Both the position numbers and the translations under genes were made by a program. Below the pieces are notes generated by a model. The model did no database searches, had not been told where the DNA came from, and saw only the letters and a list, made by a program, of their open reading frames with translations. Shown piece by piece: positions 1 through 64,000 of a stretch of 64,000 nt of DNA. Each line of letters begins with the position of its first letter. Position 1 is the first letter of the stretch. The stretch covers positions 229,575-293,574 of the forward strand of contig NZ_JMIY01000003.1 of NCBI RefSeq assembly GCF_000685155.1. Reading direction: 5' to 3'. Source of the stretch: Candidatus Methanoperedens nitratireducens. Lineage in GTDB: Archaea; Halobacteriota; Methanosarcinia; Methanosarcinales; Methanoperedenaceae.

Positions 1-23
1 GGCTCAGGTCTTTTCTTATTTGA

Positions 24-704
24 TTAGTTTCTTAATCTCTTAAGCAATGGGTCCTCTGCACCTGCAATATCAAAAGCTCTCTTTCGCCTAAGACATGATT
101 CGCATACCATGCAGGGTCTTTCATTGCCCTCATAACATGACCATGACCAATCAAGAGGTGCATCTATCTCAAGGCCCCTTTTGACTATCCCGGCCTTATC
201 CAGGGAAATAAGAGGTGTATAAACTGAAACATGCGTAAGTGTACCGAATTTCAGCATCTCGTTAAAGCTCTCTACGAACTCAGGCGTGTTATCAGGGAAA
301 GTTGCAGCTTCCTCGGCATCGAATCCTGTAGTTACCAGATCACACCCATAATTCTCCGCAAAAGCGGCTGCAACCCCGAGAAAAACCACATTGCGAGCAG
401 GCACCCAGACCTGTCTGGCGGTTCTCCGGGTAATCTCTTTATCATCAAGATCAGAGCCTGATATCTCAGGCAGCTCTTCTTTACCTGTGAGTGCACCGCG
501 AAATGACCTGTACCAGGGAAGGTCGATAATGATATGCTTTACCCTGAATCGCTCACAGATGGCTTTTGCGAACTCTATCTCCTTTTTCCTGGCTCTCTGG
601 CCGTAATCAAAAGTCAGGCACAGCACCTCATCGCATTTATCGTATGCTTCCTTGAACGCAACAGTAGAATCAAGACCGGATGAAAGTAAAACTATGGATC
701 TCAT
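24..704 (-). CDS. queC: 7-cyano-7-deazaguanine synthase QueC
   Basis: Makes preQ0 from 7-carboxy-7-deazaguanine, ATP and ammonia; in archaea preQ0 feeds archaeosine synthesis in tRNA. The 226-residue protein is full length. It has the N-terminal ATP-pyrophosphatase loop SSGLDST (residues 8-14), the internal stretch VPARNVVFL (about 101-109) and a C-terminal zinc-binding set at Cys190, Cys198, Cys201 and Cys204. It stands alone, divergent from the gene at 845, with a 140-base shared promoter region. No other archaeosine gene is adjacent. The family call is secure; the archaeosine role is inferred from lineage. Confidence 0.95.
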   Translation of the reverse strand: MRSIVLLSSGLDSTVAFKEAYDKCDEVLCLTFDYGQRARKKEIEFAKAICERFRVKHIIIDLPWYRSFRGALTGKEELPEISGSDLDDKEITRRTARQVWVPARNVVFLGVAAAFAENYGCDLVTTGFDAEEAATFPDNTPEFVESFNEMLKFGTLTHVSVYTPLISLDKAGIVKRGLEIDAPLDWSWSCYEGNERPCMVCESCLRRKRAFDIAGAEDPLLKRLRN

Positions 705-844
705 ATCGAACCATTGACCCGGAGAATATTAAAACCTGACATAAGAACATCTGGTTACTCTTGAGTTCTTCAGAATAGTAATGTTTATAATCTCACATCT
801 GGATGATTAGTTAAGATTAACCAATATAGCAGCGAGGTTAGTTA
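705..844. promoter_or_regulatory. divergent promoter region queC / GTPase-like gene
   Basis: Intergenic region between two divergent genes. TTTATAAT near 783-790 fits a TATA box for the rightward gene, and GAGGTTAG just before position 845 is a ribosome binding site. TTTTAATATT, read on the minus strand around 721-737, could serve queC. Assigned by position and composition only. Confidence 0.4.
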
Positions 845-2161
845 ATGAGGACAAAAGTCATAATCATGGGCGCAGCCGGGCGTGATTTCCATAACTTTAA
901 TGTTTTTTTCAAGGATAATGAAGATTATGAGGTAGTGGCCTTTACAGCCGCACAGATCCCGGGAATCGCAGGGCGGGTTTACCCCGTGGAACTGGCAGGT
1001 TCTCTATATGAGAGGGATATACCTATCTATCAGGAAGAGGAATTACCCGGGCTAATAAAAGAGCAGGATATAGAACAGGTCGTTCTGGCTTATTCAGACC
1101 TCTCCCATGAAGCGGTTATGCAGAAAGCCTCACTGGTTTTAGCCGCAGGTGCTGATTTCAGATTAATGGGAACTAAAAGCACCATGCTCAGGTCAAATAA
1201 GCCGGTGATCTCAGTATGTGCTGTCAGAACCGGTGCAGGCAAGAGCCCTACCTCGCAGAAACTGGTGGATCTATTAAAAGAAAAAGGACTCAGAGTGGTG
1301 GTGGTGCGGCATCCCATGCCGTACGGGGACCTATTAAAGCAGGAATGCCAGAGATTCGCATCTATGGAGGACTGTATTCTTAATGAGTGCACTATCGAAG
1401 AGAGAGAAGAGTACGAACCATATATCTGCTGTGGGACTGTTGTTTATAGCGGCATTAACCATAAAAAAATATTAAGCATGGCAGAGAAAGAGGCTGATAT
1501 TATAATCTGGGATGGGGGTAACAACGATCTTCCTTTCTATTGGCCCGATCTGCATATTGTAGTTGCTGATCCACTCAGACCAGGACATGAACTGACCTAT
1601 TATCCAGGAGATGTAAATATACGTCTTGCGGATGTGGTTATTGTAAACAAGGTGAATTCTGCCAGAGAGGAGGATGTAGAACTGGTGATCAACAATATCA
1701 AATCCATAAATAATAGAGCAATGATCATAAAAGCCATGTCTGTGATAACCCCGGATGAACCTGAGTTGATAAGAGGAAAACGTGTTTTAGTTGTGGAGGA
1801 CGGCCCTACCCTTACGCATGGAGGTATGGCCTTCGGTGCCGGGTTTATAGCTGCAAGAGAATACGGGGCAAAAGAAGTGATAGATCCAAGAGCACATGCG
1901 GTCGGATCAATCTCTAACACCTATGAGGAATTTCCCCATCTTGGTACTGTGCTTCCTGCTATGGGCTACGGTCCAATTCAAATGAAAGAACTGGAGATGA
2001 CCATAAACGCTGCTGAATGCGATACTGTAATCGCAGGTACGCCAGTAGACCTTGGCAGCTTATTAAAGCTCAACAAGCCCGTTGTAAAAGTTAGATACCG
2101 TCTTCAGGAGATCGATACCAGGCTGGAGGATATCGTAGATAAATGGTTAGAATCAAGATGA
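845..2161 (+). CDS. cyclic 2,3-diphosphoglycerate synthetase-like P-loop protein (COG2403-type)
   Basis: A 438-residue cytoplasmic protein with an N-terminal Rossmann-like segment (KVIIMGAAGRDFHNF), a P-loop GAGKS at residues 130-134, a DGGNND motif and a C-terminal domain containing GGMAFGAGF. This arrangement matches the cyclic-2,3-diphosphoglycerate synthetase family and its predicted-GTPase relatives (COG2403). In hyperthermophilic methanogens cDPG is a thermoprotectant, but many homologs occur where cDPG is not known, so the substrate here is uncertain. The start is supported by GAGGTTAG eight bases upstream. It converges on the FwdC-like gene at 2182. Confidence 0.75.
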   Translation: MRTKVIIMGAAGRDFHNFNVFFKDNEDYEVVAFTAAQIPGIAGRVYPVELAGSLYERDIPIYQEEELPGLIKEQDIEQVVLAYSDLSHEAVMQKASLVLAAGADFRLMGTKSTMLRSNKPVISVCAVRTGAGKSPTSQKLVDLLKEKGLRVVVVRHPMPYGDLLKQECQRFASMEDCILNECTIEEREEYEPYICCGTVVYSGINHKKILSMAEKEADIIIWDGGNNDLPFYWPDLHIVVADPLRPGHELTYYPGDVNIRLADVVIVNKVNSAREEDVELVINNIKSINNRAMIIKAMSVITPDEPELIRGKRVLVVEDGPTLTHGGMAFGAGFIAAREYGAKEVIDPRAHAVGSISNTYEEFPHLGTVLPAMGYGPIQMKELEMTINAAECDTVIAGTPVDLGSLLKLNKPVVKVRYRLQEIDTRLEDIVDKWLESR

Positions 2162-2181
2162 TGCTGTTTTACCTGGCAGAT

Positions 2182-3096
2182 TTAAACAGATGTAAGGTCT
2201 TTTGAACTGCTATATTTCTTAAACATCATGGCTTCGCTCTGGCTTATGCCCAGGAGCTTAACAAGCATCCTGATGTCGCTGCCATCCAGAGAGACAGGTT
2301 TAGCTATTGCATTCCCCTTATAAAGTATCGCTCCTCCTCTCATGTTTGCGCCAGCATAACCTTTAGCCTTACCTGCGATGATAAGGGTCCCGCCCCTCAT
2401 ATATGCTCCTGCGAACTCTTCCGTATCACCAACAACAAGCATCCCTCCCCTGAGAAGCACACCGCTGTTCATCCCGGCATCACCATGCACATGAACAGTT
2501 CCACGCCTCATCAATATACCGGTGCTCATGCCCGCATCTCCTTCCACAGTAACTCCAATATCAGAATCAAGCCTTGCAGCAACTGTGTCCCGGATTAGTC
2601 CATCCTTTAACAAAAGACAACCACCGGTCATGATATTGGGCGGAACAGGGGCTTCTTTAAATCCTTCCCGCAGTATTCCAGTAATCGATCGGTACTTATG
2701 ATAACCTGCCAGATCTGATTCAACCTCTATGATATTGCCCGCAGGCCACCTTACAGTCCCTTTAACATAGATCGCACCTGAGACCATACTTATACCCATG
2801 CGGGTATCAATATCTCCATCAATGATTATGGAGCCCACCTCCTGAGGTTCGCCCCTCCCGCCAAAGAACTTCAAGTCAACGCCAAGACTGCTGCCCAGCC
2901 TGCGGCCAGCATTCCCTTTAATATGCACATCCTCTCCACGCTTTAAACATTCAACAAGATCAGAATATGTATAAGAGGTATCTATCTGGTGAGGAATAAC
3001 ACTGGAAGGGACAAGCCTGCTGCCCATATGCTGCCAGTAAAAATCATAGGTGAAATCGCACAGACAATCAACAGGACGGGAGAACTCAAGATACAT
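2182..3096 (-). CDS. stand-alone FwdC-like / GXGXG beta-helix protein (paralog 1)
   Basis: A 304-residue protein built largely of GXGXG turns (for example EGDAGMSTG, HGDAGMNSG, EEFAGAYMRGG, KGYAGANMRGG). This is the right-handed helix seen in FwdC and in the C-terminal domain of glutamate synthase. It is longer than the true FwdC of this window (44029-44793) and clearly paralogous to the gene at 14517. Both share an N-terminal block (CDFTYDFYWQ / CDYTYNFTWQ), GNxxExxSDxxGYHKxRSIT in the middle and a C-terminal LGxxxxEAMxxxKY motif that FwdC lacks. It is unlinked to any fwd catalytic subunit. The role is unknown; a scaffold subunit of another complex is my inference. An AAGGAAG ribosome binding site precedes the start. 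Confidence 0.75.
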   Translation of the reverse strand: MYLEFSRPVDCLCDFTYDFYWQHMGSRLVPSSVIPHQIDTSYTYSDLVECLKRGEDVHIKGNAGRRLGSSLGVDLKFFGGRGEPQEVGSIIIDGDIDTRMGISMVSGAIYVKGTVRWPAGNIIEVESDLAGYHKYRSITGILREGFKEAPVPPNIMTGGCLLLKDGLIRDTVAARLDSDIGVTVEGDAGMSTGILMRRGTVHVHGDAGMNSGVLLRGGMLVVGDTEEFAGAYMRGGTLIIAGKAKGYAGANMRGGAILYKGNAIAKPVSLDGSDIRMLVKLLGISQSEAMMFKKYSSSKDLTSV

Positions 3097-3556
3097 ACAG
3101 GATACTTCCTTGGGTTAAATTTGGTAACAATTTGGGTATAATCTTGGAAAACTTCTTTAAGTATTTAGCTGCTTTAGAAGCATTGAGGAACCTGTATTCC
3201 TATCCTATCCAACAAAATTTTACTTTTTTGGTTCCTCATTCTATTAATATGATATTCCTCTAATAAACTTTTCTATTCTGGAATTTTATTAATTAAGGAT
3301 CATTTATATTCTATAAAATGAAGTTAAAATACACAAAAAAGCCAATGCCTGTTGAAATATATAGGTAGATAAAAGAAAATCTTTTCTTCGCAATGCTTAA
3401 ATAGTGTCATCATCATCATAGAAAGCGGGCTGTAATATAAGTAAATAGTTAGTCAAAAGTTTTATCCCCCACACTATAACGTGTAAACTTCAGCAGGGTT
3501 AGAAGTTTTGGCGGCTTACTTATGTTGTGGACTACTTTATTCACAAGGAGACAAAA
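3097..3556. other. 460-base gap without a convincing gene
   Basis: AT-rich spacer between a minus-strand start and the small plus-strand gene at 3557. It holds a 9-base inverted repeat TGAGGAACC (3184-3192) / GGTTCCTCA (3230-3238) with a 37-base loop. GCTTAAATAG near 3397 and further TATA-like runs could drive the 3557 gene, leaving a leader of more than 100 bases. The only open frame on the opposite strand overlaps the real gene at 3557 and lacks recognisable features. Confidence 0.4.
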
Positions 3557-3763
3557 ATGGCAAAAATAATGCATGCACAAACGGTTCTCACGATTGAAGA
3601 TATCGAAGCACTGAAACAAAAGACAGGAGAGAGCAGCACCAAGGATGCCCTTGCTAAGGCGGTTGCACATTATCTTGATTGCGAATACACGCAGGTAGAG
3701 GATATGTGGGCCAAGAGACTTGAGAGAGTGGTCAAGCGTAAAAGAAAGGAAGAAGTAGATTAA
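3557..3763 (+). CDS. small conserved archaeal protein (DUF5371-like)
   Basis: A 68-residue protein beginning MAKIMHAQTVLTIEDI and containing KTGESSTKDALAKAVAHYL, then a basic tail (RVVKRKRKEE). It resembles a small family from methanogenic archaea that I recall as DUF5371. The STKDALAKAVAHYL stretch resembles the helix of ribbon-helix-helix regulators, so DNA binding is possible but unproven. ATG 3557 is chosen over an in-frame upstream extension because CACAAGGAG lies directly before it. No operon partner. Confidence 0.6.
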   Translation: MAKIMHAQTVLTIEDIEALKQKTGESSTKDALAKAVAHYLDCEYTQVEDMWAKRLERVVKRKRKEEVD

Positions 3764-3833
3764 AGAACGTGGGTAATAATGCTGGCTGTTCCGATGATAC
3801 TCACAATCCCGACTTCAAGATCTCAGGTTATCA

Positions 3834-4889
3834 TCACAGTCGCATCCTTCCTATAATAAAAAAATCAACCTGAGCATCGGCGATTGCATAAATCATTTCC
3901 TTTCTTACACTATTGGCAAGCCGTACTGCACGTGAGACCTGCTGCAGCGAAAATATATGATCATGCGATATAGCATGGATAAGATAATCTGAATGGGGTA
4001 AATGGGATATATCTTTGATATCCTTGTAAACCCTGAAATGTGTCCCGAATTTGAATCCAGTCTTAGGAACAAGCCCGCCATCTCGCAGCTTCTCATAAGT
4101 CTTATATTTTATCATGAAGTCAGACTCTATTTTAGATGCTATTCTTAAGAACATAGTAAGATCCAGACGTTCATGGTTCCTTTGTTCGATTTCCAGAATT
4201 CCCCTGTTCAAAAGATAGCACGATTCGACAAGCGATAGCTGCAGATGCCCTTCATCCATTGGTCTGCCAAAAAAACCATTGTTATGAAGCAAATATGATA
4301 CATCAGGATCCCAGACCATTACCCTGTCCTCAAGCAGACTTGCTACAGACAATGGCCTATCCAGTTCTAATTTGAAAGAGCCAGATAGAACTGTTCTTTT
4401 AGCCTCGTAGAAAGTAATATCACTTTCCTCATCCACTATAGCCAGGATTAAACGCTTCCTTAGATTCTCAACAGTATCAAGCTGGGCCTTAAGATCAGAG
4501 AGCGGTAGTGGTATTCTCTCTGAAGTTACAAGCACAAAAAATTCAGCAGGCGTTTTACCTGGATGCCCTCCTCGAGGATATACCCTGAAACCAGTAACAG
4601 AAGGCTGGACATAATATCCACGTTCTCTTAGATCTTTATAGACTATATATGATAGCTCAAAATTTTTTATTATGGATGAAGCTCTCAGGAAGAATTGTTT
4701 AAAATCAAGTTCATTTCCTTCGAACTCTACTATTATCTTTCCCATATAGAAAAGGTAAGCACTCTCAGCTAGAGAAAGCTCAAGAGCATCGCCTCTGGGA
4801 CGTCCGTAAAAGCTTGTTTCATATAGTTCCTCAATCGCCTGCTTGCCGGCAATTACTTTATCTCCAATTAATTTTCCGTATAATGTCAT
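3834..4889 (-). CDS. endA: tRNA-splicing endonuclease, duplicated (alpha2) type
   Basis: Cuts the bulge-helix-bulge motif of archaeal pre-tRNAs. At 351 residues it contains two related halves: LYGKLIGDK...FYGRP...LSLAESAYL and the later MVWDP...FFGRP...LSLVESCYL. This is the homodimeric, fused-repeat class. The C-terminal half has the expected catalytic set: Tyr in FRVYKD, His in PHSDYLIH and Lys in SVRKEMIYAI. I use ATG 4889 because GGAG precedes it; the longer frame to 4997 adds a hydrophobic extension with no family match. An intron-bearing tRNA-Arg, a natural substrate, lies at 15759. Confidence 0.92.
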   Translation of the reverse strand: MTLYGKLIGDKVIAGKQAIEELYETSFYGRPRGDALELSLAESAYLFYMGKIIVEFEGNELDFKQFFLRASSIIKNFELSYIVYKDLRERGYYVQPSVTGFRVYPRGGHPGKTPAEFFVLVTSERIPLPLSDLKAQLDTVENLRKRLILAIVDEESDITFYEAKRTVLSGSFKLELDRPLSVASLLEDRVMVWDPDVSYLLHNNGFFGRPMDEGHLQLSLVESCYLLNRGILEIEQRNHERLDLTMFLRIASKIESDFMIKYKTYEKLRDGGLVPKTGFKFGTHFRVYKDIKDISHLPHSDYLIHAISHDHIFSLQQVSRAVRLANSVRKEMIYAIADAQVDFFIIGRMRL

Positions 4890-5133
4890 ATTGTCTCCAG
4901 GTATCCTTTTCCTCATATAGAAGATTATATAAACAGGAAAAAGTATAATTGATATGTTAATATTAACATATGAGGGTTTCTTCAATATAAATATCATTGC
5001 AAAATCTGACTGGATATTATTCTTTCAAGCTCTGCATTTTTGCAATTCCCATACCATTATATTTATACAAGAAGCATCAAGAAGTTATATAACACTCTTA
5101 CGTAATATAAGAATGGAGGTATTAATCCAAAAA

Positions 5134-5442
5134 ATGAGTTCAGAAATGTGCACTGTCTGTGGATTGCCAAGAGAGCTTTGCATATGTGAAGAAGTGGCAA
5201 AAGAACAGCAGAGAATAGTTGTCAAGGTAGATACGCGAAAATATAAGAAAGAAGTTACGGTGATAGAAGGCCTTAACCCCAGTGAGATCAACCTGCAAGA
5301 GTTGACGACATATCTAAAATCTAAGTTCGCATGCGGTGGGACGATAAAAGATAATATTATCGAACTTCAGGGCAATCATAAGAACCGGATGAAGGATGTT
5401 CTTATTCAGAAAGGTTTTTCACCAGAACAGATCAAGGTATGA
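5134..5442 (+). CDS. translation initiation factor eIF1 / SUI1 homolog
   Basis: A 102-residue archaeal SUI1-family protein that acts at start-codon selection on the small ribosomal subunit. It has an N-terminal zinc-knuckle [13 protein letters not shown], a basic patch [16 protein letters not shown] and the family core [30 protein letters not shown] 5134 is preferred, with GGAGGT at 5115-5120 upstream; the longer open frame carries no family sequence. Divergent from endA. Confidence 0.93.
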
Positions 5443-5596
5443 ATCCCTTTTTCAACAGCAGTGGAAGATATGTCATCATGTAAAATTATAAAATATTAAT
5501 TATACAATCTGTATTACAATCTTTAAAGTGCCCTGTACTTAGATCCGGTATAAAGAGCAGAAAGGAAGTGTTTTTCACTTCCTTAAATTATCAATA

Positions 5597-6427
5597 TTAC
5601 TGGGGTTTCTCCAGTAGTTTTGTCTTGGATAACAGTCTTCCGTCCTTTGCATGTGGTTTTCTTAAAACAGAGTCGTTTGATTTCTCTATTTCTCGAGCCT
5701 CATCAGCAAGCCTGGCGGCAGTGCGCATAGCCTCGTGCCCTGCGGCTGCGGCAACTGCAATCTGCTCTAACTCTTTTAATACAAAGCATGCCTGGAAATC
5801 GATGTCTGCGACTTTAGTAGCTATGTGAAGTGCAGCAAGGGCTTTGGCCTTTGCATATGGGTTTGAGAATCCGGCGCTTTCAACACATCTCTCAGGTTTT
5901 GCGAGAATATGTGGAAGGGTCAGCGGTCTTTCTGCACCTACTGCAACCTGATCAACGACAGTGTCGAGTTCTGCCTGGACAAGCCTGATTGCACCGCATA
6001 CAGACAGTACCTTGAGTGCATCGCTGTTGAATGATGCCATCTCAACCGGATCAAGGAATTCTCTTTTTGCACCGATTAACGGATCAACCGGCAGTATTAT
6101 ATAACCAAAGCCTGCCTGTTCCAGTTTCTCCCTGTCATCTTTCTTTGTCGGACCGTCTGAGACAATTATCGTGGGAATATCCCTCCAGATCTCCCGTGCC
6201 CCTGTTGGACCGGGTGCAGATGCGTTGGGGCTTGTAATGATCACAAAATCAGGCTTCCAGCTCATAAAGGATGCCGTATCAGCAGCATCATCCTTACCCA
6301 TCTTTGCCCCTGTTCCGAATACGCGTACTGCAATTCCCTCTCTAGCCGCAATCTCATCAAGTAATAGATCTATTACCAGTGAGGTTCCCAGGTTTCCAAG
6401 TTTTACAAATCCTATTTTAACGACCAT
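5597..6427 (-). CDS. mtd: F420-dependent methylene-H4MPT dehydrogenase
   Basis: Interconverts methenyl- and methylene-tetrahydromethanopterin with F420 as hydride carrier, in the C1 branch of methanogenesis or its reversal. The 276-residue length and the start MVVKIGFVKLGNLG are typical of Mtd. Further family segments are GTGAKMG, TSPNASAPGPTGARE, SDGPTKKDD and the C-terminal AAAAGHEAMRTAA...EAREIEKSNDSVLRKPHAK. It is a single gene with a TATA-like ATAAATATAT (minus strand) about 30-40 bases upstream. No strong ribosome binding site is visible, so the transcript may be near-leaderless. Confidence 0.97.
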   Translation of the reverse strand: MVVKIGFVKLGNLGTSLVIDLLLDEIAAREGIAVRVFGTGAKMGKDDAADTASFMSWKPDFVIITSPNASAPGPTGAREIWRDIPTIIVSDGPTKKDDREKLEQAGFGYIILPVDPLIGAKREFLDPVEMASFNSDALKVLSVCGAIRLVQAELDTVVDQVAVGAERPLTLPHILAKPERCVESAGFSNPYAKAKALAALHIATKVADIDFQACFVLKELEQIAVAAAAGHEAMRTAARLADEAREIEKSNDSVLRKPHAKDGRLLSKTKLLEKPQ

Positions 6428-6534
6428 ATTTGATCACAGGGGAGATTTGCTGGATATATTTATAAGGTTTTTGAAATTGTTCTGGTACATCTAAAAATTG
6501 ATAAGCATGCCGGTCAATAAAACGATAGGATAAC

Positions 6535-7068
6535 ATGATAAAACAAAAATCAATCCTGGAGATCAGTTGTGGAGGGCACTCAACACTATACGAGACCGGG
6601 GGGAAGGAATGGGAACTGTTCGTCGGAATAGATATCAATATGAGTTTATGCAAACAGGCAAAGAAACAGGGGCTTGAGGTAGTATGCTGTGATGCATTCA
6701 ACCTTCCTTTCAAACCAAAATCATTCCAGGATATATATATACAGTGCTTTACAGCGCTGCTTGAAAAAGATGCTTTGAGCTATGCATTCCAGAGAAGCGA
6801 TTACGACGAGTTCTGCGAGTTCATGGGCAGCGAGATAGATTACGCATGGCAGGTAATCGACCCGTTTTATGAATTGCTGCTGGAATGCAAGCAGGTGAGT
6901 GACCATATCATATGCCTTCCCTCATGCAATCTTGAGATGAACAAGTACCTTGTTAACGCAGTCAAGAACCTGCCCAGCGTTACTATCGATGTTGATTCTC
7001 CAGAGAGATGGGGTAATAAAAAGGCATGCGTGATGTACCTGGATATAGACTGTAATATATACGTCTGA
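6535..7068 (+). CDS. SAM-dependent methyltransferase-like protein
   Basis: A 177-residue protein with a class I methyltransferase signature near its N terminus: ILEISCGGHSTLYE (motif I position), FVGIDIN (acidic motif II) and VVCCDAFNLPFKPKSFQDIYI (motif III/IV region). The C-terminal half has no obvious family match. It is short and may lack a substrate-binding lid. No substrate can be proposed. It sits upstream of ribL but 35 bases apart with its own start, so linkage is not certain. Confidence 0.55.
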   Translation: MIKQKSILEISCGGHSTLYETGGKEWELFVGIDINMSLCKQAKKQGLEVVCCDAFNLPFKPKSFQDIYIQCFTALLEKDALSYAFQRSDYDEFCEFMGSEIDYAWQVIDPFYELLLECKQVSDHIICLPSCNLEMNKYLVNAVKNLPSVTIDVDSPERWGNKKACVMYLDIDCNIYV

Positions 7069-7103
7069 TCTACAAACATTTTTAGCGATCAAAAATAATC
7101 TTG

Positions 7104-7529
7104 ATGCTTATGGTCAGAGTCCTTGCAACCGGTACTTTTGATATACTGCACCCGGGGCATCTTCTATATCTCTCAGAATCAAAGGCCCTGGGCGATGAGC
7201 TTTATGTAATAGTGGCGCGCGAATCTATGATAAAGCATAAACCAAAACCAGTAATACCTGAAGAACAGAGGCTTGCTATGGTCAGGGCGCTCCGTATGGT
7301 TGATAGGGCAATACTCGGAAGCGAGCATGATATGCTTGGACCGCTTTATGAAATAGAACCTGATATCATAACGCTTGGTAAAAACCAGTTATTCAATGAA
7401 AAGGAACTTGAGAATCAATTAAGAGCACACGGTATAAGAGCAAAGGTAGTAAGAATCCAGTCGTTTGACCCGTGTGAGCTGTGCAGCAGTTCGGCAATTA
7501 TCCGAAGATTACTCAGGCCAGACAGATAA
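7104..7529 (+). CDS. ribL: archaeal FAD synthetase (FMN adenylyltransferase) RibL
   Basis: Adenylylates FMN to FAD. The 141-residue nucleotidyltransferase has the GTFDILHPGH motif (HxGH) at its N terminus, the basic stretch KHKPKPVIPEEQR and a C-terminal SSSAIIRRL matching the ISSSxxR-type motif of this superfamily. A cysteine pair CELC precedes it, as in RibL proteins. ATG 7104 or ATG 7110 are both possible starts. FAD is required by several hydride-transfer enzymes of the C1 pathway. Confidence 0.88.
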   Translation: MLMVRVLATGTFDILHPGHLLYLSESKALGDELYVIVARESMIKHKPKPVIPEEQRLAMVRALRMVDRAILGSEHDMLGPLYEIEPDIITLGKNQLFNEKELENQLRAHGIRAKVVRIQSFDPCELCSSSAIIRRLLRPDR

Positions 7530-7530
7530 C

Positions 7531-7652
7531 ACTATGCAATAGACGTATTTCACAAGTTACTTATAGTTTTGAGCTAATGTAAATAGCGGAAGTGGGCTTG
7601 CTTGGGTATTGTCTGAGCAACTTCCATGTATGTATAAGGGGTGAGAATAGAT
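7531..7652 (+). promoter_or_regulatory. promoter and leader of beta-helix gene 1 (duplicated unit)
   Basis: This segment matches 9482-9602 upstream of the next gene almost without gaps. Shared blocks include CTATGCA, CGTATTTC, a TATA-like TTATAGTTT (7561-7569), GGAAGTGGGCTTGCTT (7588-7603) and CATGTATGTAT. A start about 25 bases after the TATA box would place the 5' end near GGAAGTGGG and give a leader of about 65 bases. GGGGTGAG just before ATG 7653 is the ribosome binding site. Confidence 0.6.
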
Positions 7653-9239
7653 ATGGTGGATAAAAATTTTAAGGAGCGTACTGCATTTAGAATAGGAATT
7701 ATAAATCTTGTAATCCTATTGCTGGCAGGTGGTGCGTGGGCTGCAACATTAACAGTAGACGATAGTGGTGGTGCAGATTTCCTGAGGATCCAGGATGCGA
7801 TAGACAATTCAAGTGACGGAGATACTATCCTGGTCTTCAGCGGTACTTATGTTGAGAACGTGGATGTGAACAAGCAGCTTAACCTTAGCGGTATTGGTCG
7901 GCCTGTTGTAGACGGAAACAGAACAGGCAGTGCTATAACCTTGAGCGCGGGACGGAGCGTGCTTGATGGGTTTGAAATCATCAACACCCAACTGCCACAT
8001 GCGGGAATAGACGTAGTTTCAGATAATAATGTTATTACCAACAACTCCGCACCGGGAAACTCTGTCGGAATAATTCTTCGGTCTTCCAGCAATAACACAC
8101 TTGAAGGCAATACTGTCTTACACAATGATATCGGCATATATCTGGATTCCTCAAACAACAATATTGTAAGTGACAACTATGTCCCATTTAACTCTGAAGA
8201 CGGCATATTTCTGAACTCTTCAGATAGCAACGTACTGAGCGGCAACTTCTTAGAGTTCAATAACAATGGCGTATCTCTATCCAGGTCCAGCAATAATACG
8301 CTGAGATTCAATACTGCATTGAGTAATCGTTTCGGAATTGCTGTGACAGGGGATAATAATATGTTAAGTGGCAACGCTGCTGTGGATAGCCTAACCGCAG
8401 GTATCAACATAGTGGGAAATAATAACATTTTAAGTGATAATCGTGCTGATTCTTTCGATATGGCTTCCTACGGTATCACTGTAAGTGGAAGCAATAACAT
8501 ACTGAATGGCAACACTGCCTTCGATAACATTTTAATCGGCATCAGTATAGAGGGAAACAACAATACGCTGAGTAACAACTCTGCATTCATTATATTTGGT
8601 GGGCATAGTGAGTTCGGCATAGCTGTTACAGGAGATAGTAACACATTAAGTGACAACACTGCTTTGGATAACCAGGGCTCAGGTATCCGTATTGAGGGGA
8701 GTAATAACATTTTAAGTGACAACAACGCCTCGTCTAACGATATCGGCATATTCCTGTTATCTTCCAGCAACAACGTGCTGAGCGGTAATATTGTCCAGTC
8801 AAATGAGAATGGTATCCGCCTTGATAACTCAAGTGGCAACACCATCTTCAACAACTTCTTTAACAACCCGAACAATGCTCGAGATGATGGAATCAATATC
8901 TGGAACATCACAAAGACTGCGGGAACGAACATCATAGGTGGCCCCTGGCTTGGAGGCAACTTCTGGTCTGATTATACAGGGGAGGATCTGGATGGAGATG
9001 GATTAGGAGATACACTGATTCCTCACAACTCATCGGGCGGCATAGCAATAGGCGGGGATTTTCTACCACTGGTTACGCCCACTCTAGTACCAACGCCGAC
9101 GCCTACTCCGACACCTACTCCGACGCCTACTTCAACACCTACACCACCAATTCCTGTCCCGGAGTTTCCAATCAGCATAGTATTCCCGGTTATTGGTATA
9201 CTGGGCATGATGCTGTTGCTGGCCAGAAGAAGGGACTAA
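7653..9239 (+). CDS. secreted NosD-like beta-helix protein with PEF-CTERM tail (copy 1)
   Basis: A 528-residue surface protein. After a signal peptide (IGIINLVILLLAGGAWA) comes LTVDDSGGADFLRIQDAI, the usual entry of NosD/CASH-type right-handed beta-helices. About fifteen helix coils follow with repeated SNNNxLSxNxA turns. Then there is a proline-threonine linker and the terminal VPEFPISIVFPVIGILG plus hydrophobic segment and RRRD. That tail is a PEF-CTERM signal, known to be processed by an archaeosortase (none in this window). ATG 7653 is chosen over GTG 7641 because GGGGTGAG fits it. The ligand is unknown. Paralog of the next gene. Confidence 0.82.
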   Translation: MVDKNFKERTAFRIGIINLVILLLAGGAWAATLTVDDSGGADFLRIQDAIDNSSDGDTILVFSGTYVENVDVNKQLNLSGIGRPVVDGNRTGSAITLSAGRSVLDGFEIINTQLPHAGIDVVSDNNVITNNSAPGNSVGIILRSSSNNTLEGNTVLHNDIGIYLDSSNNNIVSDNYVPFNSEDGIFLNSSDSNVLSGNFLEFNNNGVSLSRSSNNTLRFNTALSNRFGIAVTGDNNMLSGNAAVDSLTAGINIVGNNNILSDNRADSFDMASYGITVSGSNNILNGNTAFDNILIGISIEGNNNTLSNNSAFIIFGGHSEFGIAVTGDSNTLSDNTALDNQGSGIRIEGSNNILSDNNASSNDIGIFLLSSSNNVLSGNIVQSNENGIRLDNSSGNTIFNNFFNNPNNARDDGINIWNITKTAGTNIIGGPWLGGNFWSDYTGEDLDGDGLGDTLIPHNSSGGIAIGGDFLPLVTPTLVPTPTPTPTPTPTPTSTPTPPIPVPEFPISIVFPVIGILGMMLLLARRRD

Positions 9240-9275
9240 TCTTATCCCTTCTTTTATCATAAGAAAAAGACGACT

Positions 9276-9349
9276 AACAACGAACTCAAAACGAACTTAA
9301 ACTAACTCATCAGCCCGAGTTCGTATCGAGTTCGTACCAGTTCGTTGTT
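9276..9349 (-). repeat. palindromic ACGAACT repeat, copy A (inverted)
   Basis: A 74-base imperfect palindrome: three ACGAACT-type heptamers on one arm face three AGTTCGT-type heptamers on the other, around a short CATCAGCCC centre. The heptamer blocks pair exactly or nearly so; the 3-4 base spacers between them do not. It is the reverse complement of copy C at 52493-52566 with few differences. Confidence 0.85.
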
Positions 9350-9481
9350 TATATTAGCTGAACCACATCCGAGTCTAAGATGCGATGTAAACACAGAGTG
9401 CTATGGATCTTACTCTGTGTCCTCTGCGCACTCTGTGGTTTATAAAGTCATTATAATATGGTATGCGGGAAACTATAAATC

Positions 9482-9602
9482 GCTATGCATCCGGCGTATT
9501 TCGCAAGGCTTTTATAGTTTCGAACTTATCTAGACACTGGAAGTGGGCTTGCTTAGAGATTATCTGGGCAGTTTCATGTATGTATTAGGGAGGGAGAATA
9601 TA
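9482..9602 (+). promoter_or_regulatory. promoter and leader of beta-helix gene 2 (duplicated unit)
   Basis: Counterpart of 7531-7652. TATA-like TTATAGTTT at 9512-9520, GGAAGTGGGCTTGCTTA starting at 9539, CATGTATGTATTAGGG and AGGGAGAATATA before ATG 9603. Conservation of TATA box, leader and ribosome binding site shows that the whole transcription unit was duplicated, not only the coding region. Confidence 0.6.
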
Positions 9603-11315
9603 ATGGCTAAGATTTTTGAAGGGCATACTGCCCTTGGAATAGGGATAGTGAATCTTGTAATCTTAATGCTGGCAGGCGTCAGCGGTGCAGCAGAAATAAG
9701 CTCCTGTACCACTATTTCCTCGCCAGGTGAGTATGTGCTCAACCGGAGCATAATAGACAGCGATGCTACAAGCTGCATTAATATCACCTCAAATGATGTT
9801 GTTTTTGACGGCGCGGGTCATACGATAGATGGAGATGGAACTGGGACTTATGGCGTGCATGTCTATAATCCAACAATAACAGTGCTGACAAATGTTACTG
9901 TTAAGAATTTGGTAGTAACGGACTGGGATGATGGCATCTTATACCATCAGGTAGCAGGTGGAAGCATCGCCAATAATACCGCAAACTCGAATGGCATTGG
10001 AATCAACTTAGAAGGTTCCAGTGGTAATATATTAACCAATAACACCGCAAACTCGAACAGCATTGGAATCAGTATCGGAGATTCCTGGAACAATGAATTA
10101 ATCAGTAACACCGCAAACTCGAATACAGTCTATGGAATCGGCTTGGGTGTCAGCCGCGGAAATATATTAACAGCTAACAATGTATACTCTAACAACATTG
10201 GAATTGGCATCGTAGCTGCAGATGGCAACAGATTAACAGGTAATAATGCAAACTCGAACAGCATTGGAATCAGCATCACCCATGATTCCACTGAGAACGA
10301 CCTAGTCAATAACAATGCAAGTTCGAACAGTGATACCGGGATCCTCCTTGTCGGCACATATAGGGTTGGTGATAATTTATTAATTAACAATAATGCAAAC
10401 TCGAACGGCTATGGATTCCGCATCGAAGGTTCCAATAACAATGAATTAATCAGTAACAATGCATATTCGAATCGTTATACTGGAATCTCGCTCTCGGGCG
10501 CAAGCAGCGCAAACACACTAACAGCTAACAATGTAAACTCGAACGGTTATACTGGAATCGAAATCCTCGATTCCGATGGCAACAGATTAACAGGTAATAA
10601 TGCAAACTCGAACAAGATTGGAATCAGCATTACCCATGGTGGAATTGATAACACCCTGATCAATAACAATGCAAGTTTGAACAGAGATACCGGCATCCTC
10701 CTCGCTAACGGCGCAGGGCCCGGGGTTAGTGATAATATATTATCTAACAATACTGCAAACTCGAACGGCTATGGATTCCGCCTCGAAGATTCCCATAAAA
10801 ATGTATTAGATAGTAACAGTGTAATCTCGAATACCATATATGGGATCTCTCTTATAAATTCCAATGATAACATCATCAACAACAACCACTTTGACAACAT
10901 CAACAACGCGTATGATGATGCATCATACGAATTCAACACATGGAATAGTACAAAAACTGCTGGAGTAAACATTATCGGCGGCCCTTATCTTGGAGGTAAT
11001 CACTGGTCTGATTATACCGGTGTTGATATAGATGGAGACGGTCTGGGAGATACGCTGCTTCCATACAATTCATCAGGAAATATACTAAATGGAGGAGATC
11101 ATTTACCATTAGTTACTCCCGTCTCGACAGTAACCCCAACTGTTACACCAACAGCAACTCCAACCGCCACACCAACAGTAACCCCAACTGCTACACCAAC
11201 AGTGACTCCAACACCTACCCAACCAATTTCTGTCCCGGAGTTCCCGATCAGTGTAGCATTCCCGGTTGCAGGTATACTGGGCATGGTGCTGTTGCTGGCC
11301 AGAGGAAGGGATTAA
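9603..11315 (+). CDS. secreted NosD-like beta-helix protein with PEF-CTERM tail (copy 2)
   Basis: A 570-residue paralog of the preceding gene. It shares the signal peptide region (LGIGIVNLVILMLAGVSGA), the ending YLGGNHWSDYTGVDIDGDGLGD, the threonine-proline linker and the VPEFPISVAFPVAGILG tail with RGRD. The N-terminal domain begins ISSCTTISSPGEYVLNRSI, unlike copy 1. The coils carry very regular NANSNSIGISI units. A block around 10161-10428 is repeated at about 10513-10782 with an offset near 354 bases, an internal expansion of 118 residues. ATG 9603 is preferred over the upstream frame because AGGGAG precedes it. Likely cell-surface; ligand unknown. Confidence 0.82.
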   Translation: MAKIFEGHTALGIGIVNLVILMLAGVSGAAEISSCTTISSPGEYVLNRSIIDSDATSCINITSNDVVFDGAGHTIDGDGTGTYGVHVYNPTITVLTNVTVKNLVVTDWDDGILYHQVAGGSIANNTANSNGIGINLEGSSGNILTNNTANSNSIGISIGDSWNNELISNTANSNTVYGIGLGVSRGNILTANNVYSNNIGIGIVAADGNRLTGNNANSNSIGISITHDSTENDLVNNNASSNSDTGILLVGTYRVGDNLLINNNANSNGYGFRIEGSNNNELISNNAYSNRYTGISLSGASSANTLTANNVNSNGYTGIEILDSDGNRLTGNNANSNKIGISITHGGIDNTLINNNASLNRDTGILLANGAGPGVSDNILSNNTANSNGYGFRLEDSHKNVLDSNSVISNTIYGISLINSNDNIINNNHFDNINNAYDDASYEFNTWNSTKTAGVNIIGGPYLGGNHWSDYTGVDIDGDGLGDTLLPYNSSGNILNGGDHLPLVTPVSTVTPTVTPTATPTATPTVTPTATPTVTPTPTQPISVPEFPISVAFPVAGILGMVLLLARGRD

Positions 11316-11338
11316 TCTTATCCCTTCTTTATTTTTAT

Positions 11339-12478
11339 CTATAGAATCGCTTCAATGCGCTGCAGGGCTTCCTTGATGCGCTCCTGGGACGTTGCGTATG
11401 ATATTCTTATAAAATCATTTCCGGCAGAGCCGAATGCTGAGCCGGGAGTAGCTGCAACAGATGCCCTGTTAAGTAGAAGTTCAGCTACCTCTTCTCCATT
11501 TCCATACTCGCTTACATCTGCAAAAGCATAGAAAGCGCCATCAGGACTGGTACATCTGATACCGAGTTCATTCAATCCTCTGATGAGCAAATCCCTTCTT
11601 GTCTTAAATTCTCTGACCATATCTGCAATACAGATCTGGTCGCCAATGAGAGCCGCCACACCTGCATACTGTACAAAAGAAGTAGCCTGGCTTACCGAGT
11701 GAGAGTGGAGTTTGAGCATCTGCTCATATATCTTCTTTGGTGCGCTCACATATCCAAGCCGCCATCCTGTCATTGCGTATGCCTTTGAGAAGCCATTCAC
11801 TGTGATTGTCAGACCCTGCATTCCGTCCATTGAACCGATGCTGATGTGTTCCCTATCATAGATTATCTTCTCATAGATCTCATCAGATAAGACCATGATA
11901 TTATTATCAACAGCAAGATCGGCAATCTCTTTTAATGTCTCTTTGCTGTATACACCGCCTGTTGGATTACATGGGCTGTTTACTACAATAAGTCTGGTTT
12001 TTTCAGTTATATATTCTCCAGGCTCCACAGGTCTAAAGCCATCATCCCGGGCGGTTGGTGCCCATACTGCTTTTGCGCCTGCAAGTTTCACGCATGGCTC
12101 ATAAGAGACCCATGCCGGATCAAACAGGATGGCCTCATCACCCTCATCAAGCACAGAGAGCATGACTTCAAATATGGCCTGTTTTGCTCCGGGAGTGACT
12201 ATTATACTGCCTGCCTGCGCATCGATATTATTCTCTTTCTTTAATTTCTCTGCTATTGCCCGCCGCAGCTCCGGGATTCCGGGTGAGGGCGTGTAATGTG
12301 TCTCGCCCCGGTCAAGAGATGCCTTTGCTGCATCGATAATATGCCCGGGTGTAGTAAAATCCGGCTCACCCAGACTGAAGCTTATTATGTCCTTGCCCTG
12401 GCTTTTTAATTCACTTGCAAGATTTGATATCCTGAGCGTTGTCGATTCTGTAATATTTTGCAGTCGTTTTGCAGTCAT
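11339..12478 (-). CDS. class I/II PLP-dependent aminotransferase (AspC family)
   Basis: A 379-residue fold-type I aminotransferase of the aspartate/aromatic subgroup. Family segments are SFSLGEPDFTTP, YTPSPGIPELRRAIAEKL, TPGAKQAIFEV, NSPCNPTGGVYS, SDEIYEKIIYD, the PLP lysine motif NGFSKAYAMTGWRLGY and the C-terminal arginine region FIRISYA. The length is normal. The amino donor cannot be fixed from sequence. It is single, converging on beta-helix copy 2 and separated from tfuA by 81 bases. Confidence 0.9.
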   Translation of the reverse strand: MTAKRLQNITESTTLRISNLASELKSQGKDIISFSLGEPDFTTPGHIIDAAKASLDRGETHYTPSPGIPELRRAIAEKLKKENNIDAQAGSIIVTPGAKQAIFEVMLSVLDEGDEAILFDPAWVSYEPCVKLAGAKAVWAPTARDDGFRPVEPGEYITEKTRLIVVNSPCNPTGGVYSKETLKEIADLAVDNNIMVLSDEIYEKIIYDREHISIGSMDGMQGLTITVNGFSKAYAMTGWRLGYVSAPKKIYEQMLKLHSHSVSQATSFVQYAGVAALIGDQICIADMVREFKTRRDLLIRGLNELGIRCTSPDGAFYAFADVSEYGNGEEVAELLLNRASVAATPGSAFGSAGNDFIRISYATSQERIKEALQRIEAIL

Positions 12479-12559
12479 AGAGTACAGCCAAAGACTCTTT
12501 TCTGATATTTAAGCCATTCCAAACTTGAGAACAAATGCGTAAGTACTAATATTTCAAAA

Positions 12560-13207
12560 TCAGCGACTGATCTCTTTTATCTTTTCAAGCACCAGAACAG
12601 CATCTTCCCGCTTTACATCCACCTCATGTCTCTTGAAAAAATCAAGCAGCTTCTCCTTATCTGAATCCTCGATAATCCCCTCTTTGAGCGATCCTGTGAT
12701 TATATTCTGGTAACTTCTTTCAGGGTAGAATATTTTTCTGGCTATACCTATGATAGATGCAGCCTGTTCCCCGGTCAAAATTCCAGCATCATGTGCTGCT
12801 TTAACTGTCAGTCTGATGTTTACAAGCGGGACTGAGAGCGCTTCCATCGTTTCCGCATTAAAAGTTACTGCGACCTCATCATCGGATTCTATGATGCCGC
12901 TCCTGTACATCTCGTATATCCTGCCAGCACCGACCATGCCATAGGATTCAAGCTCAGATGCACGAAGCGCCCCCATACTTGCTCCGCCTACCACTGTTAT
13001 ACCGCTCCTCAGCGCTTCTATTATTTCCCGATGTGCTACCGCCGCGCTGTCAAAGAAAACCCCATCGATAATACCGATTATATCTGGCGAGGACCTGATA
13101 ATCCTTCTGATATCATCACGCTTCACCGGGGGGCGGTAATCTGCATCCAGAATCTTTTTTGCGTCGCTGTAGCTTATACTCGTGCCCGTGTACACCACGA
13201 TTCTCAT
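12560..13207 (-). CDS. tfuA: TfuA-like protein, partner of YcaO in McrA thioamidation
   Basis: A 215-residue TfuA-core protein (YTGTSISYSDAKKIL, DGVFFDSAAVAHREI, GGASMGALRASEL). In methanogens the TfuA-YcaO pair is required for thioglycine in the alpha subunit of methyl-CoM reductase; TfuA is thought to supply or activate sulfide for YcaO. The ATG overlaps the ycaO stop by four bases, so the pair is translationally coupled. This pair is indirect evidence that the genome encodes MCR. Confidence 0.92.
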   Translation of the reverse strand: MRIVVYTGTSISYSDAKKILDADYRPPVKRDDIRRIIRSSPDIIGIIDGVFFDSAAVAHREIIEALRSGITVVGGASMGALRASELESYGMVGAGRIYEMYRSGIIESDDEVAVTFNAETMEALSVPLVNIRLTVKAAHDAGILTGEQAASIIGIARKIFYPERSYQNIITGSLKEGIIEDSDKEKLLDFFKRHEVDVKREDAVLVLEKIKEISR

Positions 13208-14448
13208 CTTGACACTCTCTTCTTTTTCTTGATGCGCTCTCCTTTTCTCTCACGATCAAGCGTATAGAGTTCAAACATGGGGATTATTGCCCTTATCACC
13301 GGTATATCCACACCCCTTGACAGGTCAACGATTATTGCCCCGTCTGCAGTACCCTCAAGTTTCTCAATCACAGTGCTGATGTTAGCAGCAGGCGTATTGC
13401 TTGAGCTGTCCACAAGTTCATCCATTTGTACTTGCTCTAAATCGACTGAATCATCAAGCCAGTAGCTGTTTAACTTTCTCATATGGTCGTAGCCGAAGGT
13501 TCGCACAACTCGCTCCCTGTCTGTATCCTCGCGTGCACCGTGTATCTGGACAACCCGGCTCTGGGCTGCCTCTGTAAGCGCCCTTGTTACAGCTATCTCA
13601 GGCTGCAGGTGTGCCCCGGCTCCCATGACCAGCAGGGCCGGGTCTTTTAGAACATTATCATCAAGCGCCACAACGACTGTGGGGATATCCACATCTGATT
13701 CAAGCAGCCAGAGCTTTACTCCGATTCCTGCCTCTTCCATCCGCCTCTTTAACTCGTAATTTAAGCCGTCGTTATCTGAGAGTATTATTTCCTTGCCAGG
13801 ATTCCGTGTGAACTCGGCAATACTGAGGGCATCCCGTTCTATAACCTCAAGCAGACCGTGCAGCACTGCCTCTTCAATCGTATTTCCGGATGCAAGGCCG
13901 TTGGTATTGCTCCTGAAGATCTGGTCTCCACTTGCGGGATTATATGGATGGAATACAGCATTGGAAGGCACGAATACCTCAATATCGTTCATAATATCAT
14001 ATCCCATGATCCACTCAAGGCGTGTTAATTCAGAGAGTGGCCGGGGCAGGAGAAGGGCATCAGGGTATAGAGCAGGGTAGTTCTCGCTGAGGGATTCATA
14101 GGTATCAACCACCTTATCCGTATTTAAATCAATACCGCTCAGGTTGATGCTGACCTCGGGCTGCTCTGCAAGGCAGCGCTCAAAACTCTCCATTATCGCA
14201 GAGATCCTTGCATTGGTCTCGGTTGCCCCTTTTCCTGAGTATATGGATATGGCACCAGCCGCCGCGCTTGGCCTGATGGCAGAGAATACCGGGATGCCAA
14301 CACGGTCAAGATCTGTGATATTGGCGATACGGGTCACACCTATTTTAGGAAGAAGCCTGGTTGTATTCTCAAGCGTGGTCTCAGGAGGCAGTACACGCTG
14401 CGTGCCTTCAATATACCTGATATTCGGGTCTATGGTTATTTTGCTCAT
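13204..14448 (-). CDS. ycaO: YcaO cyclodehydratase-type enzyme (McrA thioglycine formation)
   Basis: A 414-residue YcaO-domain enzyme that activates a backbone amide with ATP so that sulfide can replace oxygen. The ATP-binding signatures are present: ISAIMESFERC, GLLEVIERDALSIAEF and the glutamine/arginine-rich LTEAAQSRVVQIHGAREDTDRERV. The tail is basic (GERIKKKKRVSR) rather than proline-rich, as expected for TfuA-partnered members. First gene of the ycaO-tfuA operon. Its promoter region is shared with the divergent FwdC-like gene. No clear ribosome binding site precedes the start. Confidence 0.93.
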   Translation of the reverse strand: MSKITIDPNIRYIEGTQRVLPPETTLENTTRLLPKIGVTRIANITDLDRVGIPVFSAIRPSAAAGAISIYSGKGATETNARISAIMESFERCLAEQPEVSINLSGIDLNTDKVVDTYESLSENYPALYPDALLLPRPLSELTRLEWIMGYDIMNDIEVFVPSNAVFHPYNPASGDQIFRSNTNGLASGNTIEEAVLHGLLEVIERDALSIAEFTRNPGKEIILSDNDGLNYELKRRMEEAGIGVKLWLLESDVDIPTVVVALDDNVLKDPALLVMGAGAHLQPEIAVTRALTEAAQSRVVQIHGAREDTDRERVVRTFGYDHMRKLNSYWLDDSVDLEQVQMDELVDSSSNTPAANISTVIEKLEGTADGAIIVDLSRGVDIPVIRAIIPMFELYTLDRERKGERIKKKKRVSR

Positions 14449-14516
14449 TGTTTTGGCATTCTTATTGGGTAAGGGTTATATATCTTGCGATAACGAATAG
14501 TCGAGGTGAGGTAGTT
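14449..14516. promoter_or_regulatory. bidirectional promoter ycaO / FwdC-like paralog 2
   Basis: Only 68 bases separate the two divergent start codons. GGGTTATATATCTTGCG (about 14473-14489) contains a near-symmetric TATATA that could be used in both directions. GAGGTGAG (14503-14510) is the ribosome binding site of the rightward gene. The compact layout suggests co-regulation. Confidence 0.5.
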
Positions 14517-15482
14517 ATGGAGCTTGAACTGACCGACAGGGTAGATAACCTGTGCGATTATACATATAATTTCACATGGCAGAACAGTAATCTTAGCCCT
14601 GAGAGCGTCATCCCTTCTCAAAAGGGTACGAATTACACTTTCAAAGATCTTGTGGATGAGTTAAGGAAGGGCAAAGAAGTGAGGATTACAGGAGATGTGG
14701 GGAATAGACTCGCGTACAGCCTTGGTGTTGACCTGAAGCATTTTGGAGGAACGGGAGCGCCTGAGAGAGCAGGAGTGCTCTATGTCGATGGAGATGTCTC
14801 TTCCGAGATGGGAATGGGCATGGTCTCAGGCACGGTCTATATTAAAGGCAGAGTAGAGGAACCAATCGGAAATGTGGTTGAGGTTGTATCCGATGAGACG
14901 GGTTACCATAAGTTCAGGTCTATAACCGAGGTCCTGTGCAGGGGATCGGGGAAAGATATCCTTATTAAAAATAAATACCATGATCGAAAAAGGCACCTTG
15001 TACTGGATGACGGCATACTCCGCGGAACAGTGGCCGCGCGATGCAGTTGCGAAGCCCTTGTCACAATAGAAGGAGATGCCTGCAACGGTACAGGACTGTT
15101 GATGCAGAAAGGTACAGTACATATCGAGGGAGATGCAGGGATGAATACAGGCGCACACCTTGACGGCGGGGTTGTTGTTGTTGAGGGCACGGCAGGTGAG
15201 TTCGCAGGCGCATACATGAAAAAAGGCACGCTGATACTAGAAGATGCTAAAGGATTCGCGGGCGCAAATCTGAGCGATGGGGTGATCTTTGCAAGGAAGA
15301 AGATAAAAACCGCGCCTCCTGTTGAGGAGCTTACGATATCGCAGGATGATGCCAGCCTGATAAGGAAATACCTTGGTCTGGGCCACATCGAGGCAATGAG
15401 CTATCATAAATACGGGATAATGAGGGAGAGGCTTGTGCGCATGAGGGATGGATCTGTGGTGGTGAGGAGGGTGGGGGAGTAG
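14517..15482 (+). CDS. stand-alone FwdC-like / GXGXG beta-helix protein (paralog 2)
   Basis: A 321-residue paralog of the gene at 2182. The N-terminal block NLCDYTYNFTWQ, EVVSDETGYHKFRSIT and the GXGXG coils (EGDACNGTG, EGDAGMNTG, AGEFAGAYMKKG, KGFAGANLSDG) line up along their whole length, followed by LGLGHIEAMSYHKYG and a short basic tail absent from paralog 1. FwdC and the GltB C-terminal domain use this fold as a rigid scaffold. No catalytic partner is adjacent, but it is divergent from ycaO-tfuA. ATG 14517 with GAGGTGAG upstream is preferred to the longer frame that overlaps ycaO. Function unknown. Confidence 0.75.
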   Translation: MELELTDRVDNLCDYTYNFTWQNSNLSPESVIPSQKGTNYTFKDLVDELRKGKEVRITGDVGNRLAYSLGVDLKHFGGTGAPERAGVLYVDGDVSSEMGMGMVSGTVYIKGRVEEPIGNVVEVVSDETGYHKFRSITEVLCRGSGKDILIKNKYHDRKRHLVLDDGILRGTVAARCSCEALVTIEGDACNGTGLLMQKGTVHIEGDAGMNTGAHLDGGVVVVEGTAGEFAGAYMKKGTLILEDAKGFAGANLSDGVIFARKKIKTAPPVEELTISQDDASLIRKYLGLGHIEAMSYHKYGIMRERLVRMRDGSVVVRRVGE

Positions 15483-15758
15483 TATTCCAAACGGCTATAA
15501 GCGAGAGAATTCTAAAATTAAGGAAGCCATGTGCAATAGATATATACTAGAAAAATGATAGGAGGGTAGTGGACAGGTGGGGATTATGGTGGTGCGAAAA
15601 AAGTTTATATTACTGCCCACTACAGTTCGTACATATGCGAATGAAGTATTTATAGTTATGGGTGCATGTCGATTCTGGTTCTCCGGGTTCAAATAAAGAA
15701 GAAATATAAGCGATAGATTAAAGTCAGTAACTGATAATTAGACTCAAAATGCCTCAGA
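15483..15758. other. spacer upstream of tRNA-Arg
   Basis: No gene is supported; a 65-codon minus-strand frame here has no family features. GAAATATAAGCG (about 15700-15711) and CTGATAATTAG (about 15731-15741) are TATA-like. The second lies about 25 bases upstream of the tRNA 5' end and is the better promoter candidate. Confidence 0.4.
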
Positions 15759-15849
15759 GGGCGCGTGGCCTAGTCCGGATATGGCGGCAGCCTCCTACTG
15801 TTTCCCAGGAGAAAGCTGTAGGTCGGGGGTTCGAATCCCTCCGCGCCCG
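15759..15849 (+). tRNA. tRNA-Arg(CCU) with a 16-base intron
   Basis: Acceptor stem GGGCGCG/CGCGCCC is perfect. The D arm has A14, G18G19 and A21 in place. Anticodon stem is GCAGC/GCTGT, variable region AGGTC, T arm GGGGG-TTCGAAT-CCCTC, discriminator G73; CCA is not encoded. The anticodon loop is 23 bases. Removing 15798-15813 leaves the standard seven-base loop CTCCTAA with anticodon CCT at 15794-15796. TCCT (33-36) can pair with AGGA inside the intron, giving the four-base central helix expected for splicing after position 37. The inner helix would be minimal, so the motif is a relaxed bulge-helix-bulge. The matching endonuclease is at 3834-4889. Confidence 0.9.
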
Positions 15850-15901
15850 TATATCATAAATAAACAGGGTAAAAATATAAAGAACCTATACTTAACTATA
15901 A

Positions 15902-17229
<1,328 letters not shown>

Positions 17230-17324
17230 GAGAAGGGTATTATTCTGTAATTTACTTAAAGTCTTGTAAACACCGGACACCGGACAACGAAAAACGCAAA
17301 TATTATAAAAGAAGTTAAGACCGC

Positions 17325-18368
17325 ATGGAACAGACCCTGGAAGGGACCATAATCTGCGGCGATGAATTTGAGCCTGTTGATGGTTATATCACTATAGAGG
17401 ACGGCGTAATAAAAGATATCGAAGAGCGCGCAATCACCTCAGATACCATAATCGCACCCTGTTTTGTGAATGCGCATACGCATATAGGCGACTCTGTGAT
17501 AAAAGACCCGCCATACCTGCCGCTTCCTGAACTCGTGCAGCCTCCTGATGGATTAAAACACAGGGTGCTGCAGGATACACCATATAAAGACCTGGTCATC
17601 TCTATGAGGGCTTGCATTGACGATATGATAAGAACCGGCGTATGCGCTTTTGCAGATTTTCGCGAAGGCGGGCTAACTGGTGTCCTGGCGCTCAGGGATG
17701 CGATTGGATCCAGTGATAAGATTGAGGTAAAGATTTTCGGAAGACCTTCTGATAAGGATATGAGCTACCTTGACCTGTGCGATGGAACAGGACTGAGCAG
17801 CACCAGTGATCTGGAGATCGGTTCCATAAGGGATATTATCAGGCAGACAAGAGCAAAAAGAAAAAAATTTGCCATCCATGCAGGTGAGAGGAATTCATCA
17901 GATATATCTCCTGCTCTTGAGCTTGAACCTGATTTTTTGATTCATCTCACCCATGCACAAAATAAAGATATCAAATCCATCTCAGAAGCCGATATACCCG
18001 CTGTCGTCTGTCTGCGCTCAAATTTCCTGACCGGTTCAGGAGCCCCGCCAGTAAAAAAAATGCTTGATGAGGGCATCCTCGTTGCAGCCGGGACTGATAA
18101 CGTAATGCTCAATTCTGTTAACATGTTCTCTGAGATGGAGTTCCTCGCCAAAACGCATATTTATGATGACAGACAAGTATTTAAGCTGTGCACGCTAAAT
18201 GGAGCAAAAATACTAGGGCTCGATAAAGAACTAGGCTCGATTAGAAAGGGGAAAAAAGCAAGGCTTATGATCCTGACTAAAAAATCAAGTAATATGCGGG
18301 GTACAAGGAATCCATTAGGCAGTTTGGTGAGGCGTGCAAGGCCGGATGATATTATCGGGATAATCTAA
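17325..18368 (+). CDS. amidohydrolase-family protein (COG0402-type)
   Basis: A 347-residue metal-dependent hydrolase with the first metal motif NAHTHIGDS, KFAIHAGERN, HLTHAQ and the distal GTDNVMLN aspartate motif. It ends with the GAKILGLDKELGSIRKGKKARL segment of dihydroorotase/cytosine-deaminase-like enzymes. At 347 residues it is shorter than MtaD/SsnA-type deaminases (about 430). Substrate unknown. Immediately upstream of uspA with 20 bases between. Confidence 0.82.
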   Translation: MEQTLEGTIICGDEFEPVDGYITIEDGVIKDIEERAITSDTIIAPCFVNAHTHIGDSVIKDPPYLPLPELVQPPDGLKHRVLQDTPYKDLVISMRACIDDMIRTGVCAFADFREGGLTGVLALRDAIGSSDKIEVKIFGRPSDKDMSYLDLCDGTGLSSTSDLEIGSIRDIIRQTRAKRKKFAIHAGERNSSDISPALELEPDFLIHLTHAQNKDIKSISEADIPAVVCLRSNFLTGSGAPPVKKMLDEGILVAAGTDNVMLNSVNMFSEMEFLAKTHIYDDRQVFKLCTLNGAKILGLDKELGSIRKGKKARLMILTKKSSNMRGTRNPLGSLVRRARPDDIIGII

Positions 18369-18388
18369 AATATGGGAGGAGAGAACAT

Positions 18389-18841
18389 ATGGCAAGTAAA
18401 TTATACAAAAAAATATTGATCGCAACAGATGGCTCAGAACATACAAAAAGAGCGATTGATTACGGAATAGAGACGGCAAAGAGTACTGGGGCAAAGCTAT
18501 ATGCTATCTATGTGATTGATACTGCAGCATTTGCTTCAGTCCCGATGAACGCAGCATGGGAGAGCATGTACGGACTTTTAAGACAGGAGGGCGATGAGGC
18601 TACAAGGTATGTGGCTGAGAGGGCACAGGATGAGGGTCTGGAAGTTGAGAGACTTACAGTTGAGGGAAATCCTGCTGAGGAAATAATTAAGTATGCTGAG
18701 AAGAACTCGGTAGATCTTATAGTGATGGGAACACTGGGAAAAAGCGGTCTTGACAGGTTCTTACTGGGAAGTATTGCCGAGAAAGTAGTGCGCAGCTCGA
18801 AAATACCTGTACTTATAGTTCGTGGAAAAGGTGGCAGGTGA
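18389..18841 (+). CDS. universal stress protein UspA family
   Basis: A 150-residue single UspA domain beginning KKILIATDGSEHTKRAIDY and ending with the ATP-binding signature GTLGKSGLDRFLLGSIAEKVV. Seven bases upstream of the CBS-domain gene, so the two probably form an operon; both bind adenine nucleotides in other organisms. GGGAGGAGA precedes the start. Confidence 0.93.
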   Translation: MASKLYKKILIATDGSEHTKRAIDYGIETAKSTGAKLYAIYVIDTAAFASVPMNAAWESMYGLLRQEGDEATRYVAERAQDEGLEVERLTVEGNPAEEIIKYAEKNSVDLIVMGTLGKSGLDRFLLGSIAEKVVRSSKIPVLIVRGKGGR

Positions 18842-18847
18842 TATATA

Positions 18848-19714
18848 ATGGCAATGGCTGATACTCCTGAAAATGTCAGGGTTGAAGAAGTGATGATCAG
18901 GGAAGTTGCTTCTGCTGAGTTACCAGGATCAAGGGATGAAGTCCTTGAGATATTAAAGACAAAACATATATCAGGTGTTCCTATTGTTAAAAACGGTGTT
19001 CTGGTCGGGATTGTAACTCGAACTGATCTATTAAAGAACCCTGAGGAGGAACAGATAGCAATATTAATGACTCGAAATCCTGTAACAATATCACCTGATA
19101 AATCTATAGTTGAAGCAGCACGCGTGATCCTGAATAAGAACATCAGACGTCTGCCTGTGGTCGAGGATCATTCTCTTGCTGGCATTATTACCATAGCTGA
19201 TATAGTAGGCGCAATAGCGCGGTTAAACATTACCGAGCCTATCAGTAAATACGTTGCAAGTGGTGTTGTTGCTGTCTGGAGCGATACACCCATTCTTGTG
19301 GCTGGTGCTATTATGGATCTTGCGGATGTAAAGGCCGTTCCGATATTAGATTCAAACCTGGCCTTGTTAGGTGTGGCATCTGATAAGGATCTCATCGGTG
19401 CAAGTGCGATTGAGGACAGAACTGAGGTATCAAACATGTCAGCAGGATCGGATGATGATGCATGGACATGGGAATCCCTGCGTGATACGATGAACTTATA
19501 CTACAGCATATCTAAGATCAAGCTTCCGGATACACCTGTAAGAGATATCTTAAAACATATAGGTGAGCCTGAAACAGCAGTATTAAGTTCGCAGGTGAGT
19601 GATTGCGCCAGGAAGATGAGACGCAACAGGGTCGATCAGTTGCCTGTGATATCAAGTGAGAGGAAACTTTTAGGTCTCCTGCGCGATAAGGATCTGTTGA
19701 AGTCTATAATCTGA
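18848..19714 (+). CDS. four-CBS-domain protein
   Basis: A 288-residue protein made of two CBS pairs, at about residues 10-60, 75-125, 134-190 and 230-285. Typical strands are HISGVPIVKNGVLVGIVTRTDLL, IRRLPVVEDHSLAGIITIADIV, VKAVPILDSNLALLGVASDKDL and VDQLPVISSERKLLGLLRDKDLL. CBS pairs bind AMP, ATP or SAM and act as sensors; no catalytic domain is attached. Coupled to uspA. Confidence 0.92.
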   Translation: MAMADTPENVRVEEVMIREVASAELPGSRDEVLEILKTKHISGVPIVKNGVLVGIVTRTDLLKNPEEEQIAILMTRNPVTISPDKSIVEAARVILNKNIRRLPVVEDHSLAGIITIADIVGAIARLNITEPISKYVASGVVAVWSDTPILVAGAIMDLADVKAVPILDSNLALLGVASDKDLIGASAIEDRTEVSNMSAGSDDDAWTWESLRDTMNLYYSISKIKLPDTPVRDILKHIGEPETAVLSSQVSDCARKMRRNRVDQLPVISSERKLLGLLRDKDLLKSII

Positions 19715-19739
19715 TCTCTTTATCTGCAGGATCTTCCTT

Positions 19740-20297
19740 TTACCAGGGCTCCTTTTTTAATTTTATATAGTATCCGATGATATTAGTCACTCGATGAAGT
19801 ACGGGCGTCAGGATCAGTACTGTAATTATTATCAAAGGCTCAAAGCTCTGAGTGAACCATTGTGGATCAAAAGCATACGTAAGAACCCATGCACCTATCA
19901 CGAAATCGAGCTGGTCGATCAGCGGGAGTTTTGCCCCCCGAGCGAATCCGAGCCTTCGTTTAAAAAAACTCTTTACTATATCGCCAAACAGAGCACCGAA
20001 AGAGAGGGTTACAATAGCGATCAGGGATGGAGTTATAAGGATATCACCCACTTGCGAGATCTGCCTCTGTAAAAGACCAATGATGATCCCGCATGCTGTA
20101 CCTCCAATCAGCCCGCGGAACGTCTTGCCGTCACCGAGTATCCTCCGCCCGTCCCTCCAGTTCTTCCCGAAGTCGATAGGTGTTCCACCTCCGAATACTA
20201 CGGCCGTCGGATTGGCAATATAAGCTGGAAGCATCAACCACAACGCCAGTATAATTATATTAAATAAATAAGTTATCTCAGACATATAAAGGTTCAA
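19740..20297 (-). CDS. carS: CDP-archaeol synthase
   Basis: Integral membrane enzyme that activates unsaturated archaetidic acid with CTP in archaeal lipid synthesis. The 185-residue protein has five or so membrane segments and the signatures ANPTAVVFGGGTPIDFGKNW, ILGDGKTFRGLIGG, FGALFGDIVKSFFKRRLG and PLIDQLDFVIGA. Its start overlaps the stop of the deaminase gene at 20294 by four bases, so it lies downstream in that operon. Confidence 0.95.
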   Translation of the reverse strand: MNLYMSEITYLFNIIILALWLMLPAYIANPTAVVFGGGTPIDFGKNWRDGRRILGDGKTFRGLIGGTACGIIIGLLQRQISQVGDILITPSLIAIVTLSFGALFGDIVKSFFKRRLGFARGAKLPLIDQLDFVIGAWVLTYAFDPQWFTQSFEPLIIITVLILTPVLHRVTNIIGYYIKLKKEPW

Positions 20298-20743
20298 GGG
20301 CTTAATACCAGTTGTTCAACTTTAACCCCGGCTTTATCAAAAAATTTCAAGGCATCTGTATCGGGATAATCTATCCCGAAAACCACTTTTTTAATATTAG
20401 CATTGATCATCATCTTTGCACAGAGGATACATGGCTGGTGGGTACAGTAAACAGTTGCATTCTCGATACTCACCCCATGGAGTGCTGCCTGTATAATTGC
20501 ATTCTGTTCTGCGTGCACAGCGCGGCATAGCTCATGCCTGGTTCCTGATTCTATATTATTCTGCTGTCTTATGCAGCCTATATCAAGGCAGTGCTCCAGG
20601 TTTCGGGGCGCGCCATTATATCCGGTGGAAAGAATCCTCTTATCTTTCACTATCACCGCGCCGACCTGGTTCCGAAGGCATGTGGAACGTTTTGATACAA
20701 TGCCGGCAATCTCCATGAAATATTCATCCAGTGTGGGTCGCAT
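20294..20743 (-). CDS. dCMP / cytidine deaminase family protein (ComEB-like)
   Basis: A 149-residue zinc deaminase with HAEQNAIIQAA and PCILCAKMM zinc motifs and the preceding RNQVGAVIVKDKRILSTGYNGAP. It resembles deoxycytidylate deaminases of the ComEB type, which make dUMP. ATG 20743 (MRPTLDEYFMEIA) is chosen because the longer frame would overlap hisI and adds no family sequence. Operon hisI-deaminase-carS on the minus strand. Confidence 0.87.
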   Translation of the reverse strand: MRPTLDEYFMEIAGIVSKRSTCLRNQVGAVIVKDKRILSTGYNGAPRNLEHCLDIGCIRQQNNIESGTRHELCRAVHAEQNAIIQAALHGVSIENATVYCTHQPCILCAKMMINANIKKVVFGIDYPDTDALKFFDKAGVKVEQLVLSP

Positions 20744-20774
20744 CAGCGGTGAATAAACATCAAATGATAAATAT

Positions 20775-21140
20775 TTACTGCTTGTAAATCTCATCCGGCT
20801 CAAATAATTTCTCGCCGATCACCTCTCCATCGATAGTACGGTAAAAGCATGATCTATAGCCAGTATGACATGCGCCGCCTATTTGTTCTACCTTGAGTAG
20901 CACCGCATCTGCATCGCAGTCTATCAGTATATCATGAACGATCTGCTCATGGCCTGAACTCTCCCCTTTCTTCCAGAGCTTGCGCCTGCTCCTGCTCCAG
21001 TAGTATCCCCTTTTTGTCTCAATGGTCTTTTTTAGCGCTTCCTTATCCATGAATGCTACCATCAGAACGTCACCTGTTTTATAATCCTGGGCTATGGCTG
21101 TAACCAGACCATCCTCAAATTTTAGATTTTCTATATCCAT
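20775..21140 (-). CDS. hisI: phosphoribosyl-AMP cyclohydrolase
   Basis: Third step of histidine synthesis. The 121-residue single-domain enzyme has [30 protein letters not shown] and [12 protein letters not shown], which contain the zinc and metal ligands. It is unfused to HisE, as in other archaea. It stands outside a his operon, next to the deaminase gene. Confidence 0.95.
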
Positions 21141-21186
21141 AATAAACCCTCAAGATAATTCTAAAGGTTAATAATTTATCCGAACG

Positions 21187-21762
21187 TCACGCATACCTGC
21201 CCCTTGATTCAATCTCCTTCACCCGCTCGATCACCTCTGATGCATTACTGAAAGTTCTGAAATATCCTCTCTTAAAGGCTTCGATAAGCTCCTCATGGTT
21301 CTCATGAGTGCTCTCGAATGTCTGGAAAAGCACATGTATATCCACGCCCCTTGCCTCCAGTGTTTTATCAAGATACGCCAGGCCGAAGTCAATCAGGTAC
21401 AGTTTTCCATCTTTCAATAATATGTTCGATGTCGTGAGGTCGCCGTGCACGATCCCGCATGTATGAAGCCTCCCGATAAGCTCTCCTGCCTGTTCGCAGA
21501 GCAGTGGAGTGATTACGTTTTTCAGGGCTGCTCCATTGATATACTCCATCTTTATTTCAAAATCCGTAATATCCCTTATTATTGGTGTTGGGACGCCGCA
21601 TCTTCGCGCCTCTGATATCAGTCTTGCCTCTGTCCTTGTCCTGTCCCGCCTTAAAGCCTCATCGATCTCCTTGAGCCTGTACCGCTTCTGTACCCTTGTC
21701 TTGATGATCGTATTCTCTTCTAAGGTTATAACGGCTTCAGCGCCGCTTGCAATTATTACCAT
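21187..21762 (-). CDS. bud32: KEOPS kinase/ATPase Bud32
   Basis: A 191-residue small atypical protein kinase of the KEOPS complex that makes t6A in tRNA. It shows KTRVQKRYRLKEIDEALRRDRTRTEARL (lysine region), the catalytic IVHGDLTTSNILL and LIDFGLAYLDK in place of DFG, and the C-terminal RYA. In several euryarchaea Bud32 is fused to Kae1; here it is separate, and Kae1 is not next to it. Confidence 0.93.
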   Translation of the reverse strand: MVIIASGAEAVITLEENTIIKTRVQKRYRLKEIDEALRRDRTRTEARLISEARRCGVPTPIIRDITDFEIKMEYINGAALKNVITPLLCEQAGELIGRLHTCGIVHGDLTTSNILLKDGKLYLIDFGLAYLDKTLEARGVDIHVLFQTFESTHENHEELIEAFKRGYFRTFSNASEVIERVKEIESRGRYA

Positions 21763-21927
21763 GAATGTAATGGGGTCTGCTCAAATATCACTACCTTGCA
21801 AACTTCATTGCGGGGCATCAGCGCCAATGCTCGATGGTTTTGCATGTCTATTCGTTTGCCGGAGTTCGTGTTTCTTTTCAGGTGCAGGATTATGGTGATT
21901 TCTCCTTAATGATTTTTTATAGGCTTC

Positions 21928-22182
21928 CTACGCTGGTATTCTCTCAGAGAAGATATCTACCGGGACACAGATAGTTTTATCCCACTTTTCTTTTGTCTGA
22001 ATCCTCCGTTCAATCTCTTTAGCCACCTTTGCAGTGAGATATTTTTCACCACATTGCTGACAAACACCTGCCGGTACATCCTTAAAGATATACAACTTTC
22101 CTTTAGAACGATAATCTAATTCAACCTTATCTTCCTTTACTTCCCCGCCACAAAAGGAACAATCTCCATATTTATGCATCAC
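21928..22182 (-). CDS. YgiT-type zinc-finger protein (putative antitoxin)
   Basis: An 84-residue protein with two CxxC pairs (CSFCGG and CQQCGE) spaced as in YgiT/MqsA N-terminal zinc-finger domains, followed by YLTAKVAKEIERRI. No helix-turn-helix domain is attached. The gene overlaps the end of the DUF4258-like gene by 11 bases and follows it, the common order for toxin followed by zinc-finger partner. Confidence 0.75.
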   Translation of the reverse strand: MMHKYGDCSFCGGEVKEDKVELDYRSKGKLYIFKDVPAGVCQQCGEKYLTAKVAKEIERRIQTKEKWDKTICVPVDIFSERIPA

Positions 22183-22477
22183 TATTACCTCTTTTGGCTC
22201 TCATTCTTTCATCAATCCATTTTGGTGGTTTTGGTATATATACTGTTATTACTCTAATCCAATTTATAGATGTATAACCACAGACAATGTGAATTTGTCG
22301 GTTTTGTGAATAGCCAAGGATGAGACAGCTTTGTCCCCTTGGATCATCATGATATTCTTCTAATATCTCACCATTGGAAATAGCTGTTTCTAAGTCAGAG
22401 ATCGTTATATCTTCAGCATACCTTTCCTTTTCTGCATGAAAGCTAATTTCATACATATTTAAGTTCGTTTGATACAT
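22172..22477 (-). CDS. DUF4258-like protein (putative toxin)
   Basis: A 101-residue protein with SFHAEKERYAEDITISDLETAI, GQSCLILGY and HIVCGYTSINWIRVITVYIP, matching the DUF4258/BrnT-like fold (small RelE-like ribonucleases in several systems). ATG 22477 is supported by AGGTGA just upstream. With the overlapping zinc-finger gene it forms a likely type II toxin-antitoxin pair; toxicity is inferred, not shown. Confidence 0.65.
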   Translation of the reverse strand: MYQTNLNMYEISFHAEKERYAEDITISDLETAISNGEILEEYHDDPRGQSCLILGYSQNRQIHIVCGYTSINWIRVITVYIPKPPKWIDERMRAKRGNSDA

Positions 22478-22581
22478 ACTTTCACCTGTTTGCATTAATT
22501 GAATTTGTATGATTTTATATAAGTGAGCCACAGAGAGCAATAAGCTTTTATTGTCCAGGTCAGAATACAATAAGTTAGAAA

Positions 22582-23478
22582 ATGATTCTTGTTACGGGAG
22601 GAACTGGATTCGTGGGCAGCCATTTAGTGAGAAGGCTTGTTCAGGAAAAGATTCAAACTCGCTGCCTTGTGAGAAAGACTTCAAGCCTTGAAAGGTTACC
22701 TCGAGGAATAGAAGTGGTTTATGGAGATGTTAACGATAAAGAATCTTTAAAGAAAGCAACCGAAGACGTGGAAGCAGTTATTCATTTAGTGGGGATAATA
22801 TTGGAGCACAAAGGAGCAACATTTGAAATAATTCATACACAGGGAACAAAAAACCTTGTGGAAGCAAGCAGGGAAGCTGGAGTGAAACGCTTTATCTATG
22901 TAAGTGCCCTTGGTTCAAGGGAGAATGCGCAGAGCAGATATCACATAACAAAATGGCAGGCTGAGCAAGATGTGATAAAAAGCGGAATGGAATATGTTAT
23001 CCTGAGACCGTCTATTATGATAGGAGAACGGGGAACGTTTATAACTATGCTTTCAAATGTTATCAAGAAAGCACCTGTTGTACCAATTATAGGTGGGGAC
23101 AGTAAGGTTCAGCCAATTTACGTTGAGAACACAGTTGACTGCCTGATAAAATCATTAACAGAAAGAAAAACAACCAACAGGATATTTGAAATCGCAGGTC
23201 CAGAACAGATAACCTACCGGCAGCTTTTTCTTACCTTAATGGAAGCGCTTGGCGTAAAAAAACCAACTATAGATATACCGATATGGCTGATGTGGCTGCC
23301 TGCATATATTCTTGAGAATGTGCTTGATAAACCTCCTATTACAACACAGCAGTTAATAATGCTGCAGGAAGACAACATCTGCGATATAAAAGAGATGCAG
23401 GAGGTTTTTAATCTAAAGCTTGTGCCGCTCAGGGATGTCTTAAAAAAAACTCCTGTCGCCGGGATAGCAGAAAAGTAG
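22582..23478 (+). CDS. NAD(P)-dependent epimerase/dehydratase, NDUFA9-like atypical SDR
   Basis: A 298-residue Rossmann protein with the nucleotide motif VTGGTGFVGSHLVRRL, VIHLVGIILEHKG, FIYVSALGSRENAQSRYHITKWQAEQ (YxxxK active site) and IYVENTVDCLI. This subgroup, near the complex I NDUFA9 subunit and several plastid proteins, often acts on polyprenyl or quinone-like substrates or has a structural role. The substrate is unknown. Its 3' end overlaps the convergent ATPase gene by 50 bases. Confidence 0.8.
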   Translation: MILVTGGTGFVGSHLVRRLVQEKIQTRCLVRKTSSLERLPRGIEVVYGDVNDKESLKKATEDVEAVIHLVGIILEHKGATFEIIHTQGTKNLVEASREAGVKRFIYVSALGSRENAQSRYHITKWQAEQDVIKSGMEYVILRPSIMIGERGTFITMLSNVIKKAPVVPIIGGDSKVQPIYVENTVDCLIKSLTERKTTNRIFEIAGPEQITYRQLFLTLMEALGVKKPTIDIPIWLMWLPAYILENVLDKPPITTQQLIMLQEDNICDIKEMQEVFNLKLVPLRDVLKKTPVAGIAEK

Positions 23479-24856
23479 AGAAATCCCTGAGATCAAAAAC
23501 AAGATAACCCATACTCTTCAGTTTTTCTTTATCCTTAATGTCCTTTGCGATAATGCCATATCTTTCCTTGCGCCGGGCATTATGCCATTTCACCAGCTCC
23601 GCTTTGCGCTTTAATTTAGCTAATACTATCTCCACCTCTTTATTATTCAATGAACTCCACTTACATTTAAAAAAGGATATTTCCTTTTTCTCTCTGTTCA
23701 AAGTAATTATGTCTATCTCCTCATTTCTATGCCACCATCTGCCAATATCCATAAATTCAAAATCCAGTAAACCTTTTCGGTTCATTTCTATCAAAAATTC
23801 GGCTGCCAATTTTTCAAATGCCTTCCCAAAATAAGAATTAATATCTTTCATGATCAATTCAAAAGCCCTTTCTGGATTGATTTCCAGCAAGCGTGAATTT
23901 CTGTAGATGAACCTGAACCAGAAATTAAAAAAATTATCCAGAAGGAAATATCTTGTGTCTCTGGTGCGGCTCATTATCACTGGTTTTTCTCTGATTACTA
24001 TCTCGTAATTATTTACAAGTTCGTAAAGGTATTTTGATACTGCACCCGGCTGCAAACCGGTATAATCTGAAATCTCCTTTGGAGTTGAATTTCCAGATGA
24101 AATTGCTTCAAGTATCGAGAAATAGCTCCTGTGCTCAGAACCAAACTCAAGTGTAAGAATATTTTTTCCTTCCTCTGCCAGTATCTTTGTATCTATAAAT
24201 AATTTTTTAAAAGTCTCCACAGGGTCCCCGGTTCCTATCTGCCCGGCAAGAAGAAGATATTTTGGAACACCGCCAAATATGAAATAGAACTTTGAAGCAT
24301 TCTCTATTTCTAAATCAAAAAAAGCGCTCAGAAAGGCATAACTATCAAAAAAGTTAAATGGTTTTAGATTGAAAAGCATCGTAGCTCTTCCAAATAGCGG
24401 TTCTTTAGTATCTTTGAATATTTTCTTAATCATTCCAACATATGAACCTATTATCAGAAACATATGCTGCGATTCATTATGATTTAAGTCCCAGTGTTTC
24501 TGGAATTTTGAAAATATACCTGGATTAACTTTACTTAGATTCTGGAATTCATCGAATACCAGGGTCAATTTCTCTTTCTGCTTAAAAATCAGATTGAAGA
24601 AATCATCCCAGCTATCGATCCTGGGTTTTATTTTGAGTATCTCTCCAAACGAATCTTCTATGTCTTTAAAAATCAACGCTTCCGGTTTTATTTCTATAAA
24701 AATATAAACGGCTTTCTTTCCTTTTATGAATTCACGGCTCAATTCAGTTTTTCCCACCCTCCGCCTGCCATAGATCACCACAAGGGAAGATGAGCTTGAT
24801 CTGTAAATATCCTCCAGTATGCGAATTTCGTTTTTTCTGTCTATAAAGCCTACCAT
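23429..24856 (-). CDS. archaeal ATPase with C-terminal DUF234 nuclease-like domain
   Basis: A 475-residue member of the ATPase_2/DUF234 family, abundant in archaea. It has Walker A GRRRVGKTELS, Walker B LTLVFDEFQNL, a winged-helix segment GNSTPKEISDYTGLQPGAVSKYLYEL, and a C-terminal region (GKAFEKLAAEFL...EEIDIITLNREKKEISFFKCKW). The last resembles the E...D...ExK core of restriction-type nucleases, with FKCKW in the lysine position. Biological role unknown; such genes are often mobile. Confidence 0.85.
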   Translation of the reverse strand: MVGFIDRKNEIRILEDIYRSSSSSLVVIYGRRRVGKTELSREFIKGKKAVYIFIEIKPEALIFKDIEDSFGEILKIKPRIDSWDDFFNLIFKQKEKLTLVFDEFQNLSKVNPGIFSKFQKHWDLNHNESQHMFLIIGSYVGMIKKIFKDTKEPLFGRATMLFNLKPFNFFDSYAFLSAFFDLEIENASKFYFIFGGVPKYLLLAGQIGTGDPVETFKKLFIDTKILAEEGKNILTLEFGSEHRSYFSILEAISSGNSTPKEISDYTGLQPGAVSKYLYELVNNYEIVIREKPVIMSRTRDTRYFLLDNFFNFWFRFIYRNSRLLEINPERAFELIMKDINSYFGKAFEKLAAEFLIEMNRKGLLDFEFMDIGRWWHRNEEIDIITLNREKKEISFFKCKWSSLNNKEVEIVLAKLKRKAELVKWHNARRKERYGIIAKDIKDKEKLKSMGYLVFDLRDFSTFLLSRRQEFFLRHP

Positions 24857-25038
24857 ACAGTAACATACTGTTCAGTTTGTATATAAAAATTACGACCATC
24901 GCCAATCACTAATCTCCACACCATGCTGGATGTACCCACGAGCGGAAAGATACACTTAAACGGCATAGATATTACAAAAACCATAAGGTTTTAATTGCAT
25001 CATCACATTACTACCCTCTGTTCTTTGGAGATTATTTT

Positions 25039-28000
25039 ATGCTAAAAGAGGCTATGCAATACGATGCAAAGGTCATCGAGCAGAATATACAGAAATTCTG
25101 GGATGAAATAGATGCTTATTCCCGTGTAAGGGAACTTAGAAAGAAAGGCAAAAAATTCTTCTTTGTAGATGGCCCGCCCTATACCACAGGCAGGATCCAC
25201 CTCGGTACTGCCTGGAATAAAATAATCAAGGACTCAATACTGCGCTACAGATCAATGAACGGTCATCATATACTTGACCGGGCAGGATGGGATATGCACG
25301 GCCTCCCCATCGAGGTGAAAGTAGAGGGAGTTCTCGGGTTTACATCAAAAAAAGATATTGAGAAATACGGTATTGGCAATTTCGTAGACAAATGCAAGGA
25401 ATTTGCACTCTCTCACAGGGATGAGATGACAGTTCAGTTCAGGAACCTGGGGGTCTGGCTTAACTGGAAGGACCCGTACATGACCCTGCGTGATGAGTAC
25501 ATAGAAGCTGCATGGTGGACCCTGAAACAGGCACATAAAAAGAATCTTCTTGAGAAGGGACTGCGGGTTGTGAACTGGTGCCCGAGATGCGAAACAGCCA
25601 TAGCAGATTCAGAGGTAGAGTACTGGGATGAGACCGATCCCTCAGTATATATAAAGTTCCCCCTCAAGAATGAAAATACATTTATAGTGATATGGACTAC
25701 CACGCCCTGGACCATACCTGCCAATATTGCTGTTGCAGTGCATCCTTCCTTCGAGTACGTGAAAGTAAAAGCAACAAAGGACGGGCAAGAGGAAATACTG
25801 ATAATGGCAGCCCAGCTCATGGAGAATGTCCTGAAACAGGGCAGATATAAAGAGTACGAGGTACTTGAAACAATGCTAGGAGAGGACATAAGTATTGAAT
25901 ACCTGCATCCGCTTGCTGATAAAGTACCCAAACAGAAGGAATTCCCGCACAATGTTTATATAGCTGATTTTGTCACTGCCGAGAACACCGGATGCGTCCA
26001 CATAGCTCCAGGTCATGGTATGGATGACTTTGAGCTGGGGATGATGCACAAACTCCCGATCTTCTGTCCGGTCGGTCCTGATGGCAGATACACAGACGAG
26101 GCAGGAGAGTACAAAGGGATGCATGTAAGGGAAGCCAATAAGGTAGTGATCGATGATCTGGTAGAGAAAGACTTACTTTTAGCAGGCGGTGAGATCTCAC
26201 ACAGGTACGGTCACTGCTGGAGATGCAAGACACCGATCATCTATCTTGCCACAGAGCAGTGGTTCCTGCGGGTGATGCAACTTAAGGAGAAGATGCTTGA
26301 GGAAATTAAGGAAATCAAATGGTATCCTGAGTGGGCAGGTTCCGCACGTTTTGCGGACTGGATTGAGGGATCTCGTGACTGGTGTATATCGCGTCAGAGG
26401 TACTGGGGAATCCCTATACCTGTATGGGTATGCGAATTCTGCGGCGATATGGAGGTGATGGGAACCAGGGATGAGCTCAGGAGCCGCTCAGGCATATCAG
26501 AACTCGCAGACCTTCACAGGCCGAATGTAGATAATATACATATCAAATGCAAATGCGGCGGAAGGATGAACAGGGTCCCTGATGTATTTGATGTCTGGTT
26601 TGATTCAGCGGTCGCATCATGGGCTACATTGAATTTCCCGAAGGATGAAAAGACATTTAAGGAGTGGTGGCCTGCAGATTTTATCACAGAGGGTCACGAC
26701 CAGACACGGGGCTGGTTCTATTCTCAACTGGGGGCAAGCATGACCGCCTTTGATAGGGCACCGTACAGGAGCGTACTGATGCACGGGTTTACCCTTGACC
26801 TCGAAGGCAGGAAGATGTCAAAGAGCCTTGGCAACGTCGTATCGCCTGAGGAGGTTGTATCAAGATACGGTGCAGAATCCCTTCGCTTATATGTTCTCTC
26901 ACAGAATGCGCCCTGGGAAGACCTCAAGTTTAGCTGGGATGAGATCGGGAATGTATACAGGATGCTGAATATCCTCTGGAATGTCTACCGCTTCCCCCTG
27001 CCTTATATGATCCTTGATAAGTTCAATCCGCTTGAATACCTGGATTCGCCAGGTGCTCTGCCTCTGCGCCTTGAGGATAAATGGATTCTCTCAAGACTGC
27101 AGTCCCTGATAAAACAGGTAGATGCTGCCATGTCAGAGTACAGCCTCCATAAGGCCACACGCTCTATATCCGGGTTCGTACTTGAGGATCTTTCGCGCTG
27201 GTATATCCAGCTCATAAGGCCAAGAACGTGGCGCGAGGCAAACGATCCAGATAAGCTGGCAGCATATTATACCCTGTATGAGGTTCTTGCTACAGTGACC
27301 AGGATTATAGCACCTTTTGCGCCCCATATATCAGAGGAGATGTACCAGAACCTTGTACGTAATATCGACCCTGCATCACCTGCAAGCGTTCACATGTGCG
27401 ACTGGGTGAAGCCCAGGGATGAGTTCACCAGTACCGAACTTGAGACGAGTATGGATATCATAAGAGAGATCGTTGAGGCCTCATCCAACGCAAGGCAGAA
27501 ATTAAAGCGAAAACTTAGATGGCCTGTAAAGAGGATTGTCGTGGCGCCAAAAACAGATGAGGTAGCTTTAGCAGTCAAGAGCCTTGAATCCGTACTAAAA
27601 GAGCAAACAAATGCCAAGAAGATCGTACTGCTCACAGCAGGTAAGCCATGGGAAGAACTGGGTGTTGAGGTAGTACCTAATCCGAGCGCAATAGGCCCTG
27701 TATTTAAAAAAGAGGCAGGTAAAATAATAGCTGAGTTAAAGACAGCGGATGGGAAAGCGCTTAAGGGGGTACTTGAAGAAACAGGCAGTTTTGAACTTAA
27801 AGCCGGAACGATCACACCTGATATGGTAAGCTTCAGGGATACGATCCCGCCTGCTGTCGCCCATGCTGATTTCTCAGCAGGTGATGTATATGTTGATACA
27901 GAGCTCACGCGCGAGATCGAATCTGAGGGCTATGCACGCGAGGTTATAAGGAGAATACAGGATATGCGAAAAGAGCTTGACCTGGCTGTAGAAGAGGAGA

Positions 28001-28188
28001 TAGAGGCAGTGGTAGAGATCAAGGATACAAGGGTTGCTCATCTTGTATATGAACTAAAGGGCTTTATTGAAGGTGAAGTACGGGCGAGGTCACTGATGAT
28101 CGACTCTGATATCAGGGTAGAGGGTGATCTCATCAAGGACTGGGAAGTTGAGGATGTCAGGATCAGGATCGGTGTATCGAGAACATAG
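25039..28188 (+). CDS. ileS: isoleucyl-tRNA synthetase
   Basis: A 1049-residue class I synthetase. It has the HIGH motif as RIHLGTA at about residue 52, KMSKSLGN at about 592, the editing-domain [18 protein letters not shown], zinc-type cysteines ([19 protein letters not shown]) and [11 protein letters not shown] in the anticodon-binding part. GGAGAT precedes ATG 25039. It is followed directly by the DUF366 gene (start one base after the stop), suggesting an operon. Confidence 0.97.
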
Positions 28189-28189
28189 C

Positions 28190-28756
28190 ATGCTTATGAT
28201 ATACAGAATCCTGACCGGTACAATAAAATACGATGGCTCTCAGATAGCCCCGCTGTGGGCATATGACATGGGAATAGAGGGCGATTCGATCGTGATCTTT
28301 CACGGCCCTATGGATGTGACACCTGATAACATGAAGGATCTTGAGGACAGAAAAGCCAAAAAAACGATACGTGGCGATCAACTAATACACATTATCGTGG
28401 AGAGATTTGATTCGCCAGCAAGTATGCGCCTTGCATATTACATGCAGCGCCTCCTCATCGTCTGTATAAAGGATACCCTTGATAAGCACGGAATAAAGAC
28501 TATCAGAAATGGTGATGACCTGTTTATCGATGATAGAAAACTCACAGTTAGTATAGCAAGTGCCGGCGTCTCAAGTGAGAAGATACACTGCGGGATTAAC
28601 ATTACCACACAGGGAACGCCGGATGATGTTAAGACTGCCGCACTTGAGGAGTTCGGGATAAAAGAATGGGAGACCCTGGCACAGGAGATAGCCCGGACTT
28701 TTGTGCATGAGTATGGGGATATCGAGAGCGATATTGTTAAAACGAAAAGCCTATGA
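28190..28756 (+). CDS. DUF366 family protein
   Basis: A 188-residue conserved protein, start MLMIYRILTGTIKYDG, with WAYDMGIEGDSIVIFHGPMDVTP, RLLIVCIKDTLDKHG and IHCGINITTQGTP. I recognise it as DUF366, a family of archaea and some bacteria without an assigned function. ATG 28190 is one base after the ileS stop and its stop overlaps the next start (ATGA), so it sits in an ileS-DUF366-membrane-protein operon. Confidence 0.75.
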   Translation: MLMIYRILTGTIKYDGSQIAPLWAYDMGIEGDSIVIFHGPMDVTPDNMKDLEDRKAKKTIRGDQLIHIIVERFDSPASMRLAYYMQRLLIVCIKDTLDKHGIKTIRNGDDLFIDDRKLTVSIASAGVSSEKIHCGINITTQGTPDDVKTAALEEFGIKEWETLAQEIARTFVHEYGDIESDIVKTKSL

Positions 28757-28977
28757 CAAATATAATCAAAATCGGAGCCTTGTTAATACTTATAGGGTTC
28801 GCACTTGTGTTCATAGGAGCTGTATTATCAGCCCAGAATATTGCTTTTGGAGGACTTATCATGATAGGTCCTATACCTATTGCCTTTGGCTCACCGCCAG
28901 AGATGACAGTTATTGCCATGATAATCGGTTTAATCCTTATACTCGTATATTTTATGCTGGGGAGGAGAAATGCCTGA
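28753..28977 (+). CDS. small two-helix membrane protein (TIGR00304/DUF131-like)
   Basis: A 74-residue protein with two membrane helices (GALLILIGFALVFIGAVL and MIIGLILILVYFML) flanking IMIGPIPIAFGSPPEM. The GPIPIAFGS motif marks the DUF131/TIGR00304 family of archaeal membrane proteins. Start overlaps the upstream stop by four bases. Tandem with a second member. Confidence 0.75.
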   Translation: MTNIIKIGALLILIGFALVFIGAVLSAQNIAFGGLIMIGPIPIAFGSPPEMTVIAMIIGLILILVYFMLGRRNA

Positions 28978-29251
28978 TCTATTTCTCCTGATAGCAGCCG
29001 GGATTATACTGATAGTGCTAGGATTCCTTTTAGTGGCCTTTGGAATTGTGCGTTCCGCTCAGGAGAGCGAGAGACTGGAGGGCAGGAGATATCCTGAAGA
29101 TGAGGAGAAAAAAGAGAGCAGGATAAGAGGCGGAGGCGTGATACTGATCGGTCCTGTGCCCATTATCTTTGGCTCTGATAAACGATTTGCTCTGATCGCC
29201 ATGATTTTAGCGATTGTGCTTATGGTGCTGGCGATCTTCTTCCTGCGGTGA
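28970..29251 (+). CDS. small two-helix membrane protein (TIGR00304/DUF131-like), second copy
   Basis: A 93-residue paralog of the preceding gene, with helices near both ends, a charged middle loop (SERLEGRRYPEDEEKKESR) and ILIGPVPIIFGSDKR as the family motif. It overlaps the upstream gene by eight bases. The pair may form a hetero-oligomer; function unknown. Confidence 0.75.
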   Translation: MPDLFLLIAAGIILIVLGFLLVAFGIVRSAQESERLEGRRYPEDEEKKESRIRGGGVILIGPVPIIFGSDKRFALIAMILAIVLMVLAIFFLR

Positions 29252-29275
29252 GCAATTATAGTATTCCGTACAGGA

Positions 29276-29995
29276 CTACCTCTTCACATTCCCTGCATGC
29301 AGGCCGCATTCCTTCTTTGTGGCATCCTCCCACCACCAGCGCCCTTCGCGCTCATGCTGGCCCGGGAGCACGGGTCTTGTGCACGGCTCGCATCCTATGC
29401 TGATATATCCCCTCTCATGGAGTTTGTTATAGGGGACATTGTTCTCCCTTATATAATCCCATACCTGTCTTGATGTCCAGTTTGCAATCGGGTTGAATTT
29501 CACAAGATCGCCAGTTCCGAACGTTGGGTCTTTCTGGATTACAGGCACGCTCGTCCGTGTTCCCGGACTCTGGTCTTTGCGCTGCCCTGTTATCCATGCA
29601 TCCACTGTATTGAGGGCGCGCTTCAGGGGATCGACCTTGCGCGCATCGCAGCATTCCTTATGCCCATCTCTGTAGAATGAGAACAATCCCTTTTCCCTGG
29701 CGAGTTTCTCTGTAGCATCCCGGTTAGCGAAGAATACCTCTATGTTAATATTGTATGTGTTCCTGACCTCTTCTATGAACTGATATGTCTCTGGATGAAG
29801 CCGCCCTGTATCAAGTGTAAAAACCCGAAAATTGGGCTTTATCTTCTTTGCCATATCGATCAATACCACATCCTCTGCCCCGCTGAAGGAGATTGCAATA
29901 TTTCCGTAATTGCCAAGTGCATACTCTAAGATTTCCAGGGGCGATCTATTCTCGTACTCATTTGCTAATTGTTCTATTGTTAATTGATCTGACAT
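29276..29995 (-). CDS. cysH: assimilatory adenylylsulfate (APS) reductase, CysH family
   Basis: Reduces APS to sulfite with a thiol donor. The 239-residue enzyme has the pyrophosphate loop SFSGAED (37-43) and [11 protein letters not shown]. It carries both cysteine pairs that bind the [4Fe-4S] cluster in APS-specific members, Cys115-Cys116 and Cys202/Cys205 (GCEPC), and the catalytic C-terminal KECGLH (Cys230). PAPS-specific enzymes lack the pairs. No sulfate adenylyltransferase or sulfite reductase is nearby. Divergent from the kbl-like gene. Confidence 0.9.
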
Positions 29996-30143
29996 ATTGG
30001 ATTCCCTTTTAGCTGCAGATTTAATAATGTTATCTATATTTGTTTCTCTTTTTCTCAGCTACGGACAAATAGAAATTATTTTGAACCTACTAATTTTTGG
30101 GAAGAGGCTCTAAATAATATATTAGAAGAGGTGAGTTTATCTT

Positions 30144-31322
30144 ATGACCACAAGAATGGATTTTTTAAAAGAATCAATACAGAGCCTTCGTGACCAGAAC
30201 CTGTTCACAGAACTTCCCGTCCTCAGTACCGAGCAGAGGAACCGTGTGGTAATGAACGGGAAAGAGGTCATTATGATGTGCAGCAATAATTACCTTGGCT
30301 TTGCGAACCATCCAGGGCTGCGGGCCGCGGCCAGGGAAGCGATTGATTGCTGGGGATTCGGTGCTGGAGCGGTGCGCCAGATAGCCGGCACGATGGAGAT
30401 ACATATCCAGCTTGAGAATATGCTGGCTGAGTATAAACACACTGAAGCTTCACTGGTGTTCGTGGCCGGTATCGCGGCCAACAGGGGCACAATCCAGTCC
30501 CTGATGGGAGAAGAAGATGCCATCATCAGCGACGAGCTCAATCACGGCAGTATCATCGATGGGGTAAGGCTGACCAGATCCAGGCGAATGGTATATCCAC
30601 ATCTGGATATGGACGGTTTGAAGAAGGCACTGCAGGAGACAAAAGACGCAAGGCGCAGGCTCATCATCACTGATGGCGTGTTCAGCATGGATGGGGATAT
30701 CGCACCGCTAGATCAGATAGTGGAGCTGGCAGAGGAGCATGATGCCATGATCATGGTGGATGATGCCCATGGTGACGGGGTGTTAGGTAAGGATGGCAGG
30801 GGCATAATCGATCATTTTGGACTGGATGGCAGGGTGGATATCGATATGGGTACAATGAGCAAGGCTTTCGGAAGCCTGGGCGGTTATATTGCAGGGAGAC
30901 GGGAGTTGAGGGAATACCTTATCAATTCGGCACGCAGTTTCATATTTACCACCGCTCACCCGCCCTGCGTGGCAGCCGCCACTATGGAGGCCCTGCGCAT
31001 GGTACAGGATGAGCCAGAGCATCTAAAAAAACTCTGGGATAACACGCGGTACTTCAAGAAGGCCATGAGCGATCTTGGATTCGATATTGGCCACAGCCAG
31101 ACACCAATCACGCCGGTCATGGCCGGGGAGAGCAGGACTGCGGTGGAACTCTCAGGTCAGTTGTTCAAAGAGGGGCTTTTTGCAAAGCCAATCGTGTTCC
31201 CACTTGTGGCAAAGGATAAAGCCAGGGTCAGGATCATAGTGACTGCCCAGCATACTGATGAGGATCTGGATGAGGCGATAGCTATCTTTGAGAGGGTTGG
31301 TAAAAGAATGAGATTGATTTAA
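30144..31322 (+). CDS. alpha-oxoamine synthase family, glycine C-acetyltransferase-like
   Basis: A 392-residue fold-type I PLP enzyme with NNYLGFANHP, GFGAGAVRQIAGTMEIH, DELNHGSIIDGVRL, DGVFSMDGDIAPL, DDAHGDGVLG and the PLP lysine in DMGTMSKAFGSLGGY. It is closest in pattern to glycine C-acetyltransferase (Kbl), which joins glycine and acetyl-CoA, but 8-amino-7-oxononanoate synthases share these motifs. GAGGTGAG precedes the start. No biotin or threonine-dehydrogenase gene is adjacent. Confidence 0.82.
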   Translation: MTTRMDFLKESIQSLRDQNLFTELPVLSTEQRNRVVMNGKEVIMMCSNNYLGFANHPGLRAAAREAIDCWGFGAGAVRQIAGTMEIHIQLENMLAEYKHTEASLVFVAGIAANRGTIQSLMGEEDAIISDELNHGSIIDGVRLTRSRRMVYPHLDMDGLKKALQETKDARRRLIITDGVFSMDGDIAPLDQIVELAEEHDAMIMVDDAHGDGVLGKDGRGIIDHFGLDGRVDIDMGTMSKAFGSLGGYIAGRRELREYLINSARSFIFTTAHPPCVAAATMEALRMVQDEPEHLKKLWDNTRYFKKAMSDLGFDIGHSQTPITPVMAGESRTAVELSGQLFKEGLFAKPIVFPLVAKDKARVRIIVTAQHTDEDLDEAIAIFERVGKRMRLI

Positions 31323-31657
31323 ACGGCATAACAATCTACCTCCCCCGTCCTTATTCGTACCACTTTTTCTACGGGTATTACGAATATCTTTCCGTCACCG
31401 ATATTTCCTGTATGGGCGCTCTGATGGATTATGCCAACTACTTCATCCACTTTTTCATCCTGTATTGTCACCTCTACCTTTACTTTTAGAAGCATATCCA
31501 CTACGTATGCTTTGCCGCGCAATACCTGTTTTATTCCTCTTTGATGCCCCCTTCCTTTTACTTCTGTAATTGTAAGGCTCGGGTAGCCAGCCTTTTCCAG
31601 TGCTCTCTTGACCTCATCAGCCTTGGAAGGCCTTACTATTGCTTCTATCTTCTTCAT
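31319..31657 (-). CDS. P-II nitrogen regulator (GlnK-like) 1
   Basis: A 112-residue P-II protein with the N-terminal MKKIEAIVRPSKADEVKRAL, T-loop GRGHQRGIKQVLRGKAYVVD (the tyrosine equivalent to Tyr51 is kept), B-loop AHTGNIGDGKIFV and C-loop VVRIRTGE. Last gene of amtB-glnK-glnK on the minus strand, 68 bases after the second P-II gene, so it may also have its own promoter. It overlaps the end of the convergent kbl-like gene by four bases. Confidence 0.9.
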   Translation of the reverse strand: MKKIEAIVRPSKADEVKRALEKAGYPSLTITEVKGRGHQRGIKQVLRGKAYVVDMLLKVKVEVTIQDEKVDEVVGIIHQSAHTGNIGDGKIFVIPVEKVVRIRTGEVDCYAV

Positions 31658-31725
31658 TTCTTACTGTAGTCTTGCGTGTCGGCTATCTTGTGAGTTTTGA
31701 ATATATAGGAGGTAGGAAGCCAGAT

Positions 31726-32079
31726 TTAAATGGCTTCCTTTCCGCGCTCACCCGTGCTCACGCGCACGACCTCTTCGACCGGATAGATAAAGATCTTGCC
31801 GTCCCCGTACTTGCCATTGCCATTGTATCCAGTTTTTGCGGCCTCTGTTATCGAATTTATTGCCGTTTCCACATCTTTGTCGTCCACTATCATATCCAGC
31901 CTGAGCTTTGGCAGGAATTCTACGCAGTATTCACCTGCACGCCACTGCAAACTAATGCCCTTCTGGCGTCCGCGTCCCTGCACTTCTGCAACGGTCATGC
32001 TCACGATACCTTTCTCTTCAAGCGCTGTGCGGATTGCATCAAGACTTTCAGGTCTTATTATTGCCTCGATTTTCTTCAT
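31726..32079 (-). CDS. glnK: P-II nitrogen regulator GlnK, amtB-linked
   Basis: A 117-residue P-II protein 10 bases downstream of amtB, the classic arrangement in which GlnK plugs the ammonium channel under nitrogen sufficiency. The T-loop reads QGRGRQKGISLQWRAGEYCVEF, typical of archaeal GlnK. An insertion (AKTGYNGNGKYGDGK) extends the B-loop relative to the other copy. The T-loops of the two copies differ strongly, so different partners are likely. Confidence 0.93.
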   Translation of the reverse strand: MKKIEAIIRPESLDAIRTALEEKGIVSMTVAEVQGRGRQKGISLQWRAGEYCVEFLPKLRLDMIVDDKDVETAINSITEAAKTGYNGNGKYGDGKIFIYPVEEVVRVSTGERGKEAI

Positions 32080-32089
32080 TTATCTCACC

Positions 32090-33403
32090 TCAAGCGTAAG
32101 CCTTTTCAGCATGCTGGGCAATGTCTAATCCTACTGCTTCCTCTTCCTCGCGCACACGCAGACCAATGGTTGCATCTATAACCTTTGCGAGTATGAAAGT
32201 CACAACGAAAGCGTATACCCATACCACACCGACTGCTACTATCTGGGTCACGACCTGTCCTGCATTGCCGTCAATCAGGCCAGAACCTGCTGAATTTACA
32301 GCAGCAGTGGCGAATATGCCAGTGGCAATCGCACCCCATGTCCCGCCTATGCCGTGGCATGCCCAGACATCAAGGGATTCATCGATGTTGCGCTTCATCC
32401 GAAACAGCATCGCATAGTAGCTAAATACTGCTGCCGCTGCTCCGATTATAATCGCTGCCAGAGGTGTAACAAAACCGGCTGCTGGCGTGATTGCCACCAG
32501 ACCGACTACTGCGCCTGTTGCAGTACCAAGTACGCTTGGCCTCTTATGGTACCAGCTTAACAGCGTCCACATCAGTGCCGCCGCCGCTGCTGCTGTATTG
32601 GTTACCACAAATGCGCTTACGGCAAGTCCGTCGCTCGCTAATGCGCTACCTGCATTAAACCCGAACCAGCCAAACCACAGTAACACAGCACCAATCACGG
32701 TCATGGGTATGTTGTGCGGTTCCATAGGTTGCTTCCCGAAGCCTTTGCGTGCTCCTATCACCAGTGCAATCGCAAGAGCCGAGATACCAGAGCTTATATG
32801 CACCACTGTACCGCCTGCGAAATCAAGCGCACCCATCTCGCCAAGCCATCCCCCTGTGCCCCAGACCCAGTGCGCTATTGGATCATACACAAGGGTTGCC
32901 CAGAGCAGGGCGAATATCATGAATGCGCTGAACTTTATGCGCTCAACGAATGCGCCAGTGATGAGCGCGACCGTGATTATGGCGAACATGGCCTGGAACA
33001 TCATGAATGCAAGTCCAGGAATGGTTGCCGCATAATCAGCGTTTGGCTCCTGGCCTACGCCGTTGAGCCCGAGCCAGTCAAGGCCGCCGATCACACCCCC
33101 GATATCAGGACCGAATGCAAGGCTGTAGCCAAAGAGCACCCACTGCACGCTTATCAACGCAAGTATAGCAAAACTGAGCATTATCGTAGAAAGAGCGTTC
33201 TTGCGCCGCACCATACCGCCGTAGAACAGGCCTACTGCCGGGATCATTAGCATAACGAGAGCTGTACTGATCAGAATCCACGCCGTATCACCAGTATCAA
33301 TTCCGAGTTCTTCTTCCGCATACGCGGCATCAGCAAATATCGAAAGTAAAATTGCTGCAATTAAAAAATACTTTAAATAGTGTATCGATTTTTTAATTTC
33401 CAT
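32090..33403 (-). CDS. amtB: ammonium transporter Amt
   Basis: A 437-residue membrane channel with a cleavable-looking signal ([18 protein letters not shown]) followed by the eleven-helix Amt core. Recognised segments are [43 protein letters not shown] (twin-His region), [10 protein letters not shown] and [29 protein letters not shown] precedes the start. First gene of the amtB-glnK-glnK operon. Confidence 0.96.
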
Positions 33404-33574
33404 GTTATCACCTTCCTGCCTACCAAGGCATACGGATACCTACTGTATAGTTAATACTACTTAAATTTAACTCAGAATAGAAGAAAAGCTATTTATAGTA
33501 CTACAATTCATTGACTGCATCTCTTCAGAAGTACAGATAAATTTAAATTATATGTACAATTATTCTGATTACTT
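33404..33574. promoter_or_regulatory. amtB upstream region with an NrpR-like half-matching palindrome
   Basis: The 171 bases between the divergent amtB and V4R genes contain GGCATACGGATACC at 33427-33440, 24 bases before amtB. This differs at one base from GGTA-N6-TACC, the operator type described for NrpR, the archaeal nitrogen repressor, in Methanosarcina. TATA-like TTAAATTTAAG (minus strand, about 33458-33468) lies further upstream. Regulation is an inference; nrpR is not in the window. Confidence 0.35.
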
Positions 33575-34081
33575 ATGTTAAAAGACGTCAAAGAAACTGC
33601 TTCATGGGAAAGGAACAAAGGAGAGTTCTCGGTCATTGAAGTCCCTGCTATAATAGTGAGCATTGAAACCTTTGTTAATTTGCAGAAGGACGCTGAAAAG
33701 ATATTGGGCCTTGATGGTGCATCCGTACTTTTATATGAAGCTGGCAAGAAAGCTGGTCTCCGGTGGATCAATCGCTTCAGCAATGAATGGGGTTTAAAAG
33801 ATAAAAAGTTCATTGAAGCAGTTCAGAACTTCTACGCAGAACTTGGATGGGGAAAGTTTAGTGTAGAAGAAAATAACAAAAATGAGCTTGTGGTAAGGGT
33901 TGAGAACTCATTTATTGTGAGAGGTTATGGGAATTCAGAAACTGCAATCTGTCATTTTTTGAGGGGTTATAACGCAGGTCTGGCAGAGGTGCTTAAAGGT
34001 ATGGATATAGATGCCGAAGAAGTAAGGTGTACTGCAAAAGGAGATGACTGCTGCGAGTTTGTGATGAAACGTGTGGATTAA
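33575..34081 (+). CDS. V4R-domain protein
   Basis: A 168-residue protein matching the V4R (4-vinyl reductase) small-molecule-binding domain: GASVLLYEAGKKAG, RVENSFIVRGYGNSETAICHFLRGYNAGLAEVL and the terminal cysteine set VRCTAKGDDCCEFVM. Such domains bind hydrophobic ligands or tetrapyrrole precursors and often act as sensors. The gene converges on a winged-helix regulator (overlap four bases), so a sensor-regulator link is possible but the strands are opposite. Confidence 0.78.
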   Translation: MLKDVKETASWERNKGEFSVIEVPAIIVSIETFVNLQKDAEKILGLDGASVLLYEAGKKAGLRWINRFSNEWGLKDKKFIEAVQNFYAELGWGKFSVEENNKNELVVRVENSFIVRGYGNSETAICHFLRGYNAGLAEVLKGMDIDAEEVRCTAKGDDCCEFVMKRVD

Positions 34082-34362
34082 TCGCCAAGCTCTTTCTTAA
34101 CCTCATCATAAAATTTCATCAGAATCTGTGCGGCTTTATGCTCTTCATTTAGAGTAAATGATCGCATCTGCTTTCCAATCTTTTTCTCAATAACTATGTT
34201 ATTTTCCAGAAGAGGTTCTAACACTCTTGCTACGCTGGAGTGGTATAGTCCGGTACCCTGCGCAATTCCTGAGAGGTAATTGATTTCTTCTTTGTTCTTC
34301 ATTAGATATTCCAGAACAGTCATCTGTGCCGTTTTGCCGAATAACTTTTCAAGCGGGCTCAT
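34078..34362 (-). CDS. winged-helix transcriptional regulator
   Basis: A 94-residue single-domain DNA-binding protein: QMTVLEYLMKNKEEINYLSGIAQGTGLYHSSVARVLEPLLENNIV is a helix-turn-helix with a wing (EKKIGKQMRSFTL), followed by a C-terminal helix. MarR/ArsR-like archaeal regulators have this size. The target is unknown; it may control itself through the AT-rich upstream region. Confidence 0.78.
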   Translation of the reverse strand: MSPLEKLFGKTAQMTVLEYLMKNKEEINYLSGIAQGTGLYHSSVARVLEPLLENNIVIEKKIGKQMRSFTLNEEHKAAQILMKFYDEVKKELGD

Positions 34363-34593
34363 ATTATATTTTCATCCTGTTTATGCCAATTTGTCAAATG
34401 ATTTTTAGATATGTGTATCTATTCATTCGATCTAAGTATCGATTCATATGATCATCTATAAACTAATATAACTTGTGTTTCTCAAATCATAAGCTTGACT
34501 ATTAATCGTAAAGTTTATGTAATAATACATTATAGTTAGTTGTTAAGGTACGCAGGTTAACGTACAGATCTGGTCTGTGTAGGAGGAATAAAA

Positions 34594-34831
34594 ATGAATA
34601 AACAATTAGCGTGTGCTATATTCAGCTCACTGGCTTTGATATCCGGCGCATATTGTTCATGACAAAAAATCCTATCAGGTATCATATGTTAATATGATCG
34701 GCATTTTCAGCCTTCTCCTGATATTGACAGGTATTAGAATTATAGGCGGAGCCATAGGTAAAACATTAGTAACAGGAAGTAATATAAATGATAATAACTA
34801 CGACAGAGAACATAAAGGGCTACGATGCTGA
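34594..34831 (+). pseudogene. decayed small membrane-protein gene
   Basis: GTGTAGGAGGAATAAAA gives a strong ribosome binding site for ATG 34594, but the frame stops at 34662 after 22 codons (MNKQLACAIFSSLALISGA...). Skipping one base near 34654 opens a second frame to 34831, with VHDKKSYQVSYVNMIGIFSLLLILTGIRIIGGAIGKT split across the site. Joined, the two pieces give a plausible two-helix membrane protein. I read this as a single-base frameshift in a former gene; a 22-residue leader peptide is the alternative. Confidence 0.4.
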
Positions 34832-34871
34832 GGTTCTGGGGATATATAGCATGATTCTAAGTTCTCCGTAA
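34788..34871 (+). pseudogene. YbjQ (DUF74)-like N-terminal fragment
   Basis: The 27-codon frame starts MIITTTENIKGYDAEVLGIY, which resembles the first strand and turn of YbjQ/DUF74 proteins, then ends at TAA 34869-34871. Full YbjQ proteins are about 105 residues. No continuation is visible downstream of the transposase, so the rest has been lost. The fragment lies directly left of the IS630-type element. Confidence 0.4.
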
Positions 34872-35981
34872 TTTTTAAGAACCATCAAGCAGATTATTTA
34901 ATGGGGGAGTGTTTAGATGACAATAACTCCAAGAGGTGAATCATTTCTTCCAAACATTTCTATAGATGAGTTGAACGACCTTTATCAAAAAGAGGGAGAT
35001 CCAAAAGCTAAAATAAGGATTCTTGCAGCGATTTTACGCAAGGAGGGTAGGACTCTTGAAGAAGTAAGCTTTACTATAAAACATCCACTAACAACCGTTG
35101 GCGACTGGCTACGCCGCCTGCACACAGAGGGGATTTCAAGAAAGAATAATAAAAAGCAATCTGGAAGACCAAAAAGATTGACAGATAAACAGATAGAAAA
35201 TCTAAAGCCAATTCTTTTCAAATCTCCCCAGGAGCAGGGCTTTCCGTTCATTATCTGGACGACAAAACTTGTTATTCAGCTAATAGAAAAACTCTATAAC
35301 GTATCCTATTCTCCACTTCAAGTAAGGCGTATACTTCATCGTCTTGGTCTATCCTGCCAGAAACCACGGCCATCTCATAGAAAGGCTAACAAACAGCTTC
35401 AAGAAGAGTTTAAAAAAAATTCAAACAACAAGTTAAGCCATTTGTTGACGATGGATACACAATCTTATTTCTGGACGAAAGCATCTTCCCGTTCGCAAAG
35501 CGCACCATAGGTGATAGCACCATATCTCACGTACGGCTGGTTTCCTGTTGGCATTATTAAAAGTCACCCGAATGTAAAGTACGAATACAAAAGAAAGGAA
35601 AAAATCTGTGTTATTGGTGCATTAAACTCTGAGTATTTCATCTATGCGTTCACAGACTGGCTAAACGGTGATGTTTTCAAGGTATTCTTACAACGACTTG
35701 TTTACAAATTTGGTAAGCTGGTCGCCGTTATAGATCAGGGCCCTTATCATACATCTGCTGATATGCAAAAATTTTATCAGGAAAATAAAGAGCATCTGCA
35801 TATCGTTTATTTTCCAAGCTATAGTCCTGAGCTTGATCCAATAGAGCAATCGTGGAGGGCGGCTAAGAAATGGCTGGCAATAAGGTACTGGGAGAATAAG
35901 AGAGAATTAAAGCGACAACTGATTACGGCATTTGAGGAGGGTATCACGATGGTTCCAATTTACGAGTATTTGAGAACTTGA
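34859..35981 (+). mobile_element. degenerate IS630-type insertion sequence
   Basis: Element defined by the transposase remnant at 34917-35981. AAGTTCTC at 34859-34866 and GAGAACTT at 35972-35979 form a short inverted repeat just outside and at the end of the coding region, and may be remnants of the terminal repeats. IS630-type elements insert at TA, and a TA lies at 34858-34859, but no clean target duplication is visible. Boundaries are approximate. Confidence 0.5.
34917..35981 (+). pseudogene. IS630-family transposase, interrupted by two frame shifts and a stop
   Basis: The N-terminal part (34917-35410) encodes the expected helix-turn-helix (EEVSFTIKHPLTTVGDWLRRL, then SPLQVRRILHRLGLSCQKPRPSHRKANKQ). 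After the run of eight A at 35412-35419 the catalytic LFLDESIFPFAKRTIGDST is only readable in the -1 frame. Near 35537-35541 the frame must shift back (+1) to read TYGWFPVGI, then VAVIDQGPYHTS and YFPSYSPELDPIEQSW, the second Asp and the Glu of the DDE triad. The original frame hits TAG at 35508. Slippage on A8 could be programmed, but the second shift argues for decay. Confidence 0.8.
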
Positions 35982-36045
35982 CTATAGGTAAATACGTTTT
36001 TAGACAATAATTGTTTAAAAAAGTACGGACTATCTGATTTCAATT

Positions 36046-36264
36046 TTATGCAGGAACTCCTGCAACTGGCATATCGATGTTGATTTTGCCAAGAGATGCT
36101 ACAGACATCCTTTCGGATACACCTACAATCTCGATTCCATATATTCTGCCTTCTTCGTCAAGATCTACGAGGATGCCCTCGTCTATTTTCTTTGTCTTGC
36201 TTACCTTACCCTGCTGGAACTGAATATACAGGCAGTCTGCATCTTTATCATAACTTATATTCAT
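36046..36264 (-). CDS. DUF2283-like protein (putative antitoxin)
   Basis: A 72-residue protein, MNISYDKDADCLYIQF...EGILVDLDEEGRIYGIEIVGVS, matching DUF2283, which typically begins with this YDxEADxLYI pattern. DUF2283 genes commonly follow a DUF4258 gene, as here (overlap four bases), and are suspected antitoxins. Minus strand, just right of the broken IS element. Confidence 0.75.
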   Translation of the reverse strand: MNISYDKDADCLYIQFQQGKVSKTKKIDEGILVDLDEEGRIYGIEIVGVSERMSVASLGKINIDMPVAGVPA

Positions 36265-36476
36265 GTTTCCTCTAACCAGTAAACTGTTATTACTGTTATA
36301 TCCTCTTCCTTTATATATACTACTTCAAGGGTTTTATCCCCTATTGTTTTTCTTGCCAGTTTGCGCTTTCCAAAGCTATCGTTCGTCTCGTCAGGATTCA
36401 GGATAGCAGAAGATACCATATTTTCATCTATTCCTCTTTGCTGCATCCTGAGAAGAGCGTGTTTCGTGATCATCAT
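36261..36476 (-). CDS. DUF4258-like protein (putative toxin)
   Basis: A 71-residue protein with TKHALLRMQQRGIDENMVSSAILNP, RKTIGDKTLEVVYIKEEDITVITVYW, the DUF4258 pattern of an H-x-R-x-x-x-RGI helix and a beta hairpin. It is paired with DUF2283 and is shorter than the other DUF4258 protein at 22172, with a different partner. The toxin role is inferred from family context. Confidence 0.7.
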   Translation of the reverse strand: MMITKHALLRMQQRGIDENMVSSAILNPDETNDSFGKRKLARKTIGDKTLEVVYIKEEDITVITVYWLEET

Positions 36477-36482
36477 AACGAA

Positions 36483-37283
36483 TCATTTTAAGCTTCTTTC
36501 AAAATGTCCTTTCCATACCTCTAAAAAATTATCTACTGCTTTTTCAATAGAATCCGAATGTTTTTGTTGCGTAATGATGAAAAATGCCCTTGCCGGCCCT
36601 CTTTTATATCTAAGGCAAATAATTTGGTCATCATTTATTTTTCCTAAGTGTTTAATTATATTATCTTTCTTATCCTTAAGAACCTCATTGAATCTACGAG
36701 TCCGATTAGCGTGCTGATAAATCACCAAACTTTGTCCTTTTTCAAAATAGTCCCCAATTTCTTTACAATAAATATGTTTTGGGGATTTACCTTCATCTTT
36801 GACGTAGATGCCATTATCTGCAATGCCATTATCAGGGTCAAAGAATATTAGCTCGCTTTCAGATAAACTCTGAATGCCATTATTCAGCCACTCTTTTCTA
36901 TTCGTTTTATTCAAATCTCTGCTATAAAATATGGTTTGAGTTGGCAGAATTTTACCCTCTTCAATTCGCATCATGCATCTGTATTCAGGATGCTTATCCC
37001 GATCTAACCAATCAATAATTATTTTTTGTAATTTGTTGTAAAGTTCTTCATCACATTTCTTTATTCTTTGAGCATACTTCTTGGATACTTTACCTTCTAT
37101 TTCATATTTTGTGCCTGAGAGTAAATAATCATAAAACTTACCGTCATTAGATTTTATCTCTTTTTGGGTAGTTGAAGTAAAACACCAATTAACACCTAAT
37201 TTTAGTTTTGTCTCAGATGAAATAAAGTTAAGCAATCCATATTTCCCAAAATCACCAATATCTCCAACATAACGATCTTGCAT
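36483..37283 (-). CDS. uncharacterised accessory-region protein (YVGDIGDFGKYGLL type)
   Basis: A 266-residue soluble protein starting MQDRYVGDIGDFGKYGLLNF, a conserved opening I recall from proteins scattered in bacterial and archaeal accessory regions. Other blocks are ELIFFDPDNGI, HIYCKEIGDYFEKGQSLVIYQHANRT and RGPARAFFII. The FDPDNG segment resembles the D/NPPY-like region of some nucleic-acid methyltransferases or the three-Cys-motif partner (TcmP) group, but no clear SAM loop is present. It follows directly on the DUF4258 gene (six bases). Function unknown; a defence or mobile-element role is a guess from context. Confidence 0.55.
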   Translation of the reverse strand: MQDRYVGDIGDFGKYGLLNFISSETKLKLGVNWCFTSTTQKEIKSNDGKFYDYLLSGTKYEIEGKVSKKYAQRIKKCDEELYNKLQKIIIDWLDRDKHPEYRCMMRIEEGKILPTQTIFYSRDLNKTNRKEWLNNGIQSLSESELIFFDPDNGIADNGIYVKDEGKSPKHIYCKEIGDYFEKGQSLVIYQHANRTRRFNEVLKDKKDNIIKHLGKINDDQIICLRYKRGPARAFFIITQQKHSDSIEKAVDNFLEVWKGHFERSLK

Positions 37284-37698
37284 TAATTATCATCCTATTG
37301 CTGAACATGGATTCTTTTAACAAGAATTCTACATAAATCTTTTCTTATATTTTCCAGTTTCCCATTATTTCATATTAATCCTGTGCCCCCCTTCGATTTG
37401 CAAAAGCCAATGCAACAAATAACGATTAAAAACCCATGCACCCGCGCGTGGATGTCCCATTTTTCGAAAACGGGGTCATTTACTTTCAACTTATGAGTTC
37501 TTGCTTTCAACTTATAGTTCCAATTCACAACTTTTTCATGCTCATTTATGAACCGCGTTCATAGCCGACTCTGTGGTTTATATACTATTTTTAGATGCTA
37601 TGCGGGCGACTGTAATTTACCTATACAGGCATAAAAAATTGATAAATATATACACTCTCTAAAAGGTACAGAACGTCCGATATAATATTTCCTGTTTT
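37284..37698. other. 415-base gap with repeat remnants
   Basis: No gene is supported. It holds CCCATTTTTCGAAAACGGGG (about 37467-37486), which folds into a short hairpin. TATGAAC/GTTCATA at 37547-37563 is followed by GCCGACTCTGTGGTTTATA, and this whole stretch recurs at 52590-52622 beside palindrome copy C. The later TGCTATGCGGGCGACTGTAA resembles GGTATGCGGGAAACTATAA at about 9458-9476 beside copy A. The gap therefore looks like a degraded relative of those repeat flanks. Confidence 0.5.
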
Positions 37699-39915
37699 TT
37701 AAATAAAATTATCCAATGTATCAGCCATGCTTTTTCTGTGACCTGATCTATTTCTCCTTATATCATTAAAAAAATTCATCAGCGAATACTTCACGCGCTC
37801 AGGAGCAACATCGACAATCTCAGTGCGTTCCTCCTCTGGAAAAATATTGAATACAGAATATTTTCCCAGGCTTTTGGCAGATGAGGATGAATAGCGCCCG
37901 TCCACAAGTACTCTGGCGCCGTAATCCTCAGGTGATCGGATCACCCTGCCCATGGCCTGCCTTACCTTTCTTATTGTCGGGATCTCGACCGCGTAACCCC
38001 AGCCGTGTCCGAATTCTGCTTCATATGCGGATTCAACGGCACGCATCCGATCATTCAGGGCAGGATAACCCACGCCCACGATGACCACTGTCCTGCCTCT
38101 TCCATCCTTATAATCCACTCCCTCTGTGAGCGTTCCCCACATATAGGATATAAGCACTGCTTTCTTACCGTTTTCTCCCAGCTTGAAGAACTCATCCCTG
38201 ATTACTTGGGCAGAGATGCCCACCTCATCGAGAAAAACAGGAATATTAACATTACAATTAAGCCTGTTTTTGTACTGGCTGGCCTCATTGAAGCTCGGGA
38301 AAAAGATAATCACATTCCCATCTGATTGTTCTATTATATCGGTCAGTATTCTTGTAATGTTTTCCTTTGTCTGCGGGTTGTCCCTGTCTTTAGCAAAAAG
38401 AGGCGGGACGGATACTGCAATGGTAAGCCGTTTCTCCCTCGAGAAGGAGATACCATAAGCTAACTCACGCGTCTGGCGGGTTATGCCAAGCGTTGTTTTG
38501 ATACTCTCAAACGGTGCAAGAGTGGCAGACATGAGAACCGCTGAATGTACTGAATCAAATAGAGGCCCTGTGACATTCCTGGGAATGCAGGTGAACAATT
38601 CAAGGCGCCCATAGATCCTGTTATCATGACGCCTGACACCCAGGATCGGGTAGTAGTTCTGGTCATCTGTAGCTCTCATATAATTTGATAAGAAGCCTGC
38701 TGCAATCAGGCTACTTGATATTTTTTTTATCGGGCTTTTTCCCTCTGTGAATTGCTGGTTATAGATAGCATCTATGTTTGATCCGAATTTTCTGATACGT
38801 TCTATCGTTTCAGTCGGATTTTTAATCCCTGCGCTCCTGAGTGCCTTCAGAAGCTTGGTCCTGAACATATCTTCACGTTCCTCAGGATCGGCTATTCGAA
38901 GATCATGCCAGTCGCTACCCACCCTCTCCCGTTCACCGAACTTTTTATCAAGAATATAATTATACGTTGATCTCAATGTATCAAGAAGAACCTGAATACA
39001 TATCCTAACATCGTCCGGTGGTTGAATCTCCCTGTTTGCTTCAATCTCATCAAGCGCCCGCATTATTATCGATTCAGTGAGTTTAATTGATGAATGGGAG
39101 CGGGCTGCGGCTTCAATATTATGGGCTTCATCAAAGATAGCTATGATATCACCAGGACTTTTATCCATCCATCCCAGGACGTTGGCGCGTATATCTTCAT
39201 TAAGGAAATGATGGTAATTGCATATCAAAAGATCAGCCTCTTTCATGAACCGCTTCAGCAACTCATATCCACAACTGTTATTTGATAATGCCCAGTCCGC
39301 CACATCCTCCGGTGTGCGCACGCCTGAGAAGAGCCATGAGCGGAAATCATCATTGCTGGTTTTGAGAATCCCAAGAAGCTTATCGCATGAGTTCTTCCTG
39401 ATATCGTGTATTTGCCTCTCGTATTTTTCATATTCCAGGCTCAATTCCCTCTGAAGTTCTATCAAACCTGCATCTTTTACCCTCTTTTGTTTATCTTTGA
39501 TTGATTTTATCTCATTACCAAGCTGAGCAATATCTTTCTCATGTTCAATCAGCTTGTAGGTATTATCCCGAAGCAGGCTGCATGTGTCATAATCCATATC
39601 AGGCCTTGGACACATCAGCATTTTACCTTTCAGTACAACAACTTTGATATTATTCTGTCTCTGTATCTCCCTTGCCTCTTCTATGAACTGCACCATCTGC
39701 TGATGGACATTAGTGGCAATAACTACTGTTTTTTGTTCCTGTTTTGCTATGTGAAGAGCAGGCACAAGAGAGCTTAAGGTCTTCCCGGTTCCGCACGCCC
39801 CTTCAAACAGGACAATCTGCCTTTTAATAAGAGCCTCATGAATGGCATCCATCGCCTCATGTTGATTGGGATAGCATGATTTTTTTGGAAAATAGCACAG
39901 ATAATCTCTTCTCAT
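37699..39915 (-). CDS. DinG/XPD-type Fe-S DNA helicase
   Basis: A 738-residue superfamily 2 helicase. Motif I is EGACGTGKTLSSLVPAL; cysteines suited to the [4Fe-4S] domain occur in MLMCPRPDMDYDTC, NNSCGYELL and DLLICNYHHFL. Then come the DEAH box (IIAIFDEAHNIEAAARSH), VLMSATLAPFESIK, FFPSFNEASQYKN and the C-terminal motif VRQAMGRVIRSPEDYGARVLVDGR. It is the XPD/Rad3/DinG group that unwinds DNA 5' to 3' in repair. ATG 39915 follows GGTG; a GTG one codon earlier is also possible. Single gene. Confidence 0.9.
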   Translation of the reverse strand: MRRDYLCYFPKKSCYPNQHEAMDAIHEALIKRQIVLFEGACGTGKTLSSLVPALHIAKQEQKTVVIATNVHQQMVQFIEEAREIQRQNNIKVVVLKGKMLMCPRPDMDYDTCSLLRDNTYKLIEHEKDIAQLGNEIKSIKDKQKRVKDAGLIELQRELSLEYEKYERQIHDIRKNSCDKLLGILKTSNDDFRSWLFSGVRTPEDVADWALSNNSCGYELLKRFMKEADLLICNYHHFLNEDIRANVLGWMDKSPGDIIAIFDEAHNIEAAARSHSSIKLTESIIMRALDEIEANREIQPPDDVRICIQVLLDTLRSTYNYILDKKFGERERVGSDWHDLRIADPEEREDMFRTKLLKALRSAGIKNPTETIERIRKFGSNIDAIYNQQFTEGKSPIKKISSSLIAAGFLSNYMRATDDQNYYPILGVRRHDNRIYGRLELFTCIPRNVTGPLFDSVHSAVLMSATLAPFESIKTTLGITRQTRELAYGISFSREKRLTIAVSVPPLFAKDRDNPQTKENITRILTDIIEQSDGNVIIFFPSFNEASQYKNRLNCNVNIPVFLDEVGISAQVIRDEFFKLGENGKKAVLISYMWGTLTEGVDYKDGRGRTVVIVGVGYPALNDRMRAVESAYEAEFGHGWGYAVEIPTIRKVRQAMGRVIRSPEDYGARVLVDGRYSSSSAKSLGKYSVFNIFPEEERTEIVDVAPERVKYSLMNFFNDIRRNRSGHRKSMADTLDNFI

Positions 39916-40054
39916 CACCGATTATAAGATACTGGCATGATATAAACCGTGCGCTTATATTTTAAAATTTTTAAAAACTGTAGTGATATCTGTTTATCAC
40001 TGCATTGGTACTACTGTATATATTGATGCTACCAGTTATATTACTTGATAAAAA

Positions 40055-40477
40055 ATGGAGCTATTTAAAAAACAGGGAGAGAGTATTAATTCGTTAGCAG
40101 TGGTTAGGGCGGATGACATATCTAAAGTCAAGACAGCACTATGTGATCTGGTCAGGTATGCTCATTTGACTTTCGCAGATACAGCAAGAAGGCTTGAACC
40201 TTCTTTTGCGGATAACATCCTTATTCACGTCATGAAAAGTCCATTGAGAACCTGCTGTGAAGCTGCATCTATAGTACCGCTTACCGATGAGGCAAGTGCT
40301 GCAATAGGCAGGCTTCGCAAAATCCACCCGCCGGCTCATGTGATAATCGTAAGTCCAAGGCATGAGATATTCTATGAGCTGGTGAACTATGTGGATATAC
40401 TACCAGAGGTAGATCTGACGTTGGAGCCGAAAGCATATTCTGAGCCTGCTCAACAGACTGTAGATGCCAGGGATTGA
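40055..40477 (+). CDS. DUF356-like protein upstream of the fwd operon
   Basis: A 140-residue protein: LAVVRADDISKVKTALCDLVRYAHLTF, SFADNILIHVMKSPLRTCCEAASIVPL, then KIHPPAHVIIVSPRHEIFYEL. I match this tentatively to DUF356, a family restricted to methanogen-type archaea, mainly from the IHPPAHVIIVS segment. No function is assigned. It lies 158 bases upstream of fwdD on the same strand, with a palindrome between, so it is probably a separate transcript. No ribosome binding site is visible. Confidence 0.5.
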   Translation: MELFKKQGESINSLAVVRADDISKVKTALCDLVRYAHLTFADTARRLEPSFADNILIHVMKSPLRTCCEAASIVPLTDEASAAIGRLRKIHPPAHVIIVSPRHEIFYELVNYVDILPEVDLTLEPKAYSEPAQQTVDARD

Positions 40478-40635
40478 TATCCATAACATCTGCATAGATA
40501 GTCCGGTAATTCGAGAGATATGCCATCTGATATTTTTTTTATTTTGACTCATCTGAAGCCGGGAACCAAAATAAAATCACATACTTTTTAAGTATGTAAG
40601 TAATTCAGTGATACATTAATAGAAAGAGGTATCAG
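40478..40635 (+). promoter_or_regulatory. fwd operon promoter with a perfect 8+8 palindrome
   Basis: ACATACTT-TTT-AAGTATGT at 40579-40597 is a perfect inverted repeat with a three-base spacer, 39 bases upstream of fwdD. TTTTTAAG within it could itself be the TATA box, so a bound regulator would block TBP. AGAGGT (40624-40629) is the ribosome binding site. Operator function is inferred from symmetry and position. Confidence 0.5.
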
Positions 40636-41010
40636 ATGGCATTAAGAGTAACACTGATAACAGGAAGAACAATCAATCAGGGAGCAAATCTTGAGAACAA
40701 GACCTCATCTGATTATATGGAAGCGACTGCTTGTTGTGAATTGAATTCAAATGATATAGGACTTTTAGGCAACCCGGGAAGTAATGTAAAGGTTAAGACT
40801 GAGTACGGAGAAGTTGTTGTGAGATTGAAGGAGAACAGTGGCAATCCGGATAGCATTGCGTTCATCCCTATGGGCCCATGGGCTAATGCAGTGGTTGACC
40901 CTGATACCAGAGGCTGTGGAATGCCGGGATTTAAGGGAATCCAGGCTGAGATAGAGGCTACAGATGATAAAGTATTATCAATGAGAGAATTGATCGCGGG
41001 GTATAAGTAA
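40636..41010 (+). CDS. fwdD: formylmethanofuran dehydrogenase subunit D
   Basis: A 124-residue molybdopterin-dinucleotide-binding subunit (ALRVTLITGRTINQGA, ELNSNDIGLLGN, IAFIPMGPWANAVVDPDTRGCGMPGFKG). It covers the pterin cofactor of FwdB and corresponds to the C-terminal domain of formate dehydrogenases. First gene of fwdDBAC; its stop overlaps the fwdB start. Confidence 0.96.
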   Translation: MALRVTLITGRTINQGANLENKTSSDYMEATACCELNSNDIGLLGNPGSNVKVKTEYGEVVVRLKENSGNPDSIAFIPMGPWANAVVDPDTRGCGMPGFKGIQAEIEATDDKVLSMRELIAGYK

Positions 41011-42308
41011 TGACGGTAATAACAGATGCCCTCTGCCCGCTCTGCGGCTGCATGTGCGATGATATCACAGTTGTGGTAGAGGATAATAAGATAACTGAAG
41101 TAAAACATGCCTGCAAACTGGGTGCTGCAAAAATAATGGGGCATGACAGGATAAAAGCGCCTATGATGAGAACTGATAAGAATAGTGATTTTAAAGAGGT
41201 CTCATACGAGGAGGCAATCGATGCAGCAGCCAGGATACTGGCAGGATCAAAAAGACCCCTCCTGTACGGCTGGGCATCAGCACTGTGCGAAGTTCACAAA
41301 AAAGGCATTCTTCTTACCGAGGAACTCGGCGGGATCATAGACAATACTGCCTCAGTATGCCACGGCCCTTCCGCGCTTGCGGTTCATGAGAAGGGTCTGC
41401 CGTCTTCCACTCTTGGCCAGATAAAGAACCGTGCAGACGTTGTGGTGTTCTGGGGTAGCAATCCTGCACATGCACATCCAAGGCACATGGGGCGCTATTC
41501 TGTCTTTGCCAGGGGGTTTTTCTCGGAAAAAGGAAGGAAGGGACGCAAGGTCATTGTTGTAGATGTTCGCAAGACCGATACAGCCAGGATAGCCGATGAG
41601 TACATACAGGTTCAGTATGGAAGCGATTATCTTGTAATATCAGCACTGAGGGCAATACTTGCAGGACATGCTGATGTGGTCCCTGACACAGTAGGCGGCG
41701 TCCCGAAGGAGCAGCTTGTAAAACTTGTAGATACCTTAAAAACAGCCAAGTTCGGTGCAGTGTTCTTCGGTATGGGACTCACCCAGAGCAAAGCCAGGTA
41801 TAAGAACATCGATAATGCCATCTCCCTGACCACAGAGCTTAACTCGTTTACAAAATTTGTAATCATGCCCATGCGCGGGCACTACAACGTGACAGGCTTC
41901 GGACAGGTCTGCACATGGGAAACGGGTTTTGTCACAGCAGTGGATTTCTCTCGCGGGGCACCGTATTACAATCCCGGTGAGACAGCAGCAAACGATGTGC
42001 TCGCCAGAAAAGAGATCGATGCTGCAATGATCATAGCAGGTGATGCTGGAGCGCATTTCCCTGCAAACTCGGTGCGCTACCTTGCCAGGATACCGGTAGT
42101 CCAGGTAGACCCGTACTGGAATCCAACAACTGAGATCGCTAATATTGTTATTCCCACGGCAATCTGCGGTATTGAAGTCGAAGGTACCGGTTATAGAATG
42201 GACGGGGTATCCCTCCGGTACAGGAAGATGATCGAACCCGTACATCCGACGGACATCGAGGTTCTGGACAGGATTTTAGAGCGTGTTAGAGAGCTAAGGG
42301 GTGAGTAA
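41010..42308 (+). CDS. fwdB: formylmethanofuran dehydrogenase subunit B
   Basis: Catalytic 432-residue molybdo- or tungstopterin subunit that interconverts CO2 and formate at the metal site. The N-terminal [4Fe-4S] ligands are Cys9, Cys12, Cys16 (CPLCGCMC) and Cys35. Cys117 in NTASVCHGPSALA takes the metal-ligand position, so this is the cysteine, not the selenocysteine, form. The tail carries the IVIPTAICGIEVEGTGYRMDG segment. Whether Mo or W is used cannot be read from sequence. Translationally coupled to fwdD. Confidence 0.97.
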   Translation: MTVITDALCPLCGCMCDDITVVVEDNKITEVKHACKLGAAKIMGHDRIKAPMMRTDKNSDFKEVSYEEAIDAAARILAGSKRPLLYGWASALCEVHKKGILLTEELGGIIDNTASVCHGPSALAVHEKGLPSSTLGQIKNRADVVVFWGSNPAHAHPRHMGRYSVFARGFFSEKGRKGRKVIVVDVRKTDTARIADEYIQVQYGSDYLVISALRAILAGHADVVPDTVGGVPKEQLVKLVDTLKTAKFGAVFFGMGLTQSKARYKNIDNAISLTTELNSFTKFVIMPMRGHYNVTGFGQVCTWETGFVTAVDFSRGAPYYNPGETAANDVLARKEIDAAMIIAGDAGAHFPANSVRYLARIPVVQVDPYWNPTTEIANIVIPTAICGIEVEGTGYRMDGVSLRYRKMIEPVHPTDIEVLDRILERVRELRGE

Positions 42309-42310
42309 TC

Positions 42311-44023
42311 ATGGAACTTCTGATAAAGAACGGCGCGGTATATGATCCTATTAACGGTATCAAGGGCGATAAGACCGATATCTCGATTAAAAATGGGAAG
42401 ATCGTAGATAAGGTCAGCAGCAGAGCTTTGGTAATCGATGCAGGCGGAAGACTGATAATGCCTGGAGGAGTCGATGCACACTCCCATATCGCAGGCGCAA
42501 AAGTGAATGTGGGCAGGGTTATGCGTCCTGAGGATACAAGAGCGGGAATAATACCAAGGACCAAAATAACAAGGCCATACACAGGTTATACTGTCCCGAA
42601 TGTATATGCCATCGGCTACCGTTATGCTCAGATGGGTTATACCACAGTCTTCGAAGCAGCACAGGCGATCATGAAAGCCCGCCATACCCATGAGGAACTG
42701 GAGGAGATCCCCATAATAGATAAAGGCGCGCTCACACTCTTCGGGAGCAACTGGCCAACAATGGACTATGTCCGGGAGAAGGACATGGACAAACTGGCAG
42801 CATATGTGGCATGGGGATTACTTGCTTCAAGAGGGTTTGGCATCAAGGCTGTAAACCCTGGCGGGGGAGAGATGTGGGGCTTTGGCAAGAACGTGTCAGG
42901 TCTTGATGATGTTGTTCCGAACTTTGATGTTACTCCTGCGCAGATTATTGTATCACTGATGAAGGTGAACGAGATGCTGGGACTCCCGCACTCTGTACAT
43001 CTGCACTGCAACAACCTTGGAAAGCCCGGCAACTACAAGACCACACTCGCAAGCATGGAACTTGCAAAGCAGGTGAAACCGAGCAAGGACAGGCAGGTTA
43101 TGCACGTCACTCACCTGACATTCAATTCATGGGGCGGAACAAACTGGGGCGATTTTGAGTCAAAAGCAGATGAGATAGCAAATTTCCTGAACAATAGTGA
43201 GAATGTAACAACCGATATGGGCCAGCTGATCTTCGGCAGTGCCACAACCATGACAGCAGACGGACCGGTGCAGTATGCCAATGCAAAACTACTGCATGCA
43301 AAATGGGGTAACGGCGATGTTGAACTTGAAGATGCATCAGGCGTTGTACCCATCTTTTATGTAAAGCAAATATCTATCCATGCGATCATGTGGGCGATGG
43401 GACTTGAGCTTGCACTGCTCACAAAAGACCCGTATAAAGTCCTGTTGACCACAGACCATCCAAACGGTGGCCCGTTTGTGAACTACCCTGAGGTCATAGC
43501 ACTGCTCATGAGCAATAAGAAGCGCCAGGAAGAGATCAAGACGCTCAATGAGGCGGTTCATAAGAGGACCAGGATTCCTGGAATCGAGCGTGAACTTGAT
43601 TTTAATGACATAGCGATAATGACAAGGGCAGGATCAGCAAAGGTGCTCGGGCTTCTTGATACTAAAGGACATCTTGGAGCTGGTGCAGATGCTGATATTG
43701 CAATATACGATATAAAACCCGACCAGATAGACCCATCTGTTGAGCATGCAAAGATAAAGAGCGCATTCTCATCCGCTGCATACACGATCAAAGGCGGCGA
43801 GGTGGTGGTAAAGGACGGGCAGATCGTGGCTACGCCAGCGGGCAGGACGTTCTGGGTGGATGCCTCTGTGCCGGATCAGCACACGGATATAATGATGAAA
43901 GACATACGTATGAAATTCAAGAATTATTACTCTATAAACCTTGCAAACTACATGGTGGAGGATGCATACGTCACGCATCCGAACGTGGTCAGGGCAGGGG
44001 TAATACCGGTGACGGCGAGGTGA
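42311..44023 (+). CDS. fwdA: formylmethanofuran dehydrogenase subunit A
   Basis: A 570-residue amidohydrolase-fold subunit that joins formate to methanofuran at a binuclear zinc site. The metal motif DAHSHIAGAK gives His57 and His59; Lys179 in FGIKAVNPGGGEMWG fits the carboxylated lysine of known FwdA. Other conserved parts are HCNNLGKPGNYKTTL, HVTHLTFNSWGGTNWG and TTDHPNGGPFVNYPE. Starts two bases after the fwdB stop. Confidence 0.97.
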   Translation: MELLIKNGAVYDPINGIKGDKTDISIKNGKIVDKVSSRALVIDAGGRLIMPGGVDAHSHIAGAKVNVGRVMRPEDTRAGIIPRTKITRPYTGYTVPNVYAIGYRYAQMGYTTVFEAAQAIMKARHTHEELEEIPIIDKGALTLFGSNWPTMDYVREKDMDKLAAYVAWGLLASRGFGIKAVNPGGGEMWGFGKNVSGLDDVVPNFDVTPAQIIVSLMKVNEMLGLPHSVHLHCNNLGKPGNYKTTLASMELAKQVKPSKDRQVMHVTHLTFNSWGGTNWGDFESKADEIANFLNNSENVTTDMGQLIFGSATTMTADGPVQYANAKLLHAKWGNGDVELEDASGVVPIFYVKQISIHAIMWAMGLELALLTKDPYKVLLTTDHPNGGPFVNYPEVIALLMSNKKRQEEIKTLNEAVHKRTRIPGIERELDFNDIAIMTRAGSAKVLGLLDTKGHLGAGADADIAIYDIKPDQIDPSVEHAKIKSAFSSAAYTIKGGEVVVKDGQIVATPAGRTFWVDASVPDQHTDIMMKDIRMKFKNYYSINLANYMVEDAYVTHPNVVRAGVIPVTAR

Positions 44024-44028
44024 GCTAT

Positions 44029-44793
44029 ATGCAGACAGTAACTTTAAAACCCAGAATGGAAATAATGATCTCAGTTGAGGCAGAAAACATCTCCCCGGAT
44101 AGGTTCGCCGGCAGAACAGAGAAAGAGATACAATCCCTGGAAGTATGGATGGGGAACCGCCGAACCACCATAGGAGAGCTATTCTCGGTTAAAGTGGAAG
44201 GGGAAGGAGGGAGCGCAGCAGCGGATACAGAGATCATTATGGAGGGTGATTTTTCGCGTGTAAAGAGAATAGGAGAAGGTATGACAGCCGGATCAATCAT
44301 GATCAAAGGAAATGTTGATATGCATCTTGGCGCAAAGATGAGCGGCGGTAAAATAACCGTGGCAGGAAATGCCGACTCGTGGGCAGGCAGGGAGATGAAG
44401 GGCGGGGAGATCATCATAGAAGGAGATGCAGGCTATTACCTTGGATCAGGGTACCGCGGCGAAACATGCGGTATGCGCGGAGGGAAAATCACCGTTCTGG
44501 GCAATGCACTTGATTTTGTGGGAGAGCATATGTGCGGCGGCGAGATTGTCGTGAAAGGTAATGCAGGACTACTTCCTGGACTGAGCAACAACGGAGGCAA
44601 GATCATAATCGGAGGCAGTACCAGCAGGCCTGGAAGCGAGATGGCCAAAGGCACAATAATAATCAATGGAGCGGTGGATGAGATGATGCCGGTTTACAGG
44701 CAGGAAGGCACAGAAGTAGTAGATGGTGTCACCTACAGGAAATATACAGGCGATGTTGTAGTCAACGGGAAGGGCTTACTGTACGTAAAGTGA
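44029..44793 (+). CDS. fwdC: formylmethanofuran dehydrogenase subunit C
   Basis: A 254-residue right-handed beta-helix subunit with GXGXG coils (MSGGKITVAGNADSWAG, EGDAGYYLGSG, GNALDFVGEHMCGG, GNAGLLPGL) that scaffolds FwdA and FwdB. ATG 44029 is preferred because GAGGTGAG, covering the fwdA stop, is its ribosome binding site; GTG 44020 is an alternative. The operon lacks the ferredoxin-like subunits F and G, which must be elsewhere or absent. Confidence 0.95.
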   Translation: MQTVTLKPRMEIMISVEAENISPDRFAGRTEKEIQSLEVWMGNRRTTIGELFSVKVEGEGGSAAADTEIIMEGDFSRVKRIGEGMTAGSIMIKGNVDMHLGAKMSGGKITVAGNADSWAGREMKGGEIIIEGDAGYYLGSGYRGETCGMRGGKITVLGNALDFVGEHMCGGEIVVKGNAGLLPGLSNNGGKIIIGGSTSRPGSEMAKGTIIINGAVDEMMPVYRQEGTEVVDGVTYRKYTGDVVVNGKGLLYVK

Positions 44794-44988
44794 ACCCATC
44801 CAATAATTAGACGAGAATAAACAACGAACTGTTACGAACTCGAGCTGATGAGTTCGTTTAAGTTAGTTTTGAGTTCGTTGTTAACTGTCTTTTTTCCAAG
44901 TCCCCGCGCTGTCCAAGCTGCCATTTCCTCGTCCCTGGTCATTGTAATCCCCTGACTATAGACCAGTATGTTCTGATATTTTAACCAC
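44794..44988. repeat. intergenic region with palindromic repeat copy B
   Basis: Between the convergent fwdC and OsmC-like genes. The palindrome occupies 44820-44882. To its right a minus-strand frame (44832-44942, 36 codons) starts MTRDEEMAAWTARGLGKK with AGGGGATTACA before its ATG and runs into the palindrome. I do not call it a gene because its C-terminal half is simply the repeat. Confidence 0.6.
44820..44882 (+). repeat. palindromic ACGAACT repeat, copy B (shorter)
   Basis: A 63-base version with two ACGAACT heptamers on the left arm and three AGTTCGT-type heptamers (one changed to AGTTAGT) on the right, around CGAGCTGATG. Compared with copy C one left-arm heptamer and its spacer (11 bases) are missing. 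Flanked by AATAA on the left and TAACTGTCTTTTTT on the right; the latter resembles TAATCGTCTTTTTC beside copy C. Confidence 0.85.
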
Positions 44989-45573
44989 CTATGTCTCCAG
45001 TGTAACCGAAACTGGCGTCGGATGAGTAAAGATATCAAATACTGGTGACCGTTTCTGAGCCACCTCAACGAGTTCCTGCAGCTTCTCCCTGGGCGCATCC
45101 GCTTTGATTCTGAAAGTCACCCTGACGTTTTCATATCCATTCCTGACGCTTTCCGATACTCCCAGGAACCCCCGCACATCAAGATCACCTTCAAATTTTG
45201 ATTCCACCTCGTCCAGTTTGATTCCCCTGGCAGCCGCATGTCCAATCAGGGCTGTCGTAAGGCAAGCCGATAGAGCGACAAGGGCATACTCTACAGGATT
45301 GGCCCCCCGATTCTCTCCCACAAGAACGGGAGGTTCATCTGCATCAAAAACCCAGGGTTCTGTTCGCGAAGTGTCCTCCTGACCGGCACCGTAAAAATCC
45401 TTGACGGTTGCACGATTATGCATGCCGCTGATCCACTTATTGGTCGCACGAAATTTGAACTTGCCAAGTTCGGGTTTCTCTTTTAAGGTATCAATCGTGC
45501 TAAACAATTGAGTGACATTTACTCCATTTACGGTTCTCTTCTCCACCATTTTCATCTGTTCTGCCATATTCAT
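44989..45573 (-). CDS. OsmC-family protein
   Basis: A 194-residue OsmC/Ohr-fold protein: KFKFRATNKWISGMHNRATVKDF, then NPVEYALVALSACLTTALIGHAA, where the conserved cysteine of the family is present (LSACLT), and YENVRVTFRIKADAP. Such proteins reduce organic hydroperoxides or remain uncharacterised. GGGGGAT precedes ATG 45573. Convergent with fwdC. Confidence 0.85.
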   Translation of the reverse strand: MNMAEQMKMVEKRTVNGVNVTQLFSTIDTLKEKPELGKFKFRATNKWISGMHNRATVKDFYGAGQEDTSRTEPWVFDADEPPVLVGENRGANPVEYALVALSACLTTALIGHAAARGIKLDEVESKFEGDLDVRGFLGVSESVRNGYENVRVTFRIKADAPREKLQELVEVAQKRSPVFDIFTHPTPVSVTLET

Positions 45574-45759
45574 TTATCCCCCCTTATTAAGTTTAATGTT
45601 ACTTCGTATTCTATTAATAGTTTTACTTACGGCAAAACACTATATTTCACCCTTATAAAGAGGCTGATCACCAATTCTTTACATGTACCCTACAGTAGTA
45701 ACATTATAGATAATATTATATACATTGGTAACATTAATGGTGAAAAAAGGGGGAGTGCC

Positions 45760-46122
45760 TTGAAATGCGATCATATCGATTGTGGGGATACTGAAAAAGT
45801 GTGGCTTCCGCATATAGTTAGAGAGCATCATAGAGGATTGAAATCCCACCATTTCTGCATTCGATGCGGCATGGTTAAGAACATAGGCTCGGACAGAGCT
45901 ACAGGCAGGGGATATTTTATAAACATAATTTCTCAAATAGAAAAATATCTCAAGCTTCCGGGTGCCAGCGTCAGGATGCGTCTTATTGTTAAAGACCTTG
46001 AAAAAATAGAGGACTTCGATGATGCATATTCCATGAGTAAATATGCTCAGGAGAAAATTTTTATCAGCATAATAAAAAAATATTATCCGATTCCCGATAC
46101 GACCATACAGCAGTTTCTTTAA
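45760..46122 (+). CDS. zinc-knuckle conserved hypothetical protein (TTG start)
   Basis: A 120-residue protein starting at TTG 45760 (LKCDHIDCGDTEKVWLPHIVREHHRGLKSHHFCIRCGMVKNIG), with CDHIDC and CIRC forming a likely zinc site near the N terminus, then SIPDT-type C-terminal helix YYPIPDTTIQQFL. AAAGGGGGAG lies five bases before the TTG; the upstream open frame contains no ATG or GTG near this site and reads as non-protein. I do not know a function; it may belong to an archaeal family of small RNA-binding proteins. Confidence 0.55.
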   Translation: MKCDHIDCGDTEKVWLPHIVREHHRGLKSHHFCIRCGMVKNIGSDRATGRGYFINIISQIEKYLKLPGASVRMRLIVKDLEKIEDFDDAYSMSKYAQEKIFISIIKKYYPIPDTTIQQFL

Positions 46123-46206
46123 GCCGTGCCTGAATTGAATCAGTGATAAGAGGGGCGGTGGGGGCAGCGGAGCCTTTATAGAACTCCGGGAATGGACAAT
46201 CCATAA

Positions 46207-46226
46207 AAGCCCTGATACAGGGGCTT
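46207..46226. terminator. hairpin between convergent genes
   Basis: AAGCCC (46207-46212) and GGGCTT (46221-46226) form a six-pair stem, extended by TG/CA with one bulged G, at the junction of the 45760 gene and the convergent flippase gene. Position fits a two-way terminator; strength is unknown. Confidence 0.35.
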
Positions 46227-47661
46227 ATCTTCTCGTTATCATATCTTTTATTTCGAGAAACAAATCTCTCCTGATCAACCAGAGAGACGTAATATAGACG
46301 GATGAGCCTAAAATAATAGAAAAAGATAGTCTCAGGATCGGAGAGTAAGGATCTGATACATACTGCCAGGCATAGATTGCCAGGATCAATACCAGAGAAC
46401 CTTTTATGCCTGGAACAAACGATTTTGCAATATATGCAAAACTTTCATCTATAATCTTTCCTGCCTCCCTGAATGTTAAAAACATAATCAGAGTTGAAGG
46501 AAGCATTGCTGCGATGCTGGCGCCAAATATCCCGTAGCGCATTGTCAATGGGTACATCAATACCGACATCAGGATTAATTGCAGAAGTTTGAACTTTGTC
46601 CTCACCTCAGGCTTTCCTGCTGCAAGGTACAGGTTCTCGGTGGTGCTGATCAACGACCAGCTTAATCCATAAAAGCACAGAACCTGAAGCGCCGCCACAG
46701 CGGGGAGCCATTTATCACCATACACCACTTTAATAAAATCCTCTGCGATTATAAATATCCCGAATGTAGCCGGAATAGAGATAAGTGAAACATATTTTAT
46801 GGTCCTGATATAGGCTTTCTTTAAGGCGGTCCTGTTATCCTGTATAGTTGAGTATACGGGGAACATTACTCGATCCACAATAATTGATACCTGGGATGCA
46901 AAAAGATTCGCAATACCAAGTGCGATGGCATAGAATCCAAGATTATCAGCTCCAAGTAAGCGGCCTATAAAGGTAACATCTATGATAGAGATTAAAAAGA
47001 GAAGGATATTAGCCCCCACCACCTGTCTGCCGTAGCTTATCAGTTCAGAAGCAGTTTTGGTATCAAATCTATAAGATGGCCGCCAGTCAACCACAAACCA
47101 TATAGCGAGGACGCTTAGCATCTCAAGTGCAAGTCTGCCGATAACAAGGCTCCACACGCCAAAGCCGTTAAGTGCAAGTGAAATAGCTACTATTCCGTAG
47201 CCTATTTTGGGCACAACCTGGGGGATTATCTTCTTCTTGAATTCAAGATTTTTATCCAGAAGGCTGTTGGGCAGCGCCCAGAAAGACCCGATAACGAATA
47301 TGAATGAAAGCGCCCTGATTATAGCTTCGACCTCAGGCTCATTAAAGAAATAAGCCGCTGATGGAGCGATAAGATACGACACAACATAAAAAATAACAGC
47401 AAACATGGGGAAAAGGAAAAAAGCGGTGTTTGCTGCCTTATCTACACTATCCTTTTTATAGATCAGCGCAGTTCCAATACCAAGATCTCTGAATATCTCA
47501 AAGAAATTAACAATAATAAGTCCAATTGCAACCAGGCCAAAGTGCCCTGGTTCAAGGAGGCGTGCAAGGATAATAGTAAGAATAAAATTAATTACTTTAA
47601 GAAGTACAGTTGAAAACGACACCCAGAAAAGCCCACGAGTGGTTTTTCTTATAAGAGACAT
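46225..47661 (-). CDS. polysaccharide flippase (Wzx/MOP family)
   Basis: A 478-residue membrane protein with about 13-14 helices, opening LIRKTTRGLFWVSFSTVLLKVINFILTII and containing ILARLLEPGHFGLVAIGLIIVNFF and AADNLGFYAIALGIA-like segments of oligosaccharide exporters. It would move lipid-linked glycans across the membrane. ATG 47661 (MSLIRKTTRG) is chosen over a 57-codon upstream extension that has no family sequence and would overlap the divergent deacetylase gene. It heads the surface-glycan locus on the opposite strand. Confidence 0.85.
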   Translation of the reverse strand: MSLIRKTTRGLFWVSFSTVLLKVINFILTIILARLLEPGHFGLVAIGLIIVNFFEIFRDLGIGTALIYKKDSVDKAANTAFFLFPMFAVIFYVVSYLIAPSAAYFFNEPEVEAIIRALSFIFVIGSFWALPNSLLDKNLEFKKKIIPQVVPKIGYGIVAISLALNGFGVWSLVIGRLALEMLSVLAIWFVVDWRPSYRFDTKTASELISYGRQVVGANILLFLISIIDVTFIGRLLGADNLGFYAIALGIANLFASQVSIIVDRVMFPVYSTIQDNRTALKKAYIRTIKYVSLISIPATFGIFIIAEDFIKVVYGDKWLPAVAALQVLCFYGLSWSLISTTENLYLAAGKPEVRTKFKLLQLILMSVLMYPLTMRYGIFGASIAAMLPSTLIMFLTFREAGKIIDESFAYIAKSFVPGIKGSLVLILAIYAWQYVSDPYSPILRLSFSIILGSSVYITSLWLIRRDLFLEIKDMITRR

Positions 47662-47761
47662 AGACACTAATATCTGCAATGTGTATTTATATGCAGCGTT
47701 AGAATAGAAGAATATAGTACCCATAAGGGAGAAATATAGTTTATTTATATGAACATTAAAC

Positions 47762-48541
47762 ATGATTGATTTTGATTTTACACTTACAAAATACAGAGAC
47801 CTGTGCCAGGCGATAGTATCTTCGAAGTACACTCCCCTGACAATACATGAGTATCTAACACAGGCCTACTCTAATAACTGTATAATCATGCGGCATGATG
47901 TTGATCGAAAGCCGGTTCAAGCACTGAAGATGGCACGAATAGAGCATGACCATGGTATAAGATCAACATACTATTTCAGAAATACTAAGGAAGTATTCAA
48001 GCCGCCGATTATAAAACAGATCGATGAGCTCGGACATGAGATAGGATATCATTATGAAGTGCTGGATAAAGCAAAAGGTGACGCTAAAAAAGCAATAATG
48101 ATATTCGAGCAGGACTTAGAGGAGTTTCGTAAGCTTGTGGATGTCACCACAATATGCATGCATGGGAATCCTCTAACACCATGGTTAAACAGGGATATAT
48201 GGAAGGTGTACAAGTTCAATAACTTTGGTATAATCGGTGAAGCATACCTGTCTATTGATTACACCAGAGTATCCTATTTTACTGATACGGGTCGTGCATG
48301 GAATAGTTCTAAATATAATATCAAAGATATTATAGAGACGAGAATTTATAATAATCATGTCAGGTCTACAGATGAGCTAATAGATCTAATAAGAAGCGGA
48401 GGTCAAAGAGATATATGCACATTGACTCATCCAAATAGATGGACAGATAATTTTGGTGCCTGGTTGATCGAACATATATATCAGAATGTTAAAAATGTCG
48501 GAAAAGCCATGATCAAGTACAGAGAGGCATCCCATGATTGA
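47762..48541 (+). CDS. polysaccharide deacetylase (NodB-like) family protein
   Basis: A 259-residue carbohydrate-esterase-4-like protein: CIIMRHDVDRKP carries the Asp of the metal triad, GIRSTYYFRNTKEVFKPPIIKQIDELGHEIGYHYEVLDKAKGD follows, and TICMHGNPLTPW and CTLTHPNRWTDNF hold further histidines. No signal peptide is seen, so it probably acts on a cytoplasmic lipid-linked sugar. It overlaps the FemAB-like gene by eight bases and starts the plus-strand glycan operon. Confidence 0.82.
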   Translation: MIDFDFTLTKYRDLCQAIVSSKYTPLTIHEYLTQAYSNNCIIMRHDVDRKPVQALKMARIEHDHGIRSTYYFRNTKEVFKPPIIKQIDELGHEIGYHYEVLDKAKGDAKKAIMIFEQDLEEFRKLVDVTTICMHGNPLTPWLNRDIWKVYKFNNFGIIGEAYLSIDYTRVSYFTDTGRAWNSSKYNIKDIIETRIYNNHVRSTDELIDLIRSGGQRDICTLTHPNRWTDNFGAWLIEHIYQNVKNVGKAMIKYREASHD

Positions 48542-49547
48542 GATAACTGAATCCCCTGATGTCACCGGGTGGAGAGAGTTCGTATACAATCATCCGCATG
48601 GGAACATATTCCAGATGCCTGAGATGGCAGAGGTATATAAACACACGAAGAATTATGAGCCCATAACCCTTGCTGCTGTAGAATCAAACACAGATAAAAT
48701 ACTTGCACTGGTTAATGGGGTAGTAATAAAAGAGTTAAATGGATTTATGGGGCAGTTCACGGCGCGTTCTGTCATTCAGGGCGGCCCTCTCTCCACGAGT
48801 GGTGAAGAGGGTAAAAGAGCTGTTAAACTTTTAATGGAGTATTATAGTTCAGTTGCAGGAAATAAGGCACTGTATACCCAGATACGGAATATGTGGGATA
48901 CAAGTGAAATATCAGATGTTCTTAAAGATATAGGGTATGAGTATGAGGAGCATCTTAACATTTTAGTTGACCTGACCGTGACAAAAGAAGATGCATGGAA
49001 CAGACTCAGTAAAAGCAAGAGACGATATATTAGAAAAGCTAAAAATTCAGGTACGGTCATAGAGGAGGCAGAAGATATAGAGGATATAAAATCATTCTAT
49101 GGCATCCTGAGTGAAACTTATTCACGTGCAAAGCTCCCACTTGCAGACATGAGTCTATTTATATCAGCTTTTGAATTACTTATGCCTAAAAATTTTATTA
49201 AGTACTTTCTGGCAAGGAACGATGGAAAAACGGTTGGCGGGATAATGGCGCCTCTATTCAAAGGTAATATTTATGAATGGTATGTATGCGGTTCAAGGAA
49301 ATACTCAGAGCTATATCCAAGTGAGATGGTCACCTGGTATCCAATACAGTGGGGTATAGAAAACAAATTGTCTACATTCGATTTTGGCGGCGCGGGTAAA
49401 CCGGATGAAGAATATGGTGTAAGAGAATTTAAAAAGCAGTTTGGGGGAGATGTAGTGAATTTTGGCAGGTATGAGAAAATTCATTCCAGATTAAAGATGA
49501 GACTTGTTGATACGGGTTATAGCATTTATAAAAAAACTTTTTTATAG
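48534..49547 (+). CDS. FemAB-like GNAT acyltransferase
   Basis: A 337-residue protein with two GNAT-like halves as in FemAB/methicillin-resistance proteins: NPHGNIFQMPEMAEVYKH-type opening (HPHGNIFQMPEMAE), SKSKRRYIRKAKNSGTVIEE and KTVGGIMAPLFKGNIYEWYVCGSRKY, ending GGAGKPDEEYGVREFKKQFGGDVVNFGRYE. Bacterial relatives add amino acids to cell-wall precursors; homologs in glycan clusters may acylate amino sugars. The substrate here is unknown. Confidence 0.82.
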   Translation: MIEITESPDVTGWREFVYNHPHGNIFQMPEMAEVYKHTKNYEPITLAAVESNTDKILALVNGVVIKELNGFMGQFTARSVIQGGPLSTSGEEGKRAVKLLMEYYSSVAGNKALYTQIRNMWDTSEISDVLKDIGYEYEEHLNILVDLTVTKEDAWNRLSKSKRRYIRKAKNSGTVIEEAEDIEDIKSFYGILSETYSRAKLPLADMSLFISAFELLMPKNFIKYFLARNDGKTVGGIMAPLFKGNIYEWYVCGSRKYSELYPSEMVTWYPIQWGIENKLSTFDFGGAGKPDEEYGVREFKKQFGGDVVNFGRYEKIHSRLKMRLVDTGYSIYKKTFL

Positions 49548-50648
49548 TTGGTGGATAATTTGAGAATCTTTGTTGACATCGGACATCCTGCACACGTTCA
49601 TGTACTTAAAAATCTGCTGTGGGTGCTTCAAAGGAACAACCATGAGATAAAGATTACAACCAGAGATAAGGAAATAACGATCTACTTATTGGACCATTAT
49701 GGTTTTAACTATGAAAATCTGGGGAAGAACAAGAAGGGTCTATTTAATAAAGCGGTTGGGCTGGTAGAATTTGATTACAAATTGTTTAAAATAGCTAGGT
49801 CATTTAATCCAGATATCTTTGTTGGGGTTGGTTCAATTTATGCAGCACATGTTGCTGCTCTGATGCGAAAACCATGTATCCTGTTCGATGATACAGAGAA
49901 TTCAACAGAGCAATACATGCTATACGCACCATTTGTCACGGTCGTCTGTACTCCAGCATGTTTTAAAAAAGATCTTGGTTCAAAACAGATCAGGTATCCA
50001 GGTTACCATGAACTTACATATCTTCATCCAAATCATTTCACGCCTGATCCGGATGTTTTAGACAGGCTTGGTTTATCTGAGGACGAGAAACTTATACTTG
50101 TGAGGTTTGTTTCATGGGGTGCCAGTCATGATATTAAAGATAAGGGTTTTGATAAACCTGTTGATATTGTGAAAAGGCTGGAGCAATACGGGAGGGTCGT
50201 GATAACCTCAGAGAGAGGTTTGCCTGAAGAGCTCATAGCATACAGGATGAATCTGCCTCCTGAGAATATTCATCATTTAATGTACTATGCCTCGCTGTAT
50301 ATAGGGGAAAGTGCTACTATGGCCTCTGAGAGTGCTATTCTTGGAACTCCTGCTGTGTTCGTATCCACCTCACGAAGAGGTTATACGGATGAGCAGGAAG
50401 AAAATTATGGCCTGGTTTACACTTTTTCAGATCCAGTTCAAGGTCAGATACAAGCGCTGGATAAGGCTATTGAGCTGTTAAGTGAAAAAAATCTTAAGCG
50501 AGAATGGGCAAGAAGGCGTGATATCATGCTATCTGAGAGGATAGATGTAACTGCCTTTATGGTGGATCTTATTGAGGGATATCCCGATTCTCTCACGCAG
50601 GTATTGAAGAAATATGAATGCTCTGTTAATGGGGGTCTGCCTCGTTGA
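49548..50648 (+). CDS. DUF354 glycosyltransferase-like protein
   Basis: A 366-residue GT-B-fold protein: RIFVDIGHPAHVHVLKNLLWVL, IFVGVGSIYAAHVAALMRKPCILFDDTE, KRLEQYGRVVITSERGLPEEL and YIGESATMASESAILGTPAVFVST, as in DUF354 and UDP-GlcNAc 2-epimerase-like proteins. Exact reaction unknown. The start may be TTG 49548, GTG 49551 or TTG 49560; GGTGG favours 49560. Its stop overlaps the aminotransferase start. Confidence 0.82.
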   Translation: MVDNLRIFVDIGHPAHVHVLKNLLWVLQRNNHEIKITTRDKEITIYLLDHYGFNYENLGKNKKGLFNKAVGLVEFDYKLFKIARSFNPDIFVGVGSIYAAHVAALMRKPCILFDDTENSTEQYMLYAPFVTVVCTPACFKKDLGSKQIRYPGYHELTYLHPNHFTPDPDVLDRLGLSEDEKLILVRFVSWGASHDIKDKGFDKPVDIVKRLEQYGRVVITSERGLPEELIAYRMNLPPENIHHLMYYASLYIGESATMASESAILGTPAVFVSTSRRGYTDEQEENYGLVYTFSDPVQGQIQALDKAIELLSEKNLKREWARRRDIMLSERIDVTAFMVDLIEGYPDSLTQVLKKYECSVNGGLPR

Positions 50649-51715
50649 AGGTCATAACACATAACAGACCAACAATAGATAAAGAAGAGATCTGTGCCGT
50701 GGTTGAAGCGTTATCCAGCCTGGAGCTGACAGTTGGTACAAAAGCTGGAGAGTTTGAGGACAGATTCTCCAGATATATCGGGATCGATTCTGTTGCCACT
50801 TCTTCCGGGACATCTGCCCTTCACCTGGCCCTTATTGCTGCTGGTGTTAACAGGGATGATGAAGTGATCCTTCCATCGTACACATGTGCTGCCGTAGCGT
50901 ATCCTGTGCTGTACCAGCAGGCCAGACCTGTGCTGGTTGACACAAACTACTCTGATTATAACATAGATCTAAATGAGATAAAAAATAGCATCAGCGACAG
51001 AACAAAAGCTGTTGTAGTGCCCCATATGTTTGGATATCCTGCAGACATTCAGGAGATTAAAGAGTTTTGCTGCGAGAGGGGAGTTTTTTTAATCGAAGAC
51101 TGTGCCCAGTCCATAGGCTCACTCCATGATGGAAGAAAAGTGGGAGTTTTTGGCGATATTTCGATCTTTAGCTTTTATGCTACCAAGATGGTAACATCCA
51201 TTCAGGGAGGAATGGTCTGCACTGATAATAAAGAGTGGATTGAGACTGCAAGGGATCTAAGATACCATGACCAGCAGTGCTCCCTGTCCGATGCGAGATT
51301 GAAATACAGCTATATGATGTCAGACATCAACGCGGCAGTCGGGATCGAGCAGCTTAAAAAACTCGATAATTTTGTAAAAAGGAGAAGGGAAATCGCTGGT
51401 ATATACAGGGATGAAATAATAAACGTGGAACATCCTGTGGAAGAACCGCATAAAAAACATGCTTATTCAAGATATGTGGTAAAAACTGAATCTAAGGATG
51501 AGATTATTCAAAGACTCAGAGGGAAGAACATTATTTGTGCAACAATGCACTCACCTCCACTCCACAGAAGATCACTGTTTGCCAGTAACAGGCAGTATCC
51601 AAATACAGAAAAAATAATCAATACATCCATATCACTTCCGATTTATCCCTCACTTGAAGATGAAGAGATATTAAATATATCAGATACGTTCAATAAAATA
51701 AGAGCTGGATTATGA
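50645..51715 (+). CDS. DegT/DnrJ/EryC1/StrS sugar aminotransferase
   Basis: A 356-residue PLP enzyme that aminates a keto sugar nucleotide. It shows VATSSGTSALHLALIAAG, DEVILPSYTCAAVAYPVLYQQARPVLVD, IEDCAQSIGS, the PLP lysine in FYATKMVTSIQGGMV, and DINAAVGIEQLKKLD. It supplies an amino sugar for the locus. Coupled at both ends (overlaps of four bases). Confidence 0.93.
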   Translation: MKVITHNRPTIDKEEICAVVEALSSLELTVGTKAGEFEDRFSRYIGIDSVATSSGTSALHLALIAAGVNRDDEVILPSYTCAAVAYPVLYQQARPVLVDTNYSDYNIDLNEIKNSISDRTKAVVVPHMFGYPADIQEIKEFCCERGVFLIEDCAQSIGSLHDGRKVGVFGDISIFSFYATKMVTSIQGGMVCTDNKEWIETARDLRYHDQQCSLSDARLKYSYMMSDINAAVGIEQLKKLDNFVKRRREIAGIYRDEIINVEHPVEEPHKKHAYSRYVVKTESKDEIIQRLRGKNIICATMHSPPLHRRSLFASNRQYPNTEKIINTSISLPIYPSLEDEEILNISDTFNKIRAGL

Positions 51716-52389
51716 TCAGGGTTTCAGTTCATCAACCTATGTATCTGCCTTATCCAGGAATCTTCAATAAAATTAAAAATGTTGATATGTTTGTATTCCT
51801 GGATGATGCGCAGTATTCTAACCAGTACTATTACAACAGGAACCGCATAAAGACCCATAAGGGTGAGCTGATGCTGACAGTCCCGGTTAAAAAATCTTCA
51901 GGGCAAAAATTAAATCAAATACAAATTGAGAATAGAATCCCATGGCAAAAAAAGCACATGAAAGCCCTGATTGCGAATTATAACAGAGCAGAACATTTCA
52001 AAGACTACAAAGACTCTCTTGAAGAAGTATATAGTATAAAATGGGAAAGACTGCACGATCTCAACATGAGAACAATGACATACCTGTTAGAGCAGCTAGA
52101 AATAAGCACACCATTTTATTTATCATCAGAGATACTCAGAAACAACGAACTAAAGGGAACAGAAAGACTGATGGAGATCTGCAAGAAATTAAATGCCGAT
52201 GTATATCTATCAGGTATAAGTGGCAGGGAATACCTGGATTTAAGAATCTTTGAAGATGCAGGCATAGAAGTAGAATATCAAGACTATAAACAAAAAGAAT
52301 ATAAACAACTACATGGAGACTTTGTATCTAATCTCAGCACGATAGATATACTTTTCAATCTTGGAGAAGAGGCTAAATATTATATTTAG
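51712..52389 (+). CDS. WbqC-like family protein
   Basis: A 225-residue WbqC-family protein: VSVHQPMYLPYPGIFNKIKNVDMFVFLDDAQYS, NRNRIKTHKGELMLTVPVKK and YLSGISGREYLDLRIFEDAGIEVEYQDY. These genes occur in O-antigen and surface-glycan clusters, often with DegT and FemAB-like genes as here; the reaction is not established. Last gene before the repeat-bearing gap. Confidence 0.9.
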   Translation: MIRVSVHQPMYLPYPGIFNKIKNVDMFVFLDDAQYSNQYYYNRNRIKTHKGELMLTVPVKKSSGQKLNQIQIENRIPWQKKHMKALIANYNRAEHFKDYKDSLEEVYSIKWERLHDLNMRTMTYLLEQLEISTPFYLSSEILRNNELKGTERLMEICKKLNADVYLSGISGREYLDLRIFEDAGIEVEYQDYKQKEYKQLHGDFVSNLSTIDILFNLGEEAKYYI

Positions 52390-52674
52390 AAGTCACGGAG
52401 AGCACAGAGAATTGTGGTTTTTACTCTGTGTCCTGGTATGAAAAAGTTCAACCATATCGCATCTTAGATTTGGATGTGGTTCAGATAATATAAACAACGA
52501 ACTGGTACGAACTCGATACGAACTCGGGCTGATGAGTTCGTTTAAGTTCGTTTTGAGTTCGTTGTTAATCGTCTTTTTCATTGTTATCTATGAACCAAGT
52601 TCATAGCCGACTCTGTGGTTTGTTAGTAATGGATTTTGTGCATATTTATATATAGAATATGGGGTGAAAAAAAT
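52390..52674. repeat. intergenic region with palindromic repeat copy C and flanks
   Basis: Gap within the glycan locus. It contains GCACAGAG and ACTCTGTGTCC (52398-52434), then ATCGCATCTTAGATTTGGAT and GTGGTTCAGATAATATAA shared with copy A in inverted orientation. The palindrome lies at 52493-52566, followed by TATGAACCAAGTTCATAGCC and GACTCTGTGGTTTG, shared with 37547-37581. GGGGTGA before ATG 52675 is the next ribosome binding site. Confidence 0.75.
52493..52566 (+). repeat. palindromic ACGAACT repeat, copy C
   Basis: The most complete copy: ACGAACT three times on the left arm (after AAC, GGT and CGAT spacers), centre CGGGCTGATG, and AGTTCGT three times on the right arm with TTA and TTTG spacers. 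The arms form three seven-base-pair blocks separated by small internal loops, closed by AACA/TGTT at the base. Confidence 0.85.
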
Positions 52675-53352
52675 ATGAAAACTGATATGAATGGTAATGT
52701 TGAACATCAACAAAAGAATGTTCTCGCTGTCGGAGCGCATCCGGATGATATAGAGATCGGCTGTGCAGGAACTATAGCCAGACACATACGTAACAACGAC
52801 AATGTTTTTATTCTCGTTATGACCGACCCTTTTTATACGTACCATGATGGCAGGGTTCTGAGGAGCTCAGAAGAGGGCAGATTAGAGACAGCTAATGGGG
52901 CCAGGATTCTGGGTGCAAGACTTATCCATCTTGATTTTGAGGAGAAAAATGTTCCTTATTCTTCTGTTACAGTTGAGGCGATAAATAAATTGGTAGATGA
53001 TTATAATATAGAGATTATATATACTCACTGGTATCACGATACGCATCAGGATCACATGAGAACAACGCAATCGGTGCTATCGGCCGGACGGTATGTGCCT
53101 AATATACTGATGTATGAACCGGAATATCCAGCAGGCCGCTCCCATATAGGATTTAGAAACCAGTATTATGTGGATATAACAGATACCTTTGAACTGAAGA
53201 TGGAAGCACTGGCGCAGCACAGGAGCCAGGTAAATAAATACGGAGATGGCTTCTTTGAAGCAGTCGAGGCCAGGGCAAGACACAGGGGCTATGAGATACG
53301 AAGCAAATATGCTGAATGCTTTGAAATAGTCAGGCTGAAAGGGAACATATGA
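52675..53352 (+). CDS. PIG-L family N-acetyl-sugar deacetylase
   Basis: A 225-residue LmbE/PIG-L enzyme with the zinc motif GAHPDDIEIGCAGT, FILVMTD, YTHWYHDTHQDHMRT (second His region) and the end FEIVRLKG. It deacetylates N-acetylglucosamine-type residues on lipid- or nucleotide-linked glycans. ATG 52675 follows GGGGTGA; the longer frame begins in the AT-rich promoter. Overlaps the next gene by four bases. Confidence 0.92.
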   Translation: MKTDMNGNVEHQQKNVLAVGAHPDDIEIGCAGTIARHIRNNDNVFILVMTDPFYTYHDGRVLRSSEEGRLETANGARILGARLIHLDFEEKNVPYSSVTVEAINKLVDDYNIEIIYTHWYHDTHQDHMRTTQSVLSAGRYVPNILMYEPEYPAGRSHIGFRNQYYVDITDTFELKMEALAQHRSQVNKYGDGFFEAVEARARHRGYEIRSKYAECFEIVRLKGNI

Positions 53353-54296
53353 GTTATATCCTCATTACGCCATGCAGGAACGAAGAGAACAACCTTCCAA
53401 ATCTGGAACGATCCATTACTGCGCAAACAATAAAACCCTGCCTCTGGGTAATTGTGGACGATAGAAGCAGTGACAACACACCATCAATAATCAAAAATCT
53501 CCAGAAACAACATGAATGGATAAAAGGGCTATACCTGACTGAGGCCGGAGAGTACATGGGGTCCCATTATTCGAGAGTGTGCATCCAGGGATTTGATTTT
53601 GCTATGAAACAATGCTCTGAGAATAAACTATCCTATGAGTATATTGCTCTGGTGGACGCAGATAACATCCTGGAAGAATCTTATTTTGAAACTCTTATGC
53701 ATGAATTTGAGCGTAAGAAAGATCTGGGTATAGCCAGTGGAATAAATGCATTTATAAGCCGCGAAAAACTGAATGATTTCACCAGTGTACTCGATGTGTT
53801 CAACATATTTGATACACTCAAGATTCAGCAATCAAGAGAAGATGTGCCAATGGGCTCTGCAAGAATGTGGCGCAAAGAATGTTTTATGGAAACAGGCGGC
53901 TACATGCAGGTATATACGCCTGATTCTGTCTCCAATGCTAAAGCCAAGATGAGAGGATGGAAGATAAAAAGAGTTAAAGATGCCAGGGTGGTCGAACGCG
54001 GAGAATTCATAGCGCAGGGACTGTGGAAAAGATCTAAAGAAATGGGAAGGTCCTATTACTATCTATGGCATCCTCTGCTGTATGTGGTAATGAAATCAAT
54101 AAAATATTCTTTTAACGGGCCATACTATACCGGGATTGGATATTTATTTGGCTATGTAAGATCAGCAATCAGGCATGAGACGAGAGTGGAAGATGAAGAT
54201 GTGAAAAGATATTATACACACGTTAGACCAAAGGAGCTTTATACTCATTATATTGCTAAATTTAAGAGAATGGTGGGGTATGGCAGTAGAATTTGA
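53349..54296 (+). CDS. glycosyltransferase family 2
   Basis: A 315-residue GT-A enzyme: ILITPCRNEENNLPNLERSI, WVIVDDRSSDNTPSII, IALVDADNILEESYFE (DxD-type metal site) and GSARMWRKECFMETGGYM, then a hydrophobic patch near the C terminus. Adds a sugar to a growing lipid-linked glycan; specificity unknown. Its end overlaps the next start by 17 bases. Confidence 0.88.
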   Translation: MSYILITPCRNEENNLPNLERSITAQTIKPCLWVIVDDRSSDNTPSIIKNLQKQHEWIKGLYLTEAGEYMGSHYSRVCIQGFDFAMKQCSENKLSYEYIALVDADNILEESYFETLMHEFERKKDLGIASGINAFISREKLNDFTSVLDVFNIFDTLKIQQSREDVPMGSARMWRKECFMETGGYMQVYTPDSVSNAKAKMRGWKIKRVKDARVVERGEFIAQGLWKRSKEMGRSYYYLWHPLLYVVMKSIKYSFNGPYYTGIGYLFGYVRSAIRHETRVEDEDVKRYYTHVRPKELYTHYIAKFKRMVGYGSRI

Positions 54297-55857
54297 TAAA
54301 ACAGGTATGTTCTCACTTAAAGCAAAAAGTTTGCTTTTTATCTTACTTATTATATTAGTTCTTGTATTGCATTATCCTATGAGTTTTAATGAAATCGGAT
54401 GGGATTCTTTTGCTATACATGTATTAGCCAATACAATATCAGAGTCTGGTTATGCGAAGTGGTGGTTACATCCCCTTTCAGTTATTGGATCGTATCCATA
54501 CAGCGAGATCAGTGGTGCACTGCCCTTTTTGTTATCAGGCATATCACAGATAACCGGTATGAGCGGGGATATAACTATTTTCTGGACGTCTCTTTTTCTT
54601 GGAGTCTTAAGCATTTTTACAGCCTATTTGATGGCTGGAGCGATATTTAATAATGAGATATACAAGTTTCTGGTGGCATTCGGTTATTCCACTTCTCAGG
54701 GAATACTTTTCTACACTACATGGACGGCTGGAACAAGGGCGCTTTTTATAATACTACTACCTCTATTTATATATGGTCTAATAAAATCATATAATTCAAT
54801 CAGGTATGTTCTATTAACAGCAGTTCTGTTTTTGCTTCTTATGTCCACTCATAAGATGTTTTACTTCTTACTGCCAGTAATACTTGGTTTTATAGCCGTA
54901 CAGATTATTTTTAAGATCAGGACGTATATTTCAGTAAAGCAACCTGTATCATTTAATTATATCTTTTTATCTGGATTACTGGGTGCACTCTTAATCCCGC
55001 TTTTAATGCATGATCTTATTGGAGTTAATCTTGTTAGAACAGATTCGAGAGATGGATTGCTAAATCAATTTTTTGAGACCTATGTAAGATATAGCGGTAT
55101 TGCTATTCTATTTACCATAAGCGGTTATGTCTATACTCTGCTTAATAAAAATAAAACCAGAGGGGAATATATACTGCTTACATCATTGATCTTCCTCGCA
55201 CCATTCATATATATAATTACATATATGAAGTGGTTTATATTACCATTTTTATTTCTGCTTTCCGGGAGAGGATTATGGAATATCATGAGAACAAAGCAGG
55301 CTCTGAAGATTGTACCGGTTATTATAGCTCTTATAGTAATATTTTCCGGGTATTACCAGTATATACATTTTTATGAAGAACCTTCATCAAAAGGACGGGA
55401 TCTTGATAGGCCTCTTTATGAAGCAGCGATGTGGTCAAAAGACCATATATCCCCCGGTTATAAGGCGATATCCAGCCGTCCCGTACCTGCAGAGCGCTTT
55501 TCTGCTATCTCACAGGTTCCAACAATGACAGGGTTAGAGTCGATTGATCTTGCTTATGGTTTCGTTAATAAAGATGGAATAAATATAGTTCGATCATCTT
55601 TAAAATCTCTTGATGTATTTTTTGAATCACCTTATAGAAGTACAGAAAAACCAAAAACAGACTGGTTCCTTGATAATACTTTTCTCGATGGTGCTCTCGG
55701 AGAGGGAAGAGTCGCAGGAGTTATTAAACGATTTGATCTATCATATTTTATAGAACATCTTCAATATGGTAGGTCCAGATTCTCAAGTTCAGTTTATGAA
55801 AAAAATGAACGCTATTATGATAATGGTAAAATCAGAGTATGGAACTTAAGAGAATAG
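54280..55857 (+). CDS. polytopic membrane protein, GT-C-like
   Basis: A 525-residue protein with about ten membrane helices in the first 360 residues and a soluble C-terminal tail (about 370-525). The early EIGWDSFAIHVLANTISESGYAKWW, with an acidic residue in the first outer loop, resembles the substrate-binding loop of GT-C transferases. No family could be fixed. ATG 54280 follows GGTGGGGT and lies inside the previous gene's end. Possibly a polyprenyl-phosphate-sugar-dependent transferase. Confidence 0.6.
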   Translation: MAVEFDKTGMFSLKAKSLLFILLIILVLVLHYPMSFNEIGWDSFAIHVLANTISESGYAKWWLHPLSVIGSYPYSEISGALPFLLSGISQITGMSGDITIFWTSLFLGVLSIFTAYLMAGAIFNNEIYKFLVAFGYSTSQGILFYTTWTAGTRALFIILLPLFIYGLIKSYNSIRYVLLTAVLFLLLMSTHKMFYFLLPVILGFIAVQIIFKIRTYISVKQPVSFNYIFLSGLLGALLIPLLMHDLIGVNLVRTDSRDGLLNQFFETYVRYSGIAILFTISGYVYTLLNKNKTRGEYILLTSLIFLAPFIYIITYMKWFILPFLFLLSGRGLWNIMRTKQALKIVPVIIALIVIFSGYYQYIHFYEEPSSKGRDLDRPLYEAAMWSKDHISPGYKAISSRPVPAERFSAISQVPTMTGLESIDLAYGFVNKDGINIVRSSLKSLDVFFESPYRSTEKPKTDWFLDNTFLDGALGEGRVAGVIKRFDLSYFIEHLQYGRSRFSSSVYEKNERYYDNGKIRVWNLRE

Positions 55858-57081
55858 GTGCTAAGAGTGAAAGTAGCGATTTTTACTGGAACTATAGTCC
55901 TGGGACAAAAGGAGTATGATGTAAGGAGGGCATATATATTAGAGAGATTAAAATACTTATCAAATTATAATTTTAATTTGTGTCTGGTAACTCCCGAAAC
56001 AGGATCCGATGAGAACAAAACATATAACCATACAAAATATAACTTATATACATATAAATTTAAGAATAGAAACGGCTTTAAATCTCTATCTGCTATGGTG
56101 TTCTCAATCCCCGGTCTTGTCAGATTGGATTGCGATTTAATACATTGTTATAGCCATCAGGCAGCTCTTATTGCTATCCTGGCTAATTTTATTAGAAAAA
56201 GCAAAAATCCAATTCTTTTTGAACCAATGGGTTTAGCGGAAGAGGAAGATAGATTAAATAAAAAAAGTTCAATTAAAATCAGCCTGCTCATGCGATTTAA
56301 TAAATTGATAGAAAAAACAATTTTTAAAGAGTCATACGGGATTATAGTTTATACACATGCCCTTAAAAAATACATATCAAAAAAATTTCACGTTGATGAG
56401 AATAGAATATATATCGTACCTCATGGAGTTAATTTAAATATATCATATAAACCAGATAAAACAGAACGCCATAACATATTTAGCAAGTTAAATATACGTG
56501 ATAATAATAAAATTGTTATGTATGTTGGCTCATTATCTGAGCTACATGGAACGCCACATTTAATGGAAGCTATTAAAGAGGTGACTATCAGAAGACGGGA
56601 TACAACATTTATAATTTTAGGTAGTGGAATATTAGAGAAGAATGTAAATAAATTTATATCTATAAATAAATTAACTAATGTTTTTTATCCGGGGCTTATC
56701 TCTTCAAAAGAAATACCATTTTATTTAAGTATAGCAGATGTTCTGGTGATACCGCACTCAAGGTGTTTGCAAACTGAACTGGACCAGCCCACAAAACTTT
56801 TTGAGTATCTTTCAAGCGGCAAGCCAATCGTCTCTTTTGATCTAAAGGCTATAGCTGAAGTCGTTGGAGAAAATGCTATACTGGTCAAACCAGATAGCTC
56901 AAAGGCTCTTGCAGAAGGCATTCTAACCCTGTTAAATAACGAGAGGTTAGCTAAGGAACTGGGTGAAAAAGGCAAAGAGATTGTTAAAAAATACTCCTGG
57001 GAAGAGTCTGCAAGACAACAATATGAGGCATATAAAAATTTATATCACCAAATTTATAATAGTGATCAACATGCAGGATAA
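55858..57081 (+). CDS. glycosyltransferase family 4 (first)
   Basis: A 407-residue GT-B enzyme with IVMYVGSLSELHGTPHLMEAI, FIILGSGILEKNV, VFYPGLISSKEIPFYLSIADVLVIPHS and the donor-binding TKLFEYLSSGKPIVSFDLKAIAEVV. The start may be GTG 55858 directly after the upstream TAG, or GTG 55867. AT-rich codon use. Confidence 0.9.
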   Translation: MLRVKVAIFTGTIVLGQKEYDVRRAYILERLKYLSNYNFNLCLVTPETGSDENKTYNHTKYNLYTYKFKNRNGFKSLSAMVFSIPGLVRLDCDLIHCYSHQAALIAILANFIRKSKNPILFEPMGLAEEEDRLNKKSSIKISLLMRFNKLIEKTIFKESYGIIVYTHALKKYISKKFHVDENRIYIVPHGVNLNISYKPDKTERHNIFSKLNIRDNNKIVMYVGSLSELHGTPHLMEAIKEVTIRRRDTTFIILGSGILEKNVNKFISINKLTNVFYPGLISSKEIPFYLSIADVLVIPHSRCLQTELDQPTKLFEYLSSGKPIVSFDLKAIAEVVGENAILVKPDSSKALAEGILTLLNNERLAKELGEKGKEIVKKYSWEESARQQYEAYKNLYHQIYNSDQHAG

Positions 57082-58219
57082 TATGCAGTATAAAATACTT
57101 GGGATTACCCATGGTCAGTATTCAGGAGTGCGTGAGTACCTGTTTGATGCTTTAAATAAGAGACATGAGGTAGTGGATATTTTTGATAGCAGTTTACCTG
57201 GAGGATATAAGCTTCTTAAAGCGTATAATTTTGCACGCTCTTATGTACGTACATGCATTATGTTAAGGCATCTGCCAGATCATCCAAATCAATGGAGGCA
57301 GCTTGCTAATAAAAATGTATGGGTATGGAATAAAAAAACACAGTTATGTGAGAGGGAAATAAAGAAGCAGGCTAATAATACAGATATTGTGCTGCAGGTA
57401 GGGAGTTTTCATGGGGCATATAACGATAAGCCAATAAAACCTTACGTAATATATACTGATGGCACAATGGCGCTCTCTGCAAGAGAGTATCCCATGTACA
57501 GGTTGTGGCCTTCTGAGAAGGAGAGGATAGACAGGAAAAAATTGGAGATGCAAACATATAGAAAAGCTGATCTGGTTTTGACTTTTAGTGAATGCTGTCG
57601 GCGATCCGTAATCAATGATTATGGTATTGATCCAGATAAAGTCGCAACAGTATATACTGGTGCCAATATCAAAGAACTTCCAGAGTTTGAAAAAGAATAT
57701 ACTAATAAAACGATTCTTTTTGTTGGAAAGGATTTTCACAGGAAAGGTGGGGATATACTTGTTAAAGCGTTTGAACAGGTTAGAAAAAAAATTAAAGATG
57801 CAAAACTGGTTATAGTTGGCTCAGTACCGAAAATAGATGATAAAAATATGCTGGTGAGGGGATTCTGTAGTTATGATGAGCTTGTTGATCTCTATAAAAA
57901 TTCAGCGGTTTTTTGCATGCCCTCTCATCAGGAGAACCTTGGCCATGTATATCTGGAAGCCATGGCGTATAAAATGCCATGTGTGGGGAGTTTTACTGGC
58001 GGTGTACCAGAGATTATAAGAGATGGAGAAACGGGTTTTCTAGTTGAGCCTGATAATGCCGGACAGTTAGCTGATAGACTAATTCTACTTTTAGAAGATG
58101 AGAACCTTATGAGAAAAATGGGTGAGACTGGACGTAGAAGGGTTGAAGAACTCTTTACATGGGAGTCAGTAATCGAAAAAATGACCAGGGAGTTTGAGAA
58201 TATGTCGATTGTTGACTGA
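57071..58219 (+). CDS. glycosyltransferase family 4 (second)
   Basis: A 382-residue GT-B enzyme: ILFVGKDFHRKGGDILVKAFEQVR, KLVIVGSVPKIDDKNMLVRGF, FCMPSHQENLGHVYLEAMAYKMPCVGSFTGGVPEIIRDGETGFLVEP (the EX7E donor region). ATG 57071 overlaps the previous stop; ATG 57083, just after it, is equally possible. An upstream open extension lies inside the preceding gene and is discounted. Confidence 0.9.
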   Translation: MQDNMQYKILGITHGQYSGVREYLFDALNKRHEVVDIFDSSLPGGYKLLKAYNFARSYVRTCIMLRHLPDHPNQWRQLANKNVWVWNKKTQLCEREIKKQANNTDIVLQVGSFHGAYNDKPIKPYVIYTDGTMALSAREYPMYRLWPSEKERIDRKKLEMQTYRKADLVLTFSECCRRSVINDYGIDPDKVATVYTGANIKELPEFEKEYTNKTILFVGKDFHRKGGDILVKAFEQVRKKIKDAKLVIVGSVPKIDDKNMLVRGFCSYDELVDLYKNSAVFCMPSHQENLGHVYLEAMAYKMPCVGSFTGGVPEIIRDGETGFLVEPDNAGQLADRLILLLEDENLMRKMGETGRRRVEELFTWESVIEKMTREFENMSIVD

Positions 58220-58246
58220 GCGTATCCTGTACAAAAGAGGTGGAGC

Positions 58247-59221
58247 ATGGATAATATAAAAGTCAGTATTGTAATCCCGACATATAACAGAAAGGAATCT
58301 CTTAAGGAGACGCTGGACTCCCTGTTAAATCAGACATATCCTGAAGATAGATACGAAATAATAGTATGCGATGATGGGTCTGTAGACGGCACTGAAGAGA
58401 TGATGAGTGAGTTGATCAGGGAATCTCCACGTGTTATTAGGTATCTCAAACAGGAGAACAGGGGACCTGCTTCTGCGAGAAATCTTGGGATCTCGATTGC
58501 TGCAGGAGAGATCGTTGGATTTACTGATGATGATTGTACTATTTCCAGAGAATGGATAGAGAAAGCTCTCCCTTATTTTGATTGTGAGGAGGTAGGCGGC
58601 GTTATAGGATATACATTACCCAGAGAAGCCTATACTGAGAAAGTATTCGAAGCCGTACATACCCTTCAGATCACTGAGGATGAGGGATCTTATGCCACCT
58701 GTAACATTTTTTATAAAAAGAATGTTTTGATAGAGGTAGGTGGGTTCGATACAACATTCGGAATGGCTTTTTGTGAGGATACCGATCTGGGTTTGCGAAT
58801 CAAAGAGAAGAATTACAGAATTTGTTTTGGTAAGAATGTACTTGCCTACCATGCTATTGGTCACAGGTCTATAGTAAAACACTTAAAATCATTGAGAAAG
58901 TATGAATCTGTTGTTCTGCTTCATAAAAAACATCCTGAGCTAAAAAAGAACTTATTTTTAGGATTCATACATAATAAAAAACATATATATCCGGTATTGA
59001 CTTTACTATCTATAGTAAGCTATGCTTATGGGAGCAGCTACATGTACCTTTTTCTTCCGGCTGCTGTTTTAAGCTACTCATGGGCGCACGTATTTATAAA
59101 TCTGAGAATAAAGATGTATCCCTTCAGGATCCTTATGGTCGTAAAACATTTTGTTCCAGATACTGTACGCCTGTACTATGCCATACGCGGAAGTATCAGG
59201 TACAAGTATCTGCTGATCTAA
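58247..59221 (+). CDS. glycosyltransferase family 2 (second)
   Basis: A 324-residue GT-A enzyme: VSIVIPTYNRKESLKETLDSLLNQTYP, IIVCDDGSVDGTEEMM, ARNLGISIAAGEIVGFTDDDCTI (metal site) and GGFDTTFGMAFCEDTDLGLRIKEKNY. It has two hydrophobic helices near the C terminus (LTLLSIVSYAYGSSYMYLFLPAAVLSYSWA), so it is membrane-attached. GAGGTGGAGC precedes the start. Confidence 0.92.
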   Translation: MDNIKVSIVIPTYNRKESLKETLDSLLNQTYPEDRYEIIVCDDGSVDGTEEMMSELIRESPRVIRYLKQENRGPASARNLGISIAAGEIVGFTDDDCTISREWIEKALPYFDCEEVGGVIGYTLPREAYTEKVFEAVHTLQITEDEGSYATCNIFYKKNVLIEVGGFDTTFGMAFCEDTDLGLRIKEKNYRICFGKNVLAYHAIGHRSIVKHLKSLRKYESVVLLHKKHPELKKNLFLGFIHNKKHIYPVLTLLSIVSYAYGSSYMYLFLPAAVLSYSWAHVFINLRIKMYPFRILMVVKHFVPDTVRLYYAIRGSIRYKYLLI

Positions 59222-59380
59222 ATGGCTCTATACTTAAAAAAAAGCGTTTCTAAACGACTAAAAACCAAATCAGGCTGTATTTAATTTTTTAAAACATAAA
59301 TAATTCGTAAAACTTTCGTTAAGTTTATATCTACCAATTATACTATAGCCTTCTTCGATAGGAAATTGAAGGAGGATTAA

Positions 59381-61816
59381 ATGCACAAACACGCCCTTAA
59401 ATACGTTTTTGTTTTTTTAGTGCTAGTTTTTAGCACAAATACCGTAGATGCGACGATAAGTTATGACGCTTCTAAGAATACAGTATATATCTCAAACGAG
59501 ATTACAAATATCTCAACTGTAGCCTCTACAATAAATAACCCTGCAGTAATTACCAGGGTAAAGCCAGGAGAGTATCTATTAAATGCAAATTTGATCATCA
59601 GACCAGATGCAACTTTAAAAATAACAAGTGAGGATATTGATTATCTAAAAATAAAGAGTACCCGTGGAGGTATTTATTACATAAACAATACCGGTACAAT
59701 GATTATTGACAGAGTTGAAATAAGTTCATGGAATACTGCTGATAACGCTCCAGATAAAAGTGTAAAGACCGGTAAGTTTACAACAGCTCCACGAAGTTAT
59801 ATAATTGCTGCCTGGGGTAGTAAATCCCATGCAAATGTTACATATTCAAAGATCCACCATCTGGGCTACGAGCCGAACGGATTACATTATAATGGACTCA
59901 GCGACGCAAGGTACAGAGGAATCGTGTGGATAAGCAGCAGTAATAATCTGATCAGTAACAACAACTTTGCTGATGACATGCTTGATGGGATCACACTATG
60001 GGAAAAATCGAACAATAACATAATTAAGAACAATACAGTATCAAATACTTATGAGAACGGGATACTGGCATATCATTATAATGAATACAATTTAATCGAG
60101 AACAACACAGTACGGAACGCCGGGAAGCAGGGAATTGAGCTGTTCTCCAATAATTTAAACAATATAATAAGAAATAACTACGTTGATGGAACCGGTCATT
60201 ATGGTATCTACCTGCAGAGTGCAAACAAATACAACACGATTGAAAAGAATACAGTTAAAAACCTGGGGTTTGGAGGTATAAGACTCTATTCTGGCAGCAG
60301 TAGCAACCGGGTTACAGATAACGTAGTGTATAAAAGCAATCTCTATGGTATCCACATAAACCGTGCAATAAACAGTGTTCTGGAGAGAAACATAGTAACG
60401 CACGGTAAAAGTGAGGGTATCTACATTGATGGTGACTCAGGCTCAATTACTGTCCAAAACAATATCATAGCGTACAATTCAAAATCAGGCATACTTAGCG
60501 CAAGTTCGGGAAGTAACACAATAAAGAATAATATTATAACAAATAACCAGGGATACGGCATAAGCGGGACAGGGATGACATCCACGTATAACGATGTCTG
60601 GAACAATAACCTTGGCAATTACAATCGCATATCGCAAGGTAAAGGTGATATCTCTCTTGATCCTCTGTTTGCTGACCCACAGGCGGGCGATTATCACTTA
60701 AAGTCCAGAGCTGGCAGATGGACTCCAGCCGGCTGGGTCATTGATTCTGTAAGTTCTCCTGCGATTGATGCAGGCGATCCGACATTCGCTTATTCAAATG
60801 AGCCATCGCCAAATGGTGGAAGAATTAACATGGGCGCTCATGGAAATACCCCCCAGGCCTCCAGGTCAGGAGCGCTTTCACAGGACACGGTACCTCCATC
60901 GGCTATAACAAACCTTGCAGCAGGAGATCCAACAATAGATTCGATAACTCTTACATGGACCGCTCCCGGAGATGATGGAAACATTGGTACAGCTTCACAG
61001 TATGATATAAGGTATTCAACTTCAGTTATTAATGAGAGCAACTGGAATTCAGCTACCCAGGTAACTGGTGAAATAACTCCAGCCCCGGCAGGCACAACCC
61101 AGACCATAAAGATCACAGGACTTAATTCTGGAACGACCTACTATTTCGCCATCAGAACTGCTGATGATGTTCCGAACTGGTCGGGATTGTCAAATGTTCC
61201 AGATGCAGCAACTGTATCCGATACTAAAGACCTGACAGTATCCAACATAACTGTATCCAGCGGCAAAAGCTATGCTCCAGATACGCTTGCGGCTGGTAAG
61301 CTCCAGTATATCGACCGCAGCTATACATTCAGCACTGTGCCTTCCCCTTACGAGGGCCTGAGGTATATCAGAACGGCAAACGATGATAAAGCTTCTAACG
61401 GCAGTACTTTCCTGGAATTCGATACGATCAGTGATATGACAGTGTACATAGCTCACGACGATAGAATATCCTCAAAACCATCCTGGCTTTTATCCTTTAC
61501 AGATACAGGTGATAAACTTATTAGTGATGGTGGAACGTTCAGTATATATGCCAGGAACTTTTCAGCCGGACATGTCGAGCTGGGTGGAAATGATGGAGAT
61601 GGTTACAGTATGTACAGTGTGATTCTAAGACCTTTTAATGACAGCATGAGCTATACGCTGGACGTTAACCTTGATGGGTCAGTGGATGTTGCTGATCTGG
61701 TCATTGTCTCTCAGCATTTAGGCGAGACCACAGCAGCCCCATATCCGCGCTATGATGTCAATGCTGATGGAATAGTGGATATCACTGATGTAACACTGGT
61801 AGCCGATCATATCTGA
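59381..61816 (+). CDS. secreted beta-helix protein with FN3 and dockerin domains
   Basis: An 811-residue exported protein: signal peptide (YVFVFLVLVFSTNTVDA), a right-handed parallel beta-helix at about 120-440 with NNxIxNNxxSN coils, one fibronectin type III domain at about 500-610 (PPSAITNLAAGDPTIDSITLTWTAP to YYFAIRTADDVPNWSG), a beta-rich region, and a C-terminal dockerin type I repeat pair (DVNLDGSVDVADLVIVSQHLG and DVNADGIVDITDVTLVADHI, both EF-hand-like). There is no PEF-CTERM tail, so it may be displayed through a cohesin partner, which is not in the window. GGAGG precedes the start. Confidence 0.87.
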   Translation: MHKHALKYVFVFLVLVFSTNTVDATISYDASKNTVYISNEITNISTVASTINNPAVITRVKPGEYLLNANLIIRPDATLKITSEDIDYLKIKSTRGGIYYINNTGTMIIDRVEISSWNTADNAPDKSVKTGKFTTAPRSYIIAAWGSKSHANVTYSKIHHLGYEPNGLHYNGLSDARYRGIVWISSSNNLISNNNFADDMLDGITLWEKSNNNIIKNNTVSNTYENGILAYHYNEYNLIENNTVRNAGKQGIELFSNNLNNIIRNNYVDGTGHYGIYLQSANKYNTIEKNTVKNLGFGGIRLYSGSSSNRVTDNVVYKSNLYGIHINRAINSVLERNIVTHGKSEGIYIDGDSGSITVQNNIIAYNSKSGILSASSGSNTIKNNIITNNQGYGISGTGMTSTYNDVWNNNLGNYNRISQGKGDISLDPLFADPQAGDYHLKSRAGRWTPAGWVIDSVSSPAIDAGDPTFAYSNEPSPNGGRINMGAHGNTPQASRSGALSQDTVPPSAITNLAAGDPTIDSITLTWTAPGDDGNIGTASQYDIRYSTSVINESNWNSATQVTGEITPAPAGTTQTIKITGLNSGTTYYFAIRTADDVPNWSGLSNVPDAATVSDTKDLTVSNITVSSGKSYAPDTLAAGKLQYIDRSYTFSTVPSPYEGLRYIRTANDDKASNGSTFLEFDTISDMTVYIAHDDRISSKPSWLLSFTDTGDKLISDGGTFSIYARNFSAGHVELGGNDGDGYSMYSVILRPFNDSMSYTLDVNLDGSVDVADLVIVSQHLGETTAAPYPRYDVNADGIVDITDVTLVADHI

Positions 61817-61838
61817 TACCGTATAATGTATAACTGAT

Positions 61839-61871
61839 GTTGTATATTATCAATTTTTAATAATATACAAC
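61839..61871. terminator. 12-base-pair stem-loop after the dockerin gene
   Basis: GTTGTATATTAT (61839-61850) and ATAATATACAAC (61860-61871) are exact reverse complements around a nine-base AT loop, followed by AATTCTTTTT. A perfect stem ending in a T run directly after the stop codon fits a transcript terminator or 3' processing signal. Confidence 0.55.
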
Positions 61872-62032
61872 AATTCTTTTTATCAAACCGGGGTTTTTAC
61901 AATAATATCTATAGTATGTTTCTTAAATTCCGTATAGTATTTTGTCGAATTTAAGCACTTAACTCTGGAGCCCGGAGGCTTGCTATATTAATATTATTAT
62001 CATAAAAATCAAAATCGATCTATGGGGATAAC

Positions 62033-63793
62033 ATGAATTGGAGAAATATTTTTGCCACAAGATACCTGATTCCGGTAGCGGGAGTAGTAGTTCTACTGCT
62101 ATATGTGTTATACAATTTATTAATAAACTCTCTTGAGGGATATAATCTCAGGAGAGCAGGAGACCTGGATACGGTACTTTTAATTTTTGGAGTAATTTTG
62201 ATTTTATATAATTTTTTACCGGAGTGGCTCTTTGAATATTCATCAAAATTCAGGAGTTTTTTCAAAGGGATAAATAATCTTCAAGCTATATCAATACTAA
62301 CCGTTTTAACTGTAATCGGTCTTGTTCTTCGTATTAACAATCTTGGTTCATTGACTTTTTGGATGGATGAAGCTATTCAAACCTATGCTGCACTCGGATT
62401 GATACAGCATGGCTCTCCTGTCCTGCCCTCTGGTATGGTTTATATGCGCTCTTTTCTTGATACATTCTTGATCGCACAATCATTTAAAATCTTTGGAGTA
62501 AGTGAATTTGCAGCAAGGCTACCAAGTGCACTTTTTGGCGTTTTGACTATTCCTCTTGTATATCTTACCGGAAAAGAGTTCGGGAACAGGAGGGTCGGGA
62601 TTATTGCAGCCTTTTTAATTACCTTTTCTGTATTTGAGACTGTCTGGAATCGGGATGCCAGGATGTATTCACAATTCCAATTTTTATACTTGCTAACTGC
62701 ATATTTGTTCTATATTTATATAAAAAGCAAAAATTGGAAGATCATACCAGCAATTGCAGGTTCATTTATACTGGCCTATTATTCTCATACTCAGATATCG
62801 ATTTTTATTTTAATCGCATTTCTCTATATACTATATGTTTTTCTAAATAAACTAAATGTTAATAAATATATACTGCTTGGAATCCTGTTTTCAACGATCA
62901 TATTTTCACTTCTGATTTTCGTAAACTTTCTCATACCAGAGGAGGTGTTAGAGAGCAGCGGGATGACAGTAGATATAACAATACTACGTTATTTTGCTAT
63001 AGCTTTTCATTTCACATTGCTTGTATTAGTATTTGTCAGTGCCATTATTTTTCTGATAGCGAAAAATTTCAACCATTTAAGCAAAGAAATAAATTTTTAC
63101 TTATTAATAAATTTTTTCGTCCCATTGCTTATTATTACAAGCTTTCCCTGGAGAACACCCAGGTATGCTTTCTTCATCTATCCTTTTTTAATAATCATAG
63201 TCTCAAAGACTTTAGATTATGGTCTGATACAGAATGGTTTTGATAGTGAGATAAATAAAATATTTAATACTATAAGATATAAATTAACAGATCTAAGTAA
63301 AATAAAAAATATAGTAAATATTTTAATTATTTCGTTGTTGGTTTCAGAACTTGCTTTTAATTTTAATTATGAAAATTATGATCGATATACATACCAGGGC
63401 GAAATAGTCTCCCAGAAATCAAGCCAGTTTATCAAAAATAATCTTGGTGCTGATGATAAAGTTGCATCTACAGAGGCACTAGTTACTTTATACTATATCG
63501 GTAGGACGGATTATTTAATAAGGCAAGATCAATATACAATATACGATAAAAATGGGTCTGATGTATACAGCGGGGCGGTCATCCTGAAGTCATATGATTC
63601 ATTTATGCAGATGGTGCAACAGGAAAAGGGATGGATAGTCTCAGCCCGGGATGTTCTCAACAGGTCTTTTGTTGATCCAAAAGTAAGAGATTATATAAGA
63701 AGCAATATGACCTACCATCCAGAAGCAAGCGACGAAAGATTTGAAGTGTACTCCTGGGGAAAAATAATGCCGGAAAATATTAACATAATTTAA
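62033..63793 (+). CDS. GT-C membrane glycosyltransferase (ArnT/PMT-like)
   Basis: A 586-residue polytopic protein. After two short N-terminal helices comes the GT-C signature loop LGSLTFWMDEAIQTYAALGLIQHG with the acidic WMDEA, then FGVSEFAARLPSALFGVLTIPLVYLTGKEFGNRRVGIIAAFL and NRDARMYSQFQFLYLL, typical of dolichyl-phosphate-sugar transferases of the PMT_2/ArnT type. A soluble tail follows residue 450. It likely glycosylates surface proteins or lipids. A close paralog starts 17 bases downstream. Confidence 0.85.
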   Translation: MNWRNIFATRYLIPVAGVVVLLLYVLYNLLINSLEGYNLRRAGDLDTVLLIFGVILILYNFLPEWLFEYSSKFRSFFKGINNLQAISILTVLTVIGLVLRINNLGSLTFWMDEAIQTYAALGLIQHGSPVLPSGMVYMRSFLDTFLIAQSFKIFGVSEFAARLPSALFGVLTIPLVYLTGKEFGNRRVGIIAAFLITFSVFETVWNRDARMYSQFQFLYLLTAYLFYIYIKSKNWKIIPAIAGSFILAYYSHTQISIFILIAFLYILYVFLNKLNVNKYILLGILFSTIIFSLLIFVNFLIPEEVLESSGMTVDITILRYFAIAFHFTLLVLVFVSAIIFLIAKNFNHLSKEINFYLLINFFVPLLIITSFPWRTPRYAFFIYPFLIIIVSKTLDYGLIQNGFDSEINKIFNTIRYKLTDLSKIKNIVNILIISLLVSELAFNFNYENYDRYTYQGEIVSQKSSQFIKNNLGADDKVASTEALVTLYYIGRTDYLIRQDQYTIYDKNGSDVYSGAVILKSYDSFMQMVQQEKGWIVSARDVLNRSFVDPKVRDYIRSNMTYHPEASDERFEVYSWGKIMPENINII

Positions 63794-63809
63794 TAAAGTG
63801 GGGAAGAGC

Positions 63810-64000
63810 ATGAGCCTATGTAAAGATAGCATGAGCTGGAGAAACATTTTCTCCACTAAATACTTGATTCCTATTTCTGGAGTTGTAGCAATACTAATAT
63901 ATATATTGTATGAATTATTAATGTATTATTTCTCAAAGCTCTTTGGATATAATTTCAAGAGAGGGGGAGATCTGAACATAATATTCTTGATTTTTGGAGT
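63810..64000 (+). CDS. GT-C glycosyltransferase paralog, cut by window end
   Basis: Partial gene: 63 codons are visible before the window ends. The opening WRNIFSTKYLIPISGVVAIL lines up with WRNIFATRYLIPVAGVVVLL of the gene at 62033, and GYNFKRGGDLNIIFLIFGV with GYNLRRAGDLDTVLLIFGV, so it is a tandem duplicate. ATG 63810 or ATG 63831 could be the start; GTGGGGAAG precedes the first. Confidence 0.8.
   Translation, partial: MSLCKDSMSWRNIFSTKYLIPISGVVAILIYILYELLMYYFSKLFGYNFKRGGDLNIIFLIFG

Follow-up and report, generated by a model that had tools for sequence, protein, structure and literature searches.

The tandem genes g1 and g2 of the methane-oxidising archaeon Candidatus Methanoperedens nitratireducens are an ordinary gene family of mosaic make-up, with no sign of antigen-style switching. 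It is fairly probable, in our view, that they encode independently expressed surface proteins that are processed by archaeosortase C (ArtC), and that they arose by tandem duplication together with replacement of a core. Both are on the + strand of the 64,000-nucleotide stretch analysed here (the window, whose positions serve as coordinates) in a 3.2 Mb genome, and their features are as follows.

7560..7567, +: TATA-box-like element of g1 (putative role), about 25 nt 5' of the hairpin block; g2 and the ortholog have it too
7588..7627, +: 5' leader hairpin of g1 at the predicted transcript start, with the GGAAGTGGGCTTGCTT block as its 5' arm (z -2.1 over 45 nt; model match 7587-7641)
7653..9239, +: g1, beta-helix PEF-CTERM surface protein, 528 aa counted from ATG (PF05048, E 3.5e-54; TIGR03804; TIGR03024)
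7653..7742, +: signal peptide region of g1, its DNA resembling g2 in alignment
7743..8055, +: N-terminal cap type 1 (VDDSGGADFLRIQDAI) and first coils of g1, of a family other than the g2 cap (matches in 26 of 31 genus genomes, E<=1e-8)
9156..9236, +: PEF-CTERM anchor of g1 (26.3 bits in the genome search, above the cut-off of 23; 20.7 in the whole-protein scan, below it)
9225..9255, +: terminator-like hairpin spanning the g1 stop codon (z -1.5; present in ortholog R1, z -4.3)
9263..9389, +: 127-bp dispersed repeat lying between g1 and g2 but not between the orthologs
9510..9517, +: TATA-box-like element of g2 (putative role)
9539..9577, +: 5' leader hairpin of g2 (z -2.4; model match 9538-9591)
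9603..11315, +: g2, beta-helix PEF-CTERM surface protein, 570 aa (PF05048, E 3.7e-55)
10199..10702, +: two coil-block copies in g2 (10199-10348 and 10553-10702; 84% identical, spacing 354 bp)
11232..11312, +: PEF-CTERM anchor of g2 (20.9 bits in the genome search and 16.4 in the protein scan, both below the cut-off of 23)
11302..11330, +: terminator-like hairpin spanning the g2 stop codon, followed by a T-rich stretch (z -1.95)

Domain content and membrane anchoring

Both products exceed the PF05048 gathering score and are predicted to fold as right-handed beta-helices, which places them among the parallel beta-helix (NosD/PF05048) proteins. They resemble other NosD/parallel beta-helix repeat proteins (PF05048, TIGR03804) in their strong domain matches, coils of about 22-24 residues and Asn-rich turns; identity with the NosD copper maturation protein itself was rejected, as TIGR04247 requires 300 bits and scored 121.5 and 70.7. 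The structure model of g2 (mean pLDDT 76, coil blocks mostly 80-97) comprises N- and C-terminal helices, a beta-helix and a low-confidence stalk at 449-553, and that of g1 is weaker (mean pLDDT 68, and under 50 for a large part of its N-terminal 90 residues). Foldseek returned general beta-helix proteins, with low query-normalised TM-scores of 0.12-0.40 among the 50 matches listed. One of these is PfbA of Streptococcus pneumoniae (4mr0), which likewise has a beta-helix on a surface-displayed protein but is distant in structure and sequence (TM-score 0.29, identity 11%) and is anchored by an LPXTG sortase, whereas g1 and g2 carry PEF-CTERM tails.

A PEF-CTERM tail was defined by a C-terminal P-E-F motif, a hydrophobic helix, a basic end and a score above the model cut-off. 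The g1 tail has these features by its genome-search score, and its C-terminal helix is predicted; that of g2 is borderline, with the same motif but a score under the cut-off. Outside their own orthologs the two tails are each other's nearest relatives (81% aa identity), the next being a G007 gene at the same locus (67%) and tails elsewhere (56%). Tail comparison rejected the other PEF-CTERM tails of this genome as equally close relatives. Archaeosortase C is the known partner of such tails, and two loci of the genome exceed its cut-off, at 263 and 151 bits. The likeness to the PEF-CTERM/ArtC sorting system consists of TIGR03024-type tails on g1 and g2 and two ArtC genes in the same genome, the sub-threshold g2 tail being a point of difference. 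PMC5244752 describes PEF-CTERM and ArtC in ANME-2a and 2d and discusses multihaem cytochrome and S-layer proteins; g1 and g2 have instead a beta-helix ectodomain.

We propose that each of the tandem paralogs would be expressed from its own TATA promoter as a hairpin leader, N-terminal signal peptide, beta-helix, flexible Thr/Pro-rich stalk, PEF-CTERM tail and stop hairpin, and exported most likely through Sec. The PEF-CTERM helix would most likely hold the protein at the membrane for processing by ArtC, so that the beta-helix, carried by its stalk, would be displayed at the cell surface. Its probable ligand there is polysaccharide or some other matrix component of the aggregates.

Shared ends and divergent cores

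The ends of the two genes are homologous. Local alignment pairs 7532-7729 with 9483-9676 and 8809-9254 with 10840-11330, and the upstream score of 96 compares with a maximum of 24 in 200 shuffles. A preliminary description had given the upstream match an offset of 1950-1951 bases with a single indel; the offset stands, but the alignment holds several small indels. Over about 120 bp upstream 94 of 117 aligned columns (80%) are identical (85/120 in a four-way alignment), and each gene has a 5' leader of about 65 nt. The sequences after the stops are alike, as had been described, with 19 of 21 bases identical, and these common ends bear out the view that the duplication took in promoter, leader and tail.

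The leader is specific to this locus. The genome holds just two exact copies of the 16-mer GGAAGTGGGCTTGCTT, and with two mismatches it has only two genome matches, both within coding sequence as the loci were read; a 204-bp leader query gave a meaningful E-value only at g1 and g2 (7.7e-30 for the second copy, 0.025 for the next best). No comparable leader was found upstream of the 15 beta-helix genes tested elsewhere (scores <=27 vs 94 for g1-g2), and two upstream regions elsewhere scoring 26-27 against g2 were matched by 1/100 (L094) and 0/100 (L097) shuffles. Weak likeness to the g1 leader in G007_g1 was equalled by 3/200 shuffles, and to the g2 leader by 55/200; for G022 and G010 the count was 0/200 in both comparisons. 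A leader model recovered none of these three. Its strong matches were confined to three of the 31 genus genomes and three of the 149 order genomes and always lay at the locus between ribL and AAT, and it added no new members because all five strong matches are its own training sequences. The idea that the leader marks a genome-wide regulon or a cassette scattered through the genome was rejected, there being no other strong match in the genome itself, in 40 relatives (DNA query) or in the 31 genus and 149 order genomes.

The cores have diverged far more than these borders, again as first described: dS between the paralogs is 0.28 in the PEF tail, against 1.49 in the C-domain and 1.9-2.4 in the cap and coils, so divergence is unequal along the unit. 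The two caps belong to distinct families, each having relatives of its own, and the g1 C-domain is 70% identical to that of g2 and 74% and 72% identical to proteins elsewhere. Third-position identity in the PEF tail and C-domain is 22/27 against 48/90 between g1 and g2 (p 0.013), and 23/27 against 44/90 in the relative (p 0.0008). Signal-peptide third positions exceed the C-domain in conservation significantly only in the relative (p 0.03), with p 0.52 between g1 and g2, and the 5' side of the mosaic thus rests on similarity of the non-coding leader. Ortholog leaders are 95-97% identical, against a synonymous distance of about 0.13, and selection could also maintain the leader likeness. The ends common to g1 and g2 would descend from one locus-specific gene, with g1 or its ancestor having replaced its cap and coil core, perhaps by recombination, with those of another beta-helix family before it parted from the G040 lineage. 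A search for the donor of this core gave best cap matches of about 70% aa and no donor.

The locus in related genomes

A second genome (G040/L029) holds an ortholog pair. Informative sites group orthologs over within-genome copies by 30:0 in the leader, 16:0 in the signal, 56:1 in the C-domain and 8:1 in the tail, so g1 and g2 have exchanged practically nothing since the genomes split; these patterns also reject recent gene conversion as having homogenised the borders. The strains differ mainly in coils that were gained, lost or replaced, a process that would have gone on within each gene after the split, and the ortholog of g2 lacks 160 residues of the coil array at 10199..10702. dN/dS is below 1 in most segments (0.13-0.14 in the g1 cap and C-domain, 0.37 in the g1 coils, 0.74 in the g2 coils), and exceeds 1 in the g2 signal (1.7) and g2 linker (1.9) on very few synonymous changes.

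Among 23 loci with both flanks seen, five have beta-helix genes between ribL and AAT, three of them two in tandem; 16 have no gene (gaps 6-573 bp) and two have other ORFs (G020, G017). The count leaves out stretches without AAT (G021, G002, G009), genomes in which ribL was found and the locus sequence was not included (G042, G011), a second G018 ribL copy (L142) and L143, which is another locus. The titles and abstract openings of the open-licence literature on Methanoperedens and archaeal beta-helix proteins yielded no account of this locus.

Hairpins and alternative explanations

The conserved borders look partly RNA-like, with a 5' hairpin and a terminator-like hairpin in each gene; the latter straddles each stop, and the last codons therefore belong to it. 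R2 has this hairpin only in weak form (z +1.05), and it was not found in G007_g2, G022 or G010. It was rejected as a general feature of PEF-CTERM genes, being strong in one of seven others checked in this genome (L025, z -4.9). The common leader might be a regulatory RNA, a protein-binding or condition-sensing hairpin co-controlling the surface locus, which is compatible with our preferred explanation and which we hold possible though unlikely. A hairpin lies at the predicted 5' end in seven of eight folded leaders (z -1.95 to -3.2), the GTGGG block falls within its 5' arm in four genomes, and paralog changes preserve G-U/A-U/G-C pairing; yet the 45-nt folding window was picked after the fold was seen, whole-leader z is 0 to -1.2 for seven of eight, and the G010 leader lacks the fold (z +1.4). 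Covariation amounts to seven pairs with one-sided pair-keeping changes and none double-sided, a result reached by 193/500 shuffles, and neither Rfam (no family at E<=1 in 7400-11500) nor the leader model, with no new member, favours this reading.

A plain, old tandem duplication, with cores diverged through coil turnover and relaxed selection, is somewhat less likely again. The borders would then look young only because promoter, 5' hairpin, membrane anchor and terminator hairpin are constrained; the leader is indeed under constraint in orthologs, coil turnover is fast, and the stop-straddling hairpin could account for conserved synonymous sites at the extreme 3' end. Third positions of the PEF tail 5' of that hairpin are conserved too, however, C-domain third positions are near saturation despite strong amino-acid constraint, and the two caps, of distinct families, each have their own relatives, all of which argue against a plain duplication. 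The suggestion first made for the pair, antigen-like or ligand-switching proteins, here taken as cassettes whose variable cores are exchanged or alternately expressed behind a common leader, appears very improbable. Shared leader and tail with divergent middles, and what looks like replacement of a block of g1 coils between strains, would agree with it, but no silent cassettes or extra leader copies were found in the genome, the copies have essentially not exchanged since the strain split, and an unsystematic look noticed no invertible borders or recombinase adjoining the pair. The further cassettes with the same leader that it would entail were absent from the genome and from the 31 genus and 149 order genomes, beyond the model's own sequences. 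Nothing suggests one-at-a-time expression, since g1 and g2 each have their own TATA box and leader.

Duplication with core replacement may extend to a more general, and doubtful, picture of the ribL-AAT locus as a 'display slot', in which beta-helix ectodomains would be swapped over evolutionary time and coil number retuned between strains. On the same tentative footing, the fixed frame would run from the promoter and 5' RNA hairpin through the signal, stalk and PEF anchor to a terminator hairpin formed within the final codons and stop.

Cells of Methanoperedens form aggregates and trade electrons with their environment, and the open-licence literature searched has little on their surface proteins. 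This locus offers defined, comparable surface proteins with a clear mode of change (turnover of coils, and what looks like a single replacement of a core) as well as the testable idea that the last codons of an anchor may double as a terminator hairpin.

Architecture and shared borders of the pair

The window (C3:229575-293574 of the 3.2 Mb genome G000) carries g1 and g2 between two genes that, from a reading of the sequence, we take to be ribL-like and aminotransferase (AAT) genes:

7101-7529, +, ribL-like gene
7653-9239, +, g1, gene for a putative surface protein (beta-helix, PEF-CTERM)
9263-9389, 127-bp dispersed repeat between g1 and g2, whose first part carries AACAACGAACT/AGTTCGTTGTT as inverted ends
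9603-11315, +, g2, gene for a putative surface protein (beta-helix, PEF-CTERM)
11339-12478, -, aminotransferase gene

Domain searches place PF05048 and parallel beta-helix repeats in both proteins, and in both predicted models a hydrophobic helix at the N-terminus is followed by a coil stack, a low-confidence Thr/Pro-rich stalk and a C-terminal helix. The genome-wide search for PEF-CTERM gave 10 matches at E<=1 (7 of the 10 above the cut-off), with g1 scoring above the cut-off and g2 under it; two genes for the partner archaeosortase C (ArtC) exceed theirs. A further beta-helix/NosD ORF in the window (59381-61816, 811 aa; PF05048 matches at C3:289237-290208) is absent among these PEF-CTERM matches. 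Another tandem PEF-CTERM pair, L023 and L025 (G000:C8:37138-37973), encodes two proteins of similar sequence (200 and 216 aa), and a strong hairpin straddles the stop of its first gene (z -4.9).

The upstream, signal and tail similarity of g1 and g2 is genuine and far beyond chance, as judged by local alignment, genome search and shuffles. Their leaders are 80% identical, and the 16-base leader block occurs exactly twice in the genome; the upstream alignment needs several small indels rather than the single one of the preliminary description.

Divergence along the unit and a probable mosaic origin

The segments of g1 and g2 differ from each other at these dS values: signal 0.84, cap 1.9, coils 2.4, C-domain 1.5 and PEF tail 0.28. 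The saturated values are indicative only, and cap and coil alignments across families are unreliable. Third-position tests separate PEF from C-domain in the window pair (p 0.013) and in the orthologous pair of the relative G040 (p 0.0008); for signal against C-domain the values are 0.52 and 0.03. Orthologs aside, the two PEF tails are each other's nearest neighbours and the C-domains are not. The g1 cap family is present in 26 of 31 genus genomes, and the g2 cap resembles those of same-locus beta-helix genes in G007, G010 and G022 and of others elsewhere. Of 15 beta-helix genes tested elsewhere, ten of type 1 (the g1 cap family) and five others, none has a comparable leader. Since site patterns group the orthologs, all of this is older than the G000-G040 split.

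Between these genomes, g1 orthologs have flanks at dS 0.13-0.21 and aligned coils at dS 0.42 and dN 0.16; g2 coils stand at dS 0.07 and dN 0.05. Because dS rises together with dN, the g1 coil change suggests block replacement, with non-equivalent coils aligned, rather than point-by-point diversifying selection. Orthologs differ in length by 70 (g1) and 160 residues (g2), and g2 contains a partly duplicated coil block at a spacing of 354 bp.

The locus among relatives

Among named relatives, a MAG of Ca. Methanoperedens nitroreducens (L029, G040) is the closest at this locus; its best segment is 70% identical to g1 over the full length. The 127-bp repeat is missing from its intergenic region; in the window's genome there are about 40 copies at 86-98% identity (41 matches by our count, self included, at >=86% over >=90 bases).

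Both flanks were seen at 23 loci (22 fetched and the window). Beta-helix genes occupy five, two each in G000, G040 and G007 and one each in G022 and G010; the gap is empty in 16 and holds other, unrelated ORFs in two (G020, L131 952-2271; G017, L141 993-1424). A RibL+AAT tree that left out G010 clusters G000, G040, G007 and G005 (support 0.92), the G005 locus being empty. This would fit a gain in that clade with loss in G005, the genes of G022 and G010 being either older or of separate origin. The second G007 gene (L121 3288-4736, -) has a beta-helix as well as the conserved leader; in place of PEF-CTERM its C-terminus carries a different domain, presumably SdrD/Cna-B-like.

RNA-like features at the borders

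The leader block begins some 25 nt downstream of the TATA box, at the usual position of archaeal transcription starts. A hairpin folds at the block in seven of eight leaders; whole-leader folding z-scores are weak and covariation in the hairpin is not significant. A report on the methanogen Methanolobus psychrophilus describes an Hsp20 gene with a 65-nt 5' UTR and a predicted structure burying the ribosome binding site (PMC5378194), so that structured leaders of about 65 nt have already been proposed in methanogenic archaea. At the 3' borders of g1, g2, the g1 ortholog in G040 and the first G007 gene, a hairpin takes in the final codons together with the stop and is followed by T-rich sequence, with modest z-scores (-1.5 to -1.95) except in the G040 g1 ortholog (-4.3); that of the g2 ortholog is weaker (+1.05). 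A terminator pattern scan found four sites, the g2 hairpin among them, and is by itself no evidence because 2.5 were expected.

The two RNA features are suggestive, and the antigen-like or ligand-switching role proposed in the preliminary description is not supported. The genes g1 and g2 belong to known protein and sorting families, of which they are ordinary representatives, and their mosaic history is reasonably supported.
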